From assembly GCF_015218165.1 (NCBI RefSeq), contig NZ_CP048659.1:806001-870000 (forward strand): a DNA stretch of 64,000 bases, written 5' to 3'. The translations under genes were made by a program, and so were the position numbers. Of the stretch, positions 1 to 64,000 are shown piece by piece; the first letter of the stretch is position 1; the number at the start of each line of letters is the position of its first letter. Below the pieces are notes generated by a model. It made no database searches. It worked only from the letters and a program-made list of their open reading frames with translations, and was not told the origin of the DNA. This stretch comes from Acinetobacter piscicola (GTDB lineage Bacteria; Pseudomonadota; Gammaproteobacteria; Pseudomonadales; Moraxellaceae).

Positions 1-783
1 TTTAGGCTTAACAGTAATATGTCGATATGGACGCTCTTCACCAAGGAAACGAGCAACTAAGTCATCATAAGCTTGTCCTGCACTTGCTTCTGTATACAAA
101 ATAACAGGTTTACCTTCGTTGGATGCTTGTAGCACGCTTGGACATTCAGGAATTACACCTAAAGTCGGGATACGTAAAATATCTTTTGAAATATCATCAA
201 TAGTTAACATTTCTTGTTTGTCGGCACGTTCTGGGTTGAAACGTGTGATACATAAATGTTTACGTACTCGTCCTTCGTTGTTTTCGATTTTCTTGGTTTT
301 GCTGTCTAGCATTCCGATGATACGGTCAGAATCTCGAACTGAAGAAATTTCTGGGTTGGTTACAATAATTGCTTCATCTGCATGGTACATTGCCAAAATA
401 GCACCACGTTCGATCCCTGCAGGAGAGTCACAGATAATATAATCAAACTCTTGTGAAAGCTCATCCATCACACGTGCAACGCCTTCGTCTGTTAAGGCAT
501 CTTTGTCGCGGGTTTGTGATGCAGGTAAAATATAAAGATTTTCGATGTCTTTATCACGGATTAAAGCCTGTTGTAAACGGGCTTCATTATTCAAAACATT
601 CACGAAGTCATAAACGACACGGCGTTCACAACCCATGATCAAGTCTAAGTTTCGTAGACCGACATCAAAATCAATAACAACAGTTTTATGACCACGAAGG
701 GCTAGTCCTGTTGCAAAAGATGCACTTGTTGTAGTTTTACCTACGCCACCTTTGCCTGATGTAACGACAACAATTTTGGCCAC
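1..783 (-). CDS. minD: Septum site-determining ATPase MinD (partial, C-terminus beyond window)
   Basis: MinD is a membrane-bound ParA/MinD-family ATPase that recruits MinC and, with MinE, oscillates to keep the Z-ring at midcell. Translation from a GTG at 783 gives a deviant Walker A motif (SGKGGVGKTT, residues 9-18), followed by VVIDFDVGLRN and DSPAGIERGA, all typical of MinD. 261 codons are in the window; the family is about 270 residues, so only the C-terminal end, which carries the amphipathic membrane-targeting helix, is missing. It lies 69 bp downstream of minC in the same orientation, so they are probably cotranscribed, with minE expected outside the window. The GTG start is chosen because the P-loop follows at the usual distance. 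Confidence 0.95.
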   Translation of the reverse strand, partial: MAKIVVVTSGKGGVGKTTTSASFATGLALRGHKTVVIDFDVGLRNLDLIMGCERRVVYDFVNVLNNEARLQQALIRDKDIENLYILPASQTRDKDALTDEGVARVMDELSQEFDYIICDSPAGIERGAILAMYHADEAIIVTNPEISSVRDSDRIIGMLDSKTKKIENNEGRVRKHLCITRFNPERADKQEMLTIDDISKDILRIPTLGVIPECPSVLQASNEGKPVILYTEASAGQAYDDLVARFLGEERPYRHITVKPK

Positions 784-852
784 CGAATCCACTCCTGTTA
801 TGGTCATTCATCCCCTTTGTGAGGGGAGTTTATTATGGTGTTAATTTATACA

Positions 853-1584
853 TTAAAATTGCAGAACTGAAAACTCAAGTTCTTGCTGGTCATTCAAGTA
901 AATATGCACAGATTTTTTGATGAATTCCGTTGGAATATCATCAGCTACACAATATGTTCCCGCAATAGAAACCAATTCAGCTTCTAAGGAATGACAAAAA
1001 ATTCTTGCAGCGCTATTACCGCCTGCACCTGCAATCACTCTACCACGAACACTGCCATAAATATGTATATTTCCAGAAGCAATCACTTCTGAACCACTAT
1101 TTATTCCAGCATTCAAAATGATGTCACCATGATCTTGTACTAAACATTGTCCAGTCCGCAGAATTTCGTCATGATAAGACGTTATATGGCTAACCGTAGT
1201 GTGTTGTTGTGTAACTTTCGATGGTGCATCTGTATTGTCATGTGCAGGTGAAGCTGTTGTGGGTGCTGCAACCACCTGTTCTTTCGTTGCTTTAATACGT
1301 TGTAAAGGTCGGTCAGAAGGCAGGATTGGAAATTGAATCGCTTGAGCTTGTTCGCTTAAAATGCCATCAATCACGCCCATCGGTTGTAAATCTAGGCTAA
1401 TTAATAGCTGAATTAACGCAATGAGTTCTTGTTCAACAGTACTGTCGAGAACGACCAAAGCCCCTTGATAAGAAGTTTCTGCCATCATAGCGCTAAGTTG
1501 CTGGCGGATAGCATCATGATCATTTGTATCGAAGATTAATCGGGTAAAATTAACCATTCTGCCTGTAATCCGTATATCAGCCAT
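853..1584 (-). CDS. minC: Septum site-determining protein MinC
   Basis: MinC inhibits FtsZ polymerisation at the cell poles and is activated by MinD at the membrane. The 243 residues fit the family. The N-terminal FtsZ-binding domain covers about residues 1-100 (starting [10 protein letters not shown]). A Pro/Thr/Ala-rich linker follows at about 105-135. The C-terminal right-handed beta-helix, which binds MinD, runs from about 140 to the end and contains the conserved segments [19 protein letters not shown] and [14 protein letters not shown]. It is the first gene of the minC-minD unit. Confidence 0.95.
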
Positions 1585-1724
1585 AACTATTCCTTAAAGG
1601 CTCGTCACCTGAAAATGATAAATAAAGTCAAACTTTAAAAACTGCTCAAATGCTAGAACAAATTGAACGATTTCTCTAGCATAGATACAAATATTTGCAT
1701 TGATTTGCTCAATCTTTGAATCAC

Positions 1725-2774
1725 TTAATCATTGGCTTGGTCATATTTTTCGAGTTCAATCTGCCATTGTTTAATTTTCACTTGTTTACGGATCGCCGCT
1801 AAGCTTTCATAGACTGCTGATTCGACCAATTGTTCTAAGGCTTTATTTTCAATGTTTAATTGGCTTAGTTTGTCAGAAATGAGCATATAAATTTGGTTCG
1901 GCTGAGCATGTGAACCAGCAGTTAAAGGAGCAATCAATCCTTGAGTAATGTTTTCACCTAAACGCTGACCAATACTCTGGATTTGATTTTCAATCATGCC
2001 ACCTGCAATGGGAATCAGTCTGAGTAGTTGAGTCAGTTGAGGGGTATCTTCAATCGCTTGTTTGACGATTTGCCCAACGTTGTCTGCAATGAAGCGTTGT
2101 TGTGCTTTGAGTTCGGTGGCGAGCGTATCTTGTAAAATCTCTGCTAAGACCTGAGCAAATATTTCTCGGTGATGATCGACCAATTCATGAATAATTTTTT
2201 TATGACTTGAACTGGTATCAAGCTCATATTTAATCCCATCAATGACAGAAACAACAACACGGTCAGAAATTTCTTCCATCACCACGCGATAATAAAACAA
2301 TACCTTTTTCATGATATTGTCAGGAATAACTTTATAGCCTAACTCATGTAAACGATAGGCAATAATGCCTGCACGAATTAGACGTAAGAAACGTAAATAA
2401 GGAATAATTGCTAAAATTTCATACCAATGAATAAAAGGGAAGAAAAACCAACGCTGATGATGTTTGTAGATAATGGCAATCAACCAACGAATGGCGAGTT
2501 CAACTACTAAAAATAAAATAAACCATCCTTCAGTTTTAATCACCCATGGATGTAAGTCTGATTTATAAAAAGCTAAAACTTCAGGCAAATAAATTTCATT
2601 AAAAAATAATTGCCCAAAACTGCTCATTAAAAATAAGTTAGCGCATAGACAAAACAGGTTGAAGACAATGATCGCCATCATGAAAATGTCATACACTAAA
2701 AACATTTTCCAACCCAAAGTATTGTGATGTTGTGGGCGAATACTTTTTTGCTTCGCTGTAGCCTGTTCTGTCAT
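1725..2774 (-). CDS. Predicted membrane protein with voltage-sensor-like N-terminal half
   Basis: Function not recognised with certainty. The N-terminal ~150 residues contain about four hydrophobic segments. These end in an S4-like stretch (IIPYLRFLRLIRAGIIAYRL, about residues 124-143) with arginines spaced among hydrophobics, as in voltage-sensing domains of ion channels. No pore loop or selectivity filter follows. Instead, about 200 mostly helical cytoplasmic residues end in a charged tail. It could be a channel-like sensor or a structural membrane protein. It lies between minC and an acyltransferase gene, 28 bp downstream of the latter's stop, so it is probably cotranscribed with it. Confidence 0.55.
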   Translation of the reverse strand: MTEQATAKQKSIRPQHHNTLGWKMFLVYDIFMMAIIVFNLFCLCANLFLMSSFGQLFFNEIYLPEVLAFYKSDLHPWVIKTEGWFILFLVVELAIRWLIAIIYKHHQRWFFFPFIHWYEILAIIPYLRFLRLIRAGIIAYRLHELGYKVIPDNIMKKVLFYYRVVMEEISDRVVVSVIDGIKYELDTSSSHKKIIHELVDHHREIFAQVLAEILQDTLATELKAQQRFIADNVGQIVKQAIEDTPQLTQLLRLIPIAGGMIENQIQSIGQRLGENITQGLIAPLTAGSHAQPNQIYMLISDKLSQLNIENKALEQLVESAVYESLAAIRKQVKIKQWQIELEKYDQAND

Positions 2775-2802
2775 AACGATCCTTATTGGTTTCTATCTGA
2801 TT

Positions 2803-3720
2803 TTAGTTTTGATATTTTTGTTTCATCGAACTAATCAATTGATCTTTGTCTTGCCATAACTCATCGACCCAATGTTGAAATTTAGCACGGTATTCTGGAT
2901 CTTCTTCATAGTCACCGCCCAATACCCATGTTGGAATTTCGATTTTACGTAGATTAACTACGATTCGTGGAACTTCACCGAGCCAAAATTCGCCATAGCC
3001 TGGTGCACCATCAGGATAGACAATGGTCATGTCAACCAGGGCATCGATTTGATCACCTAAAATATTCAATGCGAGAGCTAATCCGCCAGCTTTCGGTTTA
3101 AGTAAGTTACGATAGGGGGACTGTTGCTGTTGATGTTTTTCAGGGGTGAAGCGTGTACCTTCAAGATAGTTTAATAACGTAAAGGGTTGGCTCAATAATT
3201 GTTCACATGCTTTACGCGCTTCTGCCATGTCTTGATGTTTTAAGGCTGGATTTTTTTCGATTTGTGCTTTGCTATGACGCTTCATCATTGGAAAGCCTAA
3301 AATTTTAAAGGCTTGTCCCACAAAAGGAATAAAAATAAGTTCCCATTTGGTAAAGAAACGGGTCAGTGGCATACGGGTTAAGCCAAAATATTGATTGACT
3401 GTGGTATCGACCCAACTTTGATGATTACAGGTCATAAGGTAGCGACCTTGCATATTTAAGTCGAGATTTTGATCGACTGAAATCTCCCACTGTGTTTCAG
3501 GTAAGATATGGTCGATGAGCCAATTGTTGACACTTAACCAACTGTTGGTAATTTGAATATTGGTTTCATCAACTTTTTTAGATTGTTTAAAGAGTTTGGT
3601 TAATCCGAGTGCTAATACAGGTGGACCATGAAAAAAAGTACTTCCTGTAATCACAGAACCGACAGTAAAGCCTTTGCTTATTTTTTTTAAAAAAGGGTGT
3701 TTCTGCTGTTGAGATGACAT
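2803..3720 (-). CDS. LPLAT-family acyltransferase (YihG/PlsC-like)
   Basis: This is a member of the lysophospholipid acyltransferase superfamily, which moves an acyl chain from acyl-ACP or acyl-CoA to a lysophospholipid at the inner membrane. The catalytic HX4D motif is present (NHQSWVD, H100 and D105), as is the substrate-binding EGTR motif (187-190). One hydrophobic N-terminal segment (about residues 17-45) could anchor it. At 305 residues it is longer than housekeeping PlsC (about 240) and is closer to the YihG type. The exact acyl acceptor cannot be read from sequence. Confidence 0.82.
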   Translation of the reverse strand: MSSQQQKHPFLKKISKGFTVGSVITGSTFFHGPPVLALGLTKLFKQSKKVDETNIQITNSWLSVNNWLIDHILPETQWEISVDQNLDLNMQGRYLMTCNHQSWVDTTVNQYFGLTRMPLTRFFTKWELIFIPFVGQAFKILGFPMMKRHSKAQIEKNPALKHQDMAEARKACEQLLSQPFTLLNYLEGTRFTPEKHQQQQSPYRNLLKPKAGGLALALNILGDQIDALVDMTIVYPDGAPGYGEFWLGEVPRIVVNLRKIEIPTWVLGGDYEEDPEYRAKFQHWVDELWQDKDQLISSMKQKYQN

Positions 3721-3964
3721 AGAAAAGTCCTAAAAAAGAGTTTTATGTACGCATGACTGCTTTTAAATATAGTCGTTGTTTATGCAATTAAAAAGTCTGA
3801 TTTCTTAACTATGTATAAATTATGATGAACTACACTGAAAATACTCGGTTATTTATTTCAAAATGTAACGAATTTGGATATTTTTAACAAAATGTCAATG
3901 GTTTAAGCGCATAATTTAAATCATTATTTCTAACATAGAAAAACACCAACCTTGGAGGCATGTA

Positions 3965-4597
3965 ATGCGTGCACTTGTAATCTCAGCGGTAGTAGGGGCT
4001 TTGGCACTTTCTGGTTGCCAAAATATGGAATATGATAAAGCAGCAATTGGTACTGGCTTAGGTGCATTATTAGGCGCTGGTATTGCGTATTCAAATGCTG
4101 ATAAAGATAAAATGGGTCAAGCTGCTGCAATTGGTGCAGTTGTTGGTGCAGGTGCAGGAGCACTGCTTGATCGTAAAGAAAAACGTTTACGTGAAGAGTT
4201 AGCGGGTACAGGTGTTGATGTAAACCGTAATCCAGATGGCTCAATCAATATGGTAATGCCAAGTGTAACTTTCGCGACAAACTCAGCATCAATTCAACCT
4301 AAATTCCAATCAGCGTTAAATGACGTTGCTCGTGTATTGGCTGAAGGTGGTACAGCTGGTAAATTAGCACTTGTTATTCATGGTCATACCGATAACACAG
4401 GTAATGATTCAATCAATATTCCATTGTCTCAAAGCCGTGCAAGTTCAGTATTGAACTATCTTGCGACTCAAGGTATTTCTGCGTCTCGTATGACAGCGAG
4501 AGGTTATGGTTCAACTTCGCCAGTTGCTGATAACTCAACAGCTGCAGGTCGTGAACAAAACCGTCGTGTAGAAATCACAGTTTATGAAACTAAATAA
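3965..4597 (+). CDS. OmpA-family lipoprotein with glycine zipper (YiaD-like)
   Basis: This is a predicted outer-membrane lipoprotein that binds peptidoglycan. The signal peptide ends in a lipobox, LSGC, with Cys18 as the lipidated residue. A glycine-zipper segment follows at about residues 29-66 (GTGLGALLGAGIA, then GAVVGAGAGALL). A C-terminal OmpA-like domain spans about 100-207, with the HGHTDNTG and SRASSVLNYL motifs and an NRRVEI end that contacts diaminopimelate. The start has a strong Shine-Dalgarno (TTGGAGG) 8 bases upstream. A rho-independent terminator follows the stop. The gene appears monocistronic. Confidence 0.88.
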   Translation: MRALVISAVVGALALSGCQNMEYDKAAIGTGLGALLGAGIAYSNADKDKMGQAAAIGAVVGAGAGALLDRKEKRLREELAGTGVDVNRNPDGSINMVMPSVTFATNSASIQPKFQSALNDVARVLAEGGTAGKLALVIHGHTDNTGNDSINIPLSQSRASSVLNYLATQGISASRMTARGYGSTSPVADNSTAAGREQNRRVEITVYETK

Positions 4598-4620
4598 TTA
4601 TTGTTTCTAAATTGACTTAA

Positions 4621-4643
4621 AGAACCACCTTCGGGTGGTTTTT
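4621..4643 (+). terminator. Rho-independent terminator after the OmpA-like gene
   Basis: The hairpin GAACCACC / GGTGGTTTTTT with a TTCG tetraloop lies about 25 bp after the stop of the lipoprotein gene and ends in a T-run. Confidence 0.85.
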
Positions 4644-4736
4644 TATTTGTGAAAAAGCTTGCAAAAAAGCATGAAAAATTAGGCAAGATCGCTTTTGATG
4701 ACTATAATCTAGCTCGAAGTTTTTAGAGGATGAACA

Positions 4737-6776
4737 ATGTCAAAAGCAAGTCAGTTGAACGACAAGCAACTTGAAGCCATGAAGTATACTCAAGGACCCT
4801 TGTTAGTACTTGCAGGGGCAGGTTCAGGCAAAACTTCAGTGATTACCCGTAAAATTGCCTATTTGGTACAACAGTGTGGCATTCCTGCACATCGTATTAC
4901 GGCAATGACATTTACCAACAAAGCTGCTCGTGAAATGAAAGAGCGTGTGGGTAAACTGCTGGGTAAAGAAGAAGGCAAAGGCCTTTCTGTATCGACGTTC
5001 CATACCTTTGGTTTGAATTTATTGCGTTTAGAGTTGAAGCATACGCCTTTAAAAAATAACTTTTCGATCTTAGATGCTGATGACTGTAAACGTATTTTGA
5101 TGGATTTGATGCATCGCGATAATTTATCAGGTGCAGAAAGTAAAGATTTGATCGCCAAAGCCATGAAGAAAATTTCGGATTGGAAAAACGATCTGATTTT
5201 ACCTGAGCAAGCGCACAATACCTGTGAAACCACAGAAGATGTGCAATTTGCCCATTTATATCAACTTTATGAGCGTAATTTACGTGCTTATAATGCCGTA
5301 GATTTTGATGATTTAATCGTGATGCCAACACGGTTGTTACAAGACAATGCCGAAGTACGTGACCGTTGGCAAAATCGTATTCGTTATTTACTGGTTGATG
5401 AATATCAAGACACCAACACCGCACAGTATATTTTAGTGAAATTACTGGTTGGTGTGATGGGGCAGTTCACTGCCGTAGGTGATGATGACCAATCGATTTA
5501 CGCATGGCGTGGTGCAAAGCCTGAAAATATGGCATTGCTCAAAGAAGACTTTCATAATTTAAAAGTGATTAAGCTTGAACAAAACTACCGTTCAACCAGT
5601 CGTATTTTAAAAGCAGCAAACCATGTGATTGACAACAATCCGCATATTTTTGATAAAAAATTGTGGAGTGATAAAGGGCATGGTGAAGTCATTCGTGTTA
5701 TTACTTGTCGTAATGATGATGATGAATCTGAACGTGTAGTGAAAGATTTACTAACGCATAAATTGATGAATGGGAAAAATTGGAAAGATTATGCGGTGTT
5801 GTATCGCGGAAATTTCCAAGCCCGTGTACTCGAAACCCAACTGCGTCAAATGCAAATTCCTTATAAACTTTCAGGTGGTCAGTCTTTCTTTGCGCGTGCT
5901 GAAATCAAAGACATCATGAGTTATTTAAGGGTAATTATTAACCCTGAAGATGACAGTGCTTTCTTACGCATTATCAATACCCCAAAACGTGCGATTGGTC
6001 CTGTGACATTGGAAAAATTGGGTTTATTTGCTCAAGAAAATCATTTATCACTTTTAGCGGCTGCAAGTGATCAACGTCTTACCATGGTGATGCCGAAAAA
6101 AGCGACGACACAACTGGCTGAGTTTGCAGGTTTTATTGAAGACTTTACCCGTGAACTATTAGATGATGATGAGCCTGTGCCGAAAATTCGTCAGATGATG
6201 AATGAAGCGGGCTATATTGATTATTTACGTGAATCTGCTGCCACACCTGCGCAAGAAAAAACCAAGTTGGATAATGTAGAAATGCTATATAGCAGTATCC
6301 AAAGTTTGATTAATCGTGCCGAAGATGTCGATGAAAAAAACATTGAAAGTGTGATTCGTAAAATGGTGTTGCTTGATATGCTTGAACAGCAACAGGAAGA
6401 AGAAGACACGGATAAAGTGAATCTGTTGACCTTGCATGCATCAAAAGGTTTAGAGTTTCCATTTGTTTATATCATGGGTTTAGAGGAAGAGTTGCTTCCG
6501 CATAAAAACTCGATTGCGGCTGAAACCATCGAAGAAGAACGCCGTTTGATGTATGTGGGGATTACTCGAGCACAACAGGGCTTGACCTTGACCTTGGCGG
6601 AACAGCGCAAAAATGGCGGACAAATGAAGCAAATGACCCCAAGTCGTTTTCTAGATGAGTTGCCACAAGATGAGTTGGATTGGTTAGGACGCAAGAAAAA
6701 GTTCGCTGAAAATGTCGATCCAAAACAGCAAGCACAGCATTATCTACAAAATTTAAAAGCGTTATTAAAACGTTAA
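4737..6776 (+). CDS. rep: ATP-dependent DNA helicase Rep (SF1A)
   Basis: Rep is a 3'-5' single-stranded DNA translocase and helicase of the UvrD/Rep/PcrA group that helps the replisome pass protein-bound DNA. The 679 residues match Rep (about 673 in E. coli) rather than UvrD (about 720). Visible motifs are Q motif/Walker A (AGAGSGKT, 26-33), TFTNKAAREMKERV (motif Ia), VDEYQDTN (Walker B, about 219-226), GDDDQSIYAWRGA (motif III), EQNYRSTSRIL (motif IV), LTLHASKGLEFPFVY (motif V) and EEERRLMYVGITRAQ (motif VI). It stands alone between two terminators. Confidence 0.93.
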   Translation: MSKASQLNDKQLEAMKYTQGPLLVLAGAGSGKTSVITRKIAYLVQQCGIPAHRITAMTFTNKAAREMKERVGKLLGKEEGKGLSVSTFHTFGLNLLRLELKHTPLKNNFSILDADDCKRILMDLMHRDNLSGAESKDLIAKAMKKISDWKNDLILPEQAHNTCETTEDVQFAHLYQLYERNLRAYNAVDFDDLIVMPTRLLQDNAEVRDRWQNRIRYLLVDEYQDTNTAQYILVKLLVGVMGQFTAVGDDDQSIYAWRGAKPENMALLKEDFHNLKVIKLEQNYRSTSRILKAANHVIDNNPHIFDKKLWSDKGHGEVIRVITCRNDDDESERVVKDLLTHKLMNGKNWKDYAVLYRGNFQARVLETQLRQMQIPYKLSGGQSFFARAEIKDIMSYLRVIINPEDDSAFLRIINTPKRAIGPVTLEKLGLFAQENHLSLLAAASDQRLTMVMPKKATTQLAEFAGFIEDFTRELLDDDEPVPKIRQMMNEAGYIDYLRESAATPAQEKTKLDNVEMLYSSIQSLINRAEDVDEKNIESVIRKMVLLDMLEQQQEEEDTDKVNLLTLHASKGLEFPFVYIMGLEEELLPHKNSIAAETIEEERRLMYVGITRAQQGLTLTLAEQRKNGGQMKQMTPSRFLDELPQDELDWLGRKKKFAENVDPKQQAQHYLQNLKALLKR

Positions 6777-6800
6777 TATACCCTTTTTAGTTATTTTTTA

Positions 6801-6834
6801 AATCTCTCTGACCTGTGTGGGAATAAGAGAGATT
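6801..6834 (+). terminator. Probable terminator after rep
   Basis: A 9-bp stem AATCTCTCT / AGAGAGATT with a 16-nt loop is followed by TTT. It lies between the rep stop and the dut start. Confidence 0.6.
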
Positions 6835-6869
6835 TTTAGTTTTCATTGTGTTCAATATAGGATTTTAGT

Positions 6870-7322
6870 ATGAAAGTGCAAGTCAAAGTACTTGATCAGC
6901 GTTTAGGTCAAGAATGGCCAATGCCAACATATGCGACAACAGGTTCAGCAGGTTTAGATCTACGTGCATGTGTAGATGAAGCGACACAAATTGAACCGGG
7001 TCAAACGGTTTTAGTGAAAACAGGTTTGGCGATTTATATTCAAGACCCAAGTTTTGCAGGCTTAGTATTACCACGTTCAGGCTTAGGACATAAGCATGGT
7101 ATTGTTTTGGGTAATTTGGTCGGCTTGATTGATTCAGATTATCAAGGTGAATTGATGGTATCTGTGTGGAATCGTGGACAGACTACATTTACCTTAGAGC
7201 CTGGTGAACGTTTAGCACAATATGTACTTGTGCCTGTGGTACAAGCTGAGTTTGATTTAGTCAATGATTTTGAAGCGACTGAACGTGGTGCAGGTGGTTT
7301 TGGACATACAGGTCAGAATTGA
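6870..7322 (+). CDS. dut: Deoxyuridine 5'-triphosphate nucleotidohydrolase (dUTPase)
   Basis: This enzyme hydrolyses dUTP to dUMP and pyrophosphate, keeping uracil out of DNA and feeding thymidylate synthesis. The 150 residues are the normal length of the homotrimeric family. All five motifs are visible: [33 protein letters not shown] with the catalytic Asp, [11 protein letters not shown], and the Gly-rich C-terminal arm [11 protein letters not shown]. It is bracketed by hairpins. In many proteobacteria dut sits directly upstream of algC-type phosphomannomutase and argB, as here. Confidence 0.96.
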
Positions 7323-7346
7323 TCTACATTTGTAATTTTTTAGATA

Positions 7347-7371
7347 AAAAAGCCTGTTAATCAGGCTTTTT
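7347..7371 (+). terminator. Rho-independent terminator after dut
   Basis: The stem AAAAAGCCTG / CAGGCTTTTT with loop TTAAT lies 25 bp after the dut stop. Confidence 0.88.
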
Positions 7372-7533
7372 GTCATTTTTTCTCGTTTTGTAACCAAAAG
7401 TATATTTAAAATATGTTTTATATTTGCCTATAGTTATATCAACAATTTTAAATCATTTTGATTTTGTCCCCATTATAAAAAGGTGACTCTATATTGGTTA
7501 TCTAAAGGGCGGAAGTCATTAGAAGTATTGCTT

Positions 7534-9896
<2,363 letters not shown>

Positions 9897-9920
9897 TCCT
9901 TTAAAATCGTCAACTGAAGA

Positions 9921-9945
9921 AGCCAGTGTTTAAACTGGCTTTTTT
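9921..9945 (+). terminator. Rho-independent terminator after argB
   Basis: The stem AGCCAGT / ACTGGCT is followed by TTTTT, 24 bp after the argB stop. Confidence 0.88.
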
Positions 9946-10065
9946 ATGATGAAAATTTAGCTTCTATTGAAGACACATGTATTTGTTTTTGAATGGTCAT
10001 CAATTAGTCATTCATTTGTCATTTAGATTCTCTAGTGTGATGAAAAGCACAAGGAGTTCTAAATT

Positions 10066-10845
10066 ATGTTTGCAAGATTAAATCAATACAGACAAAACAT
10101 TAGCTTCCCATTAACTCGTGCTAAAAAAGCACAATTACATTATAAATTTGAATGGGCAGAAGACATTAAACAACTCAAAGAGATTCAAAAGTTTCGCGCA
10201 GAACAATTTTCACAACAATTTGGTATCCAATTTGAACATGGTTTAGACCAAGATTTATATGACTTAGATTGTCATCATGCTGTTTTGCGTGATAAATGGA
10301 GCAATGAAATTGTTGCTTATACTCGTTTAAAATTGGTACAAGGCGATGATTTAGCAAATAGTTATAGTGCTCAAGAATTTGATATTTCTCAATTTTCACA
10401 TTTAAGCAATATTGTTGAAATTGGACGCACCTGTGTACATCCGCGCTATCGTAATGGTAAGGCATTGTCGATTTTATGGTTAAATTTAGTGCCGATGGTG
10501 CTTTGGAAAATGAAAGCTAAACATTTAATGGGCTGTGTTTCGATTCGCTTAGAAGACAATAAAGCACGTGCCTATTACACCCATCAATTTATTAAAAAAC
10601 TAGATCAAAGCCAAACCATTCATGTTCCTGCACGACCGAGTTATGAACCGATCCATCCTGAGTTTAGTTTTCCACAAGATGAACGTATTCCAAAATTATT
10701 TGATGTGTATTTGAAAATGAAAGCTCGTTTGTCACAACAGGCTTACCATGATGAACAATTTAATTGTTTAGATTATTTTGTCTTTTTAGATGTCAATGAA
10801 ATTGCCAAGCATTTTGTGCTCAATAAAATGGTCAATCGTTCATAA
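10066..10845 (+). CDS. GNAT-fold acyltransferase, OlsB (ornithine N-acyltransferase)-like
   Basis: It resembles OlsB, which transfers a 3-hydroxyacyl chain from ACP to the alpha-amino group of ornithine, the first step of ornithine lipid synthesis. Family signatures are the VEIGRTCVHPRYRNG block (about residues 125-139) and the downstream LMGCVSIRLED. The 259 residues are a normal length. A good Shine-Dalgarno (AAGGAG) precedes the start. No olsA-type O-acyltransferase gene is adjacent; the LPLAT gene at 2803-3720 is too far away to assign as partner. Automated annotation often labels such proteins 'putative hemolysin'. Confidence 0.72.
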   Translation: MFARLNQYRQNISFPLTRAKKAQLHYKFEWAEDIKQLKEIQKFRAEQFSQQFGIQFEHGLDQDLYDLDCHHAVLRDKWSNEIVAYTRLKLVQGDDLANSYSAQEFDISQFSHLSNIVEIGRTCVHPRYRNGKALSILWLNLVPMVLWKMKAKHLMGCVSIRLEDNKARAYYTHQFIKKLDQSQTIHVPARPSYEPIHPEFSFPQDERIPKLFDVYLKMKARLSQQAYHDEQFNCLDYFVFLDVNEIAKHFVLNKMVNRS

Positions 10846-10944
10846 TATAAGAAAAGCACATTTCGTTTGTAAACATTCAGATTTGCAAGCGAAGTGTGAC
10901 TCATGCACAATATTCACATAATGATCATGTTCAAATAAAAGATT

Positions 10945-11793
10945 ATGTGCCAATTACTCGGAATGAACTGTGCAACACCAACAGATATTACGTTTTCCTT
11001 TCGTGGGTTTTCTCAACGAGCAGGAATAACATCTGATCATTCAGATGGTTTTGGCATTGCCTTTTTTGAAGACAAAGCCTGTCGTTTATTTGTGGATAAT
11101 CAATCTGCAGTTGAATCTCCGATTGCAGAGTTGGTTCGTAATTATCCGATCAAGTCACGTAACGTGATTGCACATATCCGTAAAGCAACACAAGGCAAAA
11201 TCACTTTAGAAAACTCACATCCTTTTGTCCGTGAGTTGTGGGGGAGGCAGTGGATTTTTGCTCATAATGGTGATTTACATCATTTTAATCCAAGACTTTC
11301 GGGGCGTTTTACCCCTGTAGGCAATACGGACAGTGAATTATCCTTTTGTTATTTATTGGATAAACTAGTAGAAAAATTTGGTTATCATGAACCCTCTTTA
11401 AATGAGATTTTTGCTGCACTTCTAGAAATCTCTCCAAAAATAGCTGAACACGGTACATTTAACTTTTGTTTATCGAATGGGCAGGCTCTTTTTAGCTATG
11501 CGACTACAAAACTGCATTGGATTGTGCGTGAATATCCGTTCCAACCCGCAAGTCTGATTGATCTTGATGTTGAAGTTGATTTTAGTGAAGTCACGACACC
11601 TGAGGATCGGGTTGCAGTGATTACCACTGAACCTTTAACCAATAATGAAGTGTGGCATGCATATCAAGCGGGTGAAATGATTTTATTTCAAAATGGACAA
11701 CCGATTAAACAAGCACTGACTGTCGTTGAACGTTTGCAGCGTGAAGCGAAAGATCCAAGTTTAAAACGTGTTACGAAAGCGGATCAATATTAA
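10945..11793 (+). CDS. Class II glutamine amidotransferase (YafJ-like)
   Basis: This is an N-terminal nucleophile hydrolase-fold glutamine amidotransferase domain without a synthase partner domain. Cys2 directly after the initiator Met (MCQLLGMN) is the expected catalytic nucleophile. Other conserved pieces are DGFGIAFFED, AHIRKATQG, NSHPFVRE and the oxyanion-hole motif FAHNGDL. The 282 residues and stand-alone architecture match YafJ-type proteins, whose physiological acceptor is poorly defined. A terminator follows the gene, just before the IS insertion. Confidence 0.85.
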   Translation: MCQLLGMNCATPTDITFSFRGFSQRAGITSDHSDGFGIAFFEDKACRLFVDNQSAVESPIAELVRNYPIKSRNVIAHIRKATQGKITLENSHPFVRELWGRQWIFAHNGDLHHFNPRLSGRFTPVGNTDSELSFCYLLDKLVEKFGYHEPSLNEIFAALLEISPKIAEHGTFNFCLSNGQALFSYATTKLHWIVREYPFQPASLIDLDVEVDFSEVTTPEDRVAVITTEPLTNNEVWHAYQAGEMILFQNGQPIKQALTVVERLQREAKDPSLKRVTKADQY

Positions 11794-11796
11794 TTA

Positions 11797-11833
11797 AATA
11801 ATACTATCATAGGGGTGTGTATTATTTTTTTTT
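11797..11833 (+). terminator. Terminator after the glutamine amidotransferase gene
   Basis: The stem AATAATAC / GTATTATT has a 14-nt loop and is followed by a T-run that extends to 11833, immediately before the IS element. Confidence 0.7.
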
Positions 11834-11878
11834 CAATAGACCTCTTGCGAAAGTAAAAACTGCCTCAATATAGATTTC

Positions 11879-12277
11879 ATGAAATATCAGAAATTAAACC
11901 GTTTTTCAGATTCTGAATTCCAGCGCTTGGTTGGCGTACCTCGACCAGTTTTTAGTGAAATGGTCGAAGTTTTAAAAGAAGCAGAATCACTTAAAAAGAA
12001 ATCTGGGCGTCCTCATACTTTAGCTATAGAGGATCAATTGTTATTAACACTCAATTACTTACGGAATTACAGCACTCAATTGGAATTGGCTGTAAATTAC
12101 CATATCGCTGAAAGTAATGTGAATCGAACTATTAAAAAGGTTGAAGATGCATTAATGAAATCAAGACGTTTTACCTTGCCCAAACGAAGCATTACCACAG
12201 CAAACGAACAATTTAACTGGGTCATTATTGATGCTACAGAATGTTCAATAGAACGCCCGAAAAAAAAATCAGAGTAA
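11879..12277 (+). CDS. IS5-family transposase, N-terminal reading frame
   Basis: These 132 residues carry the helix-turn-helix DNA-binding region (about 20-95) and the first catalytic Asp in the motif VIIDATECSIERP. The frame reaches an A9 run (12260-12268) and stops shortly after at TAA (12275). The rest of the transposase continues in the next forward frame. Translation is expected to join the second frame by frameshifting or by transcript slippage on the A-run. If the run were eight A residues, the two frames would be one continuous gene. Confidence 0.85.
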   Translation: MKYQKLNRFSDSEFQRLVGVPRPVFSEMVEVLKEAESLKKKSGRPHTLAIEDQLLLTLNYLRNYSTQLELAVNYHIAESNVNRTIKKVEDALMKSRRFTLPKRSITTANEQFNWVIIDATECSIERPKKKSE

Positions 12278-12701
12278 GTTCTACAGTGGTAAAAAGAAGA
12301 AACATACGTTAAAAGCTCAAGTGATCTATCATCCGAAGAGCAAACAAATCATAGGAGTAGATATATCGTCTGGCAGTCAGCATGATATTAAATTGGCAAG
12401 AAAAACAGTTAAGAAATTCAAACATTGTGACTATGTTATAACCGATTTAGGGTACTATGGGTTAGAGCAAGATGGCTTTAAATTATTGATGCCAATAAAG
12501 AAAAAGAAGAATTTCCCCTTATTTGATGCTGAGAAAAATTACAATAAAATGATTGGAAAAATACGAGTTGTAATCGAACATATTAACAGTCAATTGAAAA
12601 GATTTAGAATACTAAGTGAACGCTATCGAAATAGACGAAAAAGATTCGGTTTACGCATTAACTTAATCGCTGTACTGGTAAACCGAATGAACTTGCAATA
12701 A
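12270..12701 (+). CDS. IS5-family transposase, C-terminal reading frame
   Basis: This frame continues the transposase from the A-run, beginning QSKFYSGKKKKHTLKAQV. It carries the second catalytic Asp (VITDLGYYGL) and the final Glu (VVIEHINSQLKRF) of the DDE triad, plus the basic C-terminus RYRNRRKRFGLRINLIAVL. A GTG at 12321 is a possible independent start, but the conserved residues before it show that a fusion with the upstream frame is the functional product. Confidence 0.83.
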   Translation, partial: QSKFYSGKKKKHTLKAQVIYHPKSKQIIGVDISSGSQHDIKLARKTVKKFKHCDYVITDLGYYGLEQDGFKLLMPIKKKKNFPLFDAEKNYNKMIGKIRVVIEHINSQLKRFRILSERYRNRRKRFGLRINLIAVLVNRMNLQ

Positions 12702-12721
12702 CGACTTTCGCAAGAGGTCTA

Positions 12722-13034
12722 ATATATTCTGATATTGTTTCTGCTTAAATAAATATTATCACTGATATTTATTTAACTTTTTCTTGATTTATTAGCTTAT
12801 TTTAAGAAATCATATTTTATATATAATATTAAAATCAAACTATAGATTGGTTAAAAAATACTTTATTGTTTTACTTGGCATTATATTAAATATTAATACA
12901 AAACAGTAATTTATGTTTTTTTGTATAAAAAATAGTGAATCCCGACTAATCTGATTGATTTTTATTTGTTTTTTAAAGGTTTATGATGTAGCTGAATGAT
13001 TGTGAAAATATTTTAACTTGTGTGGGGCAATGCG
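12722..13034 (+). other. AT-rich intergenic stretch without a recognisable gene
   Basis: This 313-bp region between the IS element and the hemerythrin gene is strongly AT-rich. No credible reading frame, tRNA or hairpin terminator was seen. It presumably holds the hemerythrin promoter, but no convincing -35/-10 pair stands out from the AT background. Confidence 0.5.
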
Positions 13035-13490
13035 ATGAAGATGAAATGGCTTCCTGAATATAATACAGGGATAGAGGTTATCGATGATCAACATAAACGC
13101 ATTTTAGATTATATTAATGATTTGCAAAATGTTGATATTGTCTCTGATCGTGCACAAGTTAAAGAAGTTTTAGATAATATTATTGATTATACGCAATCAC
13201 ATTTTACATTTGAAGAAAGTTTGCAAGAAGAAGCAAATTATAAATATCGTGTACCCCATAAACGCGTACATGATTTATTTATTAAGCGTATCGAGGGTTA
13301 TCGCCAAGATTTTCAAGACGGTAAATCGATTGAAAATGAGTTAAGTGAAGTCTTAGCAAAATGGTTGATTAACCATATTCAACACGATGATGCAGATTAT
13401 GTTGGGGCAGTGAAACATAATATGATGGGGATTATTCGTGAAAATGAAAAGAAAAAAGGCAAAAACTGGTTTCAACGCTTTTTCTCTTAA
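13035..13490 (+). CDS. Bacteriohemerythrin
   Basis: This is a small non-heme diiron O2-binding protein. From the ATG at 13035 (151 residues) the iron ligands are all in place: H20 (DDQHKR), H56 and E60 (HFTFEE), H75 and H79 (HKRVH), H114 and D119 (HIQHDD). The C-terminus is basic (EKKKGKNW). A GTG 15 bases upstream would extend the protein, but the purine-rich GTGGGG element sits 8 bases from the ATG, so 13035 is preferred. Likely roles are O2 delivery, storage or sensing; the sequence does not decide. Confidence 0.9.
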   Translation: MKMKWLPEYNTGIEVIDDQHKRILDYINDLQNVDIVSDRAQVKEVLDNIIDYTQSHFTFEESLQEEANYKYRVPHKRVHDLFIKRIEGYRQDFQDGKSIENELSEVLAKWLINHIQHDDADYVGAVKHNMMGIIRENEKKKGKNWFQRFFS

Positions 13491-13547
13491 CTCTATTAAT
13501 TGAGATAATAAAAACTGAAATAAAATGAATAAGATTCTTATTAGCGC

Positions 13548-13579
13548 AGCAAACCAGAGGTTTTGGTTTGCTTTTTTTA
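13548..13579 (+). terminator. Terminator after bacteriohemerythrin
   Basis: The stem AGCAAACC / GGTTTGCT is followed by seven T residues. Confidence 0.85.
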
Positions 13580-13659
13580 TGCCTAAACTTTGATTTTCAC
13601 TGAGGACAAAGGCAAAATAGCAGCACTTTATTACGAAACACCTCATGCAGGATTATTCT

Positions 13660-14724
13660 ATGTCACGATGGTTATCGCCGCTCATGGCATTTTGTCTTTC
13701 ATTTATGATTATTGTTGGCTTAGCGCCAAGTCTCGATATTCAGTTTGATCGACAAATTGATTTTTGGTTATTGTGGTTAGCAACTATGCTGCTTTTGGCA
13801 TTGCCAATCACCTATTTAGAAATTGCACTTGCAAAACGTTCGAAACAAAGTCCGCTTGCCGCTTTGGCTGCTTTGACACGTGATGCTGATGCTTCACAAA
13901 AATGGCGCATTGTGGGGTGGCTTTCCGTCGTATTTATTCCATTTCTTGCAGGCGCAATTGTATCTAATATCACTGTGAATGCTTTGCAAAGTGTACAGTT
14001 AAGTTTACAAGCCAATGTATTCTTTGTGATCTGTGCGGTGGTGGCATTTGCATTGTCATTTTTATCTCGTCAGATTTTAGTCGTGTTGACGACATTGGCT
14101 GTGATTGCTTCTTTGATTGTAGCAAATGTATTTGGTACAGCCTTACAGCCTTGGCATGTCACCGCTATTGAATTTAAGGAGTGGGGTAATGCAGCGATTT
14201 TGGCATTGGTTGCGAGTGGCTTAGGACTAGGTTTGTATTGGCAGACGAACACCTTGCATGCAAAAGAAAGTGCTGCAACGGGTGTTGTACTGCCAATTTG
14301 GTTGGCACAGTTAATTGCTGTCATTGCTTTTGGTTTCTTTGCTGTATCCGCACAAATCCCTGCATATACGGTATGTTTTGCCGCAATAGCAAGTGCAGCC
14401 TTGTTATTACAATTGGCAAAAGAGCAGTTAAGCCAACGTCAAATTGCACCTGTTTTACAGTTTGTGATTGTGTTGGTGGCATTGTTGGTATGGGCAATTC
14501 CAAATATAGCTGTGATTTTCAATCCAATCTTGATGTTATGGGGTTTAGTGATTTGTTTAATCTATGCAATTTTTGTGGGTTGGATCATGAAGATCAGTCA
14601 TTTGCGTAAAGCAATGAATTTCAGCAATGAGGCATTTTATAATATTTGGCGTATCGCGGTGCGTATTGTGTCACCTTTAGCGATTGTGCTTGCAATCATT
14701 GCTTTAGTGGGACAATTGTTCTAA
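13660..14724 (+). CDS. Multi-pass membrane protein, SNF/NSS sodium symporter-like
   Basis: About ten hydrophobic helices spread evenly over 354 residues. The first 100 residues follow the pattern of the neurotransmitter:sodium symporter family: a hydrophobic start, then LPITYLEIALAKRS (compare LLxLExALG), then SPLAALAAL and WRIVGWLSVV. At 354 residues it is shorter than typical NSS transporters (about 440-500), so function and substrate are uncertain. The ATG at 13660 has an AGGA element 8 bases upstream and is preferred over the ATG at 13645. The stop overlaps the start of rnfH (TAATG), implying translational coupling. Confidence 0.5.
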   Translation: MSRWLSPLMAFCLSFMIIVGLAPSLDIQFDRQIDFWLLWLATMLLLALPITYLEIALAKRSKQSPLAALAALTRDADASQKWRIVGWLSVVFIPFLAGAIVSNITVNALQSVQLSLQANVFFVICAVVAFALSFLSRQILVVLTTLAVIASLIVANVFGTALQPWHVTAIEFKEWGNAAILALVASGLGLGLYWQTNTLHAKESAATGVVLPIWLAQLIAVIAFGFFAVSAQIPAYTVCFAAIASAALLLQLAKEQLSQRQIAPVLQFVIVLVALLVWAIPNIAVIFNPILMLWGLVICLIYAIFVGWIMKISHLRKAMNFSNEAFYNIWRIAVRIVSPLAIVLAIIALVGQLF

Positions 14725-15059
14725 TGACGCTGGATCGAACATCTAAAGTTTGGGTGGCATATGCTACTCAAACGCAGCAGTTTCATATCGCTGTTGCTTT
14801 TCAAGAGGGTATGACGGCTTTGGATGCAATTGTACAAAGTGGCATCCAAGCGCAGATTGAGTTACCTGAGAAATATCAGTTGGGTATTTTTGGGCTAAAG
14901 ATCGCGGATGAACACCAGTTGCTCCAAGCAGGGGATCGGGTGGAAATTTATCGTGCATTGACCATCAATCCGAAAGATATTCGCCGTAATCGCGCCAAGG
15001 CAAATCCTGTTGGACGCTATTGTCGTGGCAATCGTTATCGCCAATTATTATCCAAATAG
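14724..15059 (+). CDS. rnfH: RnfH-family (UPF0125) beta-grasp protein
   Basis: This is a small ubiquitin-like beta-grasp protein of the RnfH/YfjF family. The 111 residues include VWVAYATQTQQFHIAV, a central AIVQSGI helix, the conserved LGIFGLK, and DRVEIYRALTINPKDIRRNRA. The ATG at 14724 overlaps the preceding stop by one base; an upstream TTG in the same frame would only translate the neighbour's coding sequence. The bamE-rnfH-fur neighbourhood is common in gammaproteobacteria. The name comes from the Rnf complex, but the cellular role is not settled. Confidence 0.88.
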   Translation: MTLDRTSKVWVAYATQTQQFHIAVAFQEGMTALDAIVQSGIQAQIELPEKYQLGIFGLKIADEHQLLQAGDRVEIYRALTINPKDIRRNRAKANPVGRYCRGNRYRQLLSK

Positions 15060-15104
15060 TACTTTATTTTGTTGATCGCTTAAAACTATCTACTTGATAA
15101 TAAA

Positions 15105-15125
15105 AAACCCCTAGCTAAGGGGTTT
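15105..15125. terminator. Bidirectional terminator between rnfH and bamE
   Basis: The stem AAACCCCT / AGGGGTTT with loop AGCTA is flanked by A-runs and T-runs on both sides, so it can end both convergent transcripts. Confidence 0.85.
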
Positions 15126-15143
15126 CTTTTTATTCTAAATTGA

Positions 15144-15542
15144 CTATAGTGGAGGCGCATTCAAAATTGCTTCTTTGGAAGCAGGCAAACCAGGTTGAGA
15201 TTCTGGGATCGTCTCTAATCCTTCAATATTAGACACAATTCCTGACTCATTAAAATATATTTTTAAGTGTTGCCCATGTGCTGCTGGAATTTTTGCTTTT
15301 TTCGCGTAAGTTCCAGGGATGTAGTTGTAAATGTAGTCCCAACGTAGTGGATTTAATGGATCTGTTACAGTTGGACTGCCTAGCAAAAAGCGGACTTGTT
15401 GATAACTCATACCGACTTGAACTTTTGAGGCCTGGGCTTGGGTGAGTGGTGTTCCTTGTGGAATGTCTACCTTATAGACACCGAATACTGAACATCCACC
15501 AAGTAAAGAAGCGACGAATAACGTCAGCATGATTTTTTGCAT
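15144..15542 (-). CDS. bamE: Outer membrane assembly lipoprotein BamE (SmpA/OmlA)
   Basis: BamE is the small lipoprotein of the BAM complex that folds beta-barrel proteins into the outer membrane. The signal peptide ends at the lipobox LLGGC (Cys17). The diagnostic region Q..KVQVGMSYQQVRFLLGSPTVTDPL...WDYIY follows at about residues 40-72. At 132 residues the length is normal. It is divergent from fur, as in many gammaproteobacteria, with an 18-bp palindrome between the two genes. Confidence 0.94.
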   Translation of the reverse strand: MQKIMLTLFVASLLGGCSVFGVYKVDIPQGTPLTQAQASKVQVGMSYQQVRFLLGSPTVTDPLNPLRWDYIYNYIPGTYAKKAKIPAAHGQHLKIYFNESGIVSNIEGLETIPESQPGLPASKEAILNAPPL

Positions 15543-15577
15543 TTTGCTACACTATCCCAAATTAATTATGATGCAAT

Positions 15578-15595
15578 TGATCTATGGATAGATCA
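15578..15595. promoter_or_regulatory. Perfect 18-bp palindrome between bamE and fur
   Basis: TGATCTATGGATAGATCA: 8-bp arms around a GG centre, one further base pair on each side almost extending it. It lies in the divergent promoter region, 60 bp from the fur start. It does not match the classical Fur box, so its binding protein is unknown. Confidence 0.5.
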
Positions 15596-15654
15596 TACTG
15601 CATCTCAAGACTGTTGCATATTCCAACTTAAAATTTGTTGAGAGACCCTTTTAT

Positions 15655-16092
15655 ATGCCTATTTCAAATCAGGATTTACGCAAAGCTGGACTTAAAGTTA
15701 CCCTACCACGAATCAAGATTTTGGAATTATTAGAAAATTCAAGACAACATCACTTGAGCGCGGAAGACATTTATAAAACATTACTTGAACAAGGTGAAGA
15801 TGTGGGTCTTGCGACCGTATATCGTGTGTTAACACAATTTGAGGCAGCTGGAATTATTCAGCGCCATCATTTTGAAAATAATCACTCTGTTTTTGAAATC
15901 ATGCAAGAGGATCACCACGATCACCTTGTGTGCCAAAACTGTAATAAAGTAATTGAATTTACAAATGATATTATTGAACATGAGCAGCATAAAGTTGCTG
16001 AGCAATACGGTTTTAATCTTACAGGACATTCATTAAACCTCTATGGTTATTGTGATGAACAAGAATGCCAAGAAGCATTTCGTAAGAAATAA
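15655..16092 (+). CDS. fur: Ferric uptake regulator Fur
   Basis: Fur is an Fe(II)-dependent dimeric repressor of iron-acquisition genes. The 145 residues show the winged-helix domain (1-82; recognition helix in DVGLATVYRVLTQFEAAGI), the hinge, and the metal-binding dimerisation domain with HHDH (87-90), the CQNC pair (C93/C96) and the C-terminal YGYCDEQEC, which could add structural zinc ligands. It stands alone and ends in a strong terminator. Confidence 0.96.
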   Translation: MPISNQDLRKAGLKVTLPRIKILELLENSRQHHLSAEDIYKTLLEQGEDVGLATVYRVLTQFEAAGIIQRHHFENNHSVFEIMQEDHHDHLVCQNCNKVIEFTNDIIEHEQHKVAEQYGFNLTGHSLNLYGYCDEQECQEAFRKK

Positions 16093-16115
16093 AATCACAT
16101 AAATACAACAAATTA

Positions 16116-16147
16116 AAAAAGGGAGCTAGTGGTTTAGCTCCCTTTTT
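16116..16147. terminator. Bidirectional terminator between fur and pilU
   Basis: The stem GGGAGCTA / TAGCTCCC is flanked by A5 and T5, serving the convergent fur and pilT-pilU transcripts. Confidence 0.9.
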
Positions 16148-16166
16148 ACACGCTTTTAAAAAATGA

Positions 16167-17285
16167 TTATTGACCGTCAAAGGTTAGTTTGTTGTTGGCA
16201 TTCAATAACTGTGCACCACCTTCTTCATCAAGCTTAATCTGTAGACGTAAGTCATTTGGTGAGTCTGCATGTTTTAGCGCATCTTTATAGGTAATTTGAC
16301 CTGCTTTATAAAGATCAAATAAAGCTTGGTCAAAGGTTTGCATACCCAATTCACGTGAGCGTTTCATTAAATCTTTGATTTCATGTACATCACCTTTACG
16401 GATCAAATCTGAAATTAATGGCGAGTTAATGAGAATCTCAATTGCCGCACGGCGTGAATTGCCATCTGGGGTTGGGATGAGTTGCTGCGCAATCATGGCT
16501 TTGAGGTTTAAGGACAAGTCCATAAACAATTGACTATGACGGTCTGATTCAAAGAAGTGAATAATACGATCGATGGCTTGGTTGGCGTTATTGGCATGCA
16601 GGGTTGCAAAGACCAAGTGACCTGTTTCAGCAAAGGCAATCGCATAATCCATGGTTTCACGAGAACGAATCTCACCAATCAAAATGACGTCAGGTGCTTG
16701 ACGTAAAGTATTTTTCAGTGCGACTTCAAAAGAGTCTGTATCAATGCCTACTTCGCGTTGGGTGATAATACAGCCTGCATGTTCATGTACGAACTCGATT
16801 GGGTCTTCGATGGTAATAATATGACCTTTAGAGTTTTGATTTCGGTAACCGATCAATGATGCCAAAGAGGTCGATTTACCTGTACCTGTTGCTCCTACAA
16901 AAATGATAATGCCACGCTTGGTCATGGCGAGATCTTTTAAGATTGGTGGTAGCTTTAAATCTTCCATGGTCGGAATCGTGGTTTCGATTCGACGTAAAAT
17001 CATCCCTGGTTGATCACGTTGCTGAAATGCACTGACACGAAAACGTGCAGTTTTGTCTTTGTTGACAATGGCAAAGTTGCACTCACGCGTTTCGGCAAAT
17101 TCTTTACGTTGTTTATCATTCATGATTGAGTGAATAATTTGCCCGACCAATTCTCCAGTCAATTTAGTTTTGACCACAGGAACAATTTGACCATTAATCT
17201 TCATTGATGGTTCAACATCGGCAGTAATAAACAAGTCCGATGCCTTTTGCTCAATCATCATATTAAGCAAATCATTAAAATCCAT
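16167..17285 (-). CDS. pilU: Type IV pilus retraction ATPase PilU
   Basis: PilU is a PilT-like hexameric ATPase at the base of the type IV pilus that assists PilT in retraction. The 372 residues include a PAS-like N-terminal domain, Walker A GATGTGKST (131-139), the Asp box (IITIEDPIEFVHEH), Walker B (DVILIGEIR) and the His box (TGHLVFATLHANNA). It is longer at the C-terminus than PilT, and the HANNA form and sequence match PilU. It lies 25 bp downstream of pilT. Confidence 0.93.
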   Translation of the reverse strand: MDFNDLLNMMIEQKASDLFITADVEPSMKINGQIVPVVKTKLTGELVGQIIHSIMNDKQRKEFAETRECNFAIVNKDKTARFRVSAFQQRDQPGMILRRIETTIPTMEDLKLPPILKDLAMTKRGIIIFVGATGTGKSTSLASLIGYRNQNSKGHIITIEDPIEFVHEHAGCIITQREVGIDTDSFEVALKNTLRQAPDVILIGEIRSRETMDYAIAFAETGHLVFATLHANNANQAIDRIIHFFESDRHSQLFMDLSLNLKAMIAQQLIPTPDGNSRRAAIEILINSPLISDLIRKGDVHEIKDLMKRSRELGMQTFDQALFDLYKAGQITYKDALKHADSPNDLRLQIKLDEEGGAQLLNANNKLTFDGQ

Positions 17286-17310
17286 TCTAATTCCCCAAAT
17301 TTACTTTTTC

Positions 17311-18348
17311 TTATAAGAATGATTCTGGCTGTTTTGCCGCAGTACGTGCCACTTGTGCGCTGATCGTGCCTTTAGAGACCAATGTTTTTAAACTTTGGTC
17401 GAGTGTGGTCATACCGTAGTTGGCACCTGTTTGAATCGCAGAATACATTTGTGCGACTTTATTTTCACGGATCAAGTTACGAATCGCAGGTACACCGATC
17501 ATAATTTCATGTGCAGCCACACGCCCACCGCCATTTTTCTTCAGTAGGGTTTGTGAAATCACGGCTTGTAAAGATTCAGATAACATGGCACGGACCATGT
17601 CTTTTTCTTCAGCAGGGAATACGTCAATCACACGGTCAATGGTTTTTGCCGCAGAAGTGGTATGGAGCGTACCAAAGACCAAGTGACCTGTTTCAGCAGC
17701 AGTTAAGGCTAAACGAATGGTCTCAAGGTCACGCATCTCACCGACCAAGATAATGTCAGGGTCTTCACGCAGTGCTGAGCGTAGTGCTTCATTAAAGCCG
17801 TGTGTATCACGATGGACTTCACGTTGATTGATCAAGCATTTTTTAGACTGGTGTACAAACTCGATCGGGTCTTCTACCGTTAAAATATGATCATAGCGGT
17901 TGTCATTGATATAATCGAGCATCGCAGCGAGGGTAGTTGATTTACCTGAACCCGTAGGACCTGTGACCAACACGATTCCTCTTGGATAATCACAAATGTC
18001 TTTAAAGATTTGCCCAAGACCTAAGTCTTCCATAGTCAAAACTTTAGATGGAATGGTACGAAATACCGCACCTGCACCGCGATTTTGGTTAAATGCGTTG
18101 ACACGAAAACGTGCCACCCCTGGGACTTCAAAGGAAAAGTCAGTTTCGAGTTGTTCTTCATAATCACGGCGTTGTTTATCATTCATAATGTCATAAACAA
18201 GACGGTGTACATCTTTATGCTCAAATGCAGGTAAGTTAATACGGCGCACTTCACCATCGACACGAATCATGGGTGGCATACCTGCTGATAAGTGTAAATC
18301 TGATGCACCATTTTTAACGGAAAATGCTAGTAGTTCTGTAATGTCCAT
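17311..18348 (-). CDS. pilT: Type IV pilus twitching motility ATPase PilT
   Basis: PilT powers pilus retraction, needed for twitching motility and for natural DNA uptake, which is common in Acinetobacter. The 345 residues include Walker A GPTGSGKST (130-138), the Asp box ILTVEDPIEFVHQ, Walker B DIILVGEMRD, the His box TGHLVFGTLHTTSA and the PilT-specific C-terminal motif AIRNLIRENKVAQMYS. It is the first gene of the pilT-pilU operon and is divergent from yggS. Confidence 0.96.
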   Translation of the reverse strand: MDITELLAFSVKNGASDLHLSAGMPPMIRVDGEVRRINLPAFEHKDVHRLVYDIMNDKQRRDYEEQLETDFSFEVPGVARFRVNAFNQNRGAGAVFRTIPSKVLTMEDLGLGQIFKDICDYPRGIVLVTGPTGSGKSTTLAAMLDYINDNRYDHILTVEDPIEFVHQSKKCLINQREVHRDTHGFNEALRSALREDPDIILVGEMRDLETIRLALTAAETGHLVFGTLHTTSAAKTIDRVIDVFPAEEKDMVRAMLSESLQAVISQTLLKKNGGGRVAAHEIMIGVPAIRNLIRENKVAQMYSAIQTGANYGMTTLDQSLKTLVSKGTISAQVARTAAKQPESFL

Positions 18349-18469
18349 AATGTCCCCAAAGTAAAACCTATTTACTTAATTATTTTGTAGAATGATAAGG
18401 CTTTCGTTCAGCATAACCAACATTTGATGAACAAGAAAGCTGAAATTTTTTTAAATGAGACCACTGCCC

Positions 18470-19159
18470 ATGAATGATTTAACACAAGCCTATAAGATTG
18501 TCCTTGAACAGATTGAACATGCTTGTCACATTGCTCAACGTGATGTGGATGAGGTGCAATTATTGGCGGTGTCGAAAACACATCCAAGTGAAATGTTAAA
18601 AACAATGTATGATATGGGGCAACGTGCATTTGGTGAAAATTATTTACAAGAAGCGTTAGATAAAATTGAACAATTACAAGACTTAGATATTGAGTGGCAT
18701 TTTATTGGTCATGTACAACGCAATAAAACCAAACATCTGGCAGAGAAATTTGCATGGGTGCATGGCGTTGACCGTTTAATGATCGCGGAACGTTTGTCGA
18801 GTCAAAGAACAGTGGCGCAAGTACCACTCAATATTTGTCTTCAAGTTAATATCGATAATCAAGACAGTAAAGATGGTTGCCAACCGAGTGAAGTTGAAGA
18901 ATTGGTACAGCACATCAGTCAACTTCCGCACTTAAAACTACGGGGCTTAATGGTGATTCCTGCACCGAATAATACACAGGCATTTGTTGATGCAAAACAA
19001 TTGTTTGAGCAAGTCAAATTACAACATGCGCATCCTGAAGATTGGGACACTTTAAGTATGGGAATGTCAGGGGATATGCAAGCTGCTATTGCAGCAGGTT
19101 CAACGATGGTACGCGTGGGAACGGCTTTGTTTGGTGCACGAGATTATTCAAAACTGTGA
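18470..19159 (+). CDS. yggS: YggS-family pyridoxal phosphate homeostasis protein
   Basis: This is a PLP-binding protein with the alanine-racemase N-terminal TIM-barrel fold but no racemase domain; it buffers free PLP. The PLP-lysine motif LLAVSKTHP, the FGENYLQEA block, WHFIGHVQRNK, GLMVIPAPN, LSMGMSGDMQAAI and the C-terminal VRVGTALFG are present. The start at 18470 (MNDLTQAY) is preferred by family resemblance; an ATG 15 bases upstream (18455) is possible. Divergence from pilT is typical for gammaproteobacteria. Confidence 0.92.
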   Translation: MNDLTQAYKIVLEQIEHACHIAQRDVDEVQLLAVSKTHPSEMLKTMYDMGQRAFGENYLQEALDKIEQLQDLDIEWHFIGHVQRNKTKHLAEKFAWVHGVDRLMIAERLSSQRTVAQVPLNICLQVNIDNQDSKDGCQPSEVEELVQHISQLPHLKLRGLMVIPAPNNTQAFVDAKQLFEQVKLQHAHPEDWDTLSMGMSGDMQAAIAAGSTMVRVGTALFGARDYSKL

Positions 19160-19182
19160 TAGAAACGTGATAAAAGTATATG

Positions 19183-19212
19183 AAAATACTGAACTATAGG
19201 GTTCAGTATTTT
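19183..19212 (+). terminator. Terminator after yggS
   Basis: A 12-bp perfect stem AAAATACTGAAC / GTTCAGTATTTT with a 6-nt loop lies 23 bp after the stop. Confidence 0.85.
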
Positions 19213-19316
19213 GCTGAAAATTGGACATTTCTTGCTAAATTGAGTACAAAAATATAGCGATTTAATTGTATAAATTGCTGTAAAAATATTTTAAAGATCA
19301 AGCTGCAGGGAAGAAG

Positions 19317-20111
19317 ATGTCGAGTTATTATCAGTTATTAAAACGTTCAGTCGATGAACAAGGCGTGGTCACTGCACATTACCAATCTACGCTTCATGCA
19401 CAAGGTGCATGGAATGAACATGAACAGCATATGGCACCTGCGACAGGAATTATCTGTGCTGAACTAGAACAATTCTCTCCACGAGATGATGTGCGTATTG
19501 GACGAATCAGTTTAGATATTTTTGGACTCATTGCAGGGGGTGAATTTAGCATCACCACTAAAGTCATTCGAGGTGGAAAAACCATTGAATTGGTTGAATC
19601 TGAAATGGTAGCTCAAGGCAAAGTCTGTATCGTGGCAAGAACATGGCGCATGATGACCAATAACAGCCAAGATGTTGCAGGTTTAGAAGATCAAAAAATT
19701 GGAACGCCAGACAACTTACCCATTTGGCATGACATCCGTCAGTGGCCGGGAGGCTATATCAAATCTATTGAGGCGCGTACAGAACAGCGCCGTCAAGGTG
19801 CAGGCATCGTGTGGTTAAGTAATGAATTAGATATGGTGGAAGGTCAAGAAACCACAGCATTTGTCAAATTGATGGGTATGGTTGACACCGCAAATGGGAT
19901 TGTTGCACGACAAAGCCCTCCATTTACATGGGGCTTTCCAAATCTAGACTTACAAATTCATTTATATCGTTTACCCCAAGGTAGATGGTTAGGTTTAGAA
20001 ACAGTGCAACAGTATGGTGAGGATGGAATTGGCTTAACCAGTTCCGTATTGCACGACATACATGGACCATTTGGACGTAGTGAGCAAATTTTGACATTAC
20101 GACCATTATAA
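19317..20111 (+). CDS. Thioesterase-like (double hot-dog fold) protein
   Basis: It resembles the TesB-like acyl-CoA thioesterase family. The N-terminal half contains APATGIICAELEQFSPRDDVRIGRISLDIFG and TKVIRGGKTIELVESEMV, the strand pattern of a hot-dog domain acting on acyl-CoA. The C-terminal half carries a second hot-dog (VKLMGMVDTANG, WGFPNLDLQIHLYRLP, GRWLGLETVQQYG). The Shine-Dalgarno CAGGGA sits 8 bases before the ATG. The substrate is unknown, and assignment rests on fold-level resemblance. Confidence 0.68.
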   Translation: MSSYYQLLKRSVDEQGVVTAHYQSTLHAQGAWNEHEQHMAPATGIICAELEQFSPRDDVRIGRISLDIFGLIAGGEFSITTKVIRGGKTIELVESEMVAQGKVCIVARTWRMMTNNSQDVAGLEDQKIGTPDNLPIWHDIRQWPGGYIKSIEARTEQRRQGAGIVWLSNELDMVEGQETTAFVKLMGMVDTANGIVARQSPPFTWGFPNLDLQIHLYRLPQGRWLGLETVQQYGEDGIGLTSSVLHDIHGPFGRSEQILTLRPL

Positions 20112-20251
20112 AAACGTCGTTGAAAGATTTTTAAATCTTAGCCAATAGGATAAAAATTATCCTACAAATGACTACAGATTACTGGTTTCACATCTGTTTA
20201 TATGAAGTTAAATCATTTTTTACATAAAATAATTGAATAACAGGATGACAG

Positions 20252-21007
20252 ATGATGAAGCCATATTATTTATTGTCTTTGCTTTGGGTTGGATTACTTG
20301 CGGCATGTACATCACAACCTGTTCAGCAGTAGCCAAACAGCCATGCAGAATACTCAGCCAAAGCCATTCAAACCGAGAGTAGCAGCAATCTTATTGATGC
20401 GAGTCAACAGCTAGGCACAAAATGGGGTGATGATGTCAGTTCTTATGTGCAACACGTCAACTTAAAAAGAGGGGCGAATCAGCCCGTAGATGAAACGCAA
20501 GTTCGCTATGCAGATCAACAATTTTCAGGACGTCGTATTAACAGTATTTCATTGGCATCTGGAAAAATTAGTTTTTCGATATTGGATGATCATGGAAGAA
20601 CATTAGCATTATATAGAGAAGGACAGCGTTATTTTTTATCAGGTCAAAATGGGCAAAGTTACCAATTGCATTATAACAATAGCAGTGCACAAACATTTGA
20701 AATTGTTGCAAGTGTAGATGGTTTAGATGTACTGGATGGTCGTCAGGCATCTCGACAAAAAAGTGGCTATGTATTAAGACCTTATAGTTCAATATCGATT
20801 GAGGGATTTAGGAAAAGTAATCGTGCTGTGGCATCATTTACTTTTAGTGCACCACAACAATCTTATGCAGCAAATAGTACCTATGGTTCAATTCAAAATA
20901 CTGGGATCATTGGCACAGTGGTTTATGAATTAAAAGTACCAAAAGCTGAACGATCAGTACAAAATGATGGTTATGCACCTGCACCAAATGCATTCCCTGC
21001 GGACTAG
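20252..21007 (+). pseudogene. Tandem lipoprotein paralogue, interrupted by an in-frame amber codon
   Basis: From the ATG at 20252 there is a lipoprotein signal (LLWVGLLAAC), then TAG at 20330-20332 (codon 27, in a CAG CAG TAG context, so one C-to-T change would explain it). After it, the same frame runs open for 225 codons to 21007. The downstream part is clearly homologous to the intact neighbour at 21177-21944: LGTKWGDD, VRYADQQF, SYQLHY, ASVDGLDVLDG, NTGIIGTVVYELK and a PNAFPAD end. A GTG at 20447 could restart translation without a signal peptide, but no good ribosome site was seen. Confidence 0.85.
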
Positions 21008-21176
21008 TTTTTATAATGTTATAATGTTACATAAATACAAAAAATAAGCATTAGAGAAAATGAAATATTCAGGTTATGCTCAGCTTGATAATAATCCGAG
21101 TGCCTTAAAAATGACTATTCAATTGAAAATAATCAATTTCGAATAGATGCCCAGTCATCTTTGAAAAAAGGTCATC

Positions 21177-21944
21177 ATGATGAAAATTATAAATTATTTT
21201 TTATGTTTACTGATGTGTGTATTTCTTGCCGCATGTGCGAAGAAAACAGAAGAAAATAGTACACAGCCCTCAACACGTAGTGAAACAACCAGTGCAGATG
21301 CTGCTGCGACTGATGCCAATAATGATGTTGCAAGTGATGAAAAACTCGGAACCAAATGGGGCGATGAAATTGACTCCTCCGTGACCGAGGTCGATTTAAA
21401 ACGTAAGTCAGATTCTCCGATTGCAGAAACCTTAGTCCGTTATGCCGATAAACAATACCAAGGCAAACCGATTCAAGGAATCTCAATTGCAGGGGGTAAA
21501 ATTAGCCTGACGATTATTGATGATCGTGGGGAGAATATTCCTTTGTATCGCGTAGGTAGTAATTACTTTTTGGCAGGACGTGAAGGACAAAGCTATCAAC
21601 TCCATTATGAAAATAATACCAGTAAAACATTTGAGATCGTGACGAGTGTGGATGGTGTGGATGTGATTGATGGTAGTACAGCATCACGCAGTAATTCAGG
21701 TTATGTCTTACATGCCCATGATACTTTAACCATTGAAGGCTTCCGTAAAAGTGCCGACGCAGTGGCTTCATTTACATTTGGAAAACCTGAAGAATCGTAT
21801 GCAGCAAACTCGGACAATGGTTCAATTCAAAATACAGGGATCATTGGTACAGTGGTCTATGAGTTAAAAGCACCAGAGGAAGAGCAGAAACAGACCAATA
21901 AATATGCACCGCCACCGAATGCATTCCCAGCAGATCGTGATTGA
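21177..21944 (+). CDS. Hypothetical lipoprotein (intact member of a tandem pair)
   Basis: Function unknown. The 255 residues begin with a lipoprotein signal ending LAAC (Cys20). A Ser/Thr/Ala/Asp-rich flexible linker follows (about 24-58), then a compact domain of about 170 residues rich in predicted beta strands (LGTKWGDEID, VRYADKQYQG, SYQLHYENN, VTSVDGVDVIDG, IEGFRKSADAVASFTFG, NTGIIGTVVYELK). It ends with a Pro-rich tail, PPPNAFPADRD. It is the paralogue of the upstream gene broken by an amber codon; the two arose by tandem duplication. It is probably anchored in the outer membrane. Confidence 0.75.
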   Translation: MMKIINYFLCLLMCVFLAACAKKTEENSTQPSTRSETTSADAAATDANNDVASDEKLGTKWGDEIDSSVTEVDLKRKSDSPIAETLVRYADKQYQGKPIQGISIAGGKISLTIIDDRGENIPLYRVGSNYFLAGREGQSYQLHYENNTSKTFEIVTSVDGVDVIDGSTASRSNSGYVLHAHDTLTIEGFRKSADAVASFTFGKPEESYAANSDNGSIQNTGIIGTVVYELKAPEEEQKQTNKYAPPPNAFPADRD

Positions 21945-22007
21945 AAAGACACGAGAGTTAAGGTGTTTTTTAAAAGTAGAAAATACCTTTAATAAAAACA
22001 TAATGTT

Positions 22008-22203
22008 ATGAAGAAATGACCACGTTGCTTTTGGGATTATTTTTTAAATACGACAACTGTATTTGCGCATGGTCATGAAGATTCATTGAAAAATCTTATT
22101 GCAACACAAGCAACAACAGAAGAATTTCTTAGCAATTATGACGTGACTTTAGATGCATTAGAAAAAAATTGAAGGTTGGAAGATCAAACCTGATGAAAGT
22201 TAG
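22008..22203 (+). pseudogene. Decayed small gene for a secreted His-rich-start protein
   Basis: A frame from ATG 22008 meets TGA after three codons, then reads on as TTTVFAHGHEDSLKNLIATQ, which looks like the end of a signal peptide followed by a mature helix. It stops again at a 7-base A-run (22161-22167). Shifting by one base there restores KIEGWKIKPDES before TAG at 22201. At least two lesions thus separate it from a working gene of about 65 codons; the signal peptide region is also too short or scrambled. Family not recognised. Confidence 0.5.
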
Positions 22204-22225
22204 GCATGTATAAATCATATGATGC

Positions 22226-22255
22226 AAAAATGGCAAACAACAGGTTGCCATTTTT
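22226..22255. terminator. Bidirectional terminator at the 3' end of sbcC
   Basis: The stem AAAAATGGCAA / TTGCCATTTTT with an 8-nt loop reaches the last base of the sbcC stop codon. T-runs lie on both strands. Confidence 0.85.
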
Positions 22256-25200
22256 TAACTGACCACTTCAATGGTACTTGCGCCTGCACCTAAAGGCTTG
22301 ACCTGAATCTGCACTGGAATCCGTTCATGCATGTCCTGTATATGTGAAATCAGCACAACTTTACGCCCCTGATTTTGCAGTTGATCGAGTGCATTCATGA
22401 CCATATGTAGCGATGAGGCATCTAAAGTTCCGAAGCCTTCATCAATAAACAGCGATTCTATTTTCATTGAACCTGATGCCATATTGGCAATTGCAAGTGA
22501 TAGTGCAAGCGCTGTCAAGAATGACTCACCTCCTGAAAGTGAAGCCACAGAACGCGTTTCACCATCCATGTCATGGTCAATAATGGCTAGACTTAGTGAG
22601 TTGTCCAAACGTTTTAAGGTATAACGCTGCGAGAGCATCGCCAATTGCTGGTTGGCATGTTCAAGTAAAATATCCAAATTATATTGCTGTGCATAATCAC
22701 GGAATTTTTTACCTGTGGCATCGCCCATTAAGCCTGAAATTTTACCCCAACGATGTTCCTCTTGTTGTACTTCTTGGATTTGATCCGCAAATTGTTTTTG
22801 CTTCGCTACATTCTGTTGATGCAATTCGAGTTTTAGCTTGAGTTGATCTCGAACGTCCAATTGTGATTTTAAACTTTCAGCATTTTCTGCAATCAATTGC
22901 TGTAATTGAGCAAAATTAATCTCAGGTTGCATTTTTGTGTGTTCAGTCCTTTGTTCTTGCATGGTTTTAAGTGCAGAACTTGCTTCATTCAACAAGCGTT
23001 CAGCATTTTGCACTTGCTGACGGATGTGCTGTTCTTGAGCAGGGCTGATCTGTAAGAGTTCGGTCAAATCTGTCGTTTGAAAATCAGAATGATGATTCGA
23101 CCAATTTTGAATCTCAATATTCACTGCATGAGCATTGTTCTGATTCTGCTGTAATTGTGCATTGAGTTGATCAAGTTGGCTTTTTTGTTGCTCAAATTGA
23201 ACGCGCAACTGTTCAAAGCTTTGTTTGAGTTGTTGATACTGATTTTGTATTTGCAGGCGTTTTTGATCATGCTGAATGAGCCACTCATTCGGTTTTACAT
23301 CACTTAAACCTGTCATGTGCAAAATCAGTTGTTTCGCCGTTTCTGTATTTTGCAAACCTTTGATTTTGATTTCATCCAATGCTTGTTTCGCATCCGTTAC
23401 TTGCTTCGAAATATGTTCAATATTTAAAGTCAACGCATGCAATTTTTGTTTAAATTGATCAAAATCTTTCAGCAGTTTTTCAGCTTGTTCTAAATTTTTT
23501 AAGCGTTGATTGAGTTGATTAGAAATCTGTTGTGCTGTCTTCGTACTGTGTTGTTGCCATGTATGTTTTTCAGCATCGGATAATGCGCTGACAATATGCT
23601 GAACCTGCTGTTGTAGTTGAGTTGCTTTATCTAATAAATTTTCAGCGTGTTGGATATTTTGATTGAGCTGTTGCTGAGTTTTAATACTTTGAACCCATTG
23701 ATTCGATTGCGTTTCAATCTGCTGAATATCGGCCTGATATTGTTCAAAAAGTTGTTTGATTTGAGCAGAAATTTCAACTTGAGATTGAGTTAAATTCAAT
23801 TTGATTTTAATAGCATCAACTTGTGCAAGTAGCGTATTTTGAGCAACAGCAACTTTATTAGCATTACTTTGAATAGATGAATGGAGTTGTTCTCGTTCCG
23901 TTTTAAATTTGGTGAATACTTGCTGAGAATTTTGCCAAATTTTAAACACTTCTTGTTCTTTGATAATGGCTTGCTGTTCTTGTTGCTGTTGCAGTTCGAA
24001 TAAGGTTTTAGATACAGCAGCATCATCCACTTTATAAGGGTGTGAGGTACTACCACAAACTAAGCAAGGTTCACCATCTTGCAACTCAGCACGTAAATGT
24101 TCAATATTTTCAGCATGCAGTAAGCGTTGCTGTTGCAAAATCTCCTGTAATTTTTGACGTTCGGTTTTTGCAGCTTGAAAGTCTTGCTCAGCTTGTAATG
24201 CTTCTTTTTCAGATTGCTCAAGTTGAGTTGATGCAGTTTGCAATTGATCATTCAAGCATTGCGATTCAGTTTTTAATTCAAAAAAATGCGTTAATTTTTG
24301 CTGAATTAAATCCAGTTGATTACGTTGCTGAATTTTTTGCTCACGTTGCTGGCGAGCTTGCTCAATTTGAAGTTCTAATTGCTCAATCGTTCCGTTTTGT
24401 TCAATGGTTTGCTTATGCTGAGTTTTTTGAGCAGATAATTGCTGTTCAGCTTGTGTTAAATTTCCGAACTGATTTTCAATATTTTGATATTGCTGAATAA
24501 ATTGATTGAGTTGTTGTAGATGCGCATTTAACCCCTGATCTAAACTCGAAAATTTTTGTGTTTCAGCAAGGTTTTTATTCACTAAACTTTGCTGTTCAGT
24601 AATCTGCTGAATCTGTCGTTCAAGGTTTTTTTTCTGTTCAAATAAAGGTTGCTGATTACTTTCTAATTCATTCAGTTTCGTTTGAGTTTTCTTAAATTCA
24701 ACTCCGATTCGATCACGCTCAGTATTACAATGACGGACTTGATTGATGGATTCAAAATGAACACTTTCAAAATTTTGTGATTCATTTAATGCGGTTTCAG
24801 CCTGAACAAACGCAGTTTTTTGTGTATCAAACCGATTTTTTAACTCACTAAATAAATGCTGTTGCTTTTGAATTTTTGGTGCAAGTTGTTGTTCAGCTTT
24901 GAGTAATTGTTGCTGTTGAAATACGGTTGAGCGAATTTCAGAAAAGATTTCTAAACGATGCAAACGCTCACGTTCAGGTGCTAAATCTTGTTGTGCTTTG
25001 AGTTGTGTATCAACAAACTGTTGCTTAACCAAAATTTCACTTTCAAGTTGTTGCTTGCGTTCAAACCATTGTTGTTGGGTCGTGAGTTGCGTTTTTTCAG
25101 CCTCAAATTTTTTATATTCAGCTTCAACTTGTTGATATTGATTTGATAATTCAGCCACTTCATCATCAGATAAAATTTCAATATGACCCAGTAAATTTTC

Positions 25201-25851
25201 AAGTTCTTTGCGTTTGACTGCAACAGCTTTGGTGCGCTCAAAAGCCAATTGACCAATTTTGCCAAAGATTGAAGAATTAGTTAAATATTCAAGTAATTCA
25301 CCACGTTCATTATCACGGGCTTTTAAAAATGCGGTGACTTCTGATTGTGCGAGTAAGACGGCACGGGTGAATTGTTCAAAGCTCAATTGTGTGATTTTGA
25401 AAATACTTGCATCAACCGCTTTGGCTTTGTCTGCAACGACCACACCATCGGTTATACATTTTAGATAACGTTGTACGCTTTGCAGTTTTCCATCTGCTTT
25501 TTCACGTGAACGTTTCAGTTCCCAACGGGCAAGATAATGTTTTTGATCCTGAGCGACAAAGGTCAGTTCAGCAAAACCATGCGCCGTGCCACGTCGTAAT
25601 ACGGTTAGAGGAGAATTGGTTAAAAGTTCTGTGCCATCAACATCTTGCAACTTACCATCACTGTCTTTTAAACGTGGAATTTTATTAAATAGCGCAAGGC
25701 ACATGGCATCTAAAATGGTCGATTTACCAGCACCTGTTTTCCCGACGATTGCTACTAAGCCTGCGGAAGCTAAAGGTTCGGATTCAAAATCAATAAAATG
25801 CTCACCTGCAAGAGATGCCAAATTTTTTATACGAATAGATAAAATTTTCAT
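22255..25851 (-). CDS. sbcC: Exonuclease subunit SbcC (Rad50-like)
   Basis: SbcC is the SMC-like ATPase subunit of the SbcCD (Mre11-Rad50) nuclease, which cuts hairpins and processes protein-blocked DNA ends. The 1198 residues show Walker A GKTGAGKST (37-45) and two long Gln/Glu-rich coiled coils (about 180-580 and 620-1020) around a zinc hook CLVC near residue 597. The C-terminal ATPase half carries the signature LSGGESFLTALALSLAIAN and Walker B LFIDEGFGTLD (about 1090-1140). The start lies 9 bp from the sbcD stop, so they form an operon. Confidence 0.95.
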   Translation of the reverse strand: MKILSIRIKNLASLAGEHFIDFESEPLASAGLVAIVGKTGAGKSTILDAMCLALFNKIPRLKDSDGKLQDVDGTELLTNSPLTVLRRGTAHGFAELTFVAQDQKHYLARWELKRSREKADGKLQSVQRYLKCITDGVVVADKAKAVDASIFKITQLSFEQFTRAVLLAQSEVTAFLKARDNERGELLEYLTNSSIFGKIGQLAFERTKAVAVKRKELENLLGHIEILSDDEVAELSNQYQQVEAEYKKFEAEKTQLTTQQQWFERKQQLESEILVKQQFVDTQLKAQQDLAPERERLHRLEIFSEIRSTVFQQQQLLKAEQQLAPKIQKQQHLFSELKNRFDTQKTAFVQAETALNESQNFESVHFESINQVRHCNTERDRIGVEFKKTQTKLNELESNQQPLFEQKKNLERQIQQITEQQSLVNKNLAETQKFSSLDQGLNAHLQQLNQFIQQYQNIENQFGNLTQAEQQLSAQKTQHKQTIEQNGTIEQLELQIEQARQQREQKIQQRNQLDLIQQKLTHFFELKTESQCLNDQLQTASTQLEQSEKEALQAEQDFQAAKTERQKLQEILQQQRLLHAENIEHLRAELQDGEPCLVCGSTSHPYKVDDAAVSKTLFELQQQQEQQAIIKEQEVFKIWQNSQQVFTKFKTEREQLHSSIQSNANKVAVAQNTLLAQVDAIKIKLNLTQSQVEISAQIKQLFEQYQADIQQIETQSNQWVQSIKTQQQLNQNIQHAENLLDKATQLQQQVQHIVSALSDAEKHTWQQHSTKTAQQISNQLNQRLKNLEQAEKLLKDFDQFKQKLHALTLNIEHISKQVTDAKQALDEIKIKGLQNTETAKQLILHMTGLSDVKPNEWLIQHDQKRLQIQNQYQQLKQSFEQLRVQFEQQKSQLDQLNAQLQQNQNNAHAVNIEIQNWSNHHSDFQTTDLTELLQISPAQEQHIRQQVQNAERLLNEASSALKTMQEQRTEHTKMQPEINFAQLQQLIAENAESLKSQLDVRDQLKLKLELHQQNVAKQKQFADQIQEVQQEEHRWGKISGLMGDATGKKFRDYAQQYNLDILLEHANQQLAMLSQRYTLKRLDNSLSLAIIDHDMDGETRSVASLSGGESFLTALALSLAIANMASGSMKIESLFIDEGFGTLDASSLHMVMNALDQLQNQGRKVVLISHIQDMHERIPVQIQVKPLGAGASTIEVVS

Positions 25852-25860
25852 GGCAAATCC

Positions 25861-27126
25861 TTAACCTTCATGCTCATTTTCAAGTGATTTTTCGGCTTCT
25901 TGTACCAAGCTTAGAAAGTCTTTTAGCACAGCATCATCAGTGGCATAACCTTGCTTTTGCCAAATTTGTTCAAAGAGTTTTTTTGGCGTTGGTGGTGCTA
26001 AACTAATTTGAGATTGTTCATTGCCCGATTTTTCAGAAGCTAAATATTGACGTGAAATCCGCACCAAACGATAACGACCTTTGGGTAAAGCATCTTCAAA
26101 TTGTTGTCTTAAATTTGGTTGTGGTGGAATATCTGTTGAATATTGGATATCTATATATGGACGATGGTCAATATTGTCAATTTCACCACTAGGTAAAGCT
26201 TTTAATTTTTCCAAAACAATTGGTAATGGATCTGAAAACTTATATAAATCAACTTTACGAGGAATTAAAACAGTTTCATATTTAAAACGTGTTTCATCCG
26301 TTTTTGTTGGATCAATCATCACTTCAACGATTTGATGTTTATAGTTGATTTCACTAAATGAAAGCGGAATCGGAGAGCCACTATAACGGATATTTTCCTG
26401 ACCGACTTTTTGCGGTTTATGCAAATGCCCAAGCGCAACATAGTCGATCACATCATCAAACAGGGCAGTGGAAAGTGCCTCTTCATTGCCAATAATAATT
26501 GGGCGTTCTGAGTCCGACGTTTCGCCACCTTGCATGTGTGCATGTGACATCAAAATCAAGGCTTGATCAGCTGTTTTTCGTTTGATTGCTTCGGCAATAA
26601 TCTGTTGATGTAAATAAGTAATTGCGTTTTGGTTGTTGGTGGTTTGCTCATTGAAACCTGTAATTTCAGCAGGACGTAAAAAGGGTAGAGCTAAGCACCA
26701 AGCAACAATTTTTTTATTTTCATCATTTTTTGTATCATAAATAGGAATAAGTAAACGGTCTAAATTAATTGAACCTTCATTATTTTTGTGGATCACACCG
26801 ACAGTTTTAGCATTGTATTTTTCAAGTAAAGGTTCAACTTGTTCAATGCGATATCCCGAATCATGATTCCCTGCAATCATCAAGGTTTGCATGTGTGGGG
26901 CGAGGTCATGTGCATCGGCGAGGAATTGATAAAGTTGTTTTTGTGCAGCAGATGCGGGGTTGATGACATCGAAAATATCACCTGCAATGAGTAAAGCATG
27001 CGGTTGTTTTTCTTTGATTTGCTCAAGTAACCATGCCAAAAATTGCTCATGTTCATAGTGACGGGAATGGTTATAGAAAAATTGTCCCAAATGCCAGTCG
27101 GAAGTATGAAGAAAGCGTACAGTCAT
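25861..27126 (-). CDS. sbcD: Exonuclease subunit SbcD (Mre11-like)
   Basis: SbcD is the metallophosphoesterase nuclease subunit that pairs with SbcC. The 421 residues carry all metal motifs: SDWHLGQ (D-x-H), AGDIFD (GD), GNHDSG (GNHD), SHAHMQGGE and GHLHKPQ. It is the first gene of the sbcD-sbcC operon. The protein is probably active only in complex with SbcC. Confidence 0.95.
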   Translation of the reverse strand: MTVRFLHTSDWHLGQFFYNHSRHYEHEQFLAWLLEQIKEKQPHALLIAGDIFDVINPASAAQKQLYQFLADAHDLAPHMQTLMIAGNHDSGYRIEQVEPLLEKYNAKTVGVIHKNNEGSINLDRLLIPIYDTKNDENKKIVAWCLALPFLRPAEITGFNEQTTNNQNAITYLHQQIIAEAIKRKTADQALILMSHAHMQGGETSDSERPIIIGNEEALSTALFDDVIDYVALGHLHKPQKVGQENIRYSGSPIPLSFSEINYKHQIVEVMIDPTKTDETRFKYETVLIPRKVDLYKFSDPLPIVLEKLKALPSGEIDNIDHRPYIDIQYSTDIPPQPNLRQQFEDALPKGRYRLVRISRQYLASEKSGNEQSQISLAPPTPKKLFEQIWQKQGYATDDAVLKDFLSLVQEAEKSLENEHEG

Positions 27127-27314
27127 GTGAATTCAAGTGTTTGAAATGCTATATATAATTTAGCATGTTTTCTATGAGTCGAGTTTGCCAATATTTTATA
27201 TGCCACAGCTTTGATCGTTTAAATTAAAGATTTTAAATTGATCCTACATTTGGATTGATTTGTACCCATCCAAAAAAAAAGTTTAAGTTCTAAATGCATT
27301 TTATACTCTAATGA

Positions 27315-28091
27315 TTACTTTTCAGTGTGATTTTCCCTCGGATATTCCAAAATGCGTGGAAAATGAAAATCAAAATTGTCCAAAGCATATTTGTATAACT
27401 GCGCAGGGCGTTTGCCTGCAATTTTGGATTGATCTGTTTCTTCAACCGCACCCGCTTCAATCATACGACGTCTAAAGGATTTTTTCTCCAAACTTTGCCC
27501 TAAAATGATTTCATAAATCTGCTGTAATTCAGTCAGGGTAAAGAGTTCAGGCATTAAACTCGCAGGCAGTGCTGTATAACGAGCTTTACTGCTTAGACGC
27601 TCTACCGCCAAATCCAAAAGCTGTAAATGATCAAAGGCTAAATCCAATTTTTTAGCATCGGCAATAGAAAACCATTCACTATACTCGGTTTGCTTTTGCT
27701 CGGTCTGTTCATTGGCAACGCGTTGAAAGGCTTTAAAATCAATCAGCGCAAAATACAAAGATGTCACTGCCCACCCCCGTGGGTCACGTGTAGCATTGCC
27801 AACAGTCGCGACTTGTTCCAAATGTGGTGACTGAAGTCCTGTTTTTTCCACCAATTTACGATGAGCAGAAGCCATCAAATCGGTATCTTTCGACAAATCG
27901 ACAAAACCACCCGGCAAAGCCCATTGATCTTTTTGAGGAAAGTTAGAACGTTTGATCAGCAACACTTGCAGTTGACCTGCATCAACAGAAAAAATTGCCA
28001 TATCCACCGTGAACAAAGGTGCATCAAAGTCTTTTTTATTATAGTTGGATAAAAATTCCTGTTCAGATGTAAATGTCACGGTCTGGCTCAC
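27315..28091 (-). CDS. nrtR: NrtR-like Nudix-winged helix regulator of NAD metabolism
   Basis: It has an N-terminal Nudix-like domain (sensor for ADP-ribose or a related NAD-derived ligand in the NrtR family) followed by a C-terminal winged helix (FTLTELQQIYEIILGQSLEKKSFRRRM...). The Nudix box is degenerate: GGFVDLSKDTDL then RKLVEKTG, where the catalytic REXXEE has lost key Glu residues. This favours a sensor over a hydrolase. Its location next to nadV and prs supports a role as repressor of nicotinamide salvage. The start is uncertain: a GTG at 28091 (259 residues) is preferred, and a TTG at 28175 would add 28 residues. Confidence 0.78.
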   Translation of the reverse strand: MSQTVTFTSEQEFLSNYNKKDFDAPLFTVDMAIFSVDAGQLQVLLIKRSNFPQKDQWALPGGFVDLSKDTDLMASAHRKLVEKTGLQSPHLEQVATVGNATRDPRGWAVTSLYFALIDFKAFQRVANEQTEQKQTEYSEWFSIADAKKLDLAFDHLQLLDLAVERLSSKARYTALPASLMPELFTLTELQQIYEIILGQSLEKKSFRRRMIEAGAVEETDQSKIAGKRPAQLYKYALDNFDFHFPRILEYPRENHTEK

Positions 28092-28224
28092 TTTATTTTC
28101 AACGTGGATGAGTATTCGGATTATTACAGGGTAGGGGGATATTCGCCAAGCACTTTCCAACTTGTTTGTTTGCAACCGAGTCTTTATGATGTCGATTCAT
28201 CGCTAAATTCAATAAGAACAGACA

Positions 28225-28692
28225 ATGAGCACTAAAACGTTATTTATCTCAGTATTATGTTGCGTTTCGACTTTAACCTTTGCAGATAAAACCATTCAAC
28301 CTGTGATCAATGGTAAAACATATCATTCATTTGATTTGAATCTAAAAACACTACCAAAGCCCATAAAAGTGATTAAAGGTGAGCCAGATGAATGTAATGG
28401 TGGAAAATTTCCAGATGAATATGATTTTGGATCATTTACGGTCAATGGCTACAATCGAATTCAAACCGTCCACATGCTTAAAAATAATGCGGTGATTTTC
28501 TATGGTAAAAAAATAGATGGCTCGATGACCAAAGCCAATTTTCAAAAAATCTTTAAAGGCAAGATTGATTTGGATGAAGAAAATCCCAATCGTTTCAGTG
28601 CTTCATCAGAACAAGACGAATATAAATCAATTACATTTTATTTTAAAAATAATCATCTAGACCATTATGAATTGTGGGTAGATGATTGCTAA
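28225..28692 (+). CDS. Hypothetical secreted protein
   Basis: Function not recognised. The 155 residues begin with a signal peptide (MSTKTLFISVLCCVSTLTFA, cleavage before DKT). The mature part is hydrophilic, with one Cys near residue 57 and one as the last residue (WVDDC), which could form a disulfide. It sits between the divergent nrtR and the convergent nadV and is not obviously part of NAD salvage. Confidence 0.6.
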   Translation: MSTKTLFISVLCCVSTLTFADKTIQPVINGKTYHSFDLNLKTLPKPIKVIKGEPDECNGGKFPDEYDFGSFTVNGYNRIQTVHMLKNNAVIFYGKKIDGSMTKANFQKIFKGKIDLDEENPNRFSASSEQDEYKSITFYFKNNHLDHYELWVDDC

Positions 28693-28711
28693 AATTTCTT
28701 ATGGATAAATT

Positions 28712-28748
28712 TGCTCTCCTTGAAACCAATTTTGTTACAAGGAGAGCA
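28712..28748. terminator. Hairpin between convergent genes (nadV end)
   Basis: An 11-bp stem, TGCTCTCCTTG / CAAGGAGAGCA, with a 15-nt loop lies in the 65-bp gap between the hypothetical gene and the nadV stop. The stem is strong but T-runs are weak. Confidence 0.65.
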
Positions 28749-28757
28749 TTCGCATAT

Positions 28758-30254
28758 TTATAAGTTTGAAGCTAATCTAGCTCGAATCTCATCCAAGCGA
28801 CATTCACGAATCAACTGACCATTTTCAAACACTGTTTTTAACTCGCCTTGTTGCTCTTGTTCGGCAGATTGCTGATCAAATAACTCAAAATCATTTGCTG
28901 ATTTTTCAACACGCAGTAAACCTTTTGCCGATTTTTTAATCCCTGAGTCAGTGATCGGGTCTTTAAACAACTCCCGAGCAACGCCATTGACCTGTCCCCA
29001 AGTGGCTTTGACAGCAAAACCAAAAGTATCACGAGTCATGTAATTATAAGTATAACTCCCAATCCCAAACACCACGTTATTCGATGCAAAGCCTTTGGCT
29101 TCCAATTGTTGAAGAATGTTTGAAGCACGTTCTAAAGTAATCGAATCACCATAGATTAAACCGACACGTTCATTTAAAACTTTATAGCCTTTATCTGTTG
29201 TTGTACCACCAAAGATTTCCCATAAGCATTCCACAGCGCCTTTATACGCAGGGCTATCGATTTTTGCATCAGGGTCACCACACAAAATTTTAACAGGGTC
29301 GCCTGAGTCAGGACGGAACACCAGTTTTGCTAAACCCATTGCATTTGGTTGGCGAGCAAGAATTTCAGCTTTTAACTCCACCGTAAACTCAGTGATCACT
29401 CGCCAAAAATCCCAAGTATCCGACACAATACTGACCACACCAGAAGGATACAGTTCAGTGATTAACCGACGAAACGTTTCAATTTCATTGTCCTCACTGC
29501 CCATACACATCACGCTGTGTTCGGTTGCAGGAACAGAAACACCAATAACACCGTCAGCATTGTAATATTCCTCAGCATAATCAATCGCAGACACCGCATC
29601 TGTCCCGATAAAACTGGTGAGGTGCCCTACACCTGACTGGGTTGCATCATAAATACCACTCATACCTCGGCTACTAAAATCATGTCCTTGAATTGCAACA
29701 AAGTCCAAAGGCGCGCCAGTTTTAATTGCATATTCAGTCAATAAACGCTTATATTCAAAAGCAATCGTCGCTGTGGTACAACTTTTCCAAAGCTCAGCAC
29801 TTAACACCGTTTCCAAATAATTGGTGAGCCAAAAAAATTCAGGTAAAGTATTGATAATGGTCAATACAGGTATACGTATATTGACACGACTGCCTTCATC
29901 TAAGGCTTTGATACGAATAGGTAAATAGCCTAGATCGTGTAAAGCTTCAATGTGATCGACAGGCACTGCGCCATCACCTAAGGCATTGTCCATGCGGCGT
30001 TTATAAGTGCTAACCACTTTATTCTTATCTTGCTGAAAAAAGCCTTCATTCCATGTTTCAATCAAAAAGTGTTTAATAAAACCCTGTAAACCAAAGAATA
30101 CAATCTTGTCATCAAAATCAGGCAACATTTTTGCCAATTTAGCCGAGCGTGGTGTGAAATTGGCATAGACATATTCAGTGCCAATAGGGTATTGGCGTCT
30201 GTGGTCTGCTTTATAAAAGTCGATGGCATTGAGTGGATTTAATTTTAAGCTCAT
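28758..30254 (-). CDS. nadV: Nicotinamide phosphoribosyltransferase NadV
   Basis: NadV condenses nicotinamide with PRPP to give NMN, a one-step salvage route to NAD. The 498 residues match the NAMPT/NadV family. Visible blocks include YKADHRRQYPIGTEYVYANF at the N-terminus, IQGHDFSSRGMSG, SFIGTDAVSAIDYA, the PATEHSVMCMG segment with the expected catalytic His, and LVFRPDSGDP near the PRPP site. It is 43 bp downstream of prs, whose product makes its co-substrate, and is part of the unit with operator-like repeats upstream of prs. Confidence 0.94.
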   Translation of the reverse strand: MSLKLNPLNAIDFYKADHRRQYPIGTEYVYANFTPRSAKLAKMLPDFDDKIVFFGLQGFIKHFLIETWNEGFFQQDKNKVVSTYKRRMDNALGDGAVPVDHIEALHDLGYLPIRIKALDEGSRVNIRIPVLTIINTLPEFFWLTNYLETVLSAELWKSCTTATIAFEYKRLLTEYAIKTGAPLDFVAIQGHDFSSRGMSGIYDATQSGVGHLTSFIGTDAVSAIDYAEEYYNADGVIGVSVPATEHSVMCMGSEDNEIETFRRLITELYPSGVVSIVSDTWDFWRVITEFTVELKAEILARQPNAMGLAKLVFRPDSGDPVKILCGDPDAKIDSPAYKGAVECLWEIFGGTTTDKGYKVLNERVGLIYGDSITLERASNILQQLEAKGFASNNVVFGIGSYTYNYMTRDTFGFAVKATWGQVNGVARELFKDPITDSGIKKSAKGLLRVEKSANDFELFDQQSAEQEQQGELKTVFENGQLIRECRLDEIRARLASNL

Positions 30255-30297
30255 TTTTATTTTCCTAAGTTAATCATATCTTTATTTAGGTAATCGT

Positions 30298-31185
30298 TTA
30301 GTCATTGCTGTCAAAATGAATCACTGATAGTTTTTCATTGGCGATTTGAGGGAAACTGTCTGTTGTAAAAATCCGATCAACTTTTCCATCAAATACAGCC
30401 AAACCTTTACTGAAAATGCCATGTGTGACATAGAGCACCACATGTTCGCAGTTTAACTTTTTCAATTCTTCGGCAATACCAATAAAGGTTGCACCACCAT
30501 CACAGATGTCATCTGTAATGACTGCTGTTTTGCCTGATAAATCAGTCGTATGCACATGTGAGTTTTGAATTTTACCTGTGACTGGATCACGGTTTTTTTC
30601 GCAATAGACAATCTCAATATCGCTTGCTCGATGAGCATTGATTACATCCGCAATGCCTTGAGTACGCTGTTTTGCACCTGCGTCAGGGCAAATCAATACT
30701 GTATCTTGAGCTGTTAAAATATCTGTTAAGGCTTGGCTTTTTAAAATAATTTCACTAGGTTGAACATTAATCACTTTATTAAATAATGTGTTTTCGCCCA
30801 ATAATTTTTCAGATACCACACTATGCACATCCCAAACTTTGATGGAATGACGTTGCTTTGGAAATTGCTCAGTATTGATATTCAAAAGTTTGGTCATAAT
30901 GTCGAGTGAAAATGCCTGACCTGTTGCACAAATACGATCTTGACGTGCATAAGGAAAATACGGAATTTCCAAATTGATTGTTAAACCTTGATTCATCAAT
31001 ACATTTTCAATCAACAAATAATCCATCAAATCCTGACTATTCTTGATTTTGGCTTGAATATAAACCTGACCTTGACGTTGCGTGAGTTCATCTGCTTCGA
31101 ACTGTACGTGACGTTCTCCGCCTGAAAATTGTCTGGTCTTCACAGCAATTATTTTGTTATTTGAATCTTTAATTTGAATAGACAT
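30298..31185 (-). CDS. prs: Ribose-phosphate pyrophosphokinase (nadV-linked Prs)
   Basis: It makes PRPP from ribose-5-phosphate and ATP. At 295 residues it is shorter than housekeeping PrsA (about 315). It keeps the PRPP-binding loop VITDDICDGGATF, the ATP-binding FPYARQDR-like segment, and the CPDAGAKQRTQG flexible-loop region. The linkage to nadV and nrtR indicates a dedicated copy supplying PRPP to nicotinamide salvage rather than the general prs. Confidence 0.88.
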   Translation of the reverse strand: MSIQIKDSNNKIIAVKTRQFSGGERHVQFEADELTQRQGQVYIQAKIKNSQDLMDYLLIENVLMNQGLTINLEIPYFPYARQDRICATGQAFSLDIMTKLLNINTEQFPKQRHSIKVWDVHSVVSEKLLGENTLFNKVINVQPSEIILKSQALTDILTAQDTVLICPDAGAKQRTQGIADVINAHRASDIEIVYCEKNRDPVTGKIQNSHVHTTDLSGKTAVITDDICDGGATFIGIAEELKKLNCEHVVLYVTHGIFSKGLAVFDGKVDRIFTTDSFPQIANEKLSVIHFDSND

Positions 31186-31199
31186 CTTTACATCTCTAT

Positions 31200-31218
31200 A
31201 TAGTGTCTTATAGCCTAT
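31200..31218 (-). promoter_or_regulatory. Candidate NrtR operator, proximal copy
   Basis: On the minus strand this reads ATAGGCTATAAGACACTAT, an imperfect palindrome that matches the distal copy at 15 of 19 positions. It ends 15 bp before the prs start codon, where repressor binding would block transcription or its start. Confidence 0.55.
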
Positions 31219-31224
31219 ATAAAT

Positions 31225-31243
31225 ATAGTGTCACAAAGACTAT
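31225..31243 (-). promoter_or_regulatory. Candidate NrtR operator, distal copy
   Basis: On the minus strand this reads ATAGTCTTTGTGACACTAT, with half-sites ATAGT and ACTAT. It is 25 bp upstream (start to start) of the proximal copy. The pair is the only such repeat noticed near the nadV-prs unit. Assignment to NrtR is by context. Confidence 0.55.
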
Positions 31244-31353
31244 TTATTTAGCAAGATTAATTTACAAAAGATTACAGATATTGAGTGGGGAAGTTGTGAA
31301 ATACGAGAATGGATTTTTAAATAATTTTTATTTTACAATGTATTATCAAGAAA

Positions 31354-31380
31354 AAATGGCAGTCAATTTGACTGCCATTT
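31354..31380. terminator. Bidirectional-type terminator downstream of the Sel1-repeat gene
   Basis: A 13-bp perfect stem AAATGGCAGTCAA / TTGACTGCCATTT with a single-base loop centre lies 33 bp beyond the stop of the minus-strand gene at 31414-32208. Confidence 0.8.
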
Positions 31381-31413
31381 TAAAAGATTTAAGTCTATAT
31401 GATATGGGGATAT

Positions 31414-32208
31414 CTATTTTTTTGCAGGATTCGCAGCTTTATTGGTAATCATTTTATTGATCGCTTCAACAGCTTCTTTGGCTGTAGGCACGTTTTGTTT
31501 GGCTAAAGCTTCATAAATTCTTTTTGCTTCAGGTAAATTCTGCTCAATGATTTCGCCTTTTACCATCATATTTGCCATTGCTAACAAAGCAGGAATATAG
31601 CCTTTTTGTGCAAGTGTTTGGATGGACTTGATGCCTTGTTGTACAGATTCGATTTTCTTATTTTTAAATCCTTGGCTAATGTCATACAGTGCTTTAGCGT
31701 GGATCGCTTGCATATTACCTTTTTTAATTAAAGGATCTAACTTTTGCAGTGCCAATTTGTCTGATTCTGCTTTGTCTTCAGAGAAAAGTTGTACAGCATA
31801 TTCGACAGTGGCATCGTCATAACCTTGTTTTGAGGACTTCTCTAAGTATTGGCGGACTTTGTTTTGATCGACTTGAACGCCTAATTCACCTGTTTGATAG
31901 GCTTTGGCAAGTGCATAACTTGCAACAGAATAACCTTTGTCAGAAGCTTGTTGGTAGTATTGCAAGGCTTTTTTAGTGTCAACTGTAGTACCTTGACCTG
32001 CTTGAGTTAAAAATGCCAAATTATATAAAGCTTGTGCATCACCTGTTTTAGCAATGCTTTCAAGTTCTTTATAGGCTGCGTTAAAATCTTTCTTTTGAAT
32101 CAGTTGTTCAACTTTTGCAAATTTGGGATCGACAGATGAGGTTTGTGGTGCTGCAAAAGCAGTTACACAAGAAAAACTGAGTAATGCAGAGAGTAGAATT
32201 TTTTTCAT
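31414..32208 (-). CDS. Secreted Sel1-like repeat (TPR-type) protein
   Basis: The 264 residues begin with a Sec signal peptide (SFSCVTAFA, cleavage near residue 19-20). They continue with Sel1-like helical repeats: GDAQALYNLAFLTQAGQGTTVDTKKALQYYQQA, then GYSVASYALAKAYQTGELGV, GYDDATVEYAVQLF and GYIPALLAMANMMVKGE. The repeats have the G-x-x-x-A-x-x-x-L-A pattern used for protein-protein contacts. The C-terminus is Lys/Ala-rich. Partner unknown; periplasmic location inferred. Confidence 0.8.
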   Translation of the reverse strand: MKKILLSALLSFSCVTAFAAPQTSSVDPKFAKVEQLIQKKDFNAAYKELESIAKTGDAQALYNLAFLTQAGQGTTVDTKKALQYYQQASDKGYSVASYALAKAYQTGELGVQVDQNKVRQYLEKSSKQGYDDATVEYAVQLFSEDKAESDKLALQKLDPLIKKGNMQAIHAKALYDISQGFKNKKIESVQQGIKSIQTLAQKGYIPALLAMANMMVKGEIIEQNLPEAKRIYEALAKQNVPTAKEAVEAINKMITNKAANPAKK

Positions 32209-32497
32209 TGATACATAACCTTATTGAAGCATTTCTTCCTGAAAGAAATTTTGTAGTTTTCGTGGCTTCATCATAAGTGCTCTAAAAATAAGATGTAAAG
32301 CCTTAAAAGGCGTGTTTTTCTTTAATTTTTGTATGGTATTGTGAGGCAAACAGATGAATAGGTGTGAAAATGTATACAAAATATTCTGTTTTTAAATATT
32401 TGTTATTTAATGTTATTTTAAAGAATATATTGTGTAGGTGACAACATCTATTCAAAAAAGTGATTATTAAACAGATGTTGTACTTCACAATGGCTTC

Positions 32498-35437
32498 TTA
32501 ATTCACCTTAAATTTACCAATCAATACTGCACCATCTTCACCTGTTTGCAGTCGATCTTTGGTCATTTTCACTCGTAAAATTTCTTCGCTTTGTTTTGAG
32601 GTTCCCCAATCACGAATTAAGCGCACAAATGCAGTCGTCGGTCCAGTCACGATTTGCTGACGGTCACCATAATAATGTGCTTTGATGCTGTATTCACCTT
32701 TCATGGGTTGCCTTAACCAAAATGCTTCAGGACCATAACCCCCTGTGAAATCATTGGAAATTTTACCGCCTTGTGCACTATGACGATTTGAGTAATAGGT
32801 TTTTTCCTGATTCGGGTCGACCACCCACAAATCCATATCTGAATTATCACTGTCCCATGTCAGTACCACACGAATTCCCACAGGTAGATTACGAATTAAT
32901 TTTTTGTCGATGTCTTTGATCGCAGGGCTGTTTGGTGCTTTGGCAATAAAGTTGTTTAATTCATCTACAGCAATTAAATGAATACCACCAAAACGCTGAT
33001 CCCATTCATGACTTACCACATGGTACATGGTGCGAATTGCATCATCATATTGTTTGTTTTCTGCATAGGCCAAAGCAAGATCACGCCAAGATTGTGGCTC
33101 TTCTTCTGCCATGTTTAAAACTTTTTGATAAATCACAATCGCATCTCCATATTGTTGGAGCAACATGAGCTGCTGACCCAATAATCGTAGAACATGACGA
33201 TTTTCCAGATTTAATTCAGCTAAATTTGAAATGACCAAAACGGCTTCATCATGTAAGCCTTTTTGCTTAAAAATCTCCGCAACAGTTAAATAAAATGATG
33301 GATTGTTTAAGTTATTTTCACGTTCATCTAAATAGATTTGGTACGCTTGTTGTTTCGATGCTTTTTCTAAACGTGCGACATAGGGTGCGTCATCTTTCCA
33401 TGCCTGAATCTCAATCGTAATATTTTGTGGTGTATTGCTGCTGCGTTGCTGTGCCTTTTGACTGCGGCTTTGTAAAACTTCTCTTGTTTCGGTTGTAGCC
33501 GCAACTGAATCTGTCGCAATTGCATCTGCTGCATATTCAGCAGAGACAGGTGCGGGCATTTGAGGAGCAGGTGCAACTTCAACTACAGGTGCATTGGCCA
33601 TTTTTTCGGTATGACTTGGCTTGATTTTTTGTTTCGGAAAATCTTTTTCCCACCAATGTTGATGTTCTTTATATTCATCAATACTGCGGGCAAGAGCTTG
33701 CTGCTGTTTTTGCTGCATACTTTGTTGTTGAGCAGTGATGCGTTGTTCATACTCCGCTTTTAAGCTTGCAGGTGGTTGAATTTTATATTGTACATAATCA
33801 TCTAAATTTTCTAAGACAATCAAAGAGGTGTTAGGCGTCACAAGGTTAAAGTCTTGTGCAAGATTTTGAATGGCTTGTTCATTCAGCGTTTCTTGTGGCA
33901 GTAGTTGTGCGACTTTTTGTTTTGCCCAAAGTGCTGCGACTTGTTGACTGTTCAAACTGTTGTTAAAGGGCAATTGTAAAGTTTGTTGTTGCTCGCCATT
34001 GTTTAATTTTAGCTTTAAGGCGGCTTGATCCCCGACCAGGGGTGAATATTTGCCAAACACGCGCACAATTCCATTTTCAGGAAAATACGATGGAATATAT
34101 AATTCACTGATGCCATTACCATCGACTTGAATTAAACGGCTTTGATCATGGAGTAGGGCATGTTGTGCTTGTTTAAACTCATTTGTATTTTGCCAAAATA
34201 GATATTGCCCATGATTTTTTTCGGCAAGTTGACGTAATTGTTGATGATCTAAGTTCAGGGCATTGCCTTGAATCGTATATAAACGTTGCTTGTCACTGAG
34301 TTGAATGTTTTGTTGCAGACCATAGTTGTCTAAGCCATCACTAAACAATAAATATTCTTGAATATTGCTGTTGTTTTTCCAGTCAGAAAGATGCGTTGCC
34401 CCATCGTATACTACATTTTCCAAGAACTTTTTCAGTGCTGACCAATCTCCATTTTTAATTTTAAAGCTTTGTGGTGCAGAGGCTTTATAACGTAACAGAG
34501 TTAATTCAACGGTCGCATTTTGTATCTTTTGAAAATATGCATCGAGTAAGGCAAGTTCACTTTGTAGATCACGTTGTCGAGCAGACAAAGACGTATCCCA
34601 TAAAATGCCAATATTTTCTGGTAGCGGACGTGCTTGTGACATATCCACGACAGGAATTTCGGCATAAAAATAATCAGCATTTTTAAAATGTTGTGTAAAT
34701 AGTTGGGCTTGTTGACTAGTAGGAATCAAAATATCGATGTGTTTGAGATCGGTGAGTTTTGGATTTTTAAGCGTTGCACGATATTCATTTTTTGCGTTGC
34801 GAGTAAAGGTTAACTGCTCACTTTTAGGTATATTTTCAACACCTTTTATGCTGATCTCAAGCTGATAATTTTGCACTTGATTGGCAAATTGTAAGGGTAA
34901 GCGATAGCGTTTATCTTGTGAACTCTGGCTTAACGCTTCTTGGTAACGAATACGAACCGTGCGCGTACCTTGTGCAGGAATTGGGTAGACTCGCAGCTTA
35001 AAATTATTGCCTTGAGTCTGTTCAAGCAAAGCAGGGTCTACATTACGCCGTTCAATGGCTTCAAAAACTTGCTGTCCTTTGGCTTTGGGCACAGGTACAG
35101 CATCACGCATTTCACCATTGATGTCCAAAGCCAGCGCCGTAATTTGTTGACCTTCTTGCAATGGGAACTCTAAATTTCCTTCTAGTGGTCGCGTATTTGG
35201 ATTATATAATTGCATTTCCACGGTTGTTTCAGCTAAACCATTGATGATTTCCACTTGTGTTTTGACACTTTTCAGTTGAATTGCTGTTTCATTTTTTGCT
35301 GTGATAATTTGAATGGGGCGTGGCATGATTTCAACGGGTGAGGTAGCAATACGAGGCTCTATCACTACGTCTTTGGCAGTCGAAAAAGTCAATGGTGTTA
35401 GGCTTAAGATTACGCAGGTGATTAGATTTTTTTTCAT
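32498..35437 (-). CDS. Secreted VIT/VWA/DUF2135 multi-domain protein
   Basis: The 979 residues start with a signal peptide (cleavage near ...FSTAKD). A VIT domain at about 40-165 (VSLKS-like start, LYNPNTRPLEGNLEFPL, VYPIPAQGTRTVRIRY) is followed by a VWA domain at about 270-400. Its MIDAS elements DTSLS, GATHL and FSDGLDN are present. A long Gln-rich coil/linker (about 540-640) and TPR-like helices (about 700-850) follow. The C-terminal DUF2135-type beta domain (VLTWDSDNSDMDLWVVDP, GGYGPEAFW) ends the protein. Probably a periplasmic or surface scaffold; role unknown. Confidence 0.85.
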   Translation of the reverse strand: MKKNLITCVILSLTPLTFSTAKDVVIEPRIATSPVEIMPRPIQIITAKNETAIQLKSVKTQVEIINGLAETTVEMQLYNPNTRPLEGNLEFPLQEGQQITALALDINGEMRDAVPVPKAKGQQVFEAIERRNVDPALLEQTQGNNFKLRVYPIPAQGTRTVRIRYQEALSQSSQDKRYRLPLQFANQVQNYQLEISIKGVENIPKSEQLTFTRNAKNEYRATLKNPKLTDLKHIDILIPTSQQAQLFTQHFKNADYFYAEIPVVDMSQARPLPENIGILWDTSLSARQRDLQSELALLDAYFQKIQNATVELTLLRYKASAPQSFKIKNGDWSALKKFLENVVYDGATHLSDWKNNSNIQEYLLFSDGLDNYGLQQNIQLSDKQRLYTIQGNALNLDHQQLRQLAEKNHGQYLFWQNTNEFKQAQHALLHDQSRLIQVDGNGISELYIPSYFPENGIVRVFGKYSPLVGDQAALKLKLNNGEQQQTLQLPFNNSLNSQQVAALWAKQKVAQLLPQETLNEQAIQNLAQDFNLVTPNTSLIVLENLDDYVQYKIQPPASLKAEYEQRITAQQQSMQQKQQQALARSIDEYKEHQHWWEKDFPKQKIKPSHTEKMANAPVVEVAPAPQMPAPVSAEYAADAIATDSVAATTETREVLQSRSQKAQQRSSNTPQNITIEIQAWKDDAPYVARLEKASKQQAYQIYLDERENNLNNPSFYLTVAEIFKQKGLHDEAVLVISNLAELNLENRHVLRLLGQQLMLLQQYGDAIVIYQKVLNMAEEEPQSWRDLALAYAENKQYDDAIRTMYHVVSHEWDQRFGGIHLIAVDELNNFIAKAPNSPAIKDIDKKLIRNLPVGIRVVLTWDSDNSDMDLWVVDPNQEKTYYSNRHSAQGGKISNDFTGGYGPEAFWLRQPMKGEYSIKAHYYGDRQQIVTGPTTAFVRLIRDWGTSKQSEEILRVKMTKDRLQTGEDGAVLIGKFKVN

Positions 35438-35590
35438 CGTTTTAAGTTCTTAAAAATAAAGGTTTATGATGTTTTTTTACAGCGAAAATAATCAATAAAA
35501 GTATGAATGTATGAAAATAATTTCACAGGTGTCAGAGGTTAAATATAACTGAAAAAATAAGTTTCGAAAATGATATTGTGATTGTAAAAA

Positions 35591-35625
35591 AGGATGGTGG
35601 AGCGTAGGTGAATCGTCACCATCCT
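35591..35625 (-). terminator. Terminator after dsbC
   Basis: A 9-bp stem AGGATGGTG / CACCATCCT with a 17-nt loop is followed on the minus strand by TTTTTT. Confidence 0.82.
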
Positions 35626-35632
35626 AATAGTT

Positions 35633-36331
35633 TTATTTTAGAATTTTTTCTAAGTCTTCTGCACTACGAATACCCGAAATACGAGTACCATCTTTTAAGA
35701 AAAAGGTCGGTGTACCCTCAACTTCAAGTTGCTTGCCTAAATCTGCGATTTTCGTGATGGGTGTAGCACATACTTTATGATTTGAGGGTTGTTTTTTCTC
35801 AAGTGTATAGTCGAGCCATGCTTGATATGGGTTTTTTGAACACCAAATTTGGTTAGCAATATTCACTGCATTAGGATGCAAAGTTGGAATTGGATACAAG
35901 AATAAATACACAGTCAAGTTGTCAATTTTTTGGAGTTCATGCTCAAATTTTTGACAATATGGACAGTCAGGATCACTAAATAAATAGATGACACGTTCAC
36001 CTTTACCTTTGACTTTTTTAATGGCTTGGTTCAGTGGAAGTTGTGCAATGTCTATTTTACTTAAAACTTGCATACTTTCTTCTGTTAAGTTTTTTTGCTG
36101 TTTTAAATCAATGAGATTACCGACAAAAAAGTATTTTGCATCATCGGTGGTATAGACAATGCGCCCACCCATATAGACTTCATAGATATCTTTCACAGCA
36201 GATGTTCTGACAGATTTAACAGGAATATCTGGAAAATTTTGTTTAAGATTTTTTTCTACGGTTTTAATGTCTGCATGACTTGCAGTCATGGCAAAAAAGC
36301 TCAGACTAAGCGCAGTAAACCACGTTTTCAT
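35633..36331 (-). CDS. dsbC: Periplasmic thiol:disulfide isomerase DsbC
   Basis: DsbC is a V-shaped dimeric periplasmic isomerase that repairs wrong disulfides and is kept reduced by DsbD. From the ATG at 36331 there is a 20-residue signal peptide (ending ASHA), a dimerisation domain (21-80) and a thioredoxin fold with active site CPYC (C123-C126). A second Cys pair (IWCSKN and HKVCAT) and the cis-Pro loop (VEGTPTFFL) are also present. A TTG two codons upstream is a weaker start. The length (232) is typical. Confidence 0.93.
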   Translation of the reverse strand: MKTWFTALSLSFFAMTASHADIKTVEKNLKQNFPDIPVKSVRTSAVKDIYEVYMGGRIVYTTDDAKYFFVGNLIDLKQQKNLTEESMQVLSKIDIAQLPLNQAIKKVKGKGERVIYLFSDPDCPYCQKFEHELQKIDNLTVYLFLYPIPTLHPNAVNIANQIWCSKNPYQAWLDYTLEKKQPSNHKVCATPITKIADLGKQLEVEGTPTFFLKDGTRISGIRSAEDLEKILK

Positions 36332-36429
36332 AATCAATCTCGAAAAAATATTGGTTGGATATTGGCGTAGTTATTTAAAAAAATATAGCCTATTCCTGTA
36401 ATTATTTTATTGAGAAAAATTATTAAAAT

Positions 36430-36759
36430 TTATGCAAAATCATCTAAATAAGGTGGAATGATATCCTGTAGCAGTTCGATCAGTGCTTCATCCATATAGT
36501 GATAATCATCAGGAATATCCAGTACGATGATTTTCTTATGTTGTAACTGTTTGGGAAACTTTTCTTTGATATTTTGCTTATGCTTTTGTTCCATCACAAA
36601 AATAAGATCTGCCCAAGCAATATCTTTGGATGAAAGGGTATGTTTCGCGTGACGACTAGTGCCTGCCGAGCGGGTTTTAATGCCATAACCCACGGCAAAG
36701 ACATGCTCTGCGGTGGGACTACGCCATTGGTTACGACTACAAATAAAAAGAATATTCAA
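36430..36759 (-). CDS. Small protein tyrosine phosphatase-like protein (COG4551 type)
   Basis: This is a low-molecular-weight tyrosine phosphatase-like domain of only 109 residues. The phosphate-binding loop CSRNQWRS (C7-x5-R13-S) is intact, and DIPDDY near residue 85 could supply the general acid. The start is TTG and overlaps the stop of the upstream gene (TTGA), so translation is probably coupled. Compared with classical LMW-PTP (about 150 residues) it is short, matching a distinct small family whose substrates are not known. Confidence 0.75.
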   Translation of the reverse strand: MNILFICSRNQWRSPTAEHVFAVGYGIKTRSAGTSRHAKHTLSSKDIAWADLIFVMEQKHKQNIKEKFPKQLQHKKIIVLDIPDDYHYMDEALIELLQDIIPPYLDDFA

Positions 36760-37046
36760 TTGATAGAATTCCAGTATTCATGTTGAGCATTGAGTCGTCT
36801 TTGTTGGTTGGAGATTCGTGGATATTCAAAGCCTAATTGCATTGCTCGTTTTAATTTAAATGGTCGCCCTGACATTAAGTTAAAGCGTTTTTCAGGCTTC
36901 CAGAATGTTGAAGTATGTCTGCAATCACGCCCACGATATAAAAATTTGTTTTTACGTCGCCATGCTCGGTTACGTTTTGGGGTGTGTGGCGGTGCTTTGG
37001 TTTGCTCTAAAACTAAATAGTGAGTGTCCATTATTTTAAAACTCAT
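36756..37046 (-). CDS. Hypothetical basic protein coupled to the phosphatase gene
   Basis: No family recognised. About 96 residues from ATG 37046, very rich in Arg/Lys/Pro (APPHTPKRNRAWRRKNKFLY, then WKPEKRFNLMSGRPFKLKRA), with a mostly polar C-terminus. Its stop TGA overlaps the TTG start of the phosphatase. A TTG at 37118 in the same frame would add 24 residues. The charge suggests binding to nucleic acid or another polyanion, but that is only inference. Confidence 0.5.
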   Translation of the reverse strand: MSFKIMDTHYLVLEQTKAPPHTPKRNRAWRRKNKFLYRGRDCRHTSTFWKPEKRFNLMSGRPFKLKRAMQLGFEYPRISNQQRRLNAQHEYWNSIN

Positions 37047-37219
37047 GAGTTGATCGGGTTCAGCAGCCGCGATAACACATGATGTGGCAATTTTATCGGC
37101 ATCCTTCGCTTTAGACAAGATTGAAATAGAGGAATGACCGCTTTTGTTGCATTTTCAAATAGGTTTTTGCTGTAGATTTTGTTTAAATTCTCCTATTCAA
37201 TTGAACTGTAGAGTAGAGC

Positions 37220-37465
37220 ATGTTTATTAAAACCATTAAGCGCAATTATTCAAAAGTGTTTGAAGATGAAAGTATTGCAGATGCAGATAAAATTGATGCT
37301 TTATTGATGAAATTGGGCAGTGAATATCTGATCAGTAAAGAAGATCGGGTTTATATTTTTCAAAAAGGCGATTTGACGGCAAAATTTGATGCAAAACATG
37401 CCCGTGCCTATCATTTTAAAGACTATGTTTGTAAAGATATGAATAAGCTGTTTCATGGTTTTTAA
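37220..37465 (+). CDS. Hypothetical small protein
   Basis: Function unknown. The 81 residues show no signal or membrane segment and have an alternating charged composition (FEDESIADADKIDALLMKLG, then KEDRVYIFQKGDLTAKFDAK). The start has a weak purine-rich GAGTAGAG element upstream. It is divergent from the basic protein/phosphatase pair. Confidence 0.5.
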   Translation: MFIKTIKRNYSKVFEDESIADADKIDALLMKLGSEYLISKEDRVYIFQKGDLTAKFDAKHARAYHFKDYVCKDMNKLFHGF

Positions 37466-37713
37466 GACAAGAATATTTACTTTAACTGAGTTAAATCATT
37501 GAGTTGAGCAGTAAAGTAAGCTTTGCGGCTCACTGACTTTAAATCGAGATATGGCACACTGATGTAGATGCATGCTTTAAAATTGTAAACTTGATTTTTA
37601 ATTTATTTTAAAATTATATAAAACAATCATATAGCTTGATTTTTTCTTTTTTAAAAGAATCTTGTGATCTGTTGTTTATTCAGTTTATATTATAAAAATT
37701 CATATTGAATTAG

Positions 37714-38904
37714 ATGAATGCAATAATGATAAAAATAGGGTCAATATTACTCATCAGCTTAATGTGTTCAACAAGCATTTTCGCTGAGCAACCAAAATTG
37801 GTTCCACATCCAATTCACCTGAAAAATGGTCAGCAATTTTCCTTAAATTTACCTGCAAATTACGAGATTATTCCTGCTGCGGAAGGCTTAAAACGTGTAC
37901 GTTTTTTTGCTAAATCTCCAGACGGTAGAATGTTTGTCACCGATATGTATGACCTGTCTGATAATAATAAAGGCAGTATTTATATTTTAGATGAATGGAA
38001 TCCACAAACAGGAAAGTTCAGCAAAATCACACCTTATCTGACAGGTTTAAAAAATCCAAACTCAGTACAATTTTATACAGATGCGGGCGGGCAGGATTGG
38101 ATCTATATTGCAGAAACCCATCAACTCACCCGTCGTAAATTCACGCAAGGTGAAATAAAACCTTCGGCTAAGTCTGAAGTTCTGGCGACTTTTCCTGATT
38201 ATGGCTTAAGTTATAAATATGGCGGTTGGCATCTGACACGAACGATAGCAGTTGGTGGCAATGGTAAAATTTATGTTTCAGTCGGTTCAAGTTGCAATGC
38301 CTGTGTAGAGAAAGAACAAGTTCGGGCAACTGTTTTGGAAATGAACCCTGATGGTTCAGAGCAGAAAATTTATGCTTCAGGTTTACGTAATGCAGTGGGT
38401 TTGAAATGGATTGGCAACTTTTTATTTGCCACCAATCAAGGCTCAGATCATTTAGGGAAAAATAAACCTGATGAAACATTTTATGCACTAAAAGCGAATA
38501 CTGATTATGGTTGGCCATCTTGTTATTCAGCGGGTGGAAAAGTTTTTGCAGACCCTAAGTTTAAACGTGCCTCAGGCTGTAAAAATGTGCCATCGCCTTA
38601 TGCCTATTTCCCATCGCATTCTTCGGCCTTAGGTTTTGATTATTTTGATGATCCGAACACGGATGACACGATTAAAAATGCTTTTTTAGTCGCATTACAC
38701 GGTTCAACCGATGCAAAGATTGGTCATGGTTATAAAATTGTGATGATGCGTAAAGGGCAAAAACTTGAAACCTTTATGGATGGTTTTTTAGTGGGTAAAA
38801 AAGTAAATGGTCGACCTGCTGATATTTATAAAATTGATGCAAATTCATTTTATTTTTCCGATGATCGGGGTGGGGTGGTTTATTATGTGAGGAAGAAAGA
38901 TTAG
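37714..38904 (+). CDS. Secreted PQQ-type glucose/sorbosone dehydrogenase-like protein
   Basis: This is a six-bladed beta-propeller of the soluble aldose/L-sorbosone dehydrogenase family. A signal peptide (cleavage after SIFA) precedes 370 mature residues. Family blocks include AKSPDGRMFVTDMYD, LKNPNSVQFY, IAETHQLTRRK, GKIYVSVGSSCNAC (with Cys in the loop), ASGLRNAVGLKW, NQGSDHLGKNKPDE, YGWPSCYSAGG and KVNGRPADIYKI. It probably oxidises a periplasmic sugar or related polyol with PQQ; substrate not readable. Confidence 0.75.
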   Translation: MNAIMIKIGSILLISLMCSTSIFAEQPKLVPHPIHLKNGQQFSLNLPANYEIIPAAEGLKRVRFFAKSPDGRMFVTDMYDLSDNNKGSIYILDEWNPQTGKFSKITPYLTGLKNPNSVQFYTDAGGQDWIYIAETHQLTRRKFTQGEIKPSAKSEVLATFPDYGLSYKYGGWHLTRTIAVGGNGKIYVSVGSSCNACVEKEQVRATVLEMNPDGSEQKIYASGLRNAVGLKWIGNFLFATNQGSDHLGKNKPDETFYALKANTDYGWPSCYSAGGKVFADPKFKRASGCKNVPSPYAYFPSHSSALGFDYFDDPNTDDTIKNAFLVALHGSTDAKIGHGYKIVMMRKGQKLETFMDGFLVGKKVNGRPADIYKIDANSFYFSDDRGGVVYYVRKKD

Positions 38905-39489
38905 TCATCAATTTTAGAGGCTATTTTTGTCTATTTTCAATTACATATTAGATGCTTGTTAAAATATACTCGTAGAACTCTTAATTTTGATTTGAAAATG
39001 ACTTTCATAATTGCTCTATTTGAAACTAAAAAATAGATTATAAAAAATCGAATTCCTCATGAATTGATGAGCAGCTTCCTTGCCTTTGGAGTTGTAAATT
39101 TCTTTTAGCAAAAGTTTTTGTTGCTGTTCTACTGTTTCTAAATTTTCATATGGGATTTTACGGATTGATCTTGCTTGACGGATGGGTATTAAATTCTTTC
39201 GGAAATTTTTAAAACACGTATAGATTTCATTTGAAAAATATGGGGTGGTATTGTCTGAGCAGAACTCAGATAAAGCGAGATGCAATAATCATTGATTCCT
39301 TTTAGGAGTATGTTGTATAGCATTGTTGATCGTATTTTTGTAGCTTGGATCAGGTGCTAAAAAACATAAAAAGGCGGCAATGATTTTTCCTTGCCATCCA
39401 TATTTTGACATTAAGTCAGTTATGACATCTTCATCAATAATGCTCAGAGATTTATGTAAAATATAATAAAAATCTAAAGGTTGATATTT

Positions 39490-40277
39490 GGTGGTGTTTC
39501 AAAAAGTATGCTGAAACAAAGCAGGTTGAATTTTGATAAAATAGAGAAATGCGAATAACTCTAGAAATCAAATGTCCAACCTGCCTCAGTGACAGTATAA
39601 AGAAAAATGGCATCAAAGTAGATGGGAAACAAAACTATCAGTGCAAAGACTGTAAACGTCAGTTTATTGGTGACCATGCTCTGAGCTATCTAGGATGTCA
39701 TTCAGGCATTACTCGAAAAATATTACAGTTGATGGTCAGAGGTAGTGGTATACGAGATATCGCTGAAGTTGAGCGAATCAGTATCGGTAAAGTTTTACGT
39801 ACTTTAACCGAATCGACCTACCAAATTCAGCCTAAACAAAGTCATTATGAGTCTCTTGAAGTTGATGAGTTTTGGACTTTTGTGGGAAATAAAAATAATA
39901 AACAATGGCTTATTTACGCCTACCATCGAGAAACAGGTGAGATTGTTGCTTATGTTTGGGGTAAAAGAGACTTAGCTACAGTTCAACGATTGAAGGCAAA
40001 GCTTAAACAATTAGGTATTCACTACACCCGAATTGCAAGTGATCATTGGGACAGTTTCATAACTGCTTTTAAAAACTGCAAGCAAAGTATTGGTAAATTT
40101 TTTACTGTAGGTATTGAAGGTAATAATTGCAAAATAAGGCATCGAATTAGGCGCGGTTTTAGAAGGAGTTGTAATTTTTCAAAAAAGATTGAAAACCATT
40201 TTAAAGCTTTCGACTTAACCTTTTTTTACATCAATAATGGCTTCATTTAATGTCAGCATACTTTTTGAAACACCACC
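39490..40277 (+). mobile_element. IS1-family insertion sequence, 788 bp
   Basis: Perfect 25-bp terminal inverted repeats start GGTGGTGTTTCAAAAAG at the left, with the exact complement at the right. The heptamer GATATTT flanks both ends (39483-39489 and 40278-40284) as a target duplication, slightly shorter than the usual 8-9 bp. It encodes a single uninterrupted IS1-type transposase. Perfect ends and duplication suggest recent insertion. Confidence 0.93.
39549..40250 (+). CDS. IS1-family transposase (single-frame InsAB)
   Basis: The 233 residues join an InsA-like N-terminus with a CxxC...CxxC zinc finger (CPTCLSDS, YQCKDCKRQ) and helix-turn-helix (IRDIAEVERISIGKVLRTL) to an InsB-like catalytic domain. 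That domain has LEVDEFWTFVG, SDHWDSF and a C-terminal HRIRRGFRRSCNFSKK block. In classical IS1 the two parts are joined by frameshifting; here they are in one frame. Confidence 0.9.
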   Translation: MRITLEIKCPTCLSDSIKKNGIKVDGKQNYQCKDCKRQFIGDHALSYLGCHSGITRKILQLMVRGSGIRDIAEVERISIGKVLRTLTESTYQIQPKQSHYESLEVDEFWTFVGNKNNKQWLIYAYHRETGEIVAYVWGKRDLATVQRLKAKLKQLGIHYTRIASDHWDSFITAFKNCKQSIGKFFTVGIEGNNCKIRHRIRRGFRRSCNFSKKIENHFKAFDLTFFYINNGFI

Positions 40278-40455
40278 GATATTTTAAATTTGGATAAGCA
40301 GTTAAAATATTGCTTAGTTCATCAGCGAGTTGAACATGATGTAATAAAAATGGAAGAGCTGTTTGATGACGAGCTAATGTTAAATAAGGTAATTGAAATA
40401 AAAAAGATAAATCAGCAGGCGCACATTTCATAATGATCATCTACTTTGGAAAAGA

Positions 40456-40481
40456 AGATCACGCTTTTTTTCACGTGATCT
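40456..40481 (-). terminator. Hairpin after ygfZ
   Basis: The stem AGATCACG / CGTGATCT lies 8 bp beyond the stop of the minus-strand ygfZ-like gene. A T-run is lacking downstream on the minus strand, so termination strength is uncertain. Confidence 0.5.
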
Positions 40482-40488
40482 ATGTTTT

Positions 40489-41211
40489 TTAAACAGGACG
40501 AGCCACATCACCACTTAAACTTTCAGGTAAGTCTAAAACAGTCACTTCAAGCTCAGCCAAAGCTTCAGGTCGAGCCACCACAAGCGCAATAAAACCATTT
40601 TCAAAAGCAGTGCTATTGACCACTTGAACGCCTTTATTCAGTTGCTCAGCTTGAGCAGGAGCAGCACCTGAACCTTGAATCACATGTAACCATGCTTTCG
40701 GTTTTGCTTTAAACCAAAGACGGGCAATCACTTCCTGACCCAAATAACAGCCCTTGTCATAATTGACACCACCACGTTGATGTAAACGGAGTTCTTGTGG
40801 TTGAAAAACACCTTCAATCGTTTGATCAATATAAGCTTGACCTGTTTGAATCGCAGCAATTTTCCATGCAGAGATATCAGTTTCAACGTCAGAAAAGTGA
40901 GTTGTCGTGCCATTCACTGTTGGAAAAACATGTCCAACTTGTTCAAGTTTCATCTTAGAAAAAGCACCATATTTTTTAATATGTTTGGCAAATTCCTCAG
41001 CCTGATCTTGCGTCGTTACGATCTCAAACTCTTCAGGATTACGTTTTTTAAGCCATAAACCAAAGTGAATACGACCTTTCAAATCACAAATTGCTGTGTA
41101 CTGGTTTACATTTTCAGCCAAAGCTTCAACATTGACAGTGACTTGTCCTTGTAAGAATTTCAGTGCATCGACACCAATTAAAGTAAACGAGGAGAAAGCT
41201 AAATTGCTCAT
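40489..41211 (-). CDS. ygfZ: YgfZ/GcvT-family folate-binding protein
   Basis: YgfZ is a folate-dependent protein that helps maintain certain Fe-S enzymes such as MiaB. The diagnostic C-terminal motif KGCYLGQE (in GVNYDKGCYLGQEVIARL, around residue 155) is intact, and the N-terminal LxGxDALKFLQGQVT segment is present. The 240 residues are shorter than E. coli YgfZ (326), as in many Moraxellaceae. It is divergent from acnD, itself an Fe-S enzyme. Confidence 0.88.
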   Translation of the reverse strand: MSNLAFSSFTLIGVDALKFLQGQVTVNVEALAENVNQYTAICDLKGRIHFGLWLKKRNPEEFEIVTTQDQAEEFAKHIKKYGAFSKMKLEQVGHVFPTVNGTTTHFSDVETDISAWKIAAIQTGQAYIDQTIEGVFQPQELRLHQRGGVNYDKGCYLGQEVIARLWFKAKPKAWLHVIQGSGAAPAQAEQLNKGVQVVNSTAFENGFIALVVARPEALAELEVTVLDLPESLSGDVARPV

Positions 41212-41445
41212 GAATTGCTCACTTATCTTAAATCTAATACTAAAGAATTAAGCTTATTTTCCGCTATTTTTATAAAAAATGCACATTTCAGAAAAATAAA
41301 TCGAGCAATATGTTACCAAATATTTCTAAAACCCCTATTTTTATATATAACTATATGAAATATAAAAGATTTGGGAAATGGCTTTTCGACAGTGTACTAT
41401 TCAGCCATTAGAACGCAGTACAAAATGATGCAAGAGGCACACGTA

Positions 41446-44064
41446 ATGAATAACAACTACCGCAAACCCCTGCAAGGTACCCAGCTCGAATATTATGACG
41501 TGCGTCAAGCCGTAGAAGATATTCAGCCAGGCGCATACGCAAAACTTCCATACACATCTAAAGTCTTGGCAGAGCAATTGGTACGCCGTTGTGACCCAGC
41601 CATTCTCGAACAATCTTTAAAAGAACTCATCAACCGTAAACAAGACCACGATTTTCCTTGGTACCCTGCACGTGTGGTATGTCATGACATTCTCGGACAA
41701 ACAGCACTTGTAGACCTTGCAGGTTTGCGTGATGCGATTGCAGACCAAGGCGGTGACCCATCTAAAGTCAATCCAGTCGTTCCGACTCAGTTGATTGTAG
41801 ACCATTCACTGGCTGTAGAATATGGTGGTTTTGACCCAGATGCCTTTGAGAAAAACCGTGCGATTGAAGACCGTCGTAATGAAGACCGCTTCCACTTCAT
41901 CGAATGGACCAAAACAGCATTTGAAAATGTCGACGTGATCCCTGCGGGTAACGGCATCATGCACCAAATCAACTTGGAGAAAATGTCTCCAGTGATTCAA
42001 AACCGTGGTGGTATTGCATTCCCTGATACCTGTGTGGGTACAGACTCACACACACCACATACCGATGCATTGGGTGTGATTTCAATCGGTGTGGGTGGTT
42101 TAGAAGCAGAAAATGTAATGCTGGGTCGTGCTTCTTGGATGCGTCTACCTGACATTATCGGGGTCGAGCTTGTTGGTCAGCGTCAAGCGGGCATTACCGC
42201 AACGGATATCGTTTTGGCATTGACGGAGTTCTTGCGTAAAGAACGTGTGGTTGGTGCGTATTTAGAATTCTTCGGTGAAGGCGCAGACAGCATGTCAGTG
42301 GGTGATCGTGCAACGATTTCCAACATGACCCCTGAATATGGTGCAACTGCGGCGATGTTCTACATCGACCAAAACACGATTGATTATTTAACCTTAACAG
42401 GTCGTGAATCTGAACAAGTCAAATTGGTTGAAACTTATGCCAAAGAAATTGGTCTTTGGGCTTCTGATATGAAGCAAGCAGAATACCCACGTGTATTACG
42501 CTTCGATCTTTCAACTGTAACCCGTAACATTGCAGGGCCATCAAACCCACATGCACGTGTATCAACCGCTGACCTTAAAGCCAAAGGTATTGCAGGTAAT
42601 TTAGAAGCGGCTAAAGCTCAAGAAGCTGAAGGCTTAATGCCTGATGGCGCAATCATCATTGCAGCAATCACCTCATGTACAAACACTTCTAACCCACGTA
42701 ATACTGTTGCAGCAGGCTTACTTGCACGTAAAGCAAATGAGCTTGGCTTAGTACGTAAACCTTGGGTGAAAACTTCTTTTGCACCGGGTTCTAAAGCGGC
42801 TGCTTTGTATTTGGAAGAAGCAGGTGTATTACACGATTTAGAAAAACTCGGTTTTGGTATCGTGGCATATGCATGTACAACTTGTAATGGTATGTCAGGT
42901 GCGTTAGATCCAGTGATTCAGCAAGAAATCATTGACCGTGACTTGTATGCAACCGCAGTTCTTTCAGGTAACCGTAACTTTGATGGTCGTATCCATCCTT
43001 ATGCAAAACAAGCATTCTTGGCATCTCCACCTTTAGTTGTCGCGTATGCGATTGCAGGTACGATTCGTTTTGACATCGAAACAGATGCGTTGGGTAATGA
43101 CAAAGACGGTAATCCAATTTACCTGAAAGACATTTGGCCGTCAGATGCTGAAATTGATGCATTGGTGAAGGAAGCGGTAAAACCTGAGCAATTCAAAAAA
43201 GTGTATATCCCGATGTTTGATTTGGGTGAACGTGTTCAGGCAGCAAGTCCGTTATATGACTGGCGTCCGCAAAGTACCTATATTCGCCGTCCGCCGTATT
43301 GGGAAGGGGCTTTGGCTGCGCCACGTACGTTAGCCAATATGCGTCCTCTTGCGATTTTGGGTGATAACATCACCACGGATCATTTATCACCATCAAATGC
43401 AATCATGATGGATTCGGCAGCAGGTGAATACCTACATAAAATGGGCGTGCCTGAGGAAGACTTTAACTCATACGCAACGCACCGTGGTGACCATTTAACG
43501 GCACAACGTGCAACATTTGCCAATCCGAAATTGTTCAATGAGATGGTGGTTCGTTCTGACGGTACGATCAAGCAGGGTTCTAAGGCGCGTGTTGAGCCTG
43601 AAGGCGAAGTAATGCGTATGTGGGAAGCGATTGAAACCTATATGAATCGTAAGCAACCGCTCATCATTGTTGCAGGTAAGGACTATGGCCAAGGTTCTAG
43701 CCGTGACTGGGCTGCGAAAGGTGTTCGTCTTGCAGGTGTAGAAGTGATTGTTGCGGAAGGTTTTGAGCGTATTCACCGTACTAACTTGGTGGGTATGGGC
43801 GTGTTACCGCTTGAGTTTAAAGCTGGAACGGATCGTAAAACGTTAAAGTTGGACGGTACTGAGTTGTATAGTGTGATCGGTAATATTGCACCTCGCTCTG
43901 ATTTGACTTTGGTGATTGAGCGTTCGACTGAGAATGGTCAAAATGAAATCATTAAAGTGCCTGTAACTTGTCGTTTGGATACGGAAGAAGAAGTGCATGT
44001 CTATGAAGCGGGTGGTGTGTTACAACGCTTTGCACAGGATTTCTTGGAAGGGAATGTGGCTTGA
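41446..44064 (+). CDS. acnD: Fe/S-dependent 2-methylisocitrate dehydratase (AcnD-type aconitase)
   Basis: This is an aconitase-superfamily enzyme. The sequence (start NNYRKPLQGTQLEYYDVRQAV, then VVCHDILGQTALVDLAGLRD and RNEDRFHFIEWTKTAF) matches the AcnD branch, which dehydrates 2-methylcitrate in propionate oxidation, rather than AcnA. The 4Fe-4S cysteines are C411 (ITSCTNTSNPRN), C477 and C480 (CTTCNG). From ATG 41446 (AAGAGG element upstream) it is 872 residues; a TTG at 41371 is an unlikely start. AcnD is usually encoded with prpB, prpC and prpF; none is adjacent here. Confidence 0.82.
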   Translation: MNNNYRKPLQGTQLEYYDVRQAVEDIQPGAYAKLPYTSKVLAEQLVRRCDPAILEQSLKELINRKQDHDFPWYPARVVCHDILGQTALVDLAGLRDAIADQGGDPSKVNPVVPTQLIVDHSLAVEYGGFDPDAFEKNRAIEDRRNEDRFHFIEWTKTAFENVDVIPAGNGIMHQINLEKMSPVIQNRGGIAFPDTCVGTDSHTPHTDALGVISIGVGGLEAENVMLGRASWMRLPDIIGVELVGQRQAGITATDIVLALTEFLRKERVVGAYLEFFGEGADSMSVGDRATISNMTPEYGATAAMFYIDQNTIDYLTLTGRESEQVKLVETYAKEIGLWASDMKQAEYPRVLRFDLSTVTRNIAGPSNPHARVSTADLKAKGIAGNLEAAKAQEAEGLMPDGAIIIAAITSCTNTSNPRNTVAAGLLARKANELGLVRKPWVKTSFAPGSKAAALYLEEAGVLHDLEKLGFGIVAYACTTCNGMSGALDPVIQQEIIDRDLYATAVLSGNRNFDGRIHPYAKQAFLASPPLVVAYAIAGTIRFDIETDALGNDKDGNPIYLKDIWPSDAEIDALVKEAVKPEQFKKVYIPMFDLGERVQAASPLYDWRPQSTYIRRPPYWEGALAAPRTLANMRPLAILGDNITTDHLSPSNAIMMDSAAGEYLHKMGVPEEDFNSYATHRGDHLTAQRATFANPKLFNEMVVRSDGTIKQGSKARVEPEGEVMRMWEAIETYMNRKQPLIIVAGKDYGQGSSRDWAAKGVRLAGVEVIVAEGFERIHRTNLVGMGVLPLEFKAGTDRKTLKLDGTELYSVIGNIAPRSDLTLVIERSTENGQNEIIKVPVTCRLDTEEEVHVYEAGGVLQRFAQDFLEGNVA

Positions 44065-44100
44065 TAATTTAAGCTAAAAGTATTTGATATTGTTGTAAAT

Positions 44101-44125
44101 AGACCCTACTTTTAAGTGGGGTCTT
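44101..44125 (+). terminator. Terminator after acnD
   Basis: The stem AGACCC.ACTT / AAGT.GGGTCT with a TTTTA-type loop is followed by TTTAG. It overlaps a spurious upstream GTG of the next gene. Confidence 0.7.
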
Positions 44126-44142
44126 TAGATTTTGAGAATGTG

Positions 44143-45963
44143 ATGAAATCAGAATTACATGATAAATTATTAACAGCTATAGATGAGTTAAAACAATTAA
44201 CAACAATAATTAGTTTAGAGTCTTTAGTCAATTTTGTAAGTAGGCGACAGTATGAATTTAATCATGGAAAATCAAAGGTATTAAGTTCCCCCTTTCAGCA
44301 AGGGAGTTATCTATTAGGTTTAGCTGCATCACAAGAAGAGCCCAAAAATCCTATTGAATTTAGTGAGGAGTTAGACAAAAAAATTAGTAACTTACTAAAC
44401 AAAATATTCAATTTTTATACTTATAGCTATTTTGATTCAGATAAGAACGATAGAACAGCACAACTCGTAGCAATGTCAGCGTTTATTCATTATTTTTTTA
44501 CAAGTAAGACATTAAGCTCTCATCAAATTAGAGAATGGATTTTATTTTGGTTTGACGAGTATTCTCCATTAGTAAATGATGCTTATGGCTTTACAGTAAA
44601 AGATTTAATTAATTTTGCAAGCTCTTTAGAGAATGAAATCCAAAGAAAAATGGATGATTTACAAGAAGATTATAACTACTTAGAAGAAAGTAGAAAAAAA
44701 TTTTTAGAAAAGCTCCAAGTGAATATTAAAAACTATAATACTGAAATTAATAGTATTGAAAATGACGAAGAGTTAAAGAGAAGAGGGCAAAGACTTTTTG
44801 AAAATACTCTTGAATTATTTTCAATTGAGTCATCTAAAATTTCAGAAAAAATAGGAGAAGAAAAATATAATAATATATTGTCTATTTTTGGTCTGAAAAG
44901 AGGTGATGCAGAAGAAATAACTTATATTACTGATAAAAATCCAATTGCATTTAAGGCTTTATTTTTTAAGGAAAATAAAATTTACTATGTACTGAATAAT
45001 TCATTTTTTATTTCTATAATTAATTTTTTGGAAAATTATTTATTTAAAGAAGCCAAAAATGCTCAGAAAATTATTCAAAATCGAGATAAAAAGTTAGAGA
45101 CAAAGACTACCGAATTATTTAAAAGATTATGCAGTGGTAATGCTGATTTTTATGAAAGTGCTTTTGAAAATGCAAATTCAAGGAATGAGCATGATTTAGT
45201 CATTTATGATAATGGTGTGTTGTTAATTGTTGAGGCTAAAGCATCACCTCCCAAAGAACCAATGCGTGATACTGAAAAGGCTTTTACTAGAATCAGAGAC
45301 CATTTTAAAAGTAACGCTGGGTTACAGAAAGCATTTGATCAAGCAAATAATTTAAAAAAACGAGTGATTGAGGATGAAAAATTAACTTTATATACAAAAA
45401 AAGGGAGACTTTTAGTAGAAATTCCTTTAGCAGAAATTAAAGTTATTCATACTATTTGTGTGACAAGGGACGATTTTGGAGCTCTTGGTTGTAATTTGAA
45501 TTACTTGTTGGATAAGAATGAAGATGAAATATATCCATGGGTTATTGATATTGCAAATTTGGATAGCATTGTTCAGGCATGGGATCATTTAGAGCTAAAT
45601 TATTCTGATTTTTATGAGTTTTTATCACAAAGAAATCAGTTGCATAATAAAGTACTAAGTATGGATGAGTTGGAATATGTGGGAGCTTATTTAAAATATC
45701 AAGGGGGCTTAAAAGGGTTTATTTCAGCTAAAGCAGACTATATACCTCTGTCAATGGAAGATGCTGATATTTTTGATGAAATTTATTTTAAAACATTAGT
45801 AGATGAACAGTATGAGTTAAAGAAGGTTCCATTATCTCTACATCGTATACGACGAGAGGATATTTTTGGCACAGAAAAGAATAAAAGTTCTAAACAAAAA
45901 ACAAGTAGAAAACCAAAATCTAAAATCCAAAGAAAATCGAGAAAATTGAATAGAAATAAATAG
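44143..45963 (+). CDS. Unknown protein with PD-(D/E)XK nuclease-like motif and basic tail
   Basis: The family is not recognised. From ATG 44143 it has 606 residues. The first ~170 are helical; a coiled coil follows (about 170-220, EIQRKMDDLQEDYNYLEESR). A PD-(D/E)XK-type core is visible at HD351...E364-A-K366 (EHDLVIYDNGVLLIVEAKA). The C-terminal 30 residues are Lys/Arg/Ser-rich, a likely nucleic-acid-binding tail. The gene is distinctly more AT-rich than the flanking acnD and may be acquired. It is followed after 10 bp by a small repeat protein gene. A nuclease, possibly defence-related, is inferred. Confidence 0.6.
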   Translation: MKSELHDKLLTAIDELKQLTTIISLESLVNFVSRRQYEFNHGKSKVLSSPFQQGSYLLGLAASQEEPKNPIEFSEELDKKISNLLNKIFNFYTYSYFDSDKNDRTAQLVAMSAFIHYFFTSKTLSSHQIREWILFWFDEYSPLVNDAYGFTVKDLINFASSLENEIQRKMDDLQEDYNYLEESRKKFLEKLQVNIKNYNTEINSIENDEELKRRGQRLFENTLELFSIESSKISEKIGEEKYNNILSIFGLKRGDAEEITYITDKNPIAFKALFFKENKIYYVLNNSFFISIINFLENYLFKEAKNAQKIIQNRDKKLETKTTELFKRLCSGNADFYESAFENANSRNEHDLVIYDNGVLLIVEAKASPPKEPMRDTEKAFTRIRDHFKSNAGLQKAFDQANNLKKRVIEDEKLTLYTKKGRLLVEIPLAEIKVIHTICVTRDDFGALGCNLNYLLDKNEDEIYPWVIDIANLDSIVQAWDHLELNYSDFYEFLSQRNQLHNKVLSMDELEYVGAYLKYQGGLKGFISAKADYIPLSMEDADIFDEIYFKTLVDEQYELKKVPLSLHRIRREDIFGTEKNKSSKQKTSRKPKSKIQRKSRKLNRNK

Positions 45964-45973
45964 GAGTTTTCCA

Positions 45974-46336
45974 TTGCCCAAAAAATCCCCCGAACAAAAA
46001 GCTGAAGAAGAACGTCGCTATATTTTGGCATGTAGTGCTTCCAATACAGCAGAACTCGAACCCTTTTTAACAGACCCCAATCAAGCGATTCGGGCTACAG
46101 CTGCCATGAACCCTGATGCAGACGCAGACATCCTTGACCGTTTTGCAGATGACAAATTTTGGGGTGTACGCATAGAAGTGGTGAATCATCCTAATGTCAG
46201 CGAAGCGACTTTATGCAGATTACTCGAAGCTAAAGTGAATAAAAGGGGCGTAGTCCATCATGCAGCATATGAAAAATTAATTGAGCGAGGCGTATCCTTT
46301 GACGAGGACGGAATGCCAATATTGATGCAGAAATAA
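45974..46336 (+). CDS. Small HEAT/LRV-like repeat protein
   Basis: The 120 residues show LRV-like repeats: ILACSASNTAELEPFLTDPNQAIRATAAMNPDADADILDRFADDKFWGVRIEVVNHPNVSEATLCRLLE. Each unit has the pattern hydrophobic helix, D/N-x-x-x-R-x-x-x-A/V, N/HP. The start is TTG, supported by AGGAG at 45962-45966. It lies 10 bp after the PD-(D/E)XK-like gene and may be cotranscribed with it, although its base composition is closer to the core genome. Probably a protein-interaction module. Confidence 0.65.
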   Translation: MPKKSPEQKAEEERRYILACSASNTAELEPFLTDPNQAIRATAAMNPDADADILDRFADDKFWGVRIEVVNHPNVSEATLCRLLEAKVNKRGVVHHAAYEKLIERGVSFDEDGMPILMQK

Positions 46337-46566
46337 CTTGAAACATATTTGACTACATAGGAAATTCAATTCATTTGAGTCTTTTTAAGCGAACAAAACA
46401 GAAAAAAGTGTAAAATATGTCACAAATTGAGAGATATTTGATAAAAAAAACGGTTTAAGTATTTTTTGCTCAAATGCCATCATCATTTGTCGAAATGACC
46501 AATAGACAAACACAAAAAACAGCCTATAATTTATTCACCATTTCTAAAAACCTATGGAGAACAAAA

Positions 46567-46710
46567 ATGGTAATGGCTGGTCAAAAACCTGGAACAGGCT
46601 TCTATTTTTGTGTCAACTGCGGACACCGCACCTACTTAGAAATTGGTACAGATCGTTTACCACCGTGTACCAAATGCCTTGGCAATCAATTCAACAACAA
46701 GAATGCCTAA
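46567..46710 (+). CDS. Zinc-ribbon small protein (47 aa)
   Basis: The ATG at 46567 has a GGAGAA ribosome site 5 bases upstream. It encodes a tiny protein with two CxxC pairs: FCVNCGHRTYLE and PPCTKCLGNQF. These form a zinc ribbon of the rubredoxin-like type. A GTG/ATG-like extension upstream in the same frame has no ribosome site. The function of such stand-alone ribbons is unknown. A terminator follows. Confidence 0.7.
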   Translation: MVMAGQKPGTGFYFCVNCGHRTYLEIGTDRLPPCTKCLGNQFNNKNA

Positions 46711-46750
46711 GCAGCACAAGCAAAACAGCTACTCCCTGTTTTAAAAAAAA

Positions 46751-46775
46751 GCCCTATTACTCAATAGGGCTTTTT
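46751..46775 (+). terminator. Terminator after the zinc-ribbon gene
   Basis: The stem GCCCTATT / AATAGGGC with loop ACTC is preceded by A8 and followed by T5. Confidence 0.9.
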
Positions 46776-46816
46776 GCTACCTTATCCATTCATCCATAAA
46801 AAATACAGGTAGACGC

Positions 46817-47401
46817 ATGATGATCGAAACAATACTTAGCTTGTGCATTGGCATTGGATTAAGCGCTGCCTGTGGTTTTCGTGTATTTGTCCCATTACTT
46901 GTGATGAGTGTAGCATCCTTAACAGGATGGTTTGAGCCGATGAAAGGCTTTGAATGGTTGGCAATGCCATCGGTTTGTATTGGGCTTGCAGTCGCTACAG
47001 TCTGTGAAATTGGAGCTTATTACATTCCTTGGGTGGACAATGCGTTGGACACCATTTCTACACCTGCGGCAATGGTTGCAGGCACACTGACCACGATGGC
47101 GGTGAGCACAGGAGAAATGTCACCCTTTGCCAGTTGGGCAGCAGCAATTATTGTTGGGGGCGGGACAGCGTCAGCAGTACAACTGAGCACAGTTGCAGTA
47201 CGTGGCTTGTCCACTGCAACGACAGGAGGAATTGCTAATCCTGTAGTGTCAACAGGTGAATGGATCAGTGCATTAGTGGTTTCAATTTTGTCCTTCCTTG
47301 TTCCTGTTCTCGTGGTCATCGTGGGTATTATTGCCATGATTTGGGTGATACGTTGGATTCGTTTAAAAAAGAAAAATAAGATAGCCTCAGCACCATTATA
47401 A
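46817..47401 (+). CDS. DUF4126-family membrane protein
   Basis: A 194-residue integral membrane protein with about five hydrophobic segments. The family block GLSAACGFRVFVPLLVMS lies near the N-terminus; VCEIGAYYIPWVDNALDTISTPAA and GGGTASAVQLSTVAVRGLSTATTGGIANPVVS follow, typical of DUF4126. The C-terminus is short and basic (RWIRLKKKNK). No function is known for this family. Confidence 0.8.
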   Translation: MMIETILSLCIGIGLSAACGFRVFVPLLVMSVASLTGWFEPMKGFEWLAMPSVCIGLAVATVCEIGAYYIPWVDNALDTISTPAAMVAGTLTTMAVSTGEMSPFASWAAAIIVGGGTASAVQLSTVAVRGLSTATTGGIANPVVSTGEWISALVVSILSFLVPVLVVIVGIIAMIWVIRWIRLKKKNKIASAPL

Positions 47402-47573
47402 ATCGCCAATACCAATAAAGAGTTGATCAACATATTTTGAAAAATATTGCATGGTATTGATCTCGAAAAACATTTGATTTTTATCTAAAAAAATCATAAT
47501 TTTTAGATAAATATATATCCATAATTTTTTTATGGGATTATTGAAAATAAAATCATAGTTCAGAGGTGATGGA

Positions 47574-47786
47574 ATGGACATGCTTAAATTTATCATAGAT
47601 GAAAATCCACTCAGTAATGGCGTCTATCAGTTACATAATGCAACGCAAGGATGTGAAGATTTGCCAAAAAATTATCATCAAATTTTAATTGGTTATTTTG
47701 CTGATGTAGAATTAGCACATAAACGTGCACGCATGAATTGGCCTAAAGAAAAAATACAAGCATGTCCAAAATGCTGCCAAAACTGA
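47574..47786 (+). CDS. Hypothetical small protein
   Basis: The 70 residues have no recognised family. The start has a GAGGTG ribosome site 6 bases upstream. The sequence (VYQLHNATQGCEDLPKNYHQ, then YFADVELAHKRARMNW and a CPKCC end) contains three clustered Cys that could bind metal. It is small but looks like a real gene. Confidence 0.55.
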   Translation: MDMLKFIIDENPLSNGVYQLHNATQGCEDLPKNYHQILIGYFADVELAHKRARMNWPKEKIQACPKCCQN

Positions 47787-47894
47787 AGAAATCATGCTGA
47801 AAATGATCGATTTTTAAAATGTTCTTTTATCGGAAATAAAAACGATAATATAAGATAAGTTGTTAAAATCCACTTGTTTAATAGGAAAATAACA

Positions 47895-48344
47895 ATGAAA
47901 ACATTCGACTTAGTGGTACATACACCGAAAAATTTACAAGAAGGTGGCGATGAGTTTTTAGAAAAATTCACAGCCATTCAGGCTTTGATCAAATTTGACA
48001 GTATTGCTTGGCGGCAACTTTTGGTAAGGCAACTACAATTTAATAGTGAAAATGCGAGTTTTACGATTACAGATTTGCAAAGCCAACAAAGCCTTCGATT
48101 CACTTTAAACGCGTTTTCAAAATTAGATGATTTAGAGTTTAAAATTGAAAGTGATGTTGCCATTATCGTGCCACAAAAAGATGTATTTGGACTGATTACC
48201 CGTAAAACCAAAGATTATATTTTTTTCAAAAAATTAGACTTTGCTACGGCAAGGCAGTATCTACTGTGTTTTTTAAATGCTGAATTACAACAGCTAGAGC
48301 AATTTTATAAGGACAGCCAGTCTAAATTGGCGCTTCATCTATAA
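47895..48344 (+). CDS. Hypothetical protein
   Basis: No family recognised. The 149 residues (MKTFDLVVHTPKNLQEGG...) have no signal peptide and no membrane segment, with a helical C-terminus rich in Leu/Gln. The ATG at 47895 with AGGAAAA upstream is preferred over a TTG 21 bases earlier. It is the last gene before the repeat region. Confidence 0.55.
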   Translation: MKTFDLVVHTPKNLQEGGDEFLEKFTAIQALIKFDSIAWRQLLVRQLQFNSENASFTITDLQSQQSLRFTLNAFSKLDDLEFKIESDVAIIVPQKDVFGLITRKTKDYIFFKKLDFATARQYLLCFLNAELQQLEQFYKDSQSKLALHL

Positions 48345-48464
48345 ATTTTGAAGAAAGAGAACTGTAGAAGAGAGATAAAAATTCTGCTGAATTGAGATTT
48401 TACGCTGTAAAAAATGAGTAATTTTCGATTAAAAGGAAAAAAATTGGAATTAATCGAGTTTTTA

Positions 48465-48738
48465 TGAAAAATATTTTTAAATTTATGCAAAATTGCCTGA
48501 TCTTAGGAAATTAATCCCGTAGTCATTTGGCTACTATAAATCTCAAGGGTGTGATGGGATCGAAAAGAGTAGCCTGCTACCAGTTGCGTACAACGTGAGT
48601 GTAGTACAAATCCAAAAGATCTCGATTCGGCTTAGGACGCTATAGACCAAAAGTTTATAGGCAATAGGATTAGAACTTACCAAGTTTTAATAGTTGAAGT
48701 AAACCATACAACGTTTTCCCAAATACCCTAAAAAATTT
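48465..48738 (+). repeat. 274-bp direct repeat, copy 1: candidate structured ncRNA
   Basis: Starts TGAAAAATATTTTT and ends ACCCTAAAAAATTT. It is about 97% identical to copy 2 at 49099-49371 (about seven differences). No reading frame is open through it. Local hairpins are visible, for example GTAGTC-ATTT-GGCTAC at 48523-48538, CTATA/TATAG near 48645, and AACTT/AAGTT near 48690. ATCCC pairs with GGGAT across the first hairpin. Strand is assumed plus from these stems; transcription is unproven. Confidence 0.7.
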
Positions 48739-49098
48739 TTAGCATAACAATATATAATCAAAAAAGTCCCTCTCTAGATCAGTCAGATCTTCGCTTGAAA
48801 ACACAATATCTATATTTTCACCCTCTGCATGATTCATGGTGATTTATACTTTTTTAAATTGAGCTTTTCGCAGATTTTAAAGTATCACTCGGCATTATAT
48901 TTTGAATGCAGCGCTCACAGCGCATTCAGTGGTTATTTGAATCTCACATTAACACACTATTTAAAATCCAGTCTTTTCCCGTATAAATACAAAATGAGGT
49001 TTAAGCAAAGAAAAATATCTCATTTTTAACCATAAATAACGTAAAAAAATGCACAAATTTTGCTTGAATGGGAAAAATTATTAATATTCAGAAAATCG
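48739..49098 (+). other. Spacer between the two long repeats
   Basis: 360 bp, AT-rich. The only reading frame (48829-49029, 66 codons) has no ribosome site or recognisable family and unusual composition, so it is not called a gene. Nothing else is recognised here. Confidence 0.5.
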
Positions 49099-49371
49099 TG
49101 AAAAATATTTTCAAATTTATGCAAAATTGCCTGATCTTAGGAAATTAATCCCGTAGCCATTGGGCTACTATAAATCTCAAGGGTGTGATGGGATCGAAAA
49201 GAGTAGCCTGCTACCAGTTGCGTATAACGTGAGTGTAGTACAAATCCAAAAGATCTCGATTCGGCTTAGGACGCTATAGACCAAAAGTTTATAGGCAATA
49301 GGATTAGAACTTACCAAGTTTTAATAGTTGAAGTAAACCATACGATGTTTTCCCAATACCCTAAAAAATTT
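49099..49371 (+). repeat. 273-bp direct repeat, copy 2: candidate structured ncRNA
   Basis: Same unit as copy 1, 634 bp downstream. The first hairpin reads GTAGCC-ATTG-GGCTAC: the T-to-C change converts a U-G pair to C-G, so pairing is kept and the other change falls in the loop. One base is deleted near the 3' end (AATACCC for AAATACCC). It ends about 210 bp before the SWIM gene that opens the five-gene operon. Confidence 0.7.
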
Positions 49372-49581
49372 AAACAATCAAATAACAATAAACTTAAATC
49401 CAAAACCACAAAAGTTGTATGAGCATTCTAATTTTTCTAAAATTTCACCGATATTTTGACTTAAACATTAACGACAAATTTTGTCGTTTAGCTGATTTTT
49501 TCCGTTGAATTATTAAAATGAAAAATATACATTGATTGAGCAAATGAAATTTAAAATGAAAAAATAACATAAGGACTTTTT

Positions 49582-50928
49582 ATGTTGCTGACGATTCAGC
49601 CAGACCAAATACAACAAATTATTCCTGATGCAAATTCAGAGAAAGCGGCTAAAAAATTGGCTAAAGTCAATGACTGGAATAATAAAGGTGCTTCTACAGA
49701 TCAATGGGTTTGGGCAGAAATCAAAGGGAGTGCGATTTATCAAAGTGCTATTTTTTTACCCCAACTAAAATGTGAATGTAGTTGCCCAAGTTTTAAACGT
49801 CCTTGTAAACATGCGCTTGCTTTACTGATGGTGTATCAAGAACATCCCGCCGAGTTTCAAATTCAGGAAGATGAAACACAATTTCCTGAACGGGTCACAA
49901 AATGGCGTGACAAACTCACGCAAAGTACCGAGAAAAAAGCCGAAAAAGCCAATAAACCTGTTGATGAAGCAGCACGTGCTAAGCGTCAAGAATCACGTGA
50001 TAAAAAAATTGACCAAGCCATTGATGCTTTGCAACTGTGGCTGAAAGATGTAGTCAATTTAGGCTTAGGTGAAGTGCGTTCACAAAATGGACGACAATTT
50101 TTTCATGAAATTACCAGTCGTTTGGTAGATGGTCAGGCTGCGGGAATCAATATTTGGATTGATGAATTTTCAAGTGCGCTATATCAGCCAAATTGGCAAC
50201 AGCACAGTGCTTTTTGGCTTGCGCGTTTATATCTGATTGCTGAACTATGGCAAAAAAGAGCACAACTTTCTCTAGATTTACAGCAAGAATTACGTCAGTT
50301 GATGGGCATTAACCTTGCTAGTGATTTTTGGTCAAGCCAAAGTACAGAAGAGCTACAGTTAAGTGTGCTTGCTTCTCGTACACAAGCATTACAACAGTCC
50401 AAAGGGAATTTTCGTCGTCAATGGTTATGGGACGAGAAAACATGTACAGATTATTTAATTTTAGATTTTGATATTGCACCGCATACACGTTATGGCTTAA
50501 CCCTACCAAGTCAGCATCATTTTAAACTCAAAGCACAGCGTTATCCTGGGGTAGAACAACAACGTTTGAAACTTGCAGAGCAAGTCACACTCAACGATAT
50601 TGATGCCATTAAAATTGAAAATAAACCGCCGCAAGGTTTTGTGTGTTTTGAAGATGCTTTAGCCAAACATGCAGAAAAGCTCAGTCATAATCCGATGCAT
50701 CTGACCAGTTTTTGGTGGATGAATCCTGTGCGTTTAAGTCAAAAAGATGAGCGTTATTATTTGATTGATTCGACACATCATATGATGCCGATTTCACTCA
50801 GTACTGATCAATTTACTTCGTTATGGATGATGGTGAGTAATCAACCTTTTTATGCAGGTTTAGAGTGGAATGGTTTAGAACTGCAACTGATTAGTCTTTG
50901 GCAAGGAGCGCATTACCAATGTCTATAA
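49582..50928 (+). CDS. SWIM zinc-finger protein, first gene of a MoxR-VWA operon
   Basis: The 448 residues carry a SWIM zinc finger, CxCxnCxH, at C66, C68, C75 and H77 (CSCPSFKRPCKHALAL). A Lys/Ala/Glu-rich linker (about 108-150) and a C-terminal domain of about 300 residues of unknown fold follow. SWIM domains bind DNA or protein. The gene opens a five-gene plus-strand operon whose next members are DUF5691-like, MoxR-type, DUF5682-like and VWA genes. The next gene overlaps it by 10 bases. Confidence 0.85.
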   Translation: MLLTIQPDQIQQIIPDANSEKAAKKLAKVNDWNNKGASTDQWVWAEIKGSAIYQSAIFLPQLKCECSCPSFKRPCKHALALLMVYQEHPAEFQIQEDETQFPERVTKWRDKLTQSTEKKAEKANKPVDEAARAKRQESRDKKIDQAIDALQLWLKDVVNLGLGEVRSQNGRQFFHEITSRLVDGQAAGINIWIDEFSSALYQPNWQQHSAFWLARLYLIAELWQKRAQLSLDLQQELRQLMGINLASDFWSSQSTEELQLSVLASRTQALQQSKGNFRRQWLWDEKTCTDYLILDFDIAPHTRYGLTLPSQHHFKLKAQRYPGVEQQRLKLAEQVTLNDIDAIKIENKPPQGFVCFEDALAKHAEKLSHNPMHLTSFWWMNPVRLSQKDERYYLIDSTHHMMPISLSTDQFTSLWMMVSNQPFYAGLEWNGLELQLISLWQGAHYQCL

Positions 50929-52514
50929 GCTCACCTTTAGAACAATTTACCAAGCAACTTGAACTTAAACTCACCCTTGGGCAGCATTATCAACAACCGA
51001 TTCATGTACCTGCGCCCATTTCTGAGTTTGTCAGTGATGAACAGGATGTATTGGATTTAAATCTGCAATGGACACTTTTTCAAGTGTCTGCACAACAAGC
51101 TTATCCTTGTTCAGCGCAACAACTTGCTCGCTTAGCTGACGATGAAACGCCATTTACACCTAGTAAACGGGGTATGAATAGCCTAATTAAAAGTATTGTT
51201 CAACTTAATCAATATAATTTTCAGTATGATAAGCCTGTTTGGATGAATTATCTCTTGCATCTCATTCGTTTGCAGAAACAGGCGATTGCGCCACATTTGG
51301 TTTTAGATGTACTGAATGTTGCCAATAATGATGTGCTATTAGCGGCAACATTGCCTGAACGAAGCTATAAATTGCAGGATTTGCGTCAGGATAATCGTTT
51401 AAAAGTGGCTAAAATTTTACATCAGACATTGATTTTGCAACAACCCATTGATGAAGAAGATGCAAAATTTGCCAGTTTAAGTAAAGGTCCTGCTGAGCGT
51501 TTACTTCAAAACCTTGCACTTGAACATGCCGATTTTATTCATCAAAATTTTGAAGCCTTATGGAAACGTATTGATAAAGAACAGCGTAAAGACTGGATTG
51601 AAAATACGCCATTTTCATTTTTTGCCCCGCATGTTGCATATTTAACTGCATTGCATCAAAAGAAACCTGAACAAGCTTTAGGGCAAGGTTTACACTATTT
51701 GTTTTTGCATGATTCTGAACATACTTATACGCAAAAAATGCTGCAATTACTGGAAAATGTCATTGAATTTGATGCTAAAAATCGCTGTATGATCGTGCGA
51801 ATGAGCATTGAATTGGATGAACAATTACAACAACTCAATATCATTGATTACACTGCAAATGGCAATGAACGTAAGGTCATTAAAGAGCTGGATATTGAAG
51901 AAAATTTAATAAAATTCTCACAATCGAGTAAAGCTGAAGACTATTTATATTTTATTTTAAAAGCGATGCCTTTGTCCTATTGGCAACAGATTTTCCCAAC
52001 CTGGGAGAGTTTACTGAAGCTGAAATATAAAAATCAGCGAAATCACATTTTAGATGCATTTTGTTTTCGTTGTTTTCATGAGCAACGTGCCGATTTAGCA
52101 ACGTGGCTCTATGAAAATGATCAAGAAGAACTCGAAAGCATCCGTTTTGCTTCCAATATGCAATATCTGTATCCGCTACTGAGCATCGAAAAACGTGATC
52201 ATTTGATGGTGCAGCATTTACGCCAAGCCCGTAAACGTCATGAACCTGATTTTTTATTGGATGTTTGGAAACGCTTACCATTGCCTGCGTCAGAGATAGG
52301 TGTTTTATCCAAAGAACTGACTGAGCGTTTATTGGCGGAAATCTATCTACAGGAAGAGCAGGAATATGCCTATTTATTGCATCCATTGTATGAATGGCTT
52401 GTGGTCTATGGCTATCCAACTGAAATTAGCCCATTAAAAGATTTAGATTCTAGTCGTTTTGATATTTTAAATAGCATTGCCAAACAAAAAGTGGCGATCC
52501 TCAATAAACAATAA
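50919..52514 (+). CDS. DUF5691-like helical protein of the MoxR-VWA operon
   Basis: From ATG 50919 (GGAG 14-17 bases upstream; overlaps the SWIM gene by 10 bp) it has 531 residues, mostly helical and rich in Leu/Gln. Distinct blocks are KRGMNSLIKSIVQLN, NDVLLAATLPERSYKLQDLRQDNR, and LSKGPAERLLQNLALEHADF. The name DUF5691 is given from gene order and composition, not from a database search. Probably an adaptor or scaffold for the MoxR/VWA pair. Confidence 0.65.
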   Translation: MSISSPLEQFTKQLELKLTLGQHYQQPIHVPAPISEFVSDEQDVLDLNLQWTLFQVSAQQAYPCSAQQLARLADDETPFTPSKRGMNSLIKSIVQLNQYNFQYDKPVWMNYLLHLIRLQKQAIAPHLVLDVLNVANNDVLLAATLPERSYKLQDLRQDNRLKVAKILHQTLILQQPIDEEDAKFASLSKGPAERLLQNLALEHADFIHQNFEALWKRIDKEQRKDWIENTPFSFFAPHVAYLTALHQKKPEQALGQGLHYLFLHDSEHTYTQKMLQLLENVIEFDAKNRCMIVRMSIELDEQLQQLNIIDYTANGNERKVIKELDIEENLIKFSQSSKAEDYLYFILKAMPLSYWQQIFPTWESLLKLKYKNQRNHILDAFCFRCFHEQRADLATWLYENDQEELESIRFASNMQYLYPLLSIEKRDHLMVQHLRQARKRHEPDFLLDVWKRLPLPASEIGVLSKELTERLLAEIYLQEEQEYAYLLHPLYEWLVVYGYPTEISPLKDLDSSRFDILNSIAKQKVAILNKQ

Positions 52515-52550
52515 ACCTCACTTTCATTTTAGATAAAAAAGGATACTGAC

Positions 52551-53630
52551 ATGAGTCAAGTTTTACGCGCCAAAGCAGAACAACAATATGCCCATGAACT
52601 CACAGCCTTAAAAGAACACGATAAAAAACAACGTCCTGCACAATGGGAGTTATCACCAAATGCTGTCGTCGATTATTTAATGGGGACGACGCTACCTGAT
52701 GGGACTGAAATTTCAGCAAAATATATTGGTAATCGTCGTTTGATGGAAATTGCGGTTGCAACTTTAGCCACTGACCGTGCTTTATTGTTACTTGGTGTAC
52801 CAGGAACAGCAAAATCTTGGGTCTCTGAGCATTTAGCTGCAGCCATTAGTGGTAACAGTACTTTGCTCATTCAAGGGACAGCAGGCACCAGTGAAGATAC
52901 TTTACGTTATAGCTGGAACTATGCACAGTTACTTGCCAAAGGTCCTACAGAAGACGCCTTGGTACAAAGCCCAATGTTACGTGCGATGCGTACAGGAAAA
53001 ATTGCTCGTATTGAAGAGTTGACCCGTATTCCTGCTGATGTACAGGATACTTTGATTACATTGTTATCTGAAAAAAATCTACCTGTACCTGAGTTAGGCA
53101 TTGAATATCAAGCGGTACAAGGTTTTAGTGTGATTGCGACTGCCAACAACCGTGATAAAGGCGTCAATGAACTTTCATCGGCACTTAAACGTCGTTTTAA
53201 TACCGTGATTTTACCACCACCTGCCACTATTGCTGAAGAAATTGAAATTGTGCAACAACGTGTTGCCTCGCTTGGTCGTAGCTTATCTTTACCTGAAATT
53301 CAACCACTCGATCAACACATTAAAACCCTTGTGACCATTTTCCGTGAATTACGTGAAGGTAAAACAGTAGATGGTAAGCAAAAACTGAAAAGCACTACAG
53401 GGACATTATCCACAGCCGAAGCGATTTCAGTGATGAGCCATAGTTGGGCAATGTCAGGGCATTTTGGTGATGGCAGTTTAAATGCCCATGATTTAGTTGC
53501 AGGTTTACAAGGTGCGATTGTCAAAGACCCTGTGCAAGATGTGGTGCCTTGGAAAGAATATGTCGAAACCGTCATTAAACAACGTGAAGGTTGGAATGAG
53601 ATTTACCAAGCTTGCCGAGATTTAGAATAA
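52551..53630 (+). CDS. MoxR-type AAA+ ATPase
   Basis: A 359-residue AAA+ ATPase of the MoxR branch, which usually acts with a VWA protein as a chaperone-like machine. Walker A is GVPGTAKS (82-89), Walker B IARIEE (151-156), sensor 1 VIATANNRD (about 195-203), and the arginine finger region SSALKRRFNTVILPPP is present. The Walker A Lys is retained. It is the third gene of the operon, 36 bp after its neighbour. Confidence 0.9.
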   Translation: MSQVLRAKAEQQYAHELTALKEHDKKQRPAQWELSPNAVVDYLMGTTLPDGTEISAKYIGNRRLMEIAVATLATDRALLLLGVPGTAKSWVSEHLAAAISGNSTLLIQGTAGTSEDTLRYSWNYAQLLAKGPTEDALVQSPMLRAMRTGKIARIEELTRIPADVQDTLITLLSEKNLPVPELGIEYQAVQGFSVIATANNRDKGVNELSSALKRRFNTVILPPPATIAEEIEIVQQRVASLGRSLSLPEIQPLDQHIKTLVTIFRELREGKTVDGKQKLKSTTGTLSTAEAISVMSHSWAMSGHFGDGSLNAHDLVAGLQGAIVKDPVQDVVPWKEYVETVIKQREGWNEIYQACRDLE

Positions 53631-53651
53631 TTACAGTCAAAGGATTTGCCC

Positions 53652-56126
53652 ATGCATTATATTTTAGGGGTACGTCATCATGGTCCTGGCTCTGCTCGAA
53701 GTGTTTTAAATGCACTAGAGCAGTTGCAACCTGACTGTATTCTCATTGAAGGACCACCTGATGCGAATGATCGTATTGCACAGCTCAGCCATGCTGAAAT
53801 TGAGCCACCGATTGCATTACTCATCAACACGCCTGTACAAAAAGATGAACGACCACGTGCGATATTTTATCCTTTTGCAGAATTTTCACCCGAATGGCAA
53901 GCATTACAATTTGCTTTAAAACATCAAATCCATACTGAATTTATGGATTTAGCCTGTCAGCATCGTTTTGCACTGGAAAAACAGGCTGAAGAGGTACGAC
54001 AAGCGCTTGAAGCTGAACAACAGACAGATTCAGAAGAAGAAAAATCTGAAGATGAGCATGTTGATGAAACGCTTGCTGATGCTGCTTCTGATGAATCAGC
54101 TGCTAACAATGAAAGCATTGATGAAGATGAAGAAGATGCGTTTGAAATCTCAGATGAAGAACGCAAATTTTTGCAATATCGTCATGATCCCATCGCACTT
54201 TTAGCCCATCAAGCAGGTTATCAGGACAGCGAACGTTTTTGGGAACACTTGGTTGAACAGCAACCCCATGCGGGTGATATGTTTCAGTCGATCAATGAAG
54301 CAATGGCTGAAATTCGCGATTATTTAAACAGTTTAAATCCGAATACTGAACTTGATGATGATCAGTTGATAGAACAATACCGCGAAGCGTCTATGCGAAA
54401 AATCATTCGCCAAGCACAGAAGCAGGGCTTTGAACGTATCGTGGTGATTTGTGGTGCATGGCATGCACCTGTTTTAGTGGATTTAAAAACAAGCTTAAAA
54501 GATGATAATCAACTGTTAAAAGGTTTGCCAAAAACCAAGATTGAATCCGCTTGGATTGCATGGACACATGGACGTTTACATCGTGATAGTGGTTATGGTG
54601 CAGGTATTCAAGCGGTGGGTTGGTATGCACATTTATGGAAGCATTATCAGCAAGCTCTTGCAGGCAAAGTCGATGCTGAAAAAATTAGTATTGATTGGCT
54701 CAGTCAGTTTGCCAATGCTTTGCGTGAGGCAGGACATGATGCCTCAAGTGCGCAAATTATTGATGCAACGCAACTAATTCAGTCTTTATTACAATTGCGT
54801 GAGCGCCGTATTCCTGATCTTGATGATTTAACAGAAGCGATTCGCAGTGTGCTGCATCATGGTTATGATTTGCCTGAGCCGATCATGAATCAGATGCTAT
54901 TGGCAGAAAAACTGGGGCATTTACCTGAAGATTATTCAGAATTACCAATACAACAAGACTTTTTAAAACAATGTAAGTCGTTGCGTTTAAAGCTTGAAGC
55001 GGTACATCGTGGGGTTGAACTGGACTTGCGTCAGCCTTTTGATTTAAGTAAAAGTCAGTTTTTTCATCGGGTAAATTTGCTGGGTTTGGCATGGGCAGAA
55101 TTACAAAATTACTCATCAGGTCGAGGAAATTATAAAGAAAACTGGCAATTGTCATGGCAACCTGAAAGCAGTTTATACCTCAATGAAATGTCACTTTGGG
55201 GCTATACCATTGCTGATGCAGCCGCAAGTTATATTCAAGATAAAATTGAGCATAGTGATGATCTATCAACTGTTGCTAAATATATTGAGCAAATATTGCT
55301 GGCAGGTTTAGACCGTAGTTTGCCTGTGGCTTTACAGCGTTTACAATCTTTATCAACCTTGCACCAAGATCCTGATGTATTGCTTGCGACTTTAACACCT
55401 TTGGTCACAGCTTTGCGTTATGGTAGCGTCCGTCAATTTTCTGAGCATGAATTATTTCAAATTATTCAACAGCTCAGCATACGTTTAATGTTGTCATTAC
55501 CACAGTATTGTCAGTCCATTAATGATGATATGGCAAAACAAACTGCACAGCAGTTAAATAGCCTTTATTTGTTGTTACAGCGTTTAGACAATGCAACGCT
55601 CAATCAATATTGGCAAGACTTAATACTCAAATTATTGCAACAAACCTATATGAATGGTTATTTGCATGGCTCTGTTACCAAGTTAGCAAAACAGCAGCAA
55701 TTGCTTGATTTAGATGAAATAGAACATTATTTATCACAAGCTTTATCGGTTGGGCAAACCGTTGATTATAGTGCAGGTTGGTTCGAAGGCTTTATCAGTG
55801 ATCAAGCGTTATTATTGTTACATGAAGATAATTTATGGAACTTGGTGAATGCATGGCTAGGCGATTTACCCGAAGAACAATTTATCAATATTCTGCCTAT
55901 TTTACGTCGTTCAACCAGTGATTTTAGTCCAAGTGAATCTGCGAAAATTGCAGAAAAAGCAGCATCAGGGGTGACAGTACATATTGCGCAACTGCCTCAT
56001 CAATTTAATCTTGAGCGTGGTTATAACACTTTATTGAATTTAAGAAATTTACTTCATCCTCAACTTGCATGTGTAGATGGCGCTGAAAAAGCTGATTTAA
56101 AAGAGGGTTCTGATGTCACAAATTAA
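53652..56126 (+). CDS. DUF5682-like protein (TraB/EreA/ChaN-like)
   Basis: From ATG 53652 (AGGA upstream) it has 824 residues. The start, GVRHHGPGSARSV (H9, H10) and CILIEGPPDAND (E33), followed by YPFAEFSPEWQAL, FMDLACQHR and, near residue 270, GAWHAPVL, recalls the erythromycin-esterase/TraB/ChaN superfamily, with conserved His/Glu that could be catalytic. A very acidic, low-complexity insertion lies at about 117-170 (Glu/Asp/Ser/Ala). The rest, about 550 residues, is helical. Function unknown; possible enzyme of the operon. Confidence 0.75.
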   Translation: MHYILGVRHHGPGSARSVLNALEQLQPDCILIEGPPDANDRIAQLSHAEIEPPIALLINTPVQKDERPRAIFYPFAEFSPEWQALQFALKHQIHTEFMDLACQHRFALEKQAEEVRQALEAEQQTDSEEEKSEDEHVDETLADAASDESAANNESIDEDEEDAFEISDEERKFLQYRHDPIALLAHQAGYQDSERFWEHLVEQQPHAGDMFQSINEAMAEIRDYLNSLNPNTELDDDQLIEQYREASMRKIIRQAQKQGFERIVVICGAWHAPVLVDLKTSLKDDNQLLKGLPKTKIESAWIAWTHGRLHRDSGYGAGIQAVGWYAHLWKHYQQALAGKVDAEKISIDWLSQFANALREAGHDASSAQIIDATQLIQSLLQLRERRIPDLDDLTEAIRSVLHHGYDLPEPIMNQMLLAEKLGHLPEDYSELPIQQDFLKQCKSLRLKLEAVHRGVELDLRQPFDLSKSQFFHRVNLLGLAWAELQNYSSGRGNYKENWQLSWQPESSLYLNEMSLWGYTIADAAASYIQDKIEHSDDLSTVAKYIEQILLAGLDRSLPVALQRLQSLSTLHQDPDVLLATLTPLVTALRYGSVRQFSEHELFQIIQQLSIRLMLSLPQYCQSINDDMAKQTAQQLNSLYLLLQRLDNATLNQYWQDLILKLLQQTYMNGYLHGSVTKLAKQQQLLDLDEIEHYLSQALSVGQTVDYSAGWFEGFISDQALLLLHEDNLWNLVNAWLGDLPEEQFINILPILRRSTSDFSPSESAKIAEKAASGVTVHIAQLPHQFNLERGYNTLLNLRNLLHPQLACVDGAEKADLKEGSDVTN

Positions 56127-57267
56127 TCAAAATACCCAAGAACAAGAACGACGTTGGCGCTTAATTTTAGGTCAACGTCCTGAGCAGTCATCACCTGAGT
56201 ATTGGTCGAGTGATGATGAAAATATGTTCCAGTGTTTAGATGTGTTATATAACACGCAACAGCAACAACGTGGTGGTTTAGGGCGTTCTAGTCCACGTAT
56301 TGCCAAATGGCTGGGCGATATTCGTCAGTATTTCCCAAGTTCTGTGGTGCAAATCATTCAAAAAGATGCGCTTGAACGTTTGAACTTGCAACAAATGTTG
56401 CTAGAGCCTGAATTATTAGAAAATATCGAAGTTGATATTCATTTGGTTTCGACTTTGATTGGCTTAAATCACTTGATGCCTGATCAAACCAAAGAAACTG
56501 CCCGTATTGTGGTACGTAAATTAGTTGAGGAAATTGAGCGACGTTTAAAACAAAGTTTAGAGCAAGCCATTCAAGGTTCAGTCAACCGTTCAGCCCATAC
56601 GCGCCGTCCAAAACGTATTCAAGATATTAATTGGCACCGCACCATTCAAGCCAACTTAAAACATTGGCAAGAAGAATACAAAACTATTATTCCTGAACAA
56701 CTGCATGGACATCCACGCCAGCGCAGTTCCTTAAAAGATATTGTACTGTGTGTGGATCAGAGCGGTTCGATGGCACCCTCGGTGGTGTATTCGAGTATTT
56801 TTGCTGCGATGATGGCAAGTATTCGGGCTGTGACCACACAAATGGTGGTGTTTGATACGCAAATTGTTGATTTAACGCCATTGCTTGAAGACCCTGTAGA
56901 TGTGTTATTTGGAACGCAACTCGGTGGTGGTACGGACATTGCTAAAGCGATTAAATATTGTCGTAGTAAAATCACCCGCCCTGAAGAAACAATTTTTGTG
57001 TTGGTCACAGATTTATGTGAAGGGGGCAGTGAGCAACAGCTCTTTAAACAAGTGGCTGAGATGCTCAATAGTGGTGTACAAATTATTACTTTATTGGCAC
57101 TGTCAGATGAGGGCACACCTTATTATGACCGTGAAAATGCACAAAAGTTTGCGGCATTAGGCATTCCCACTTTTGCGTGTACCCCCGATCAATTTCCTGA
57201 ATTGATGGCAAAAGCCATTGAAAAGCAGGATATTAATGCTTGGTATGCAGCACAGCAACAAAAATAG
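56113..57267 (+). CDS. VWA-domain protein, last gene of the MoxR operon
   Basis: 384 residues: a helical N-terminal part (about 1-200) and a C-terminal von Willebrand A domain. The MIDAS motif is intact: DQSGSM (215-220), T274 (GGGTD) and D300 (VTD), so a metal-dependent ligand site is likely. It overlaps the DUF5682-like gene by 14 bp and has its own GAGG ribosome site. MoxR and VWA partners typically work together, here within one operon. Confidence 0.88.
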   Translation: MSQINQNTQEQERRWRLILGQRPEQSSPEYWSSDDENMFQCLDVLYNTQQQQRGGLGRSSPRIAKWLGDIRQYFPSSVVQIIQKDALERLNLQQMLLEPELLENIEVDIHLVSTLIGLNHLMPDQTKETARIVVRKLVEEIERRLKQSLEQAIQGSVNRSAHTRRPKRIQDINWHRTIQANLKHWQEEYKTIIPEQLHGHPRQRSSLKDIVLCVDQSGSMAPSVVYSSIFAAMMASIRAVTTQMVVFDTQIVDLTPLLEDPVDVLFGTQLGGGTDIAKAIKYCRSKITRPEETIFVLVTDLCEGGSEQQLFKQVAEMLNSGVQIITLLALSDEGTPYYDRENAQKFAALGIPTFACTPDQFPELMAKAIEKQDINAWYAAQQQK

Positions 57268-57270
57268 GTA

Positions 57271-57299
57271 TATCAAGGCAGTATAATCTGTCTTGATAT
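57271..57299 (+). terminator. Hairpin at the end of the MoxR-VWA operon
   Basis: The stem TATATCAAG / CTTGATATA with an inner CAG/CTG extension lies just after the VWA stop. No T-run follows, so its strength is uncertain. Confidence 0.5.
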
Positions 57300-57320
57300 A
57301 ATAAATGAGACGATGCAGCA

Positions 57321-57809
57321 TTATTTGCTTGCAATTAAAAGCTGCATCTTTTGAGCTTGTTGTTGTGTGGTTAGGGGAGGAAGTAGGGATGGATTACTTG
57401 GATAAGCCATTCCATTATAAGCTAATTGCACTGCACCTTGATTGCGAGATTGCACCACTAAATTTTTCCAACCATGACTTTGTTGTTGACTGACATAAAT
57501 AGGTGGGTTTATAACCGTGGTTTTATTGATTAATTTAAATTTCTGATTAGGTAAACCTTGATAAATCAATAAGGTACATCCACCAGAGCCGCACCAGTCT
57601 AAACCTTGTAGTAATACTAGAGCATCAGGTTGACCATCTTGATTTAAATCATGAAAAGCTGATAAATATTGGGTTTGGTCTTGAGTGTATTGATATACGC
57701 TTTGTTGTAAGGCGTGCTGTGTGGAAGGATTAGTTTGTTTAGGTGTTTGCTCTATTACTGTAGTACATCCTGCGAAGCATAAAATACATCCTAAATGTAG
57801 AAATTTCAT
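57321..57809 (-). CDS. Hypothetical lipoprotein
   Basis: The 162 residues start with a lipoprotein signal (LCFAGC, Cys15). A DLNQDGQPDAL segment (about 54-64) resembles a calcium-binding loop of FG-GAP/dockerin type. Further Cys pair in DWCGSGGCTL. Function unknown; probably outer-membrane anchored. It is convergent with the operon end. Confidence 0.65.
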   Translation of the reverse strand: MKFLHLGCILCFAGCTTVIEQTPKQTNPSTQHALQQSVYQYTQDQTQYLSAFHDLNQDGQPDALVLLQGLDWCGSGGCTLLIYQGLPNQKFKLINKTTVINPPIYVSQQQSHGWKNLVVQSRNQGAVQLAYNGMAYPSNPSLLPPLTTQQQAQKMQLLIASK

Positions 57810-58164
57810 ATTTATTTAACCCTTTGAATCCCAATACTGAGTCATTGTATTGTACAAAGATTTATCAATCATGCATGATTTTATGTACTCCTAGCATAGT
57901 CATAATGACAGTTTGAAAATAGGGTTGAGGCGTTGGATAAGGTAAAAATTAAATTTAAAATTTTGCTTTTTATGATAATAGCAATGAAATATAGCTTAAA
58001 TTTGCTCAATAATACGGGAGTTTTTAGTCTGAAATATCATGAATTAAGGTGAGGTAAAATAAATCAGAGTATAAAATTGAGTCTCTGAATGAGTATATTA
58101 ATTTTTACTGGCGATTTAGTACTGTAAAACTTAAAATCTTCACAATTTTTTTGATTTTTTTGAC
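57810..58164 (+). other. AT-rich intergenic stretch without a recognisable gene
   Basis: 355 bp between the divergent lipoprotein gene and rluA. No convincing reading frame, RNA or repeat was seen; it must carry the promoters of both neighbours. Confidence 0.5.
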
Positions 58165-58830
58165 ATGCCTTTAGATCAAACCTTTGTATATATGCCTCCC
58201 CAAGACCCCCTTGCTATCCTCTATGAAGATGCAGACTTGGTCGTCATTGATAAGCCTGCAGAATTATTGTCCGTTCCGGGGCGTTTACCTGAACATCATG
58301 ATAGTGCTTATTTTCGTGTCTTAGAGCAATTTCCCAATGCTAAAATCACCCACCGTTTAGATATGGCAACCTCTGGAATTTTAATGTTTGCGAAACATAG
58401 AGATGCGGAAGTCGCGATCAGTAAAATGTTTCAGGCGCGTACTGTGAAGAAAAATTATATTGCTTTGGTGCAGGGAAAATTAGACGGTGAGGGCAGTGTA
58501 GATGTTCCACTCATCACAGATTGGGAAAATCGTCCTCGTCAAATGGTGCATTTTGAGCTAGGTAAATCAGCCCAAACACTGTATCAAGCTTTAAATTATG
58601 ATGAGCAGCAAGATATTACACGGGTTTTACTCACACCCATTACAGGACGTTCACATCAATTAAGAGTGCATATGATGCATATTGGACATCCGATTACAGG
58701 CGATAAAATTTATCATCCTGATCCAAAGCAAAGCCCTTTAAAACGTATGGCTTTACATGCAAGTTATTTAGAGTTTATACAACCTTTAAATGGTGAAAAA
58801 GTTATCATTCAGGGAGATGTACCTTTTTAA
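58165..58830 (+). CDS. rluA: RluA-family pseudouridine synthase
   Basis: It isomerises uridine to pseudouridine in 23S rRNA (U746) and tRNA (U32) in the RluA branch. The catalytic loop HRLDMATSG (D66) is intact. YIALVQGKL, the GRSHQLRVHMMHIGHPITGDKIY block and the ALHASYLEF motif follow. The 221 residues and lack of an S4 domain match RluA rather than RluC/D. Confidence 0.9.
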   Translation: MPLDQTFVYMPPQDPLAILYEDADLVVIDKPAELLSVPGRLPEHHDSAYFRVLEQFPNAKITHRLDMATSGILMFAKHRDAEVAISKMFQARTVKKNYIALVQGKLDGEGSVDVPLITDWENRPRQMVHFELGKSAQTLYQALNYDEQQDITRVLLTPITGRSHQLRVHMMHIGHPITGDKIYHPDPKQSPLKRMALHASYLEFIQPLNGEKVIIQGDVPF

Positions 58831-58894
58831 GATTCATTAGAATTTTCATTATTTTTTATAAATCTCACTCTTTATAACATTGGAAAATAATAAA

Positions 58895-59251
58895 ATGATA
58901 CAGCCTGCAATTGCTCAAATAATTTTAATTGTATTGTTAGTTTTATCATGGGGTGGAATCATTTTTTGGTTGATTTATATCACCATTAAAGGTTTGTCAC
59001 CCTATGAAGTTACAAAGGAAAATCGAAGATTTATGTTGTATATTTTGCTGATGATGGGTGCGATTGTCATGATTTATGATTTTACTCCCGCTGATGCTCA
59101 AGATTTAGAAAAGATAAATCAGTATTTAGAGCAGGCAAAACGAGAGAATAACCAAGATTTATTATTCACGATTCAAAATATCAAAATGCAACCACAAATC
59201 AGTATTAAAGATCGAAAATATATAGAAAAATTAATTGAAAAAGGGATCTAA
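58895..59251 (+). CDS. Hypothetical small membrane protein
   Basis: From ATG 58895 it has 118 residues with two hydrophobic helices (about 6-32 and 48-65) and a charged helical C-terminal part (LEKINQYLEQAKRENNQDLL). A TTG 15 bases upstream is less likely. Function not recognised. Confidence 0.55.
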   Translation: MIQPAIAQIILIVLLVLSWGGIIFWLIYITIKGLSPYEVTKENRRFMLYILLMMGAIVMIYDFTPADAQDLEKINQYLEQAKRENNQDLLFTIQNIKMQPQISIKDRKYIEKLIEKGI

Positions 59252-59411
59252 TCTAAAGGGTCAAGGCTGTTCGTGGCAGGAGTTGAATGTGGGAAATCAA
59301 TTTTAAATTTATTTGCTCATTTCATATTCAGTAAAACTTTAATCGCCAAATTGCAATAAAACTCAGTTAATCTAAATCTAGAAAAATGGCAAACAGAACA
59401 AGGACACCAAA

Positions 59412-59813
59412 ATGACACGCGATTTTGAACAATTCCCTGATGATGATAACGGCAATTTATTGTGGCAAATGCAAGAAGATGGTGATGATTTAGATGAAGT
59501 ACATGAAATTGAATTTTCAATGTATTTTAAAACCCAAGCACTTGCTGAAAAATGTGCATTACATTTATTACTAGAAGAACAAAAAGTCTCAATGTATCTT
59601 GATGAAGAAATTGAGCCCAATGAATGGGTGATTACTGTTTTTGTCAATTTACTTCCTGAATATACCGATATTGTTGATCTTGAAGAATGGTTCAACAAAA
59701 TTGCGACAGAATTTAACGGTGAATATGATGGTTGGGGATGCACCACTTATGTCTTTGATGATGCATTTGATGAAGATGACTTTACTGAAGAAGAATTAGG
59801 TGAATTAAAATAA
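59412..59813 (+). CDS. RraB-family ribonuclease E inhibitor-like protein
   Basis: The 133 acidic residues match RraB, which binds RNase E and modulates mRNA decay. The C-terminal NGEYDGWGCTTYVFDDAF corresponds to the conserved EYDGWGTYFED end of E. coli RraB, and the acidic tail FDEDDFTEEELGEL is similar. AAGGA ribosome site. Whether it acts on RNase E in this organism is inferred. Confidence 0.75.
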   Translation: MTRDFEQFPDDDNGNLLWQMQEDGDDLDEVHEIEFSMYFKTQALAEKCALHLLLEEQKVSMYLDEEIEPNEWVITVFVNLLPEYTDIVDLEEWFNKIATEFNGEYDGWGCTTYVFDDAFDEDDFTEEELGELK

Positions 59814-59833
59814 ATTTCAGTGACATATCCAAT

Positions 59834-59861
59834 AAAAAGCATACGAAAAGGTATGCTTTTT
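59834..59861 (+). terminator. Terminator after the RraB-like gene
   Basis: The stem AAAAAGCATAC / GTATGCTTTTT with a 6-nt loop, then T-run. Confidence 0.9.
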
Positions 59862-60079
59862 TTATTGAACGAGTAGAATTTTTAAGTTTGCATATACTAA
59901 AGAAATATAGACCTGAGCGGTGCAACAAGACAAAAATAAGATGAAAATTCAAATAAAACAACGTTTATGATCATGCTAAAAAACATGCAACATAACCCAT
60001 ATATTTAATACGGGATTTTAGGTTTTATATGATTTTTACGCTATAGTGGACATTATTTTTTCTTTATTTTGAGGTTGTT

Positions 60080-60424
60080 ATGTCTTTACCCCATTGCCCA
60101 AAATGCAGTTCTGAGTACACTTATCAAGATGGTGATCTACTGATTTGTCCTGAATGCTCACATGAGTGGACACAAGGAGAGCAGGCCGTACAAGATGAAC
60201 AGCATATGATTAAAGATGCCTTTGGCAATATTTTGAATGATGGCGATACAGTCACGGTTGTCAAAGATTTAAAAATTAAAGGTTCATCTGCTGTGGTTAA
60301 AGTCGGTACTAAAGTTAAAAATATTCGTTTATTGCCCGATGCGAGTGATGGTCATGATATTGACTGTAAAATTGAGGGTGTGGGGAGTATGAAACTCAAA
60401 TCTGAATTTGTGAAAAAGGCATAA
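60080..60424 (+). CDS. yjdM: YjdM (PhnA) zinc-ribbon protein
   Basis: The 114 residues show the N-terminal zinc ribbon [21 protein letters not shown] and the C-terminal SH3-like PhnA domain ([55 protein letters not shown]). These are diagnostic. GAGG ribosome site. The early link of the name to phosphonate use is not supported by its domain content. Confidence 0.92.
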
Positions 60425-60476
60425 ATATTCCATCATATTCTGATTAAAAATCAGATCATGATTCAAGAGACAGCAT

Positions 60477-61073
60477 ATGAGAAAAGTATCTTATTTTTTG
60501 AGTTTTTCTGTAATGTTGTCTCTTGTTCTTTGGTTTGCTTCACCCTATTGGATGTTGTACCAAATCAATCAAGCGATACAACATAATCAAGCCGCGAAGA
60601 TTTCTCAATACATTGATTATCCTCGTGTACAAGCAAGTTTAGAACCACAAATTCAACAAAAAATAATCAGTCGTTTAGGTTTGGAAAATAATCATACTTG
60701 GTTCGGGCGTTTTAGTGAGCGTGTGAGTGATCAACTTGCAAGGCAAGTCGTGCAGACACTTGTAACCCCCGAAAGCATTATGGTTTTAATGAAGGGCAAG
60801 GCACTCAAAGAAGTGATTCAACTCAAAATATCTCATGTAACCGCCGTTATGATACAAGAAACCAAACCACTTAATCAGCAAGTCTCAAATCAGTGGTTAT
60901 CTGAAAAAGATAAGCAGCATGTCATAACAATCCATCCAAATAAAGTTGAAGCACAGTATATTTCTTTAAATACTTTTCAAGTGATTGTGCCAACATTTTC
61001 GCAAGGTAAAACTCAATTTATTTTTCAACGCCATTATATAAAATGGCAATTAGTTGGAATTTATTTGATTTGA
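60477..61073 (+). CDS. DUF2939-family protein
   Basis: 198 residues with an N-terminal membrane segment (about 5-27) followed by SPYWMLYQINQAIQHNQAAKISQYIDYPRVQASL, the signature of DUF2939. The rest is probably periplasmic. Function unknown for the family. Confidence 0.75.
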   Translation: MRKVSYFLSFSVMLSLVLWFASPYWMLYQINQAIQHNQAAKISQYIDYPRVQASLEPQIQQKIISRLGLENNHTWFGRFSERVSDQLARQVVQTLVTPESIMVLMKGKALKEVIQLKISHVTAVMIQETKPLNQQVSNQWLSEKDKQHVITIHPNKVEAQYISLNTFQVIVPTFSQGKTQFIFQRHYIKWQLVGIYLI

Positions 61074-61226
61074 TTTGATTTTTTATTAAGTTTATTTAAA
61101 TTATATCTTTAATTAATTTGCTGTTTTTACATAAAATAATTAAAAAAATAATCAAACTAATATTGTGGTTTACTTTTAAAAATGTAAAATTAATCACACT
61201 TATTGATATTTAGTGAGAATAATTAT

Positions 61227-61691
61227 ATGAAATATGAGGTGGATGGTGATCCTATTACTGCAAAAAACATTCTGACACAAATACAAAAATGGGACGATGC
61301 ACTAAAAAATAATGATTTAGAAAAAATGACTCAGCACTATGCCGATGACATCAGTTTATTTGATGTGAGTTCACAGCTAAATGGGCTTGAGCAATACAAA
61401 ACAGAATTAGAAAAAGTTAGTCCATATTTTACCTCGAGTATGGATATTCGTAGACGTGATATTAAAATTCATGTCTCAGGTGATTTGGCATTTTTATATT
61501 GTTATACCAAAGTGGAAAATCCACAATTGAGTTCAATATTACAAATGCCGTGGTGTCGTACAACATTATGTTTACAAAAGAAAGATGAACAATGGATTTT
61601 ATTGCATCAACATATCTCTATGCCCGTTAATATACTGACGAAAAAAGCAATTGATTTGAAGGTTAAACCAAAATTGAAGTTAGTGGTATAA
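61227..61691 (+). CDS. SnoaL/NTF2-like fold protein
   Basis: From ATG 61227 it has 154 residues with the ketosteroid isomerase-like pattern: a helical start (ILTQIQKWDDALKNNDLEKMTQHYADDISLFDV), then ISGD-type strand and WRTTLCLQKKDEQWILLHQHIS-like end. Such proteins bind small hydrophobic ligands or act as isomerases; the ligand is unknown. A TTG 24 bases upstream is less likely. Confidence 0.7.
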   Translation: MKYEVDGDPITAKNILTQIQKWDDALKNNDLEKMTQHYADDISLFDVSSQLNGLEQYKTELEKVSPYFTSSMDIRRRDIKIHVSGDLAFLYCYTKVENPQLSSILQMPWCRTTLCLQKKDEQWILLHQHISMPVNILTKKAIDLKVKPKLKLVV

Positions 61692-61875
61692 CTTTAGTGT
61701 TTTAATATCATGCTGTTATAGATCAAGAGTGATAAATGAGCAGATTGACATGGAATATGTCAACTTTCGGATGGCATGATAAAAGAAGAAATATCGATAA
61801 AAAAAGCAAAATATAGAACAGAAAAGTGGCATATTTCTCGCTAAAATAGTGCAAAATATTTAGAAAAATTGATCT

Positions 61876-63045
61876 ATGTCAAATTCATTTTTTGCAAAGT
61901 ATGAATGGTTAAAACCATTGTCTCCTCGTGATCCACATGAAAAACATCGGGTTGCCACTTCTTTAGAATTATTATTTGACCTGATTTTTGTGGTGGCCAT
62001 TGCAACAGCAGGGCAGCAACTCCATCATGCCATTGTTGAAAATCATCTTGCACATGGAATATTACTGTATTGCATGGTGTTTTTTGCTTTGTGGTGGGCA
62101 TGGATGAACTTTAGTTGGTTTGCGTCTGCCTATGACAATGATGATGCCTTATATCGCGTCATGACTTTTGTCCAAATCATTGGTTCTTTGGTGTTGGCAG
62201 CAGGTATTCCGAGTGCATTTCAACAGCAAGACTTTGATGTGATTATCATTGGTTATGCCATTATGCGCTTTGCTTTAGTGAGTCAATGGTTACGGGTTGC
62301 CATCAGTGATCCTGCACGAAAAACTACAGCTTTACGTTATGCATGTGGGATTGTTGTTGTACAAATCGGATGGTTATTTTTTCACTTTAGCCCGATTCAT
62401 TTTAGTGTTTATCTTTTTGCAATCTTGGTCATCGCTGAATTATGTGTGCCGATTTGGGCAGAATCTGCCAATATGACACCGTGGCATCCACATCATATTG
62501 CAGAGCGTTATTCGCTGCTGACGATTATTGTATTAGGCGAGTCGATTGTGGGAAGTTATGCTGCGATCAGTGACGCATTGGCACATCAACATGTCAGTAC
62601 TGAGCTTATTTTCTTAATGATCGGCGGTTTGATCATGATGTTTACAGTCTGGTGGGCATATTTTGATCATGAAATTGCGGATCGTCTAAATAGCCGTAAA
62701 CGTGCATTTTCTTGGGGATATGGGCATTTCTTTATTTTTATTAGTATTGCGGCGCTGGGTGCAAGTCTAGCGGCTGCTGTAGATATTAGTACCCATCAAG
62801 CCGAAATTTCGGCACAATGGGGGGGATGGTTGGTGGCGATTCCTTTGGTTATGTATAGCGCAAGTTTATGGCTATTACACGAAGTACATCATTTACAGGG
62901 CATGAAAAAATGGCTGTATCCATTGACGACAATCATTGTGCTTAGTATTCCTTATGTGGTGCCAGAGATTGGTTATGCCGTTTTCATTATGGCAATTGTC
63001 TATGCATTACGTTTGATTTTTTCAAAATGTTATTTGGCGCGTTAA
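61876..63045 (+). CDS. LtrA-family (low temperature requirement) membrane protein
   Basis: 389 residues with about ten hydrophobic segments. The N-terminal block RVATSLELLFDLIFVVAIA and FALWWAWMNFSWFASAYDNDD are diagnostic of LtrA, and HHIAERYSLLTIIVLGESIVG follows in the centre. Function of the family is undefined; named from low-temperature growth in Listeria. It may be cotranscribed with the Nudix gene 12 bp downstream. Confidence 0.88.
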   Translation: MSNSFFAKYEWLKPLSPRDPHEKHRVATSLELLFDLIFVVAIATAGQQLHHAIVENHLAHGILLYCMVFFALWWAWMNFSWFASAYDNDDALYRVMTFVQIIGSLVLAAGIPSAFQQQDFDVIIIGYAIMRFALVSQWLRVAISDPARKTTALRYACGIVVVQIGWLFFHFSPIHFSVYLFAILVIAELCVPIWAESANMTPWHPHHIAERYSLLTIIVLGESIVGSYAAISDALAHQHVSTELIFLMIGGLIMMFTVWWAYFDHEIADRLNSRKRAFSWGYGHFFIFISIAALGASLAAAVDISTHQAEISAQWGGWLVAIPLVMYSASLWLLHEVHHLQGMKKWLYPLTTIIVLSIPYVVPEIGYAVFIMAIVYALRLIFSKCYLAR

Positions 63046-63057
63046 GGAAATAAAGCC

Positions 63058-63462
63058 ATGGGTTTTCATGATTTTTACCGAATGAGTTCACATGCCGTCA
63101 TTTGTAATGCACAGCAGCAAATTTTATTGTTAAAAGCCACCTATGCCGATCATGCATGGGGCTTACCTGGGGGTGGTTTGGATGTTGGTGAAACTATTCA
63201 TGAGGCTTTAATACGAGAATGTCACGAAGAAATTGGATGCAAGGTACAGATCGAGTATTTATCAGGTGTGTATTTTCATTCAGCCGTGAACTCCCATGCT
63301 TTTATTTTTAAATGTCAGTTAGATCGATGTGCCGAAATTCAACTCAGTGCTGAGCATTCAGCGTATCGTTGGTTTACTTTGGATGAGCTTTCAGTTGTGC
63401 AAAAAGTGCGGATCGAAGATTGTTTAAATTTTAATGGAACGGTACACAGTCGGGCATTTTAA
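63058..63462 (+). CDS. Nudix hydrolase
   Basis: 134 residues with an intact Nudix box GX5EX7REX2EEXG from about 38 to 59 (GGLDVGETIHEALIRECHEEIG, with the Cys replacing Val in REC). Likely hydrolyses a nucleoside diphosphate-linked substrate. AAGGAAA ribosome site 12 bp after the LtrA stop. Confidence 0.88.
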   Translation: MGFHDFYRMSSHAVICNAQQQILLLKATYADHAWGLPGGGLDVGETIHEALIRECHEEIGCKVQIEYLSGVYFHSAVNSHAFIFKCQLDRCAEIQLSAEHSAYRWFTLDELSVVQKVRIEDCLNFNGTVHSRAF

Positions 63463-63547
63463 CAAGTCTATCGTTCCACAAGATAACAATAGATGTGTTT
63501 AAGATAAGATTTAAATATAACTCAAATTTAAAAAATAGGATGCTGAT

Positions 63548-64000
63548 ATGACACCGCATTTACCTAAAAAAATAAGCTTAGGGATTTTGTTTATATTCTT
63601 TAATGGTACAAGTTTTGCTGCCATACAAGGAATGAGTTTTGAACATAAAGATTGGGAATTAAGCTGTGATAATACAGGAACATGCCGCGCAGCAGGGTAT
63701 CAGTCTGATGAGGATTTTGAGTCTCCTGTCAGTGTACTGTTGACTCGAAAAGCAGGTGAAAATATGCCTGTAGTTGCTGAAGTACAGTTTGGTGAAAATG
63801 AAGATAACCCAAATGTACATGCTCAATATGAGCTTAAAATAAATGGCAAATCTTATGGTTGGGTGAATAATAGCACTGAATCGAGTACGCTCAATCCCAG
63901 TCAAATTAAAGCCTTATTAGCCACGGCACAACGTGATGCAACGGTGACCTTTGAAGCAGGCAAGCAAAATTTTAGATTGTCAGGACAAGGCATGAGTGCT
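63548..64000 (+). CDS. DUF1176-like secreted protein (partial, cut by window edge)
   Basis: From ATG 63548 the frame is open to the end of the window (151 codons). A signal peptide (FIFFNGTSFA) is followed by IQGMSFEHKDWELSCDNTGTCRAAGYQ, the DUF1176 signature. The Cys pair (SCDN, GTCRA) could form a disulfide. Family function unknown; probably periplasmic. Confidence 0.85.
   Translation, partial: MTPHLPKKISLGILFIFFNGTSFAAIQGMSFEHKDWELSCDNTGTCRAAGYQSDEDFESPVSVLLTRKAGENMPVVAEVQFGENEDNPNVHAQYELKINGKSYGWVNNSTESSTLNPSQIKALLATAQRDATVTFEAGKQNFRLSGQGMSA

Follow-up and report, generated by a model that had tools for sequence, protein, structure and literature searches.

The stretch of Acinetobacter piscicola DNA analysed here (64,000 nt, the window) carries two copies of a putative RNA unit on its + strand, copy 1 at 48465..48737 and copy 2 at 49099..49371, both of the class called type A below. 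They form a direct repeat and both are matched by a covariance model of the unit (at 48544-48733 with 207.6 bits in copy 1 and at 49178-49366 with 203.9 bits in copy 2); copy 1 also belongs to the family found with nhmmer. A repeat search of the window places the two 273-nt copies in one family with 96% identity and a start-to-start distance of 634, and blastn finds these two matches only in the whole assembly. The spacer between them (48738..49098, +) differs from the units and holds no ORF of at least 80 aa; the near-identical direct repeats of about 273 bp with an unshared spacer, described in an earlier note on this DNA, are thus indeed present. Its count of about seven differences, two of them in a single hairpin, also stands: seven columns of alignment A1 (which uses 48498-48739 of copy 1 and 49132-49372 of copy 2) distinguish the window copies, one of these being a gap, and columns 26 (T/C) and 31 (T/G) fall inside that hairpin. 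In a tree built from one short gene the window copies cluster with each other (support 0.82) although a tandem arrangement is also found in the relatives L035 and L037, which suggests homogenisation between the two.

A gene stop at 48344 precedes copy 1 and is followed by an AT-rich region (48345..48475, +) that is regarded, from the upstream spacing and from motifs, as a candidate promoter region; by eye the region upstream of copy 2 (48979..49109, +) is like that of copy 2 in L037. Weakly conserved GGAAAAAATTC-like motifs occur in the AT-rich sequence before the copies (41 copies looked at), and promoter-like sites in the window region number 2 against 6.3 in shuffles, i.e. fewer. Terminator-like sites in the window region number 0 (shuffles 0.4) and no terminator with a U-run was seen by eye after 38 copies. 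There is no gene within 375 nt downstream of copy 1. Further along lie two syntenic landmarks, recognized from their ORFs and from an annotated record: a gene for an RluA-like pseudouridine synthase (58165..58830, +) and an RraB-like (RNase E inhibitor) gene (59412..59813, +). The gene island between the RNA and rluA (49582-57267) encodes a SWIM zinc finger, an unknown protein, an AAA ATPase and DUF5682, its last gene presumably specifying a vWA-like protein, and L035 and L036 share its first genes (clusters 54-57). On the other side of the repeat a 615-aa protein without a Pfam match (44116-45963) adjoins the upstream landmark, a gene that we take to be aconitase-like.

Predicted fold and covariation

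Each copy fits a predicted fold in which a closing stem, P1/P2, holds two three-way-junction arms. In copy 1 (all on the + strand) the closing stems span 48547..48728, with P1 at 48547-48549/48726-48728 and P2 at 48556-48558/48718-48720, and show compensatory changes; arm I (48561..48629) has a P3/P4 stem with hairpins P5/P6 and P7 (CAAAA-type loop) and arm II (48630..48700) has a P8/P9 stem with hairpins P10 (CAAAA-type loop) and P11/P12, the P8/P9 internal loop AGG/UGA being strongly conserved. Copy 2 has the same helices (49181..49361, +; P1 49181-49183/49359-49361, P2 49190-49192/49352-49354), with arm I at 49195-49263 and arm II at 49264-49334 (+). The 5' domain of copy 1 (48498..48546, +) consists, in A1, of a conserved UUAGGAAAUUAAUCCCG, a hypervariable linker and then CUA..UAUAAAUCUCAA. 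An extra hairpin-like insert (GGAAC...GTTCC type) is found beside P1 in L105, L107, L110, L243, L244 and L261, in both classes.

Across Acinetobacter, numerous compensatory changes preserve this fold. A1 is a MAFFT alignment, not fitted to structure, of 95 rows (91 distinct), these being what is left of 98 copies when L033 (leaving 97), one duplicate (96) and the truncated L114 (95) are taken out. Under a 59-pair structure 95.9% of its cells are paired, and 32 of the 59 pairs have changes on both sides compared with a shuffled figure of 10.9 (none of 500 shuffles attains 32); pairing drops to 33-47% when the structure is slid, although this control leans towards the structure because the structure was derived from A1 itself. 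RNAalifold on A1 gives a smaller model of 30 pairs, 17 of them with double changes. Alignments A3 and A4 were fitted to the covariance model. A4 (both classes, 120 matches, 115 distinct) has double changes in 38 of 48 pairs (478 cells), and the divergent set alone has them in 37 of 48 pairs in a fitted alignment of 27 rows, six of which lie off the regulator gene described below (L105, L110, L112, L248, the first copy of L250, and L241 in the type-A locus). Covariation in homologues, the lack of which was to count against an RNA, is thus seen in both A1 and A4. When column pairs able to pair in more than 85% (A1) or more than 75% (A4) of weighted sequences are ranked by covariation, the best 12 in A4 are all in the model, and seven of the best 10 in A1 are in it (with the P2 register of the 59-pair structure) and three outside. 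Pseudoknots were rejected, as the out-of-model pairs in these rankings form, by eye, no run of neighbouring columns.

Assignment to the + strand comes from single-sequence folding (z of −2.56 against shuffles on the + strand and 0.08 on the − strand) together with the many G-C to G-U changes seen on the + strand, since the covariation terms of RNAalifold are close between strands (57.2 and 56.2); the RNAalifold total is better on the + strand (−88.7 vs −75.4). The hairpin that had first drawn attention as a preserved stem (GTAGTC-ATTT-GGCTAC, 48519-48534, +) did not survive: it lies inside the hypervariable linker, is not conserved, and pairs in 35.2% of cells over 91 sequences, below the shuffled mean, so that as a covarying stem it was rejected as lineage-specific. 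The complementarity ATCCC/GGGAT, also pointed out at the start, is upheld as far as pairing goes (97.6% of cells can pair) but shows hardly any variation, and double changes are more numerous between its GGG and a 3' CCC (helix 3 / P2).

Distribution and genomic setting

A blastn search with the unit, as the earlier note had advised for Acinetobacter genomes, found it in 80 of 144 genomes, made up of 80 of the 89 Acinetobacter genomes (the window's own included) and 0 of the 55 others; two of the 80 matches are weak (27 bases in G014, and 113 bases at a contig end in G083). Covariance model R1, used to extend this distribution, confirms G014 and adds five genomes of the genus (G020, G045, G050, G026 and, at 31.7 bits, G030), and in all at least 85 of the 89 Acinetobacter genomes carry the RNA. 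The whole-genome model search covered genomes other than G031 and G032, and G076 and G082 gave no model match in the family search. With the stricter filters that were applied to searches over 40 genomes, there were no model matches outside the genus in 144 further genomes of the order, and the family search with the model matched 38 of 149 genomes, all of them Acinetobacter (one of 16 genera). An exact 21-mer of the unit occurs in 102 stretches of named GTDB genomes, of which the 80 listed are all Acinetobacter, A. baylyi, A. pittii and A. nosocomialis being among the carriers listed; named records of A. baumannii and A. baylyi carry the RNA, the A. baylyi type-strain record (L176) having a copy of type A. 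Three chromosome-sized A. baumannii records (NZ_CP077849, NZ_CP104448 and NZ_CP064203) are filed as plasmids. Two records filed as 'Acinetobacter phage MD-2021a' (CAKLQF020000013 and CAKLQH020000009) match the unit, the match in CAKLQH020000009 having ordinary bacterial genes around it. As the exact 21-mer was found in 0 viral contigs and the 'phage' record that was opened carries ordinary bacterial genes, a phage element was rejected.

In a locus set of 83 sequences (the window, two named records and 80 fetched regions) nhmmer finds 98 copies of a 262-nt unit, window copy 1 included. The type-A locus is mostly syntenic and inherited in place: the RluA-like (cluster 0) and RraB-like (cluster 1) genes each follow the RNA, with its orientation, in 68 of the 83 sequences, and the aconitase-like gene lies upstream in 47. 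Displaced copies occur in L105, L110 and L112, away from both the main locus and the Lrp/AsnC gene; a second copy in L112 (G052, 6275-6467), off the main locus, is AT-rich (25% GC) and possibly decaying. The genes between the RNA and rluA, and those directly upstream, vary by species while the RNA stays; type A occupies a hot spot of gene insertion ahead of the rluA/rraB-like genes and has no fixed gene as its neighbour. Upstream genes from several unrelated families often have their stop codon 117-150 nt ahead of the unit. The next downstream gene, nameable for 97 of the 98 copies, is on the + strand in 94 and on the opposite strand in three (the RNA being kept with such a gene in L037 and L082), in a region that is co-directional as a whole (further genes + in 723 of 881 vs 155 of 165 immediate neighbours). 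These downstream genes, 40 to several hundred nt away, belong to many clusters, which we presume to include SWIM, DUF1003-like, DUF2867, GGDEF-like and RluA-like proteins, the names coming in part from one annotated record. At eight A. baumannii-type loci the gene starts 40-41 nt past the RNA. By eye, stems over the ribosome-binding site (RBS) are neither prominent nor enriched for type A.

The second class, type B, is more divergent and is defined partly by its genomic place. Twenty-one loci were examined, namely all 19 family-search regions with matches below 160 bits plus L111 and L113; at 19 of these the RNA lies directly upstream of, and on the same strand as, a gene for an Lrp/AsnC-family regulator (Pfam PF01037 in the one protein checked), and the other two (L241 and L248) lie in the type-A locus. 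The start codon follows the end of the model after 49-77 nt at 17 of the 19, after 111 nt in L249 and after 213 nt in L247. An RBS-covering stem of at least 7 bp is found in 13 of the 19 type-B leaders compared with 37 of 325 other genes, the controls being only genes with an SD-like motif and having mechanically set start codons; the 13 are not independent, because the loci are related and their stems fall by eye in roughly five sequence groups. The stem is shorter than 7 bp in L113, L234, L237, L245, L247 and L249. The predicted RBS-stem architecture is kept while the sequence changes between groups. Folding z-scores for type B are only −2.54 to 0.44, and no aptamer-to-platform switch pairing was found. 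One locus, L247 (G333, 4992-6278), has three tandem type-B copies before the Lrp/AsnC gene. The regulator gene is present in 58 of 59 genomes and the RNA at 15 of the 50 Lrp-gene loci searched with the model (13/30 and 2/20); eight of the 58 Lrp-gene matches lay outside this search, and G001, G015 and G020 among them carry the RNA. In the model search no RNA was detected at L257 and L258, where the regulator is 99% identical, nor at the regulator gene of the window's own genome (L281). From the 15 of 50 loci and the two 99%-identical regulators without detected RNA, the type-B leader appears to be optional and dispensable for the regulator gene.

Interpretation and alternative readings

The sequences point to a genuine family of structured RNAs in the genus Acinetobacter, undescribed in the databases and literature searched and present here in two copies; the original view of the repeat as a structured RNA in two copies, neither a MITE nor a known Rfam family, is supported by genus-wide conservation, synteny, + strand covariation and the lack of an Rfam match. 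On balance we favour the reading that the repeat is a tandem gene pair for an undescribed structured RNA of about 240-270 nt, with type A as its stand-alone form and type B as a leader, both read on the + strand. Type A would be a free RNA of that length with its own candidate promoter in the AT-rich region before the unit, as the flanking genes on either side vary freely around an RNA that persists and the downstream genes belong to many clusters at varied distances, three of them on the opposite strand, with RBS stems not prominent. Type B is probably a translational leader of the regulator gene, given that the RNA lies close before the start codon and is often followed by a hairpin over the RBS. 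The folded domain may bind a partner, either a metabolite or a protein, and so open or close the RBS hairpin, and type A would most likely bind the same partner in trans. In this fuller form, a riboswitch-like class with a leader gating Lrp/AsnC translation and with free-standing, sometimes tandem, genes whose RNA senses or titrates the same partner in trans, the model is put forward tentatively.

That the unit is instead a small gene, or the remnant of a decayed one, is scarcely credible. Open runs of 50 or more codons do occur in some frames (in 51 of 95 copies for one minus-strand frame), but every one of the six frames contains a stop in each of the 95 copies, where the longest open run per copy is 30-74 aa (median 57), 340 of 357 gap runs relative to window copy 1 are no multiple of three, and the RNA covariation is strong. 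The stops and the out-of-frame gaps indicate that the unit is non-coding, in agreement with the first impression that neither strand is coding, and together with the covariation they led us to reject a coding or decayed gene; in the window's own ORF list neither unit is covered by an ORF of at least 80 aa. It is also very unlikely that the unit is a DNA element (a MITE, recombination site or cassette boundary) belonging to the gene-insertion hot spot and that its fold matters as DNA. Such an element would fit the frequent change of flanking genes on both sides, the RNA-gene-RNA layout at several loci and the recurring 117-150 nt gap to the upstream gene, but there are 1-3 blastn matches per genome, mostly in one syntenic place, the compensatory changes pass through G-U on one strand, the 21-mer is absent from viral contigs, and homologous recombination at a conserved anchor can explain the hot spot. 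Nor do the two copies have any terminal inverted repeats in common, as had been said of them from the outset, a weak AT-rich arm pair (80%) lying close to the ends of copy 1 and absent from copy 2; a MITE was rejected on this ground and because the copies are not dispersed.

Among readings that accept an RNA, one would make both classes cis-regulatory (riboswitch-like) leaders, with type A controlling whichever co-directional gene follows. We consider this rather unlikely: the next gene is co-directional in 94 of 97 copies, the 40-41 nt spacing recurs at the eight A. baumannii-type loci and type B is close to lrp, but the genes after type A are of many clusters and lie anywhere from 40 to several hundred nt away, the gene next to three copies is on the opposite strand and some copies have no gene nearby, RBS stems are not enriched by eye, and the excess of + strand neighbours is to be read against a region that is co-directional anyway. 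A trans-acting antisense sRNA of the usual Hfq-dependent type is unlikely. Its stand-alone position and size would suit, and sRNAs are abundant in A. baumannii according to the accessible portion of PMC5320573, but there is no U-run terminator in the window or, by eye, after the 38 copies, conservation is spread over a large compact fold and not over one seed, and the RNA was not met in the main-text passages searched of two papers, one on Hi-GRIL-seq and one on RIL-seq (PMC11472050 and PMC12802169). For the favoured reading, of a tandem gene pair with a leader form elsewhere, the type-B link to a single regulator gene offers a route to the partner of the RNA, and laboratory Acinetobacter strains make the RNA amenable to testing. 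Rfam lacks this large, strongly covarying RNA of a well-studied genus, and so, to the extent that its place can be mapped, do two published sRNA tables in the accessible portions of their papers (PMC5320573 and PMC3976366).

Comparison with known RNAs and repeats

The Rfam scan that had been recommended gave no family at gathering threshold in the window, and a permissive scan of the region gave six matches (E 2.5 to 7.1), all far below the cut-off; type-B units at five loci had no Rfam match. 6S RNA is of similar length and is widespread in the genus. It was rejected as an identity for the unit, as had been anticipated, since the genome has its own RF00013 copy elsewhere (C1:2782227-2782409) and the unit has no RF00013 match. 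A CsrB-like reading was rejected because by eye only one AGGA is strongly conserved. The C4 antisense RNA family (RF01695, 87 positions) matches L033 at 3623-3708 and L074 at 2926-3012, on the opposite strand and outside the unit (4.3 kb away from it in L033), with no match in seven further loci; it was rejected as a separate 87-position family to which the unit shows no match.

In A. baumannii NZ_CP077849 the RNA lies on the + strand about 101 kb after dnaA, in the same orientation. The 6S and SRP RNAs of this record are oriented opposite to those of AB5075, which means that the chromosome is rearranged and that projection of the RNA onto AB5075 is uncertain. Near 100 kb the accessible portion of the AB5075 table (Weiss et al. 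2016, PMC5320573) lists a single + strand RNA, ABUWs001 (92978-93245), which roughly fits the projected copy in position, strand and length; it was set aside as the AB5075 copy because it is filed there under the C4-like Group 1. With the uncertain placing in mind, no entry in that portion of the table matches the projected copy, except perhaps ABUWs001, and if the RNA really is missing there, its expression in exponential LB may be weak. The 31 AbsR candidates reported by Sharma et al. 2014 (PMC3976366), as given in the accessible portion, all start at or beyond 178 kb of ATCC 17978, and the AbsR11, AbsR25 and AbsR28 probes have no match in the 83 locus sequences. The accessible portion of the 104-motif paper (PMC2864571) names Acinetobacter only in a reference. 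A dataset of 255 sRNAs is reported in the accessible portion of PMC5538643, and the RNA may be listed as an unnamed transcript in its supplement.

Set beside known systems, the unit has a branched fold, in which it differs from 6S RNA (RF00013). The C4 antisense RNA and the Group 1 sRNAs of A. baumannii, as far as the accessible portion of PMC5320573 describes them, are likewise repeated structured RNAs in Acinetobacter, and C4 lies near the type-A locus in L033. From the accessible portions of PMC3976366 and PMC5320573, the AbsR and Art sRNAs of A. baumannii are alike in being intergenic and of similar size, but the AbsR candidates all start from 178 kb on in ATCC 17978 whereas the unit should lie near 100 kb. 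MITEs such as MITEAba12 (PMC6382973, accessible portion) are also short non-coding repeats, but the RNA unit has no shared terminal inverted repeats and is not dispersed. Type B may be likened to riboswitches and structured mRNA leaders, with a conserved multi-helix domain shortly before one gene family and, at many loci, a predicted hairpin covering the RBS; type A differs in having no fixed target gene, and the unit as a whole matches no Rfam riboswitch.
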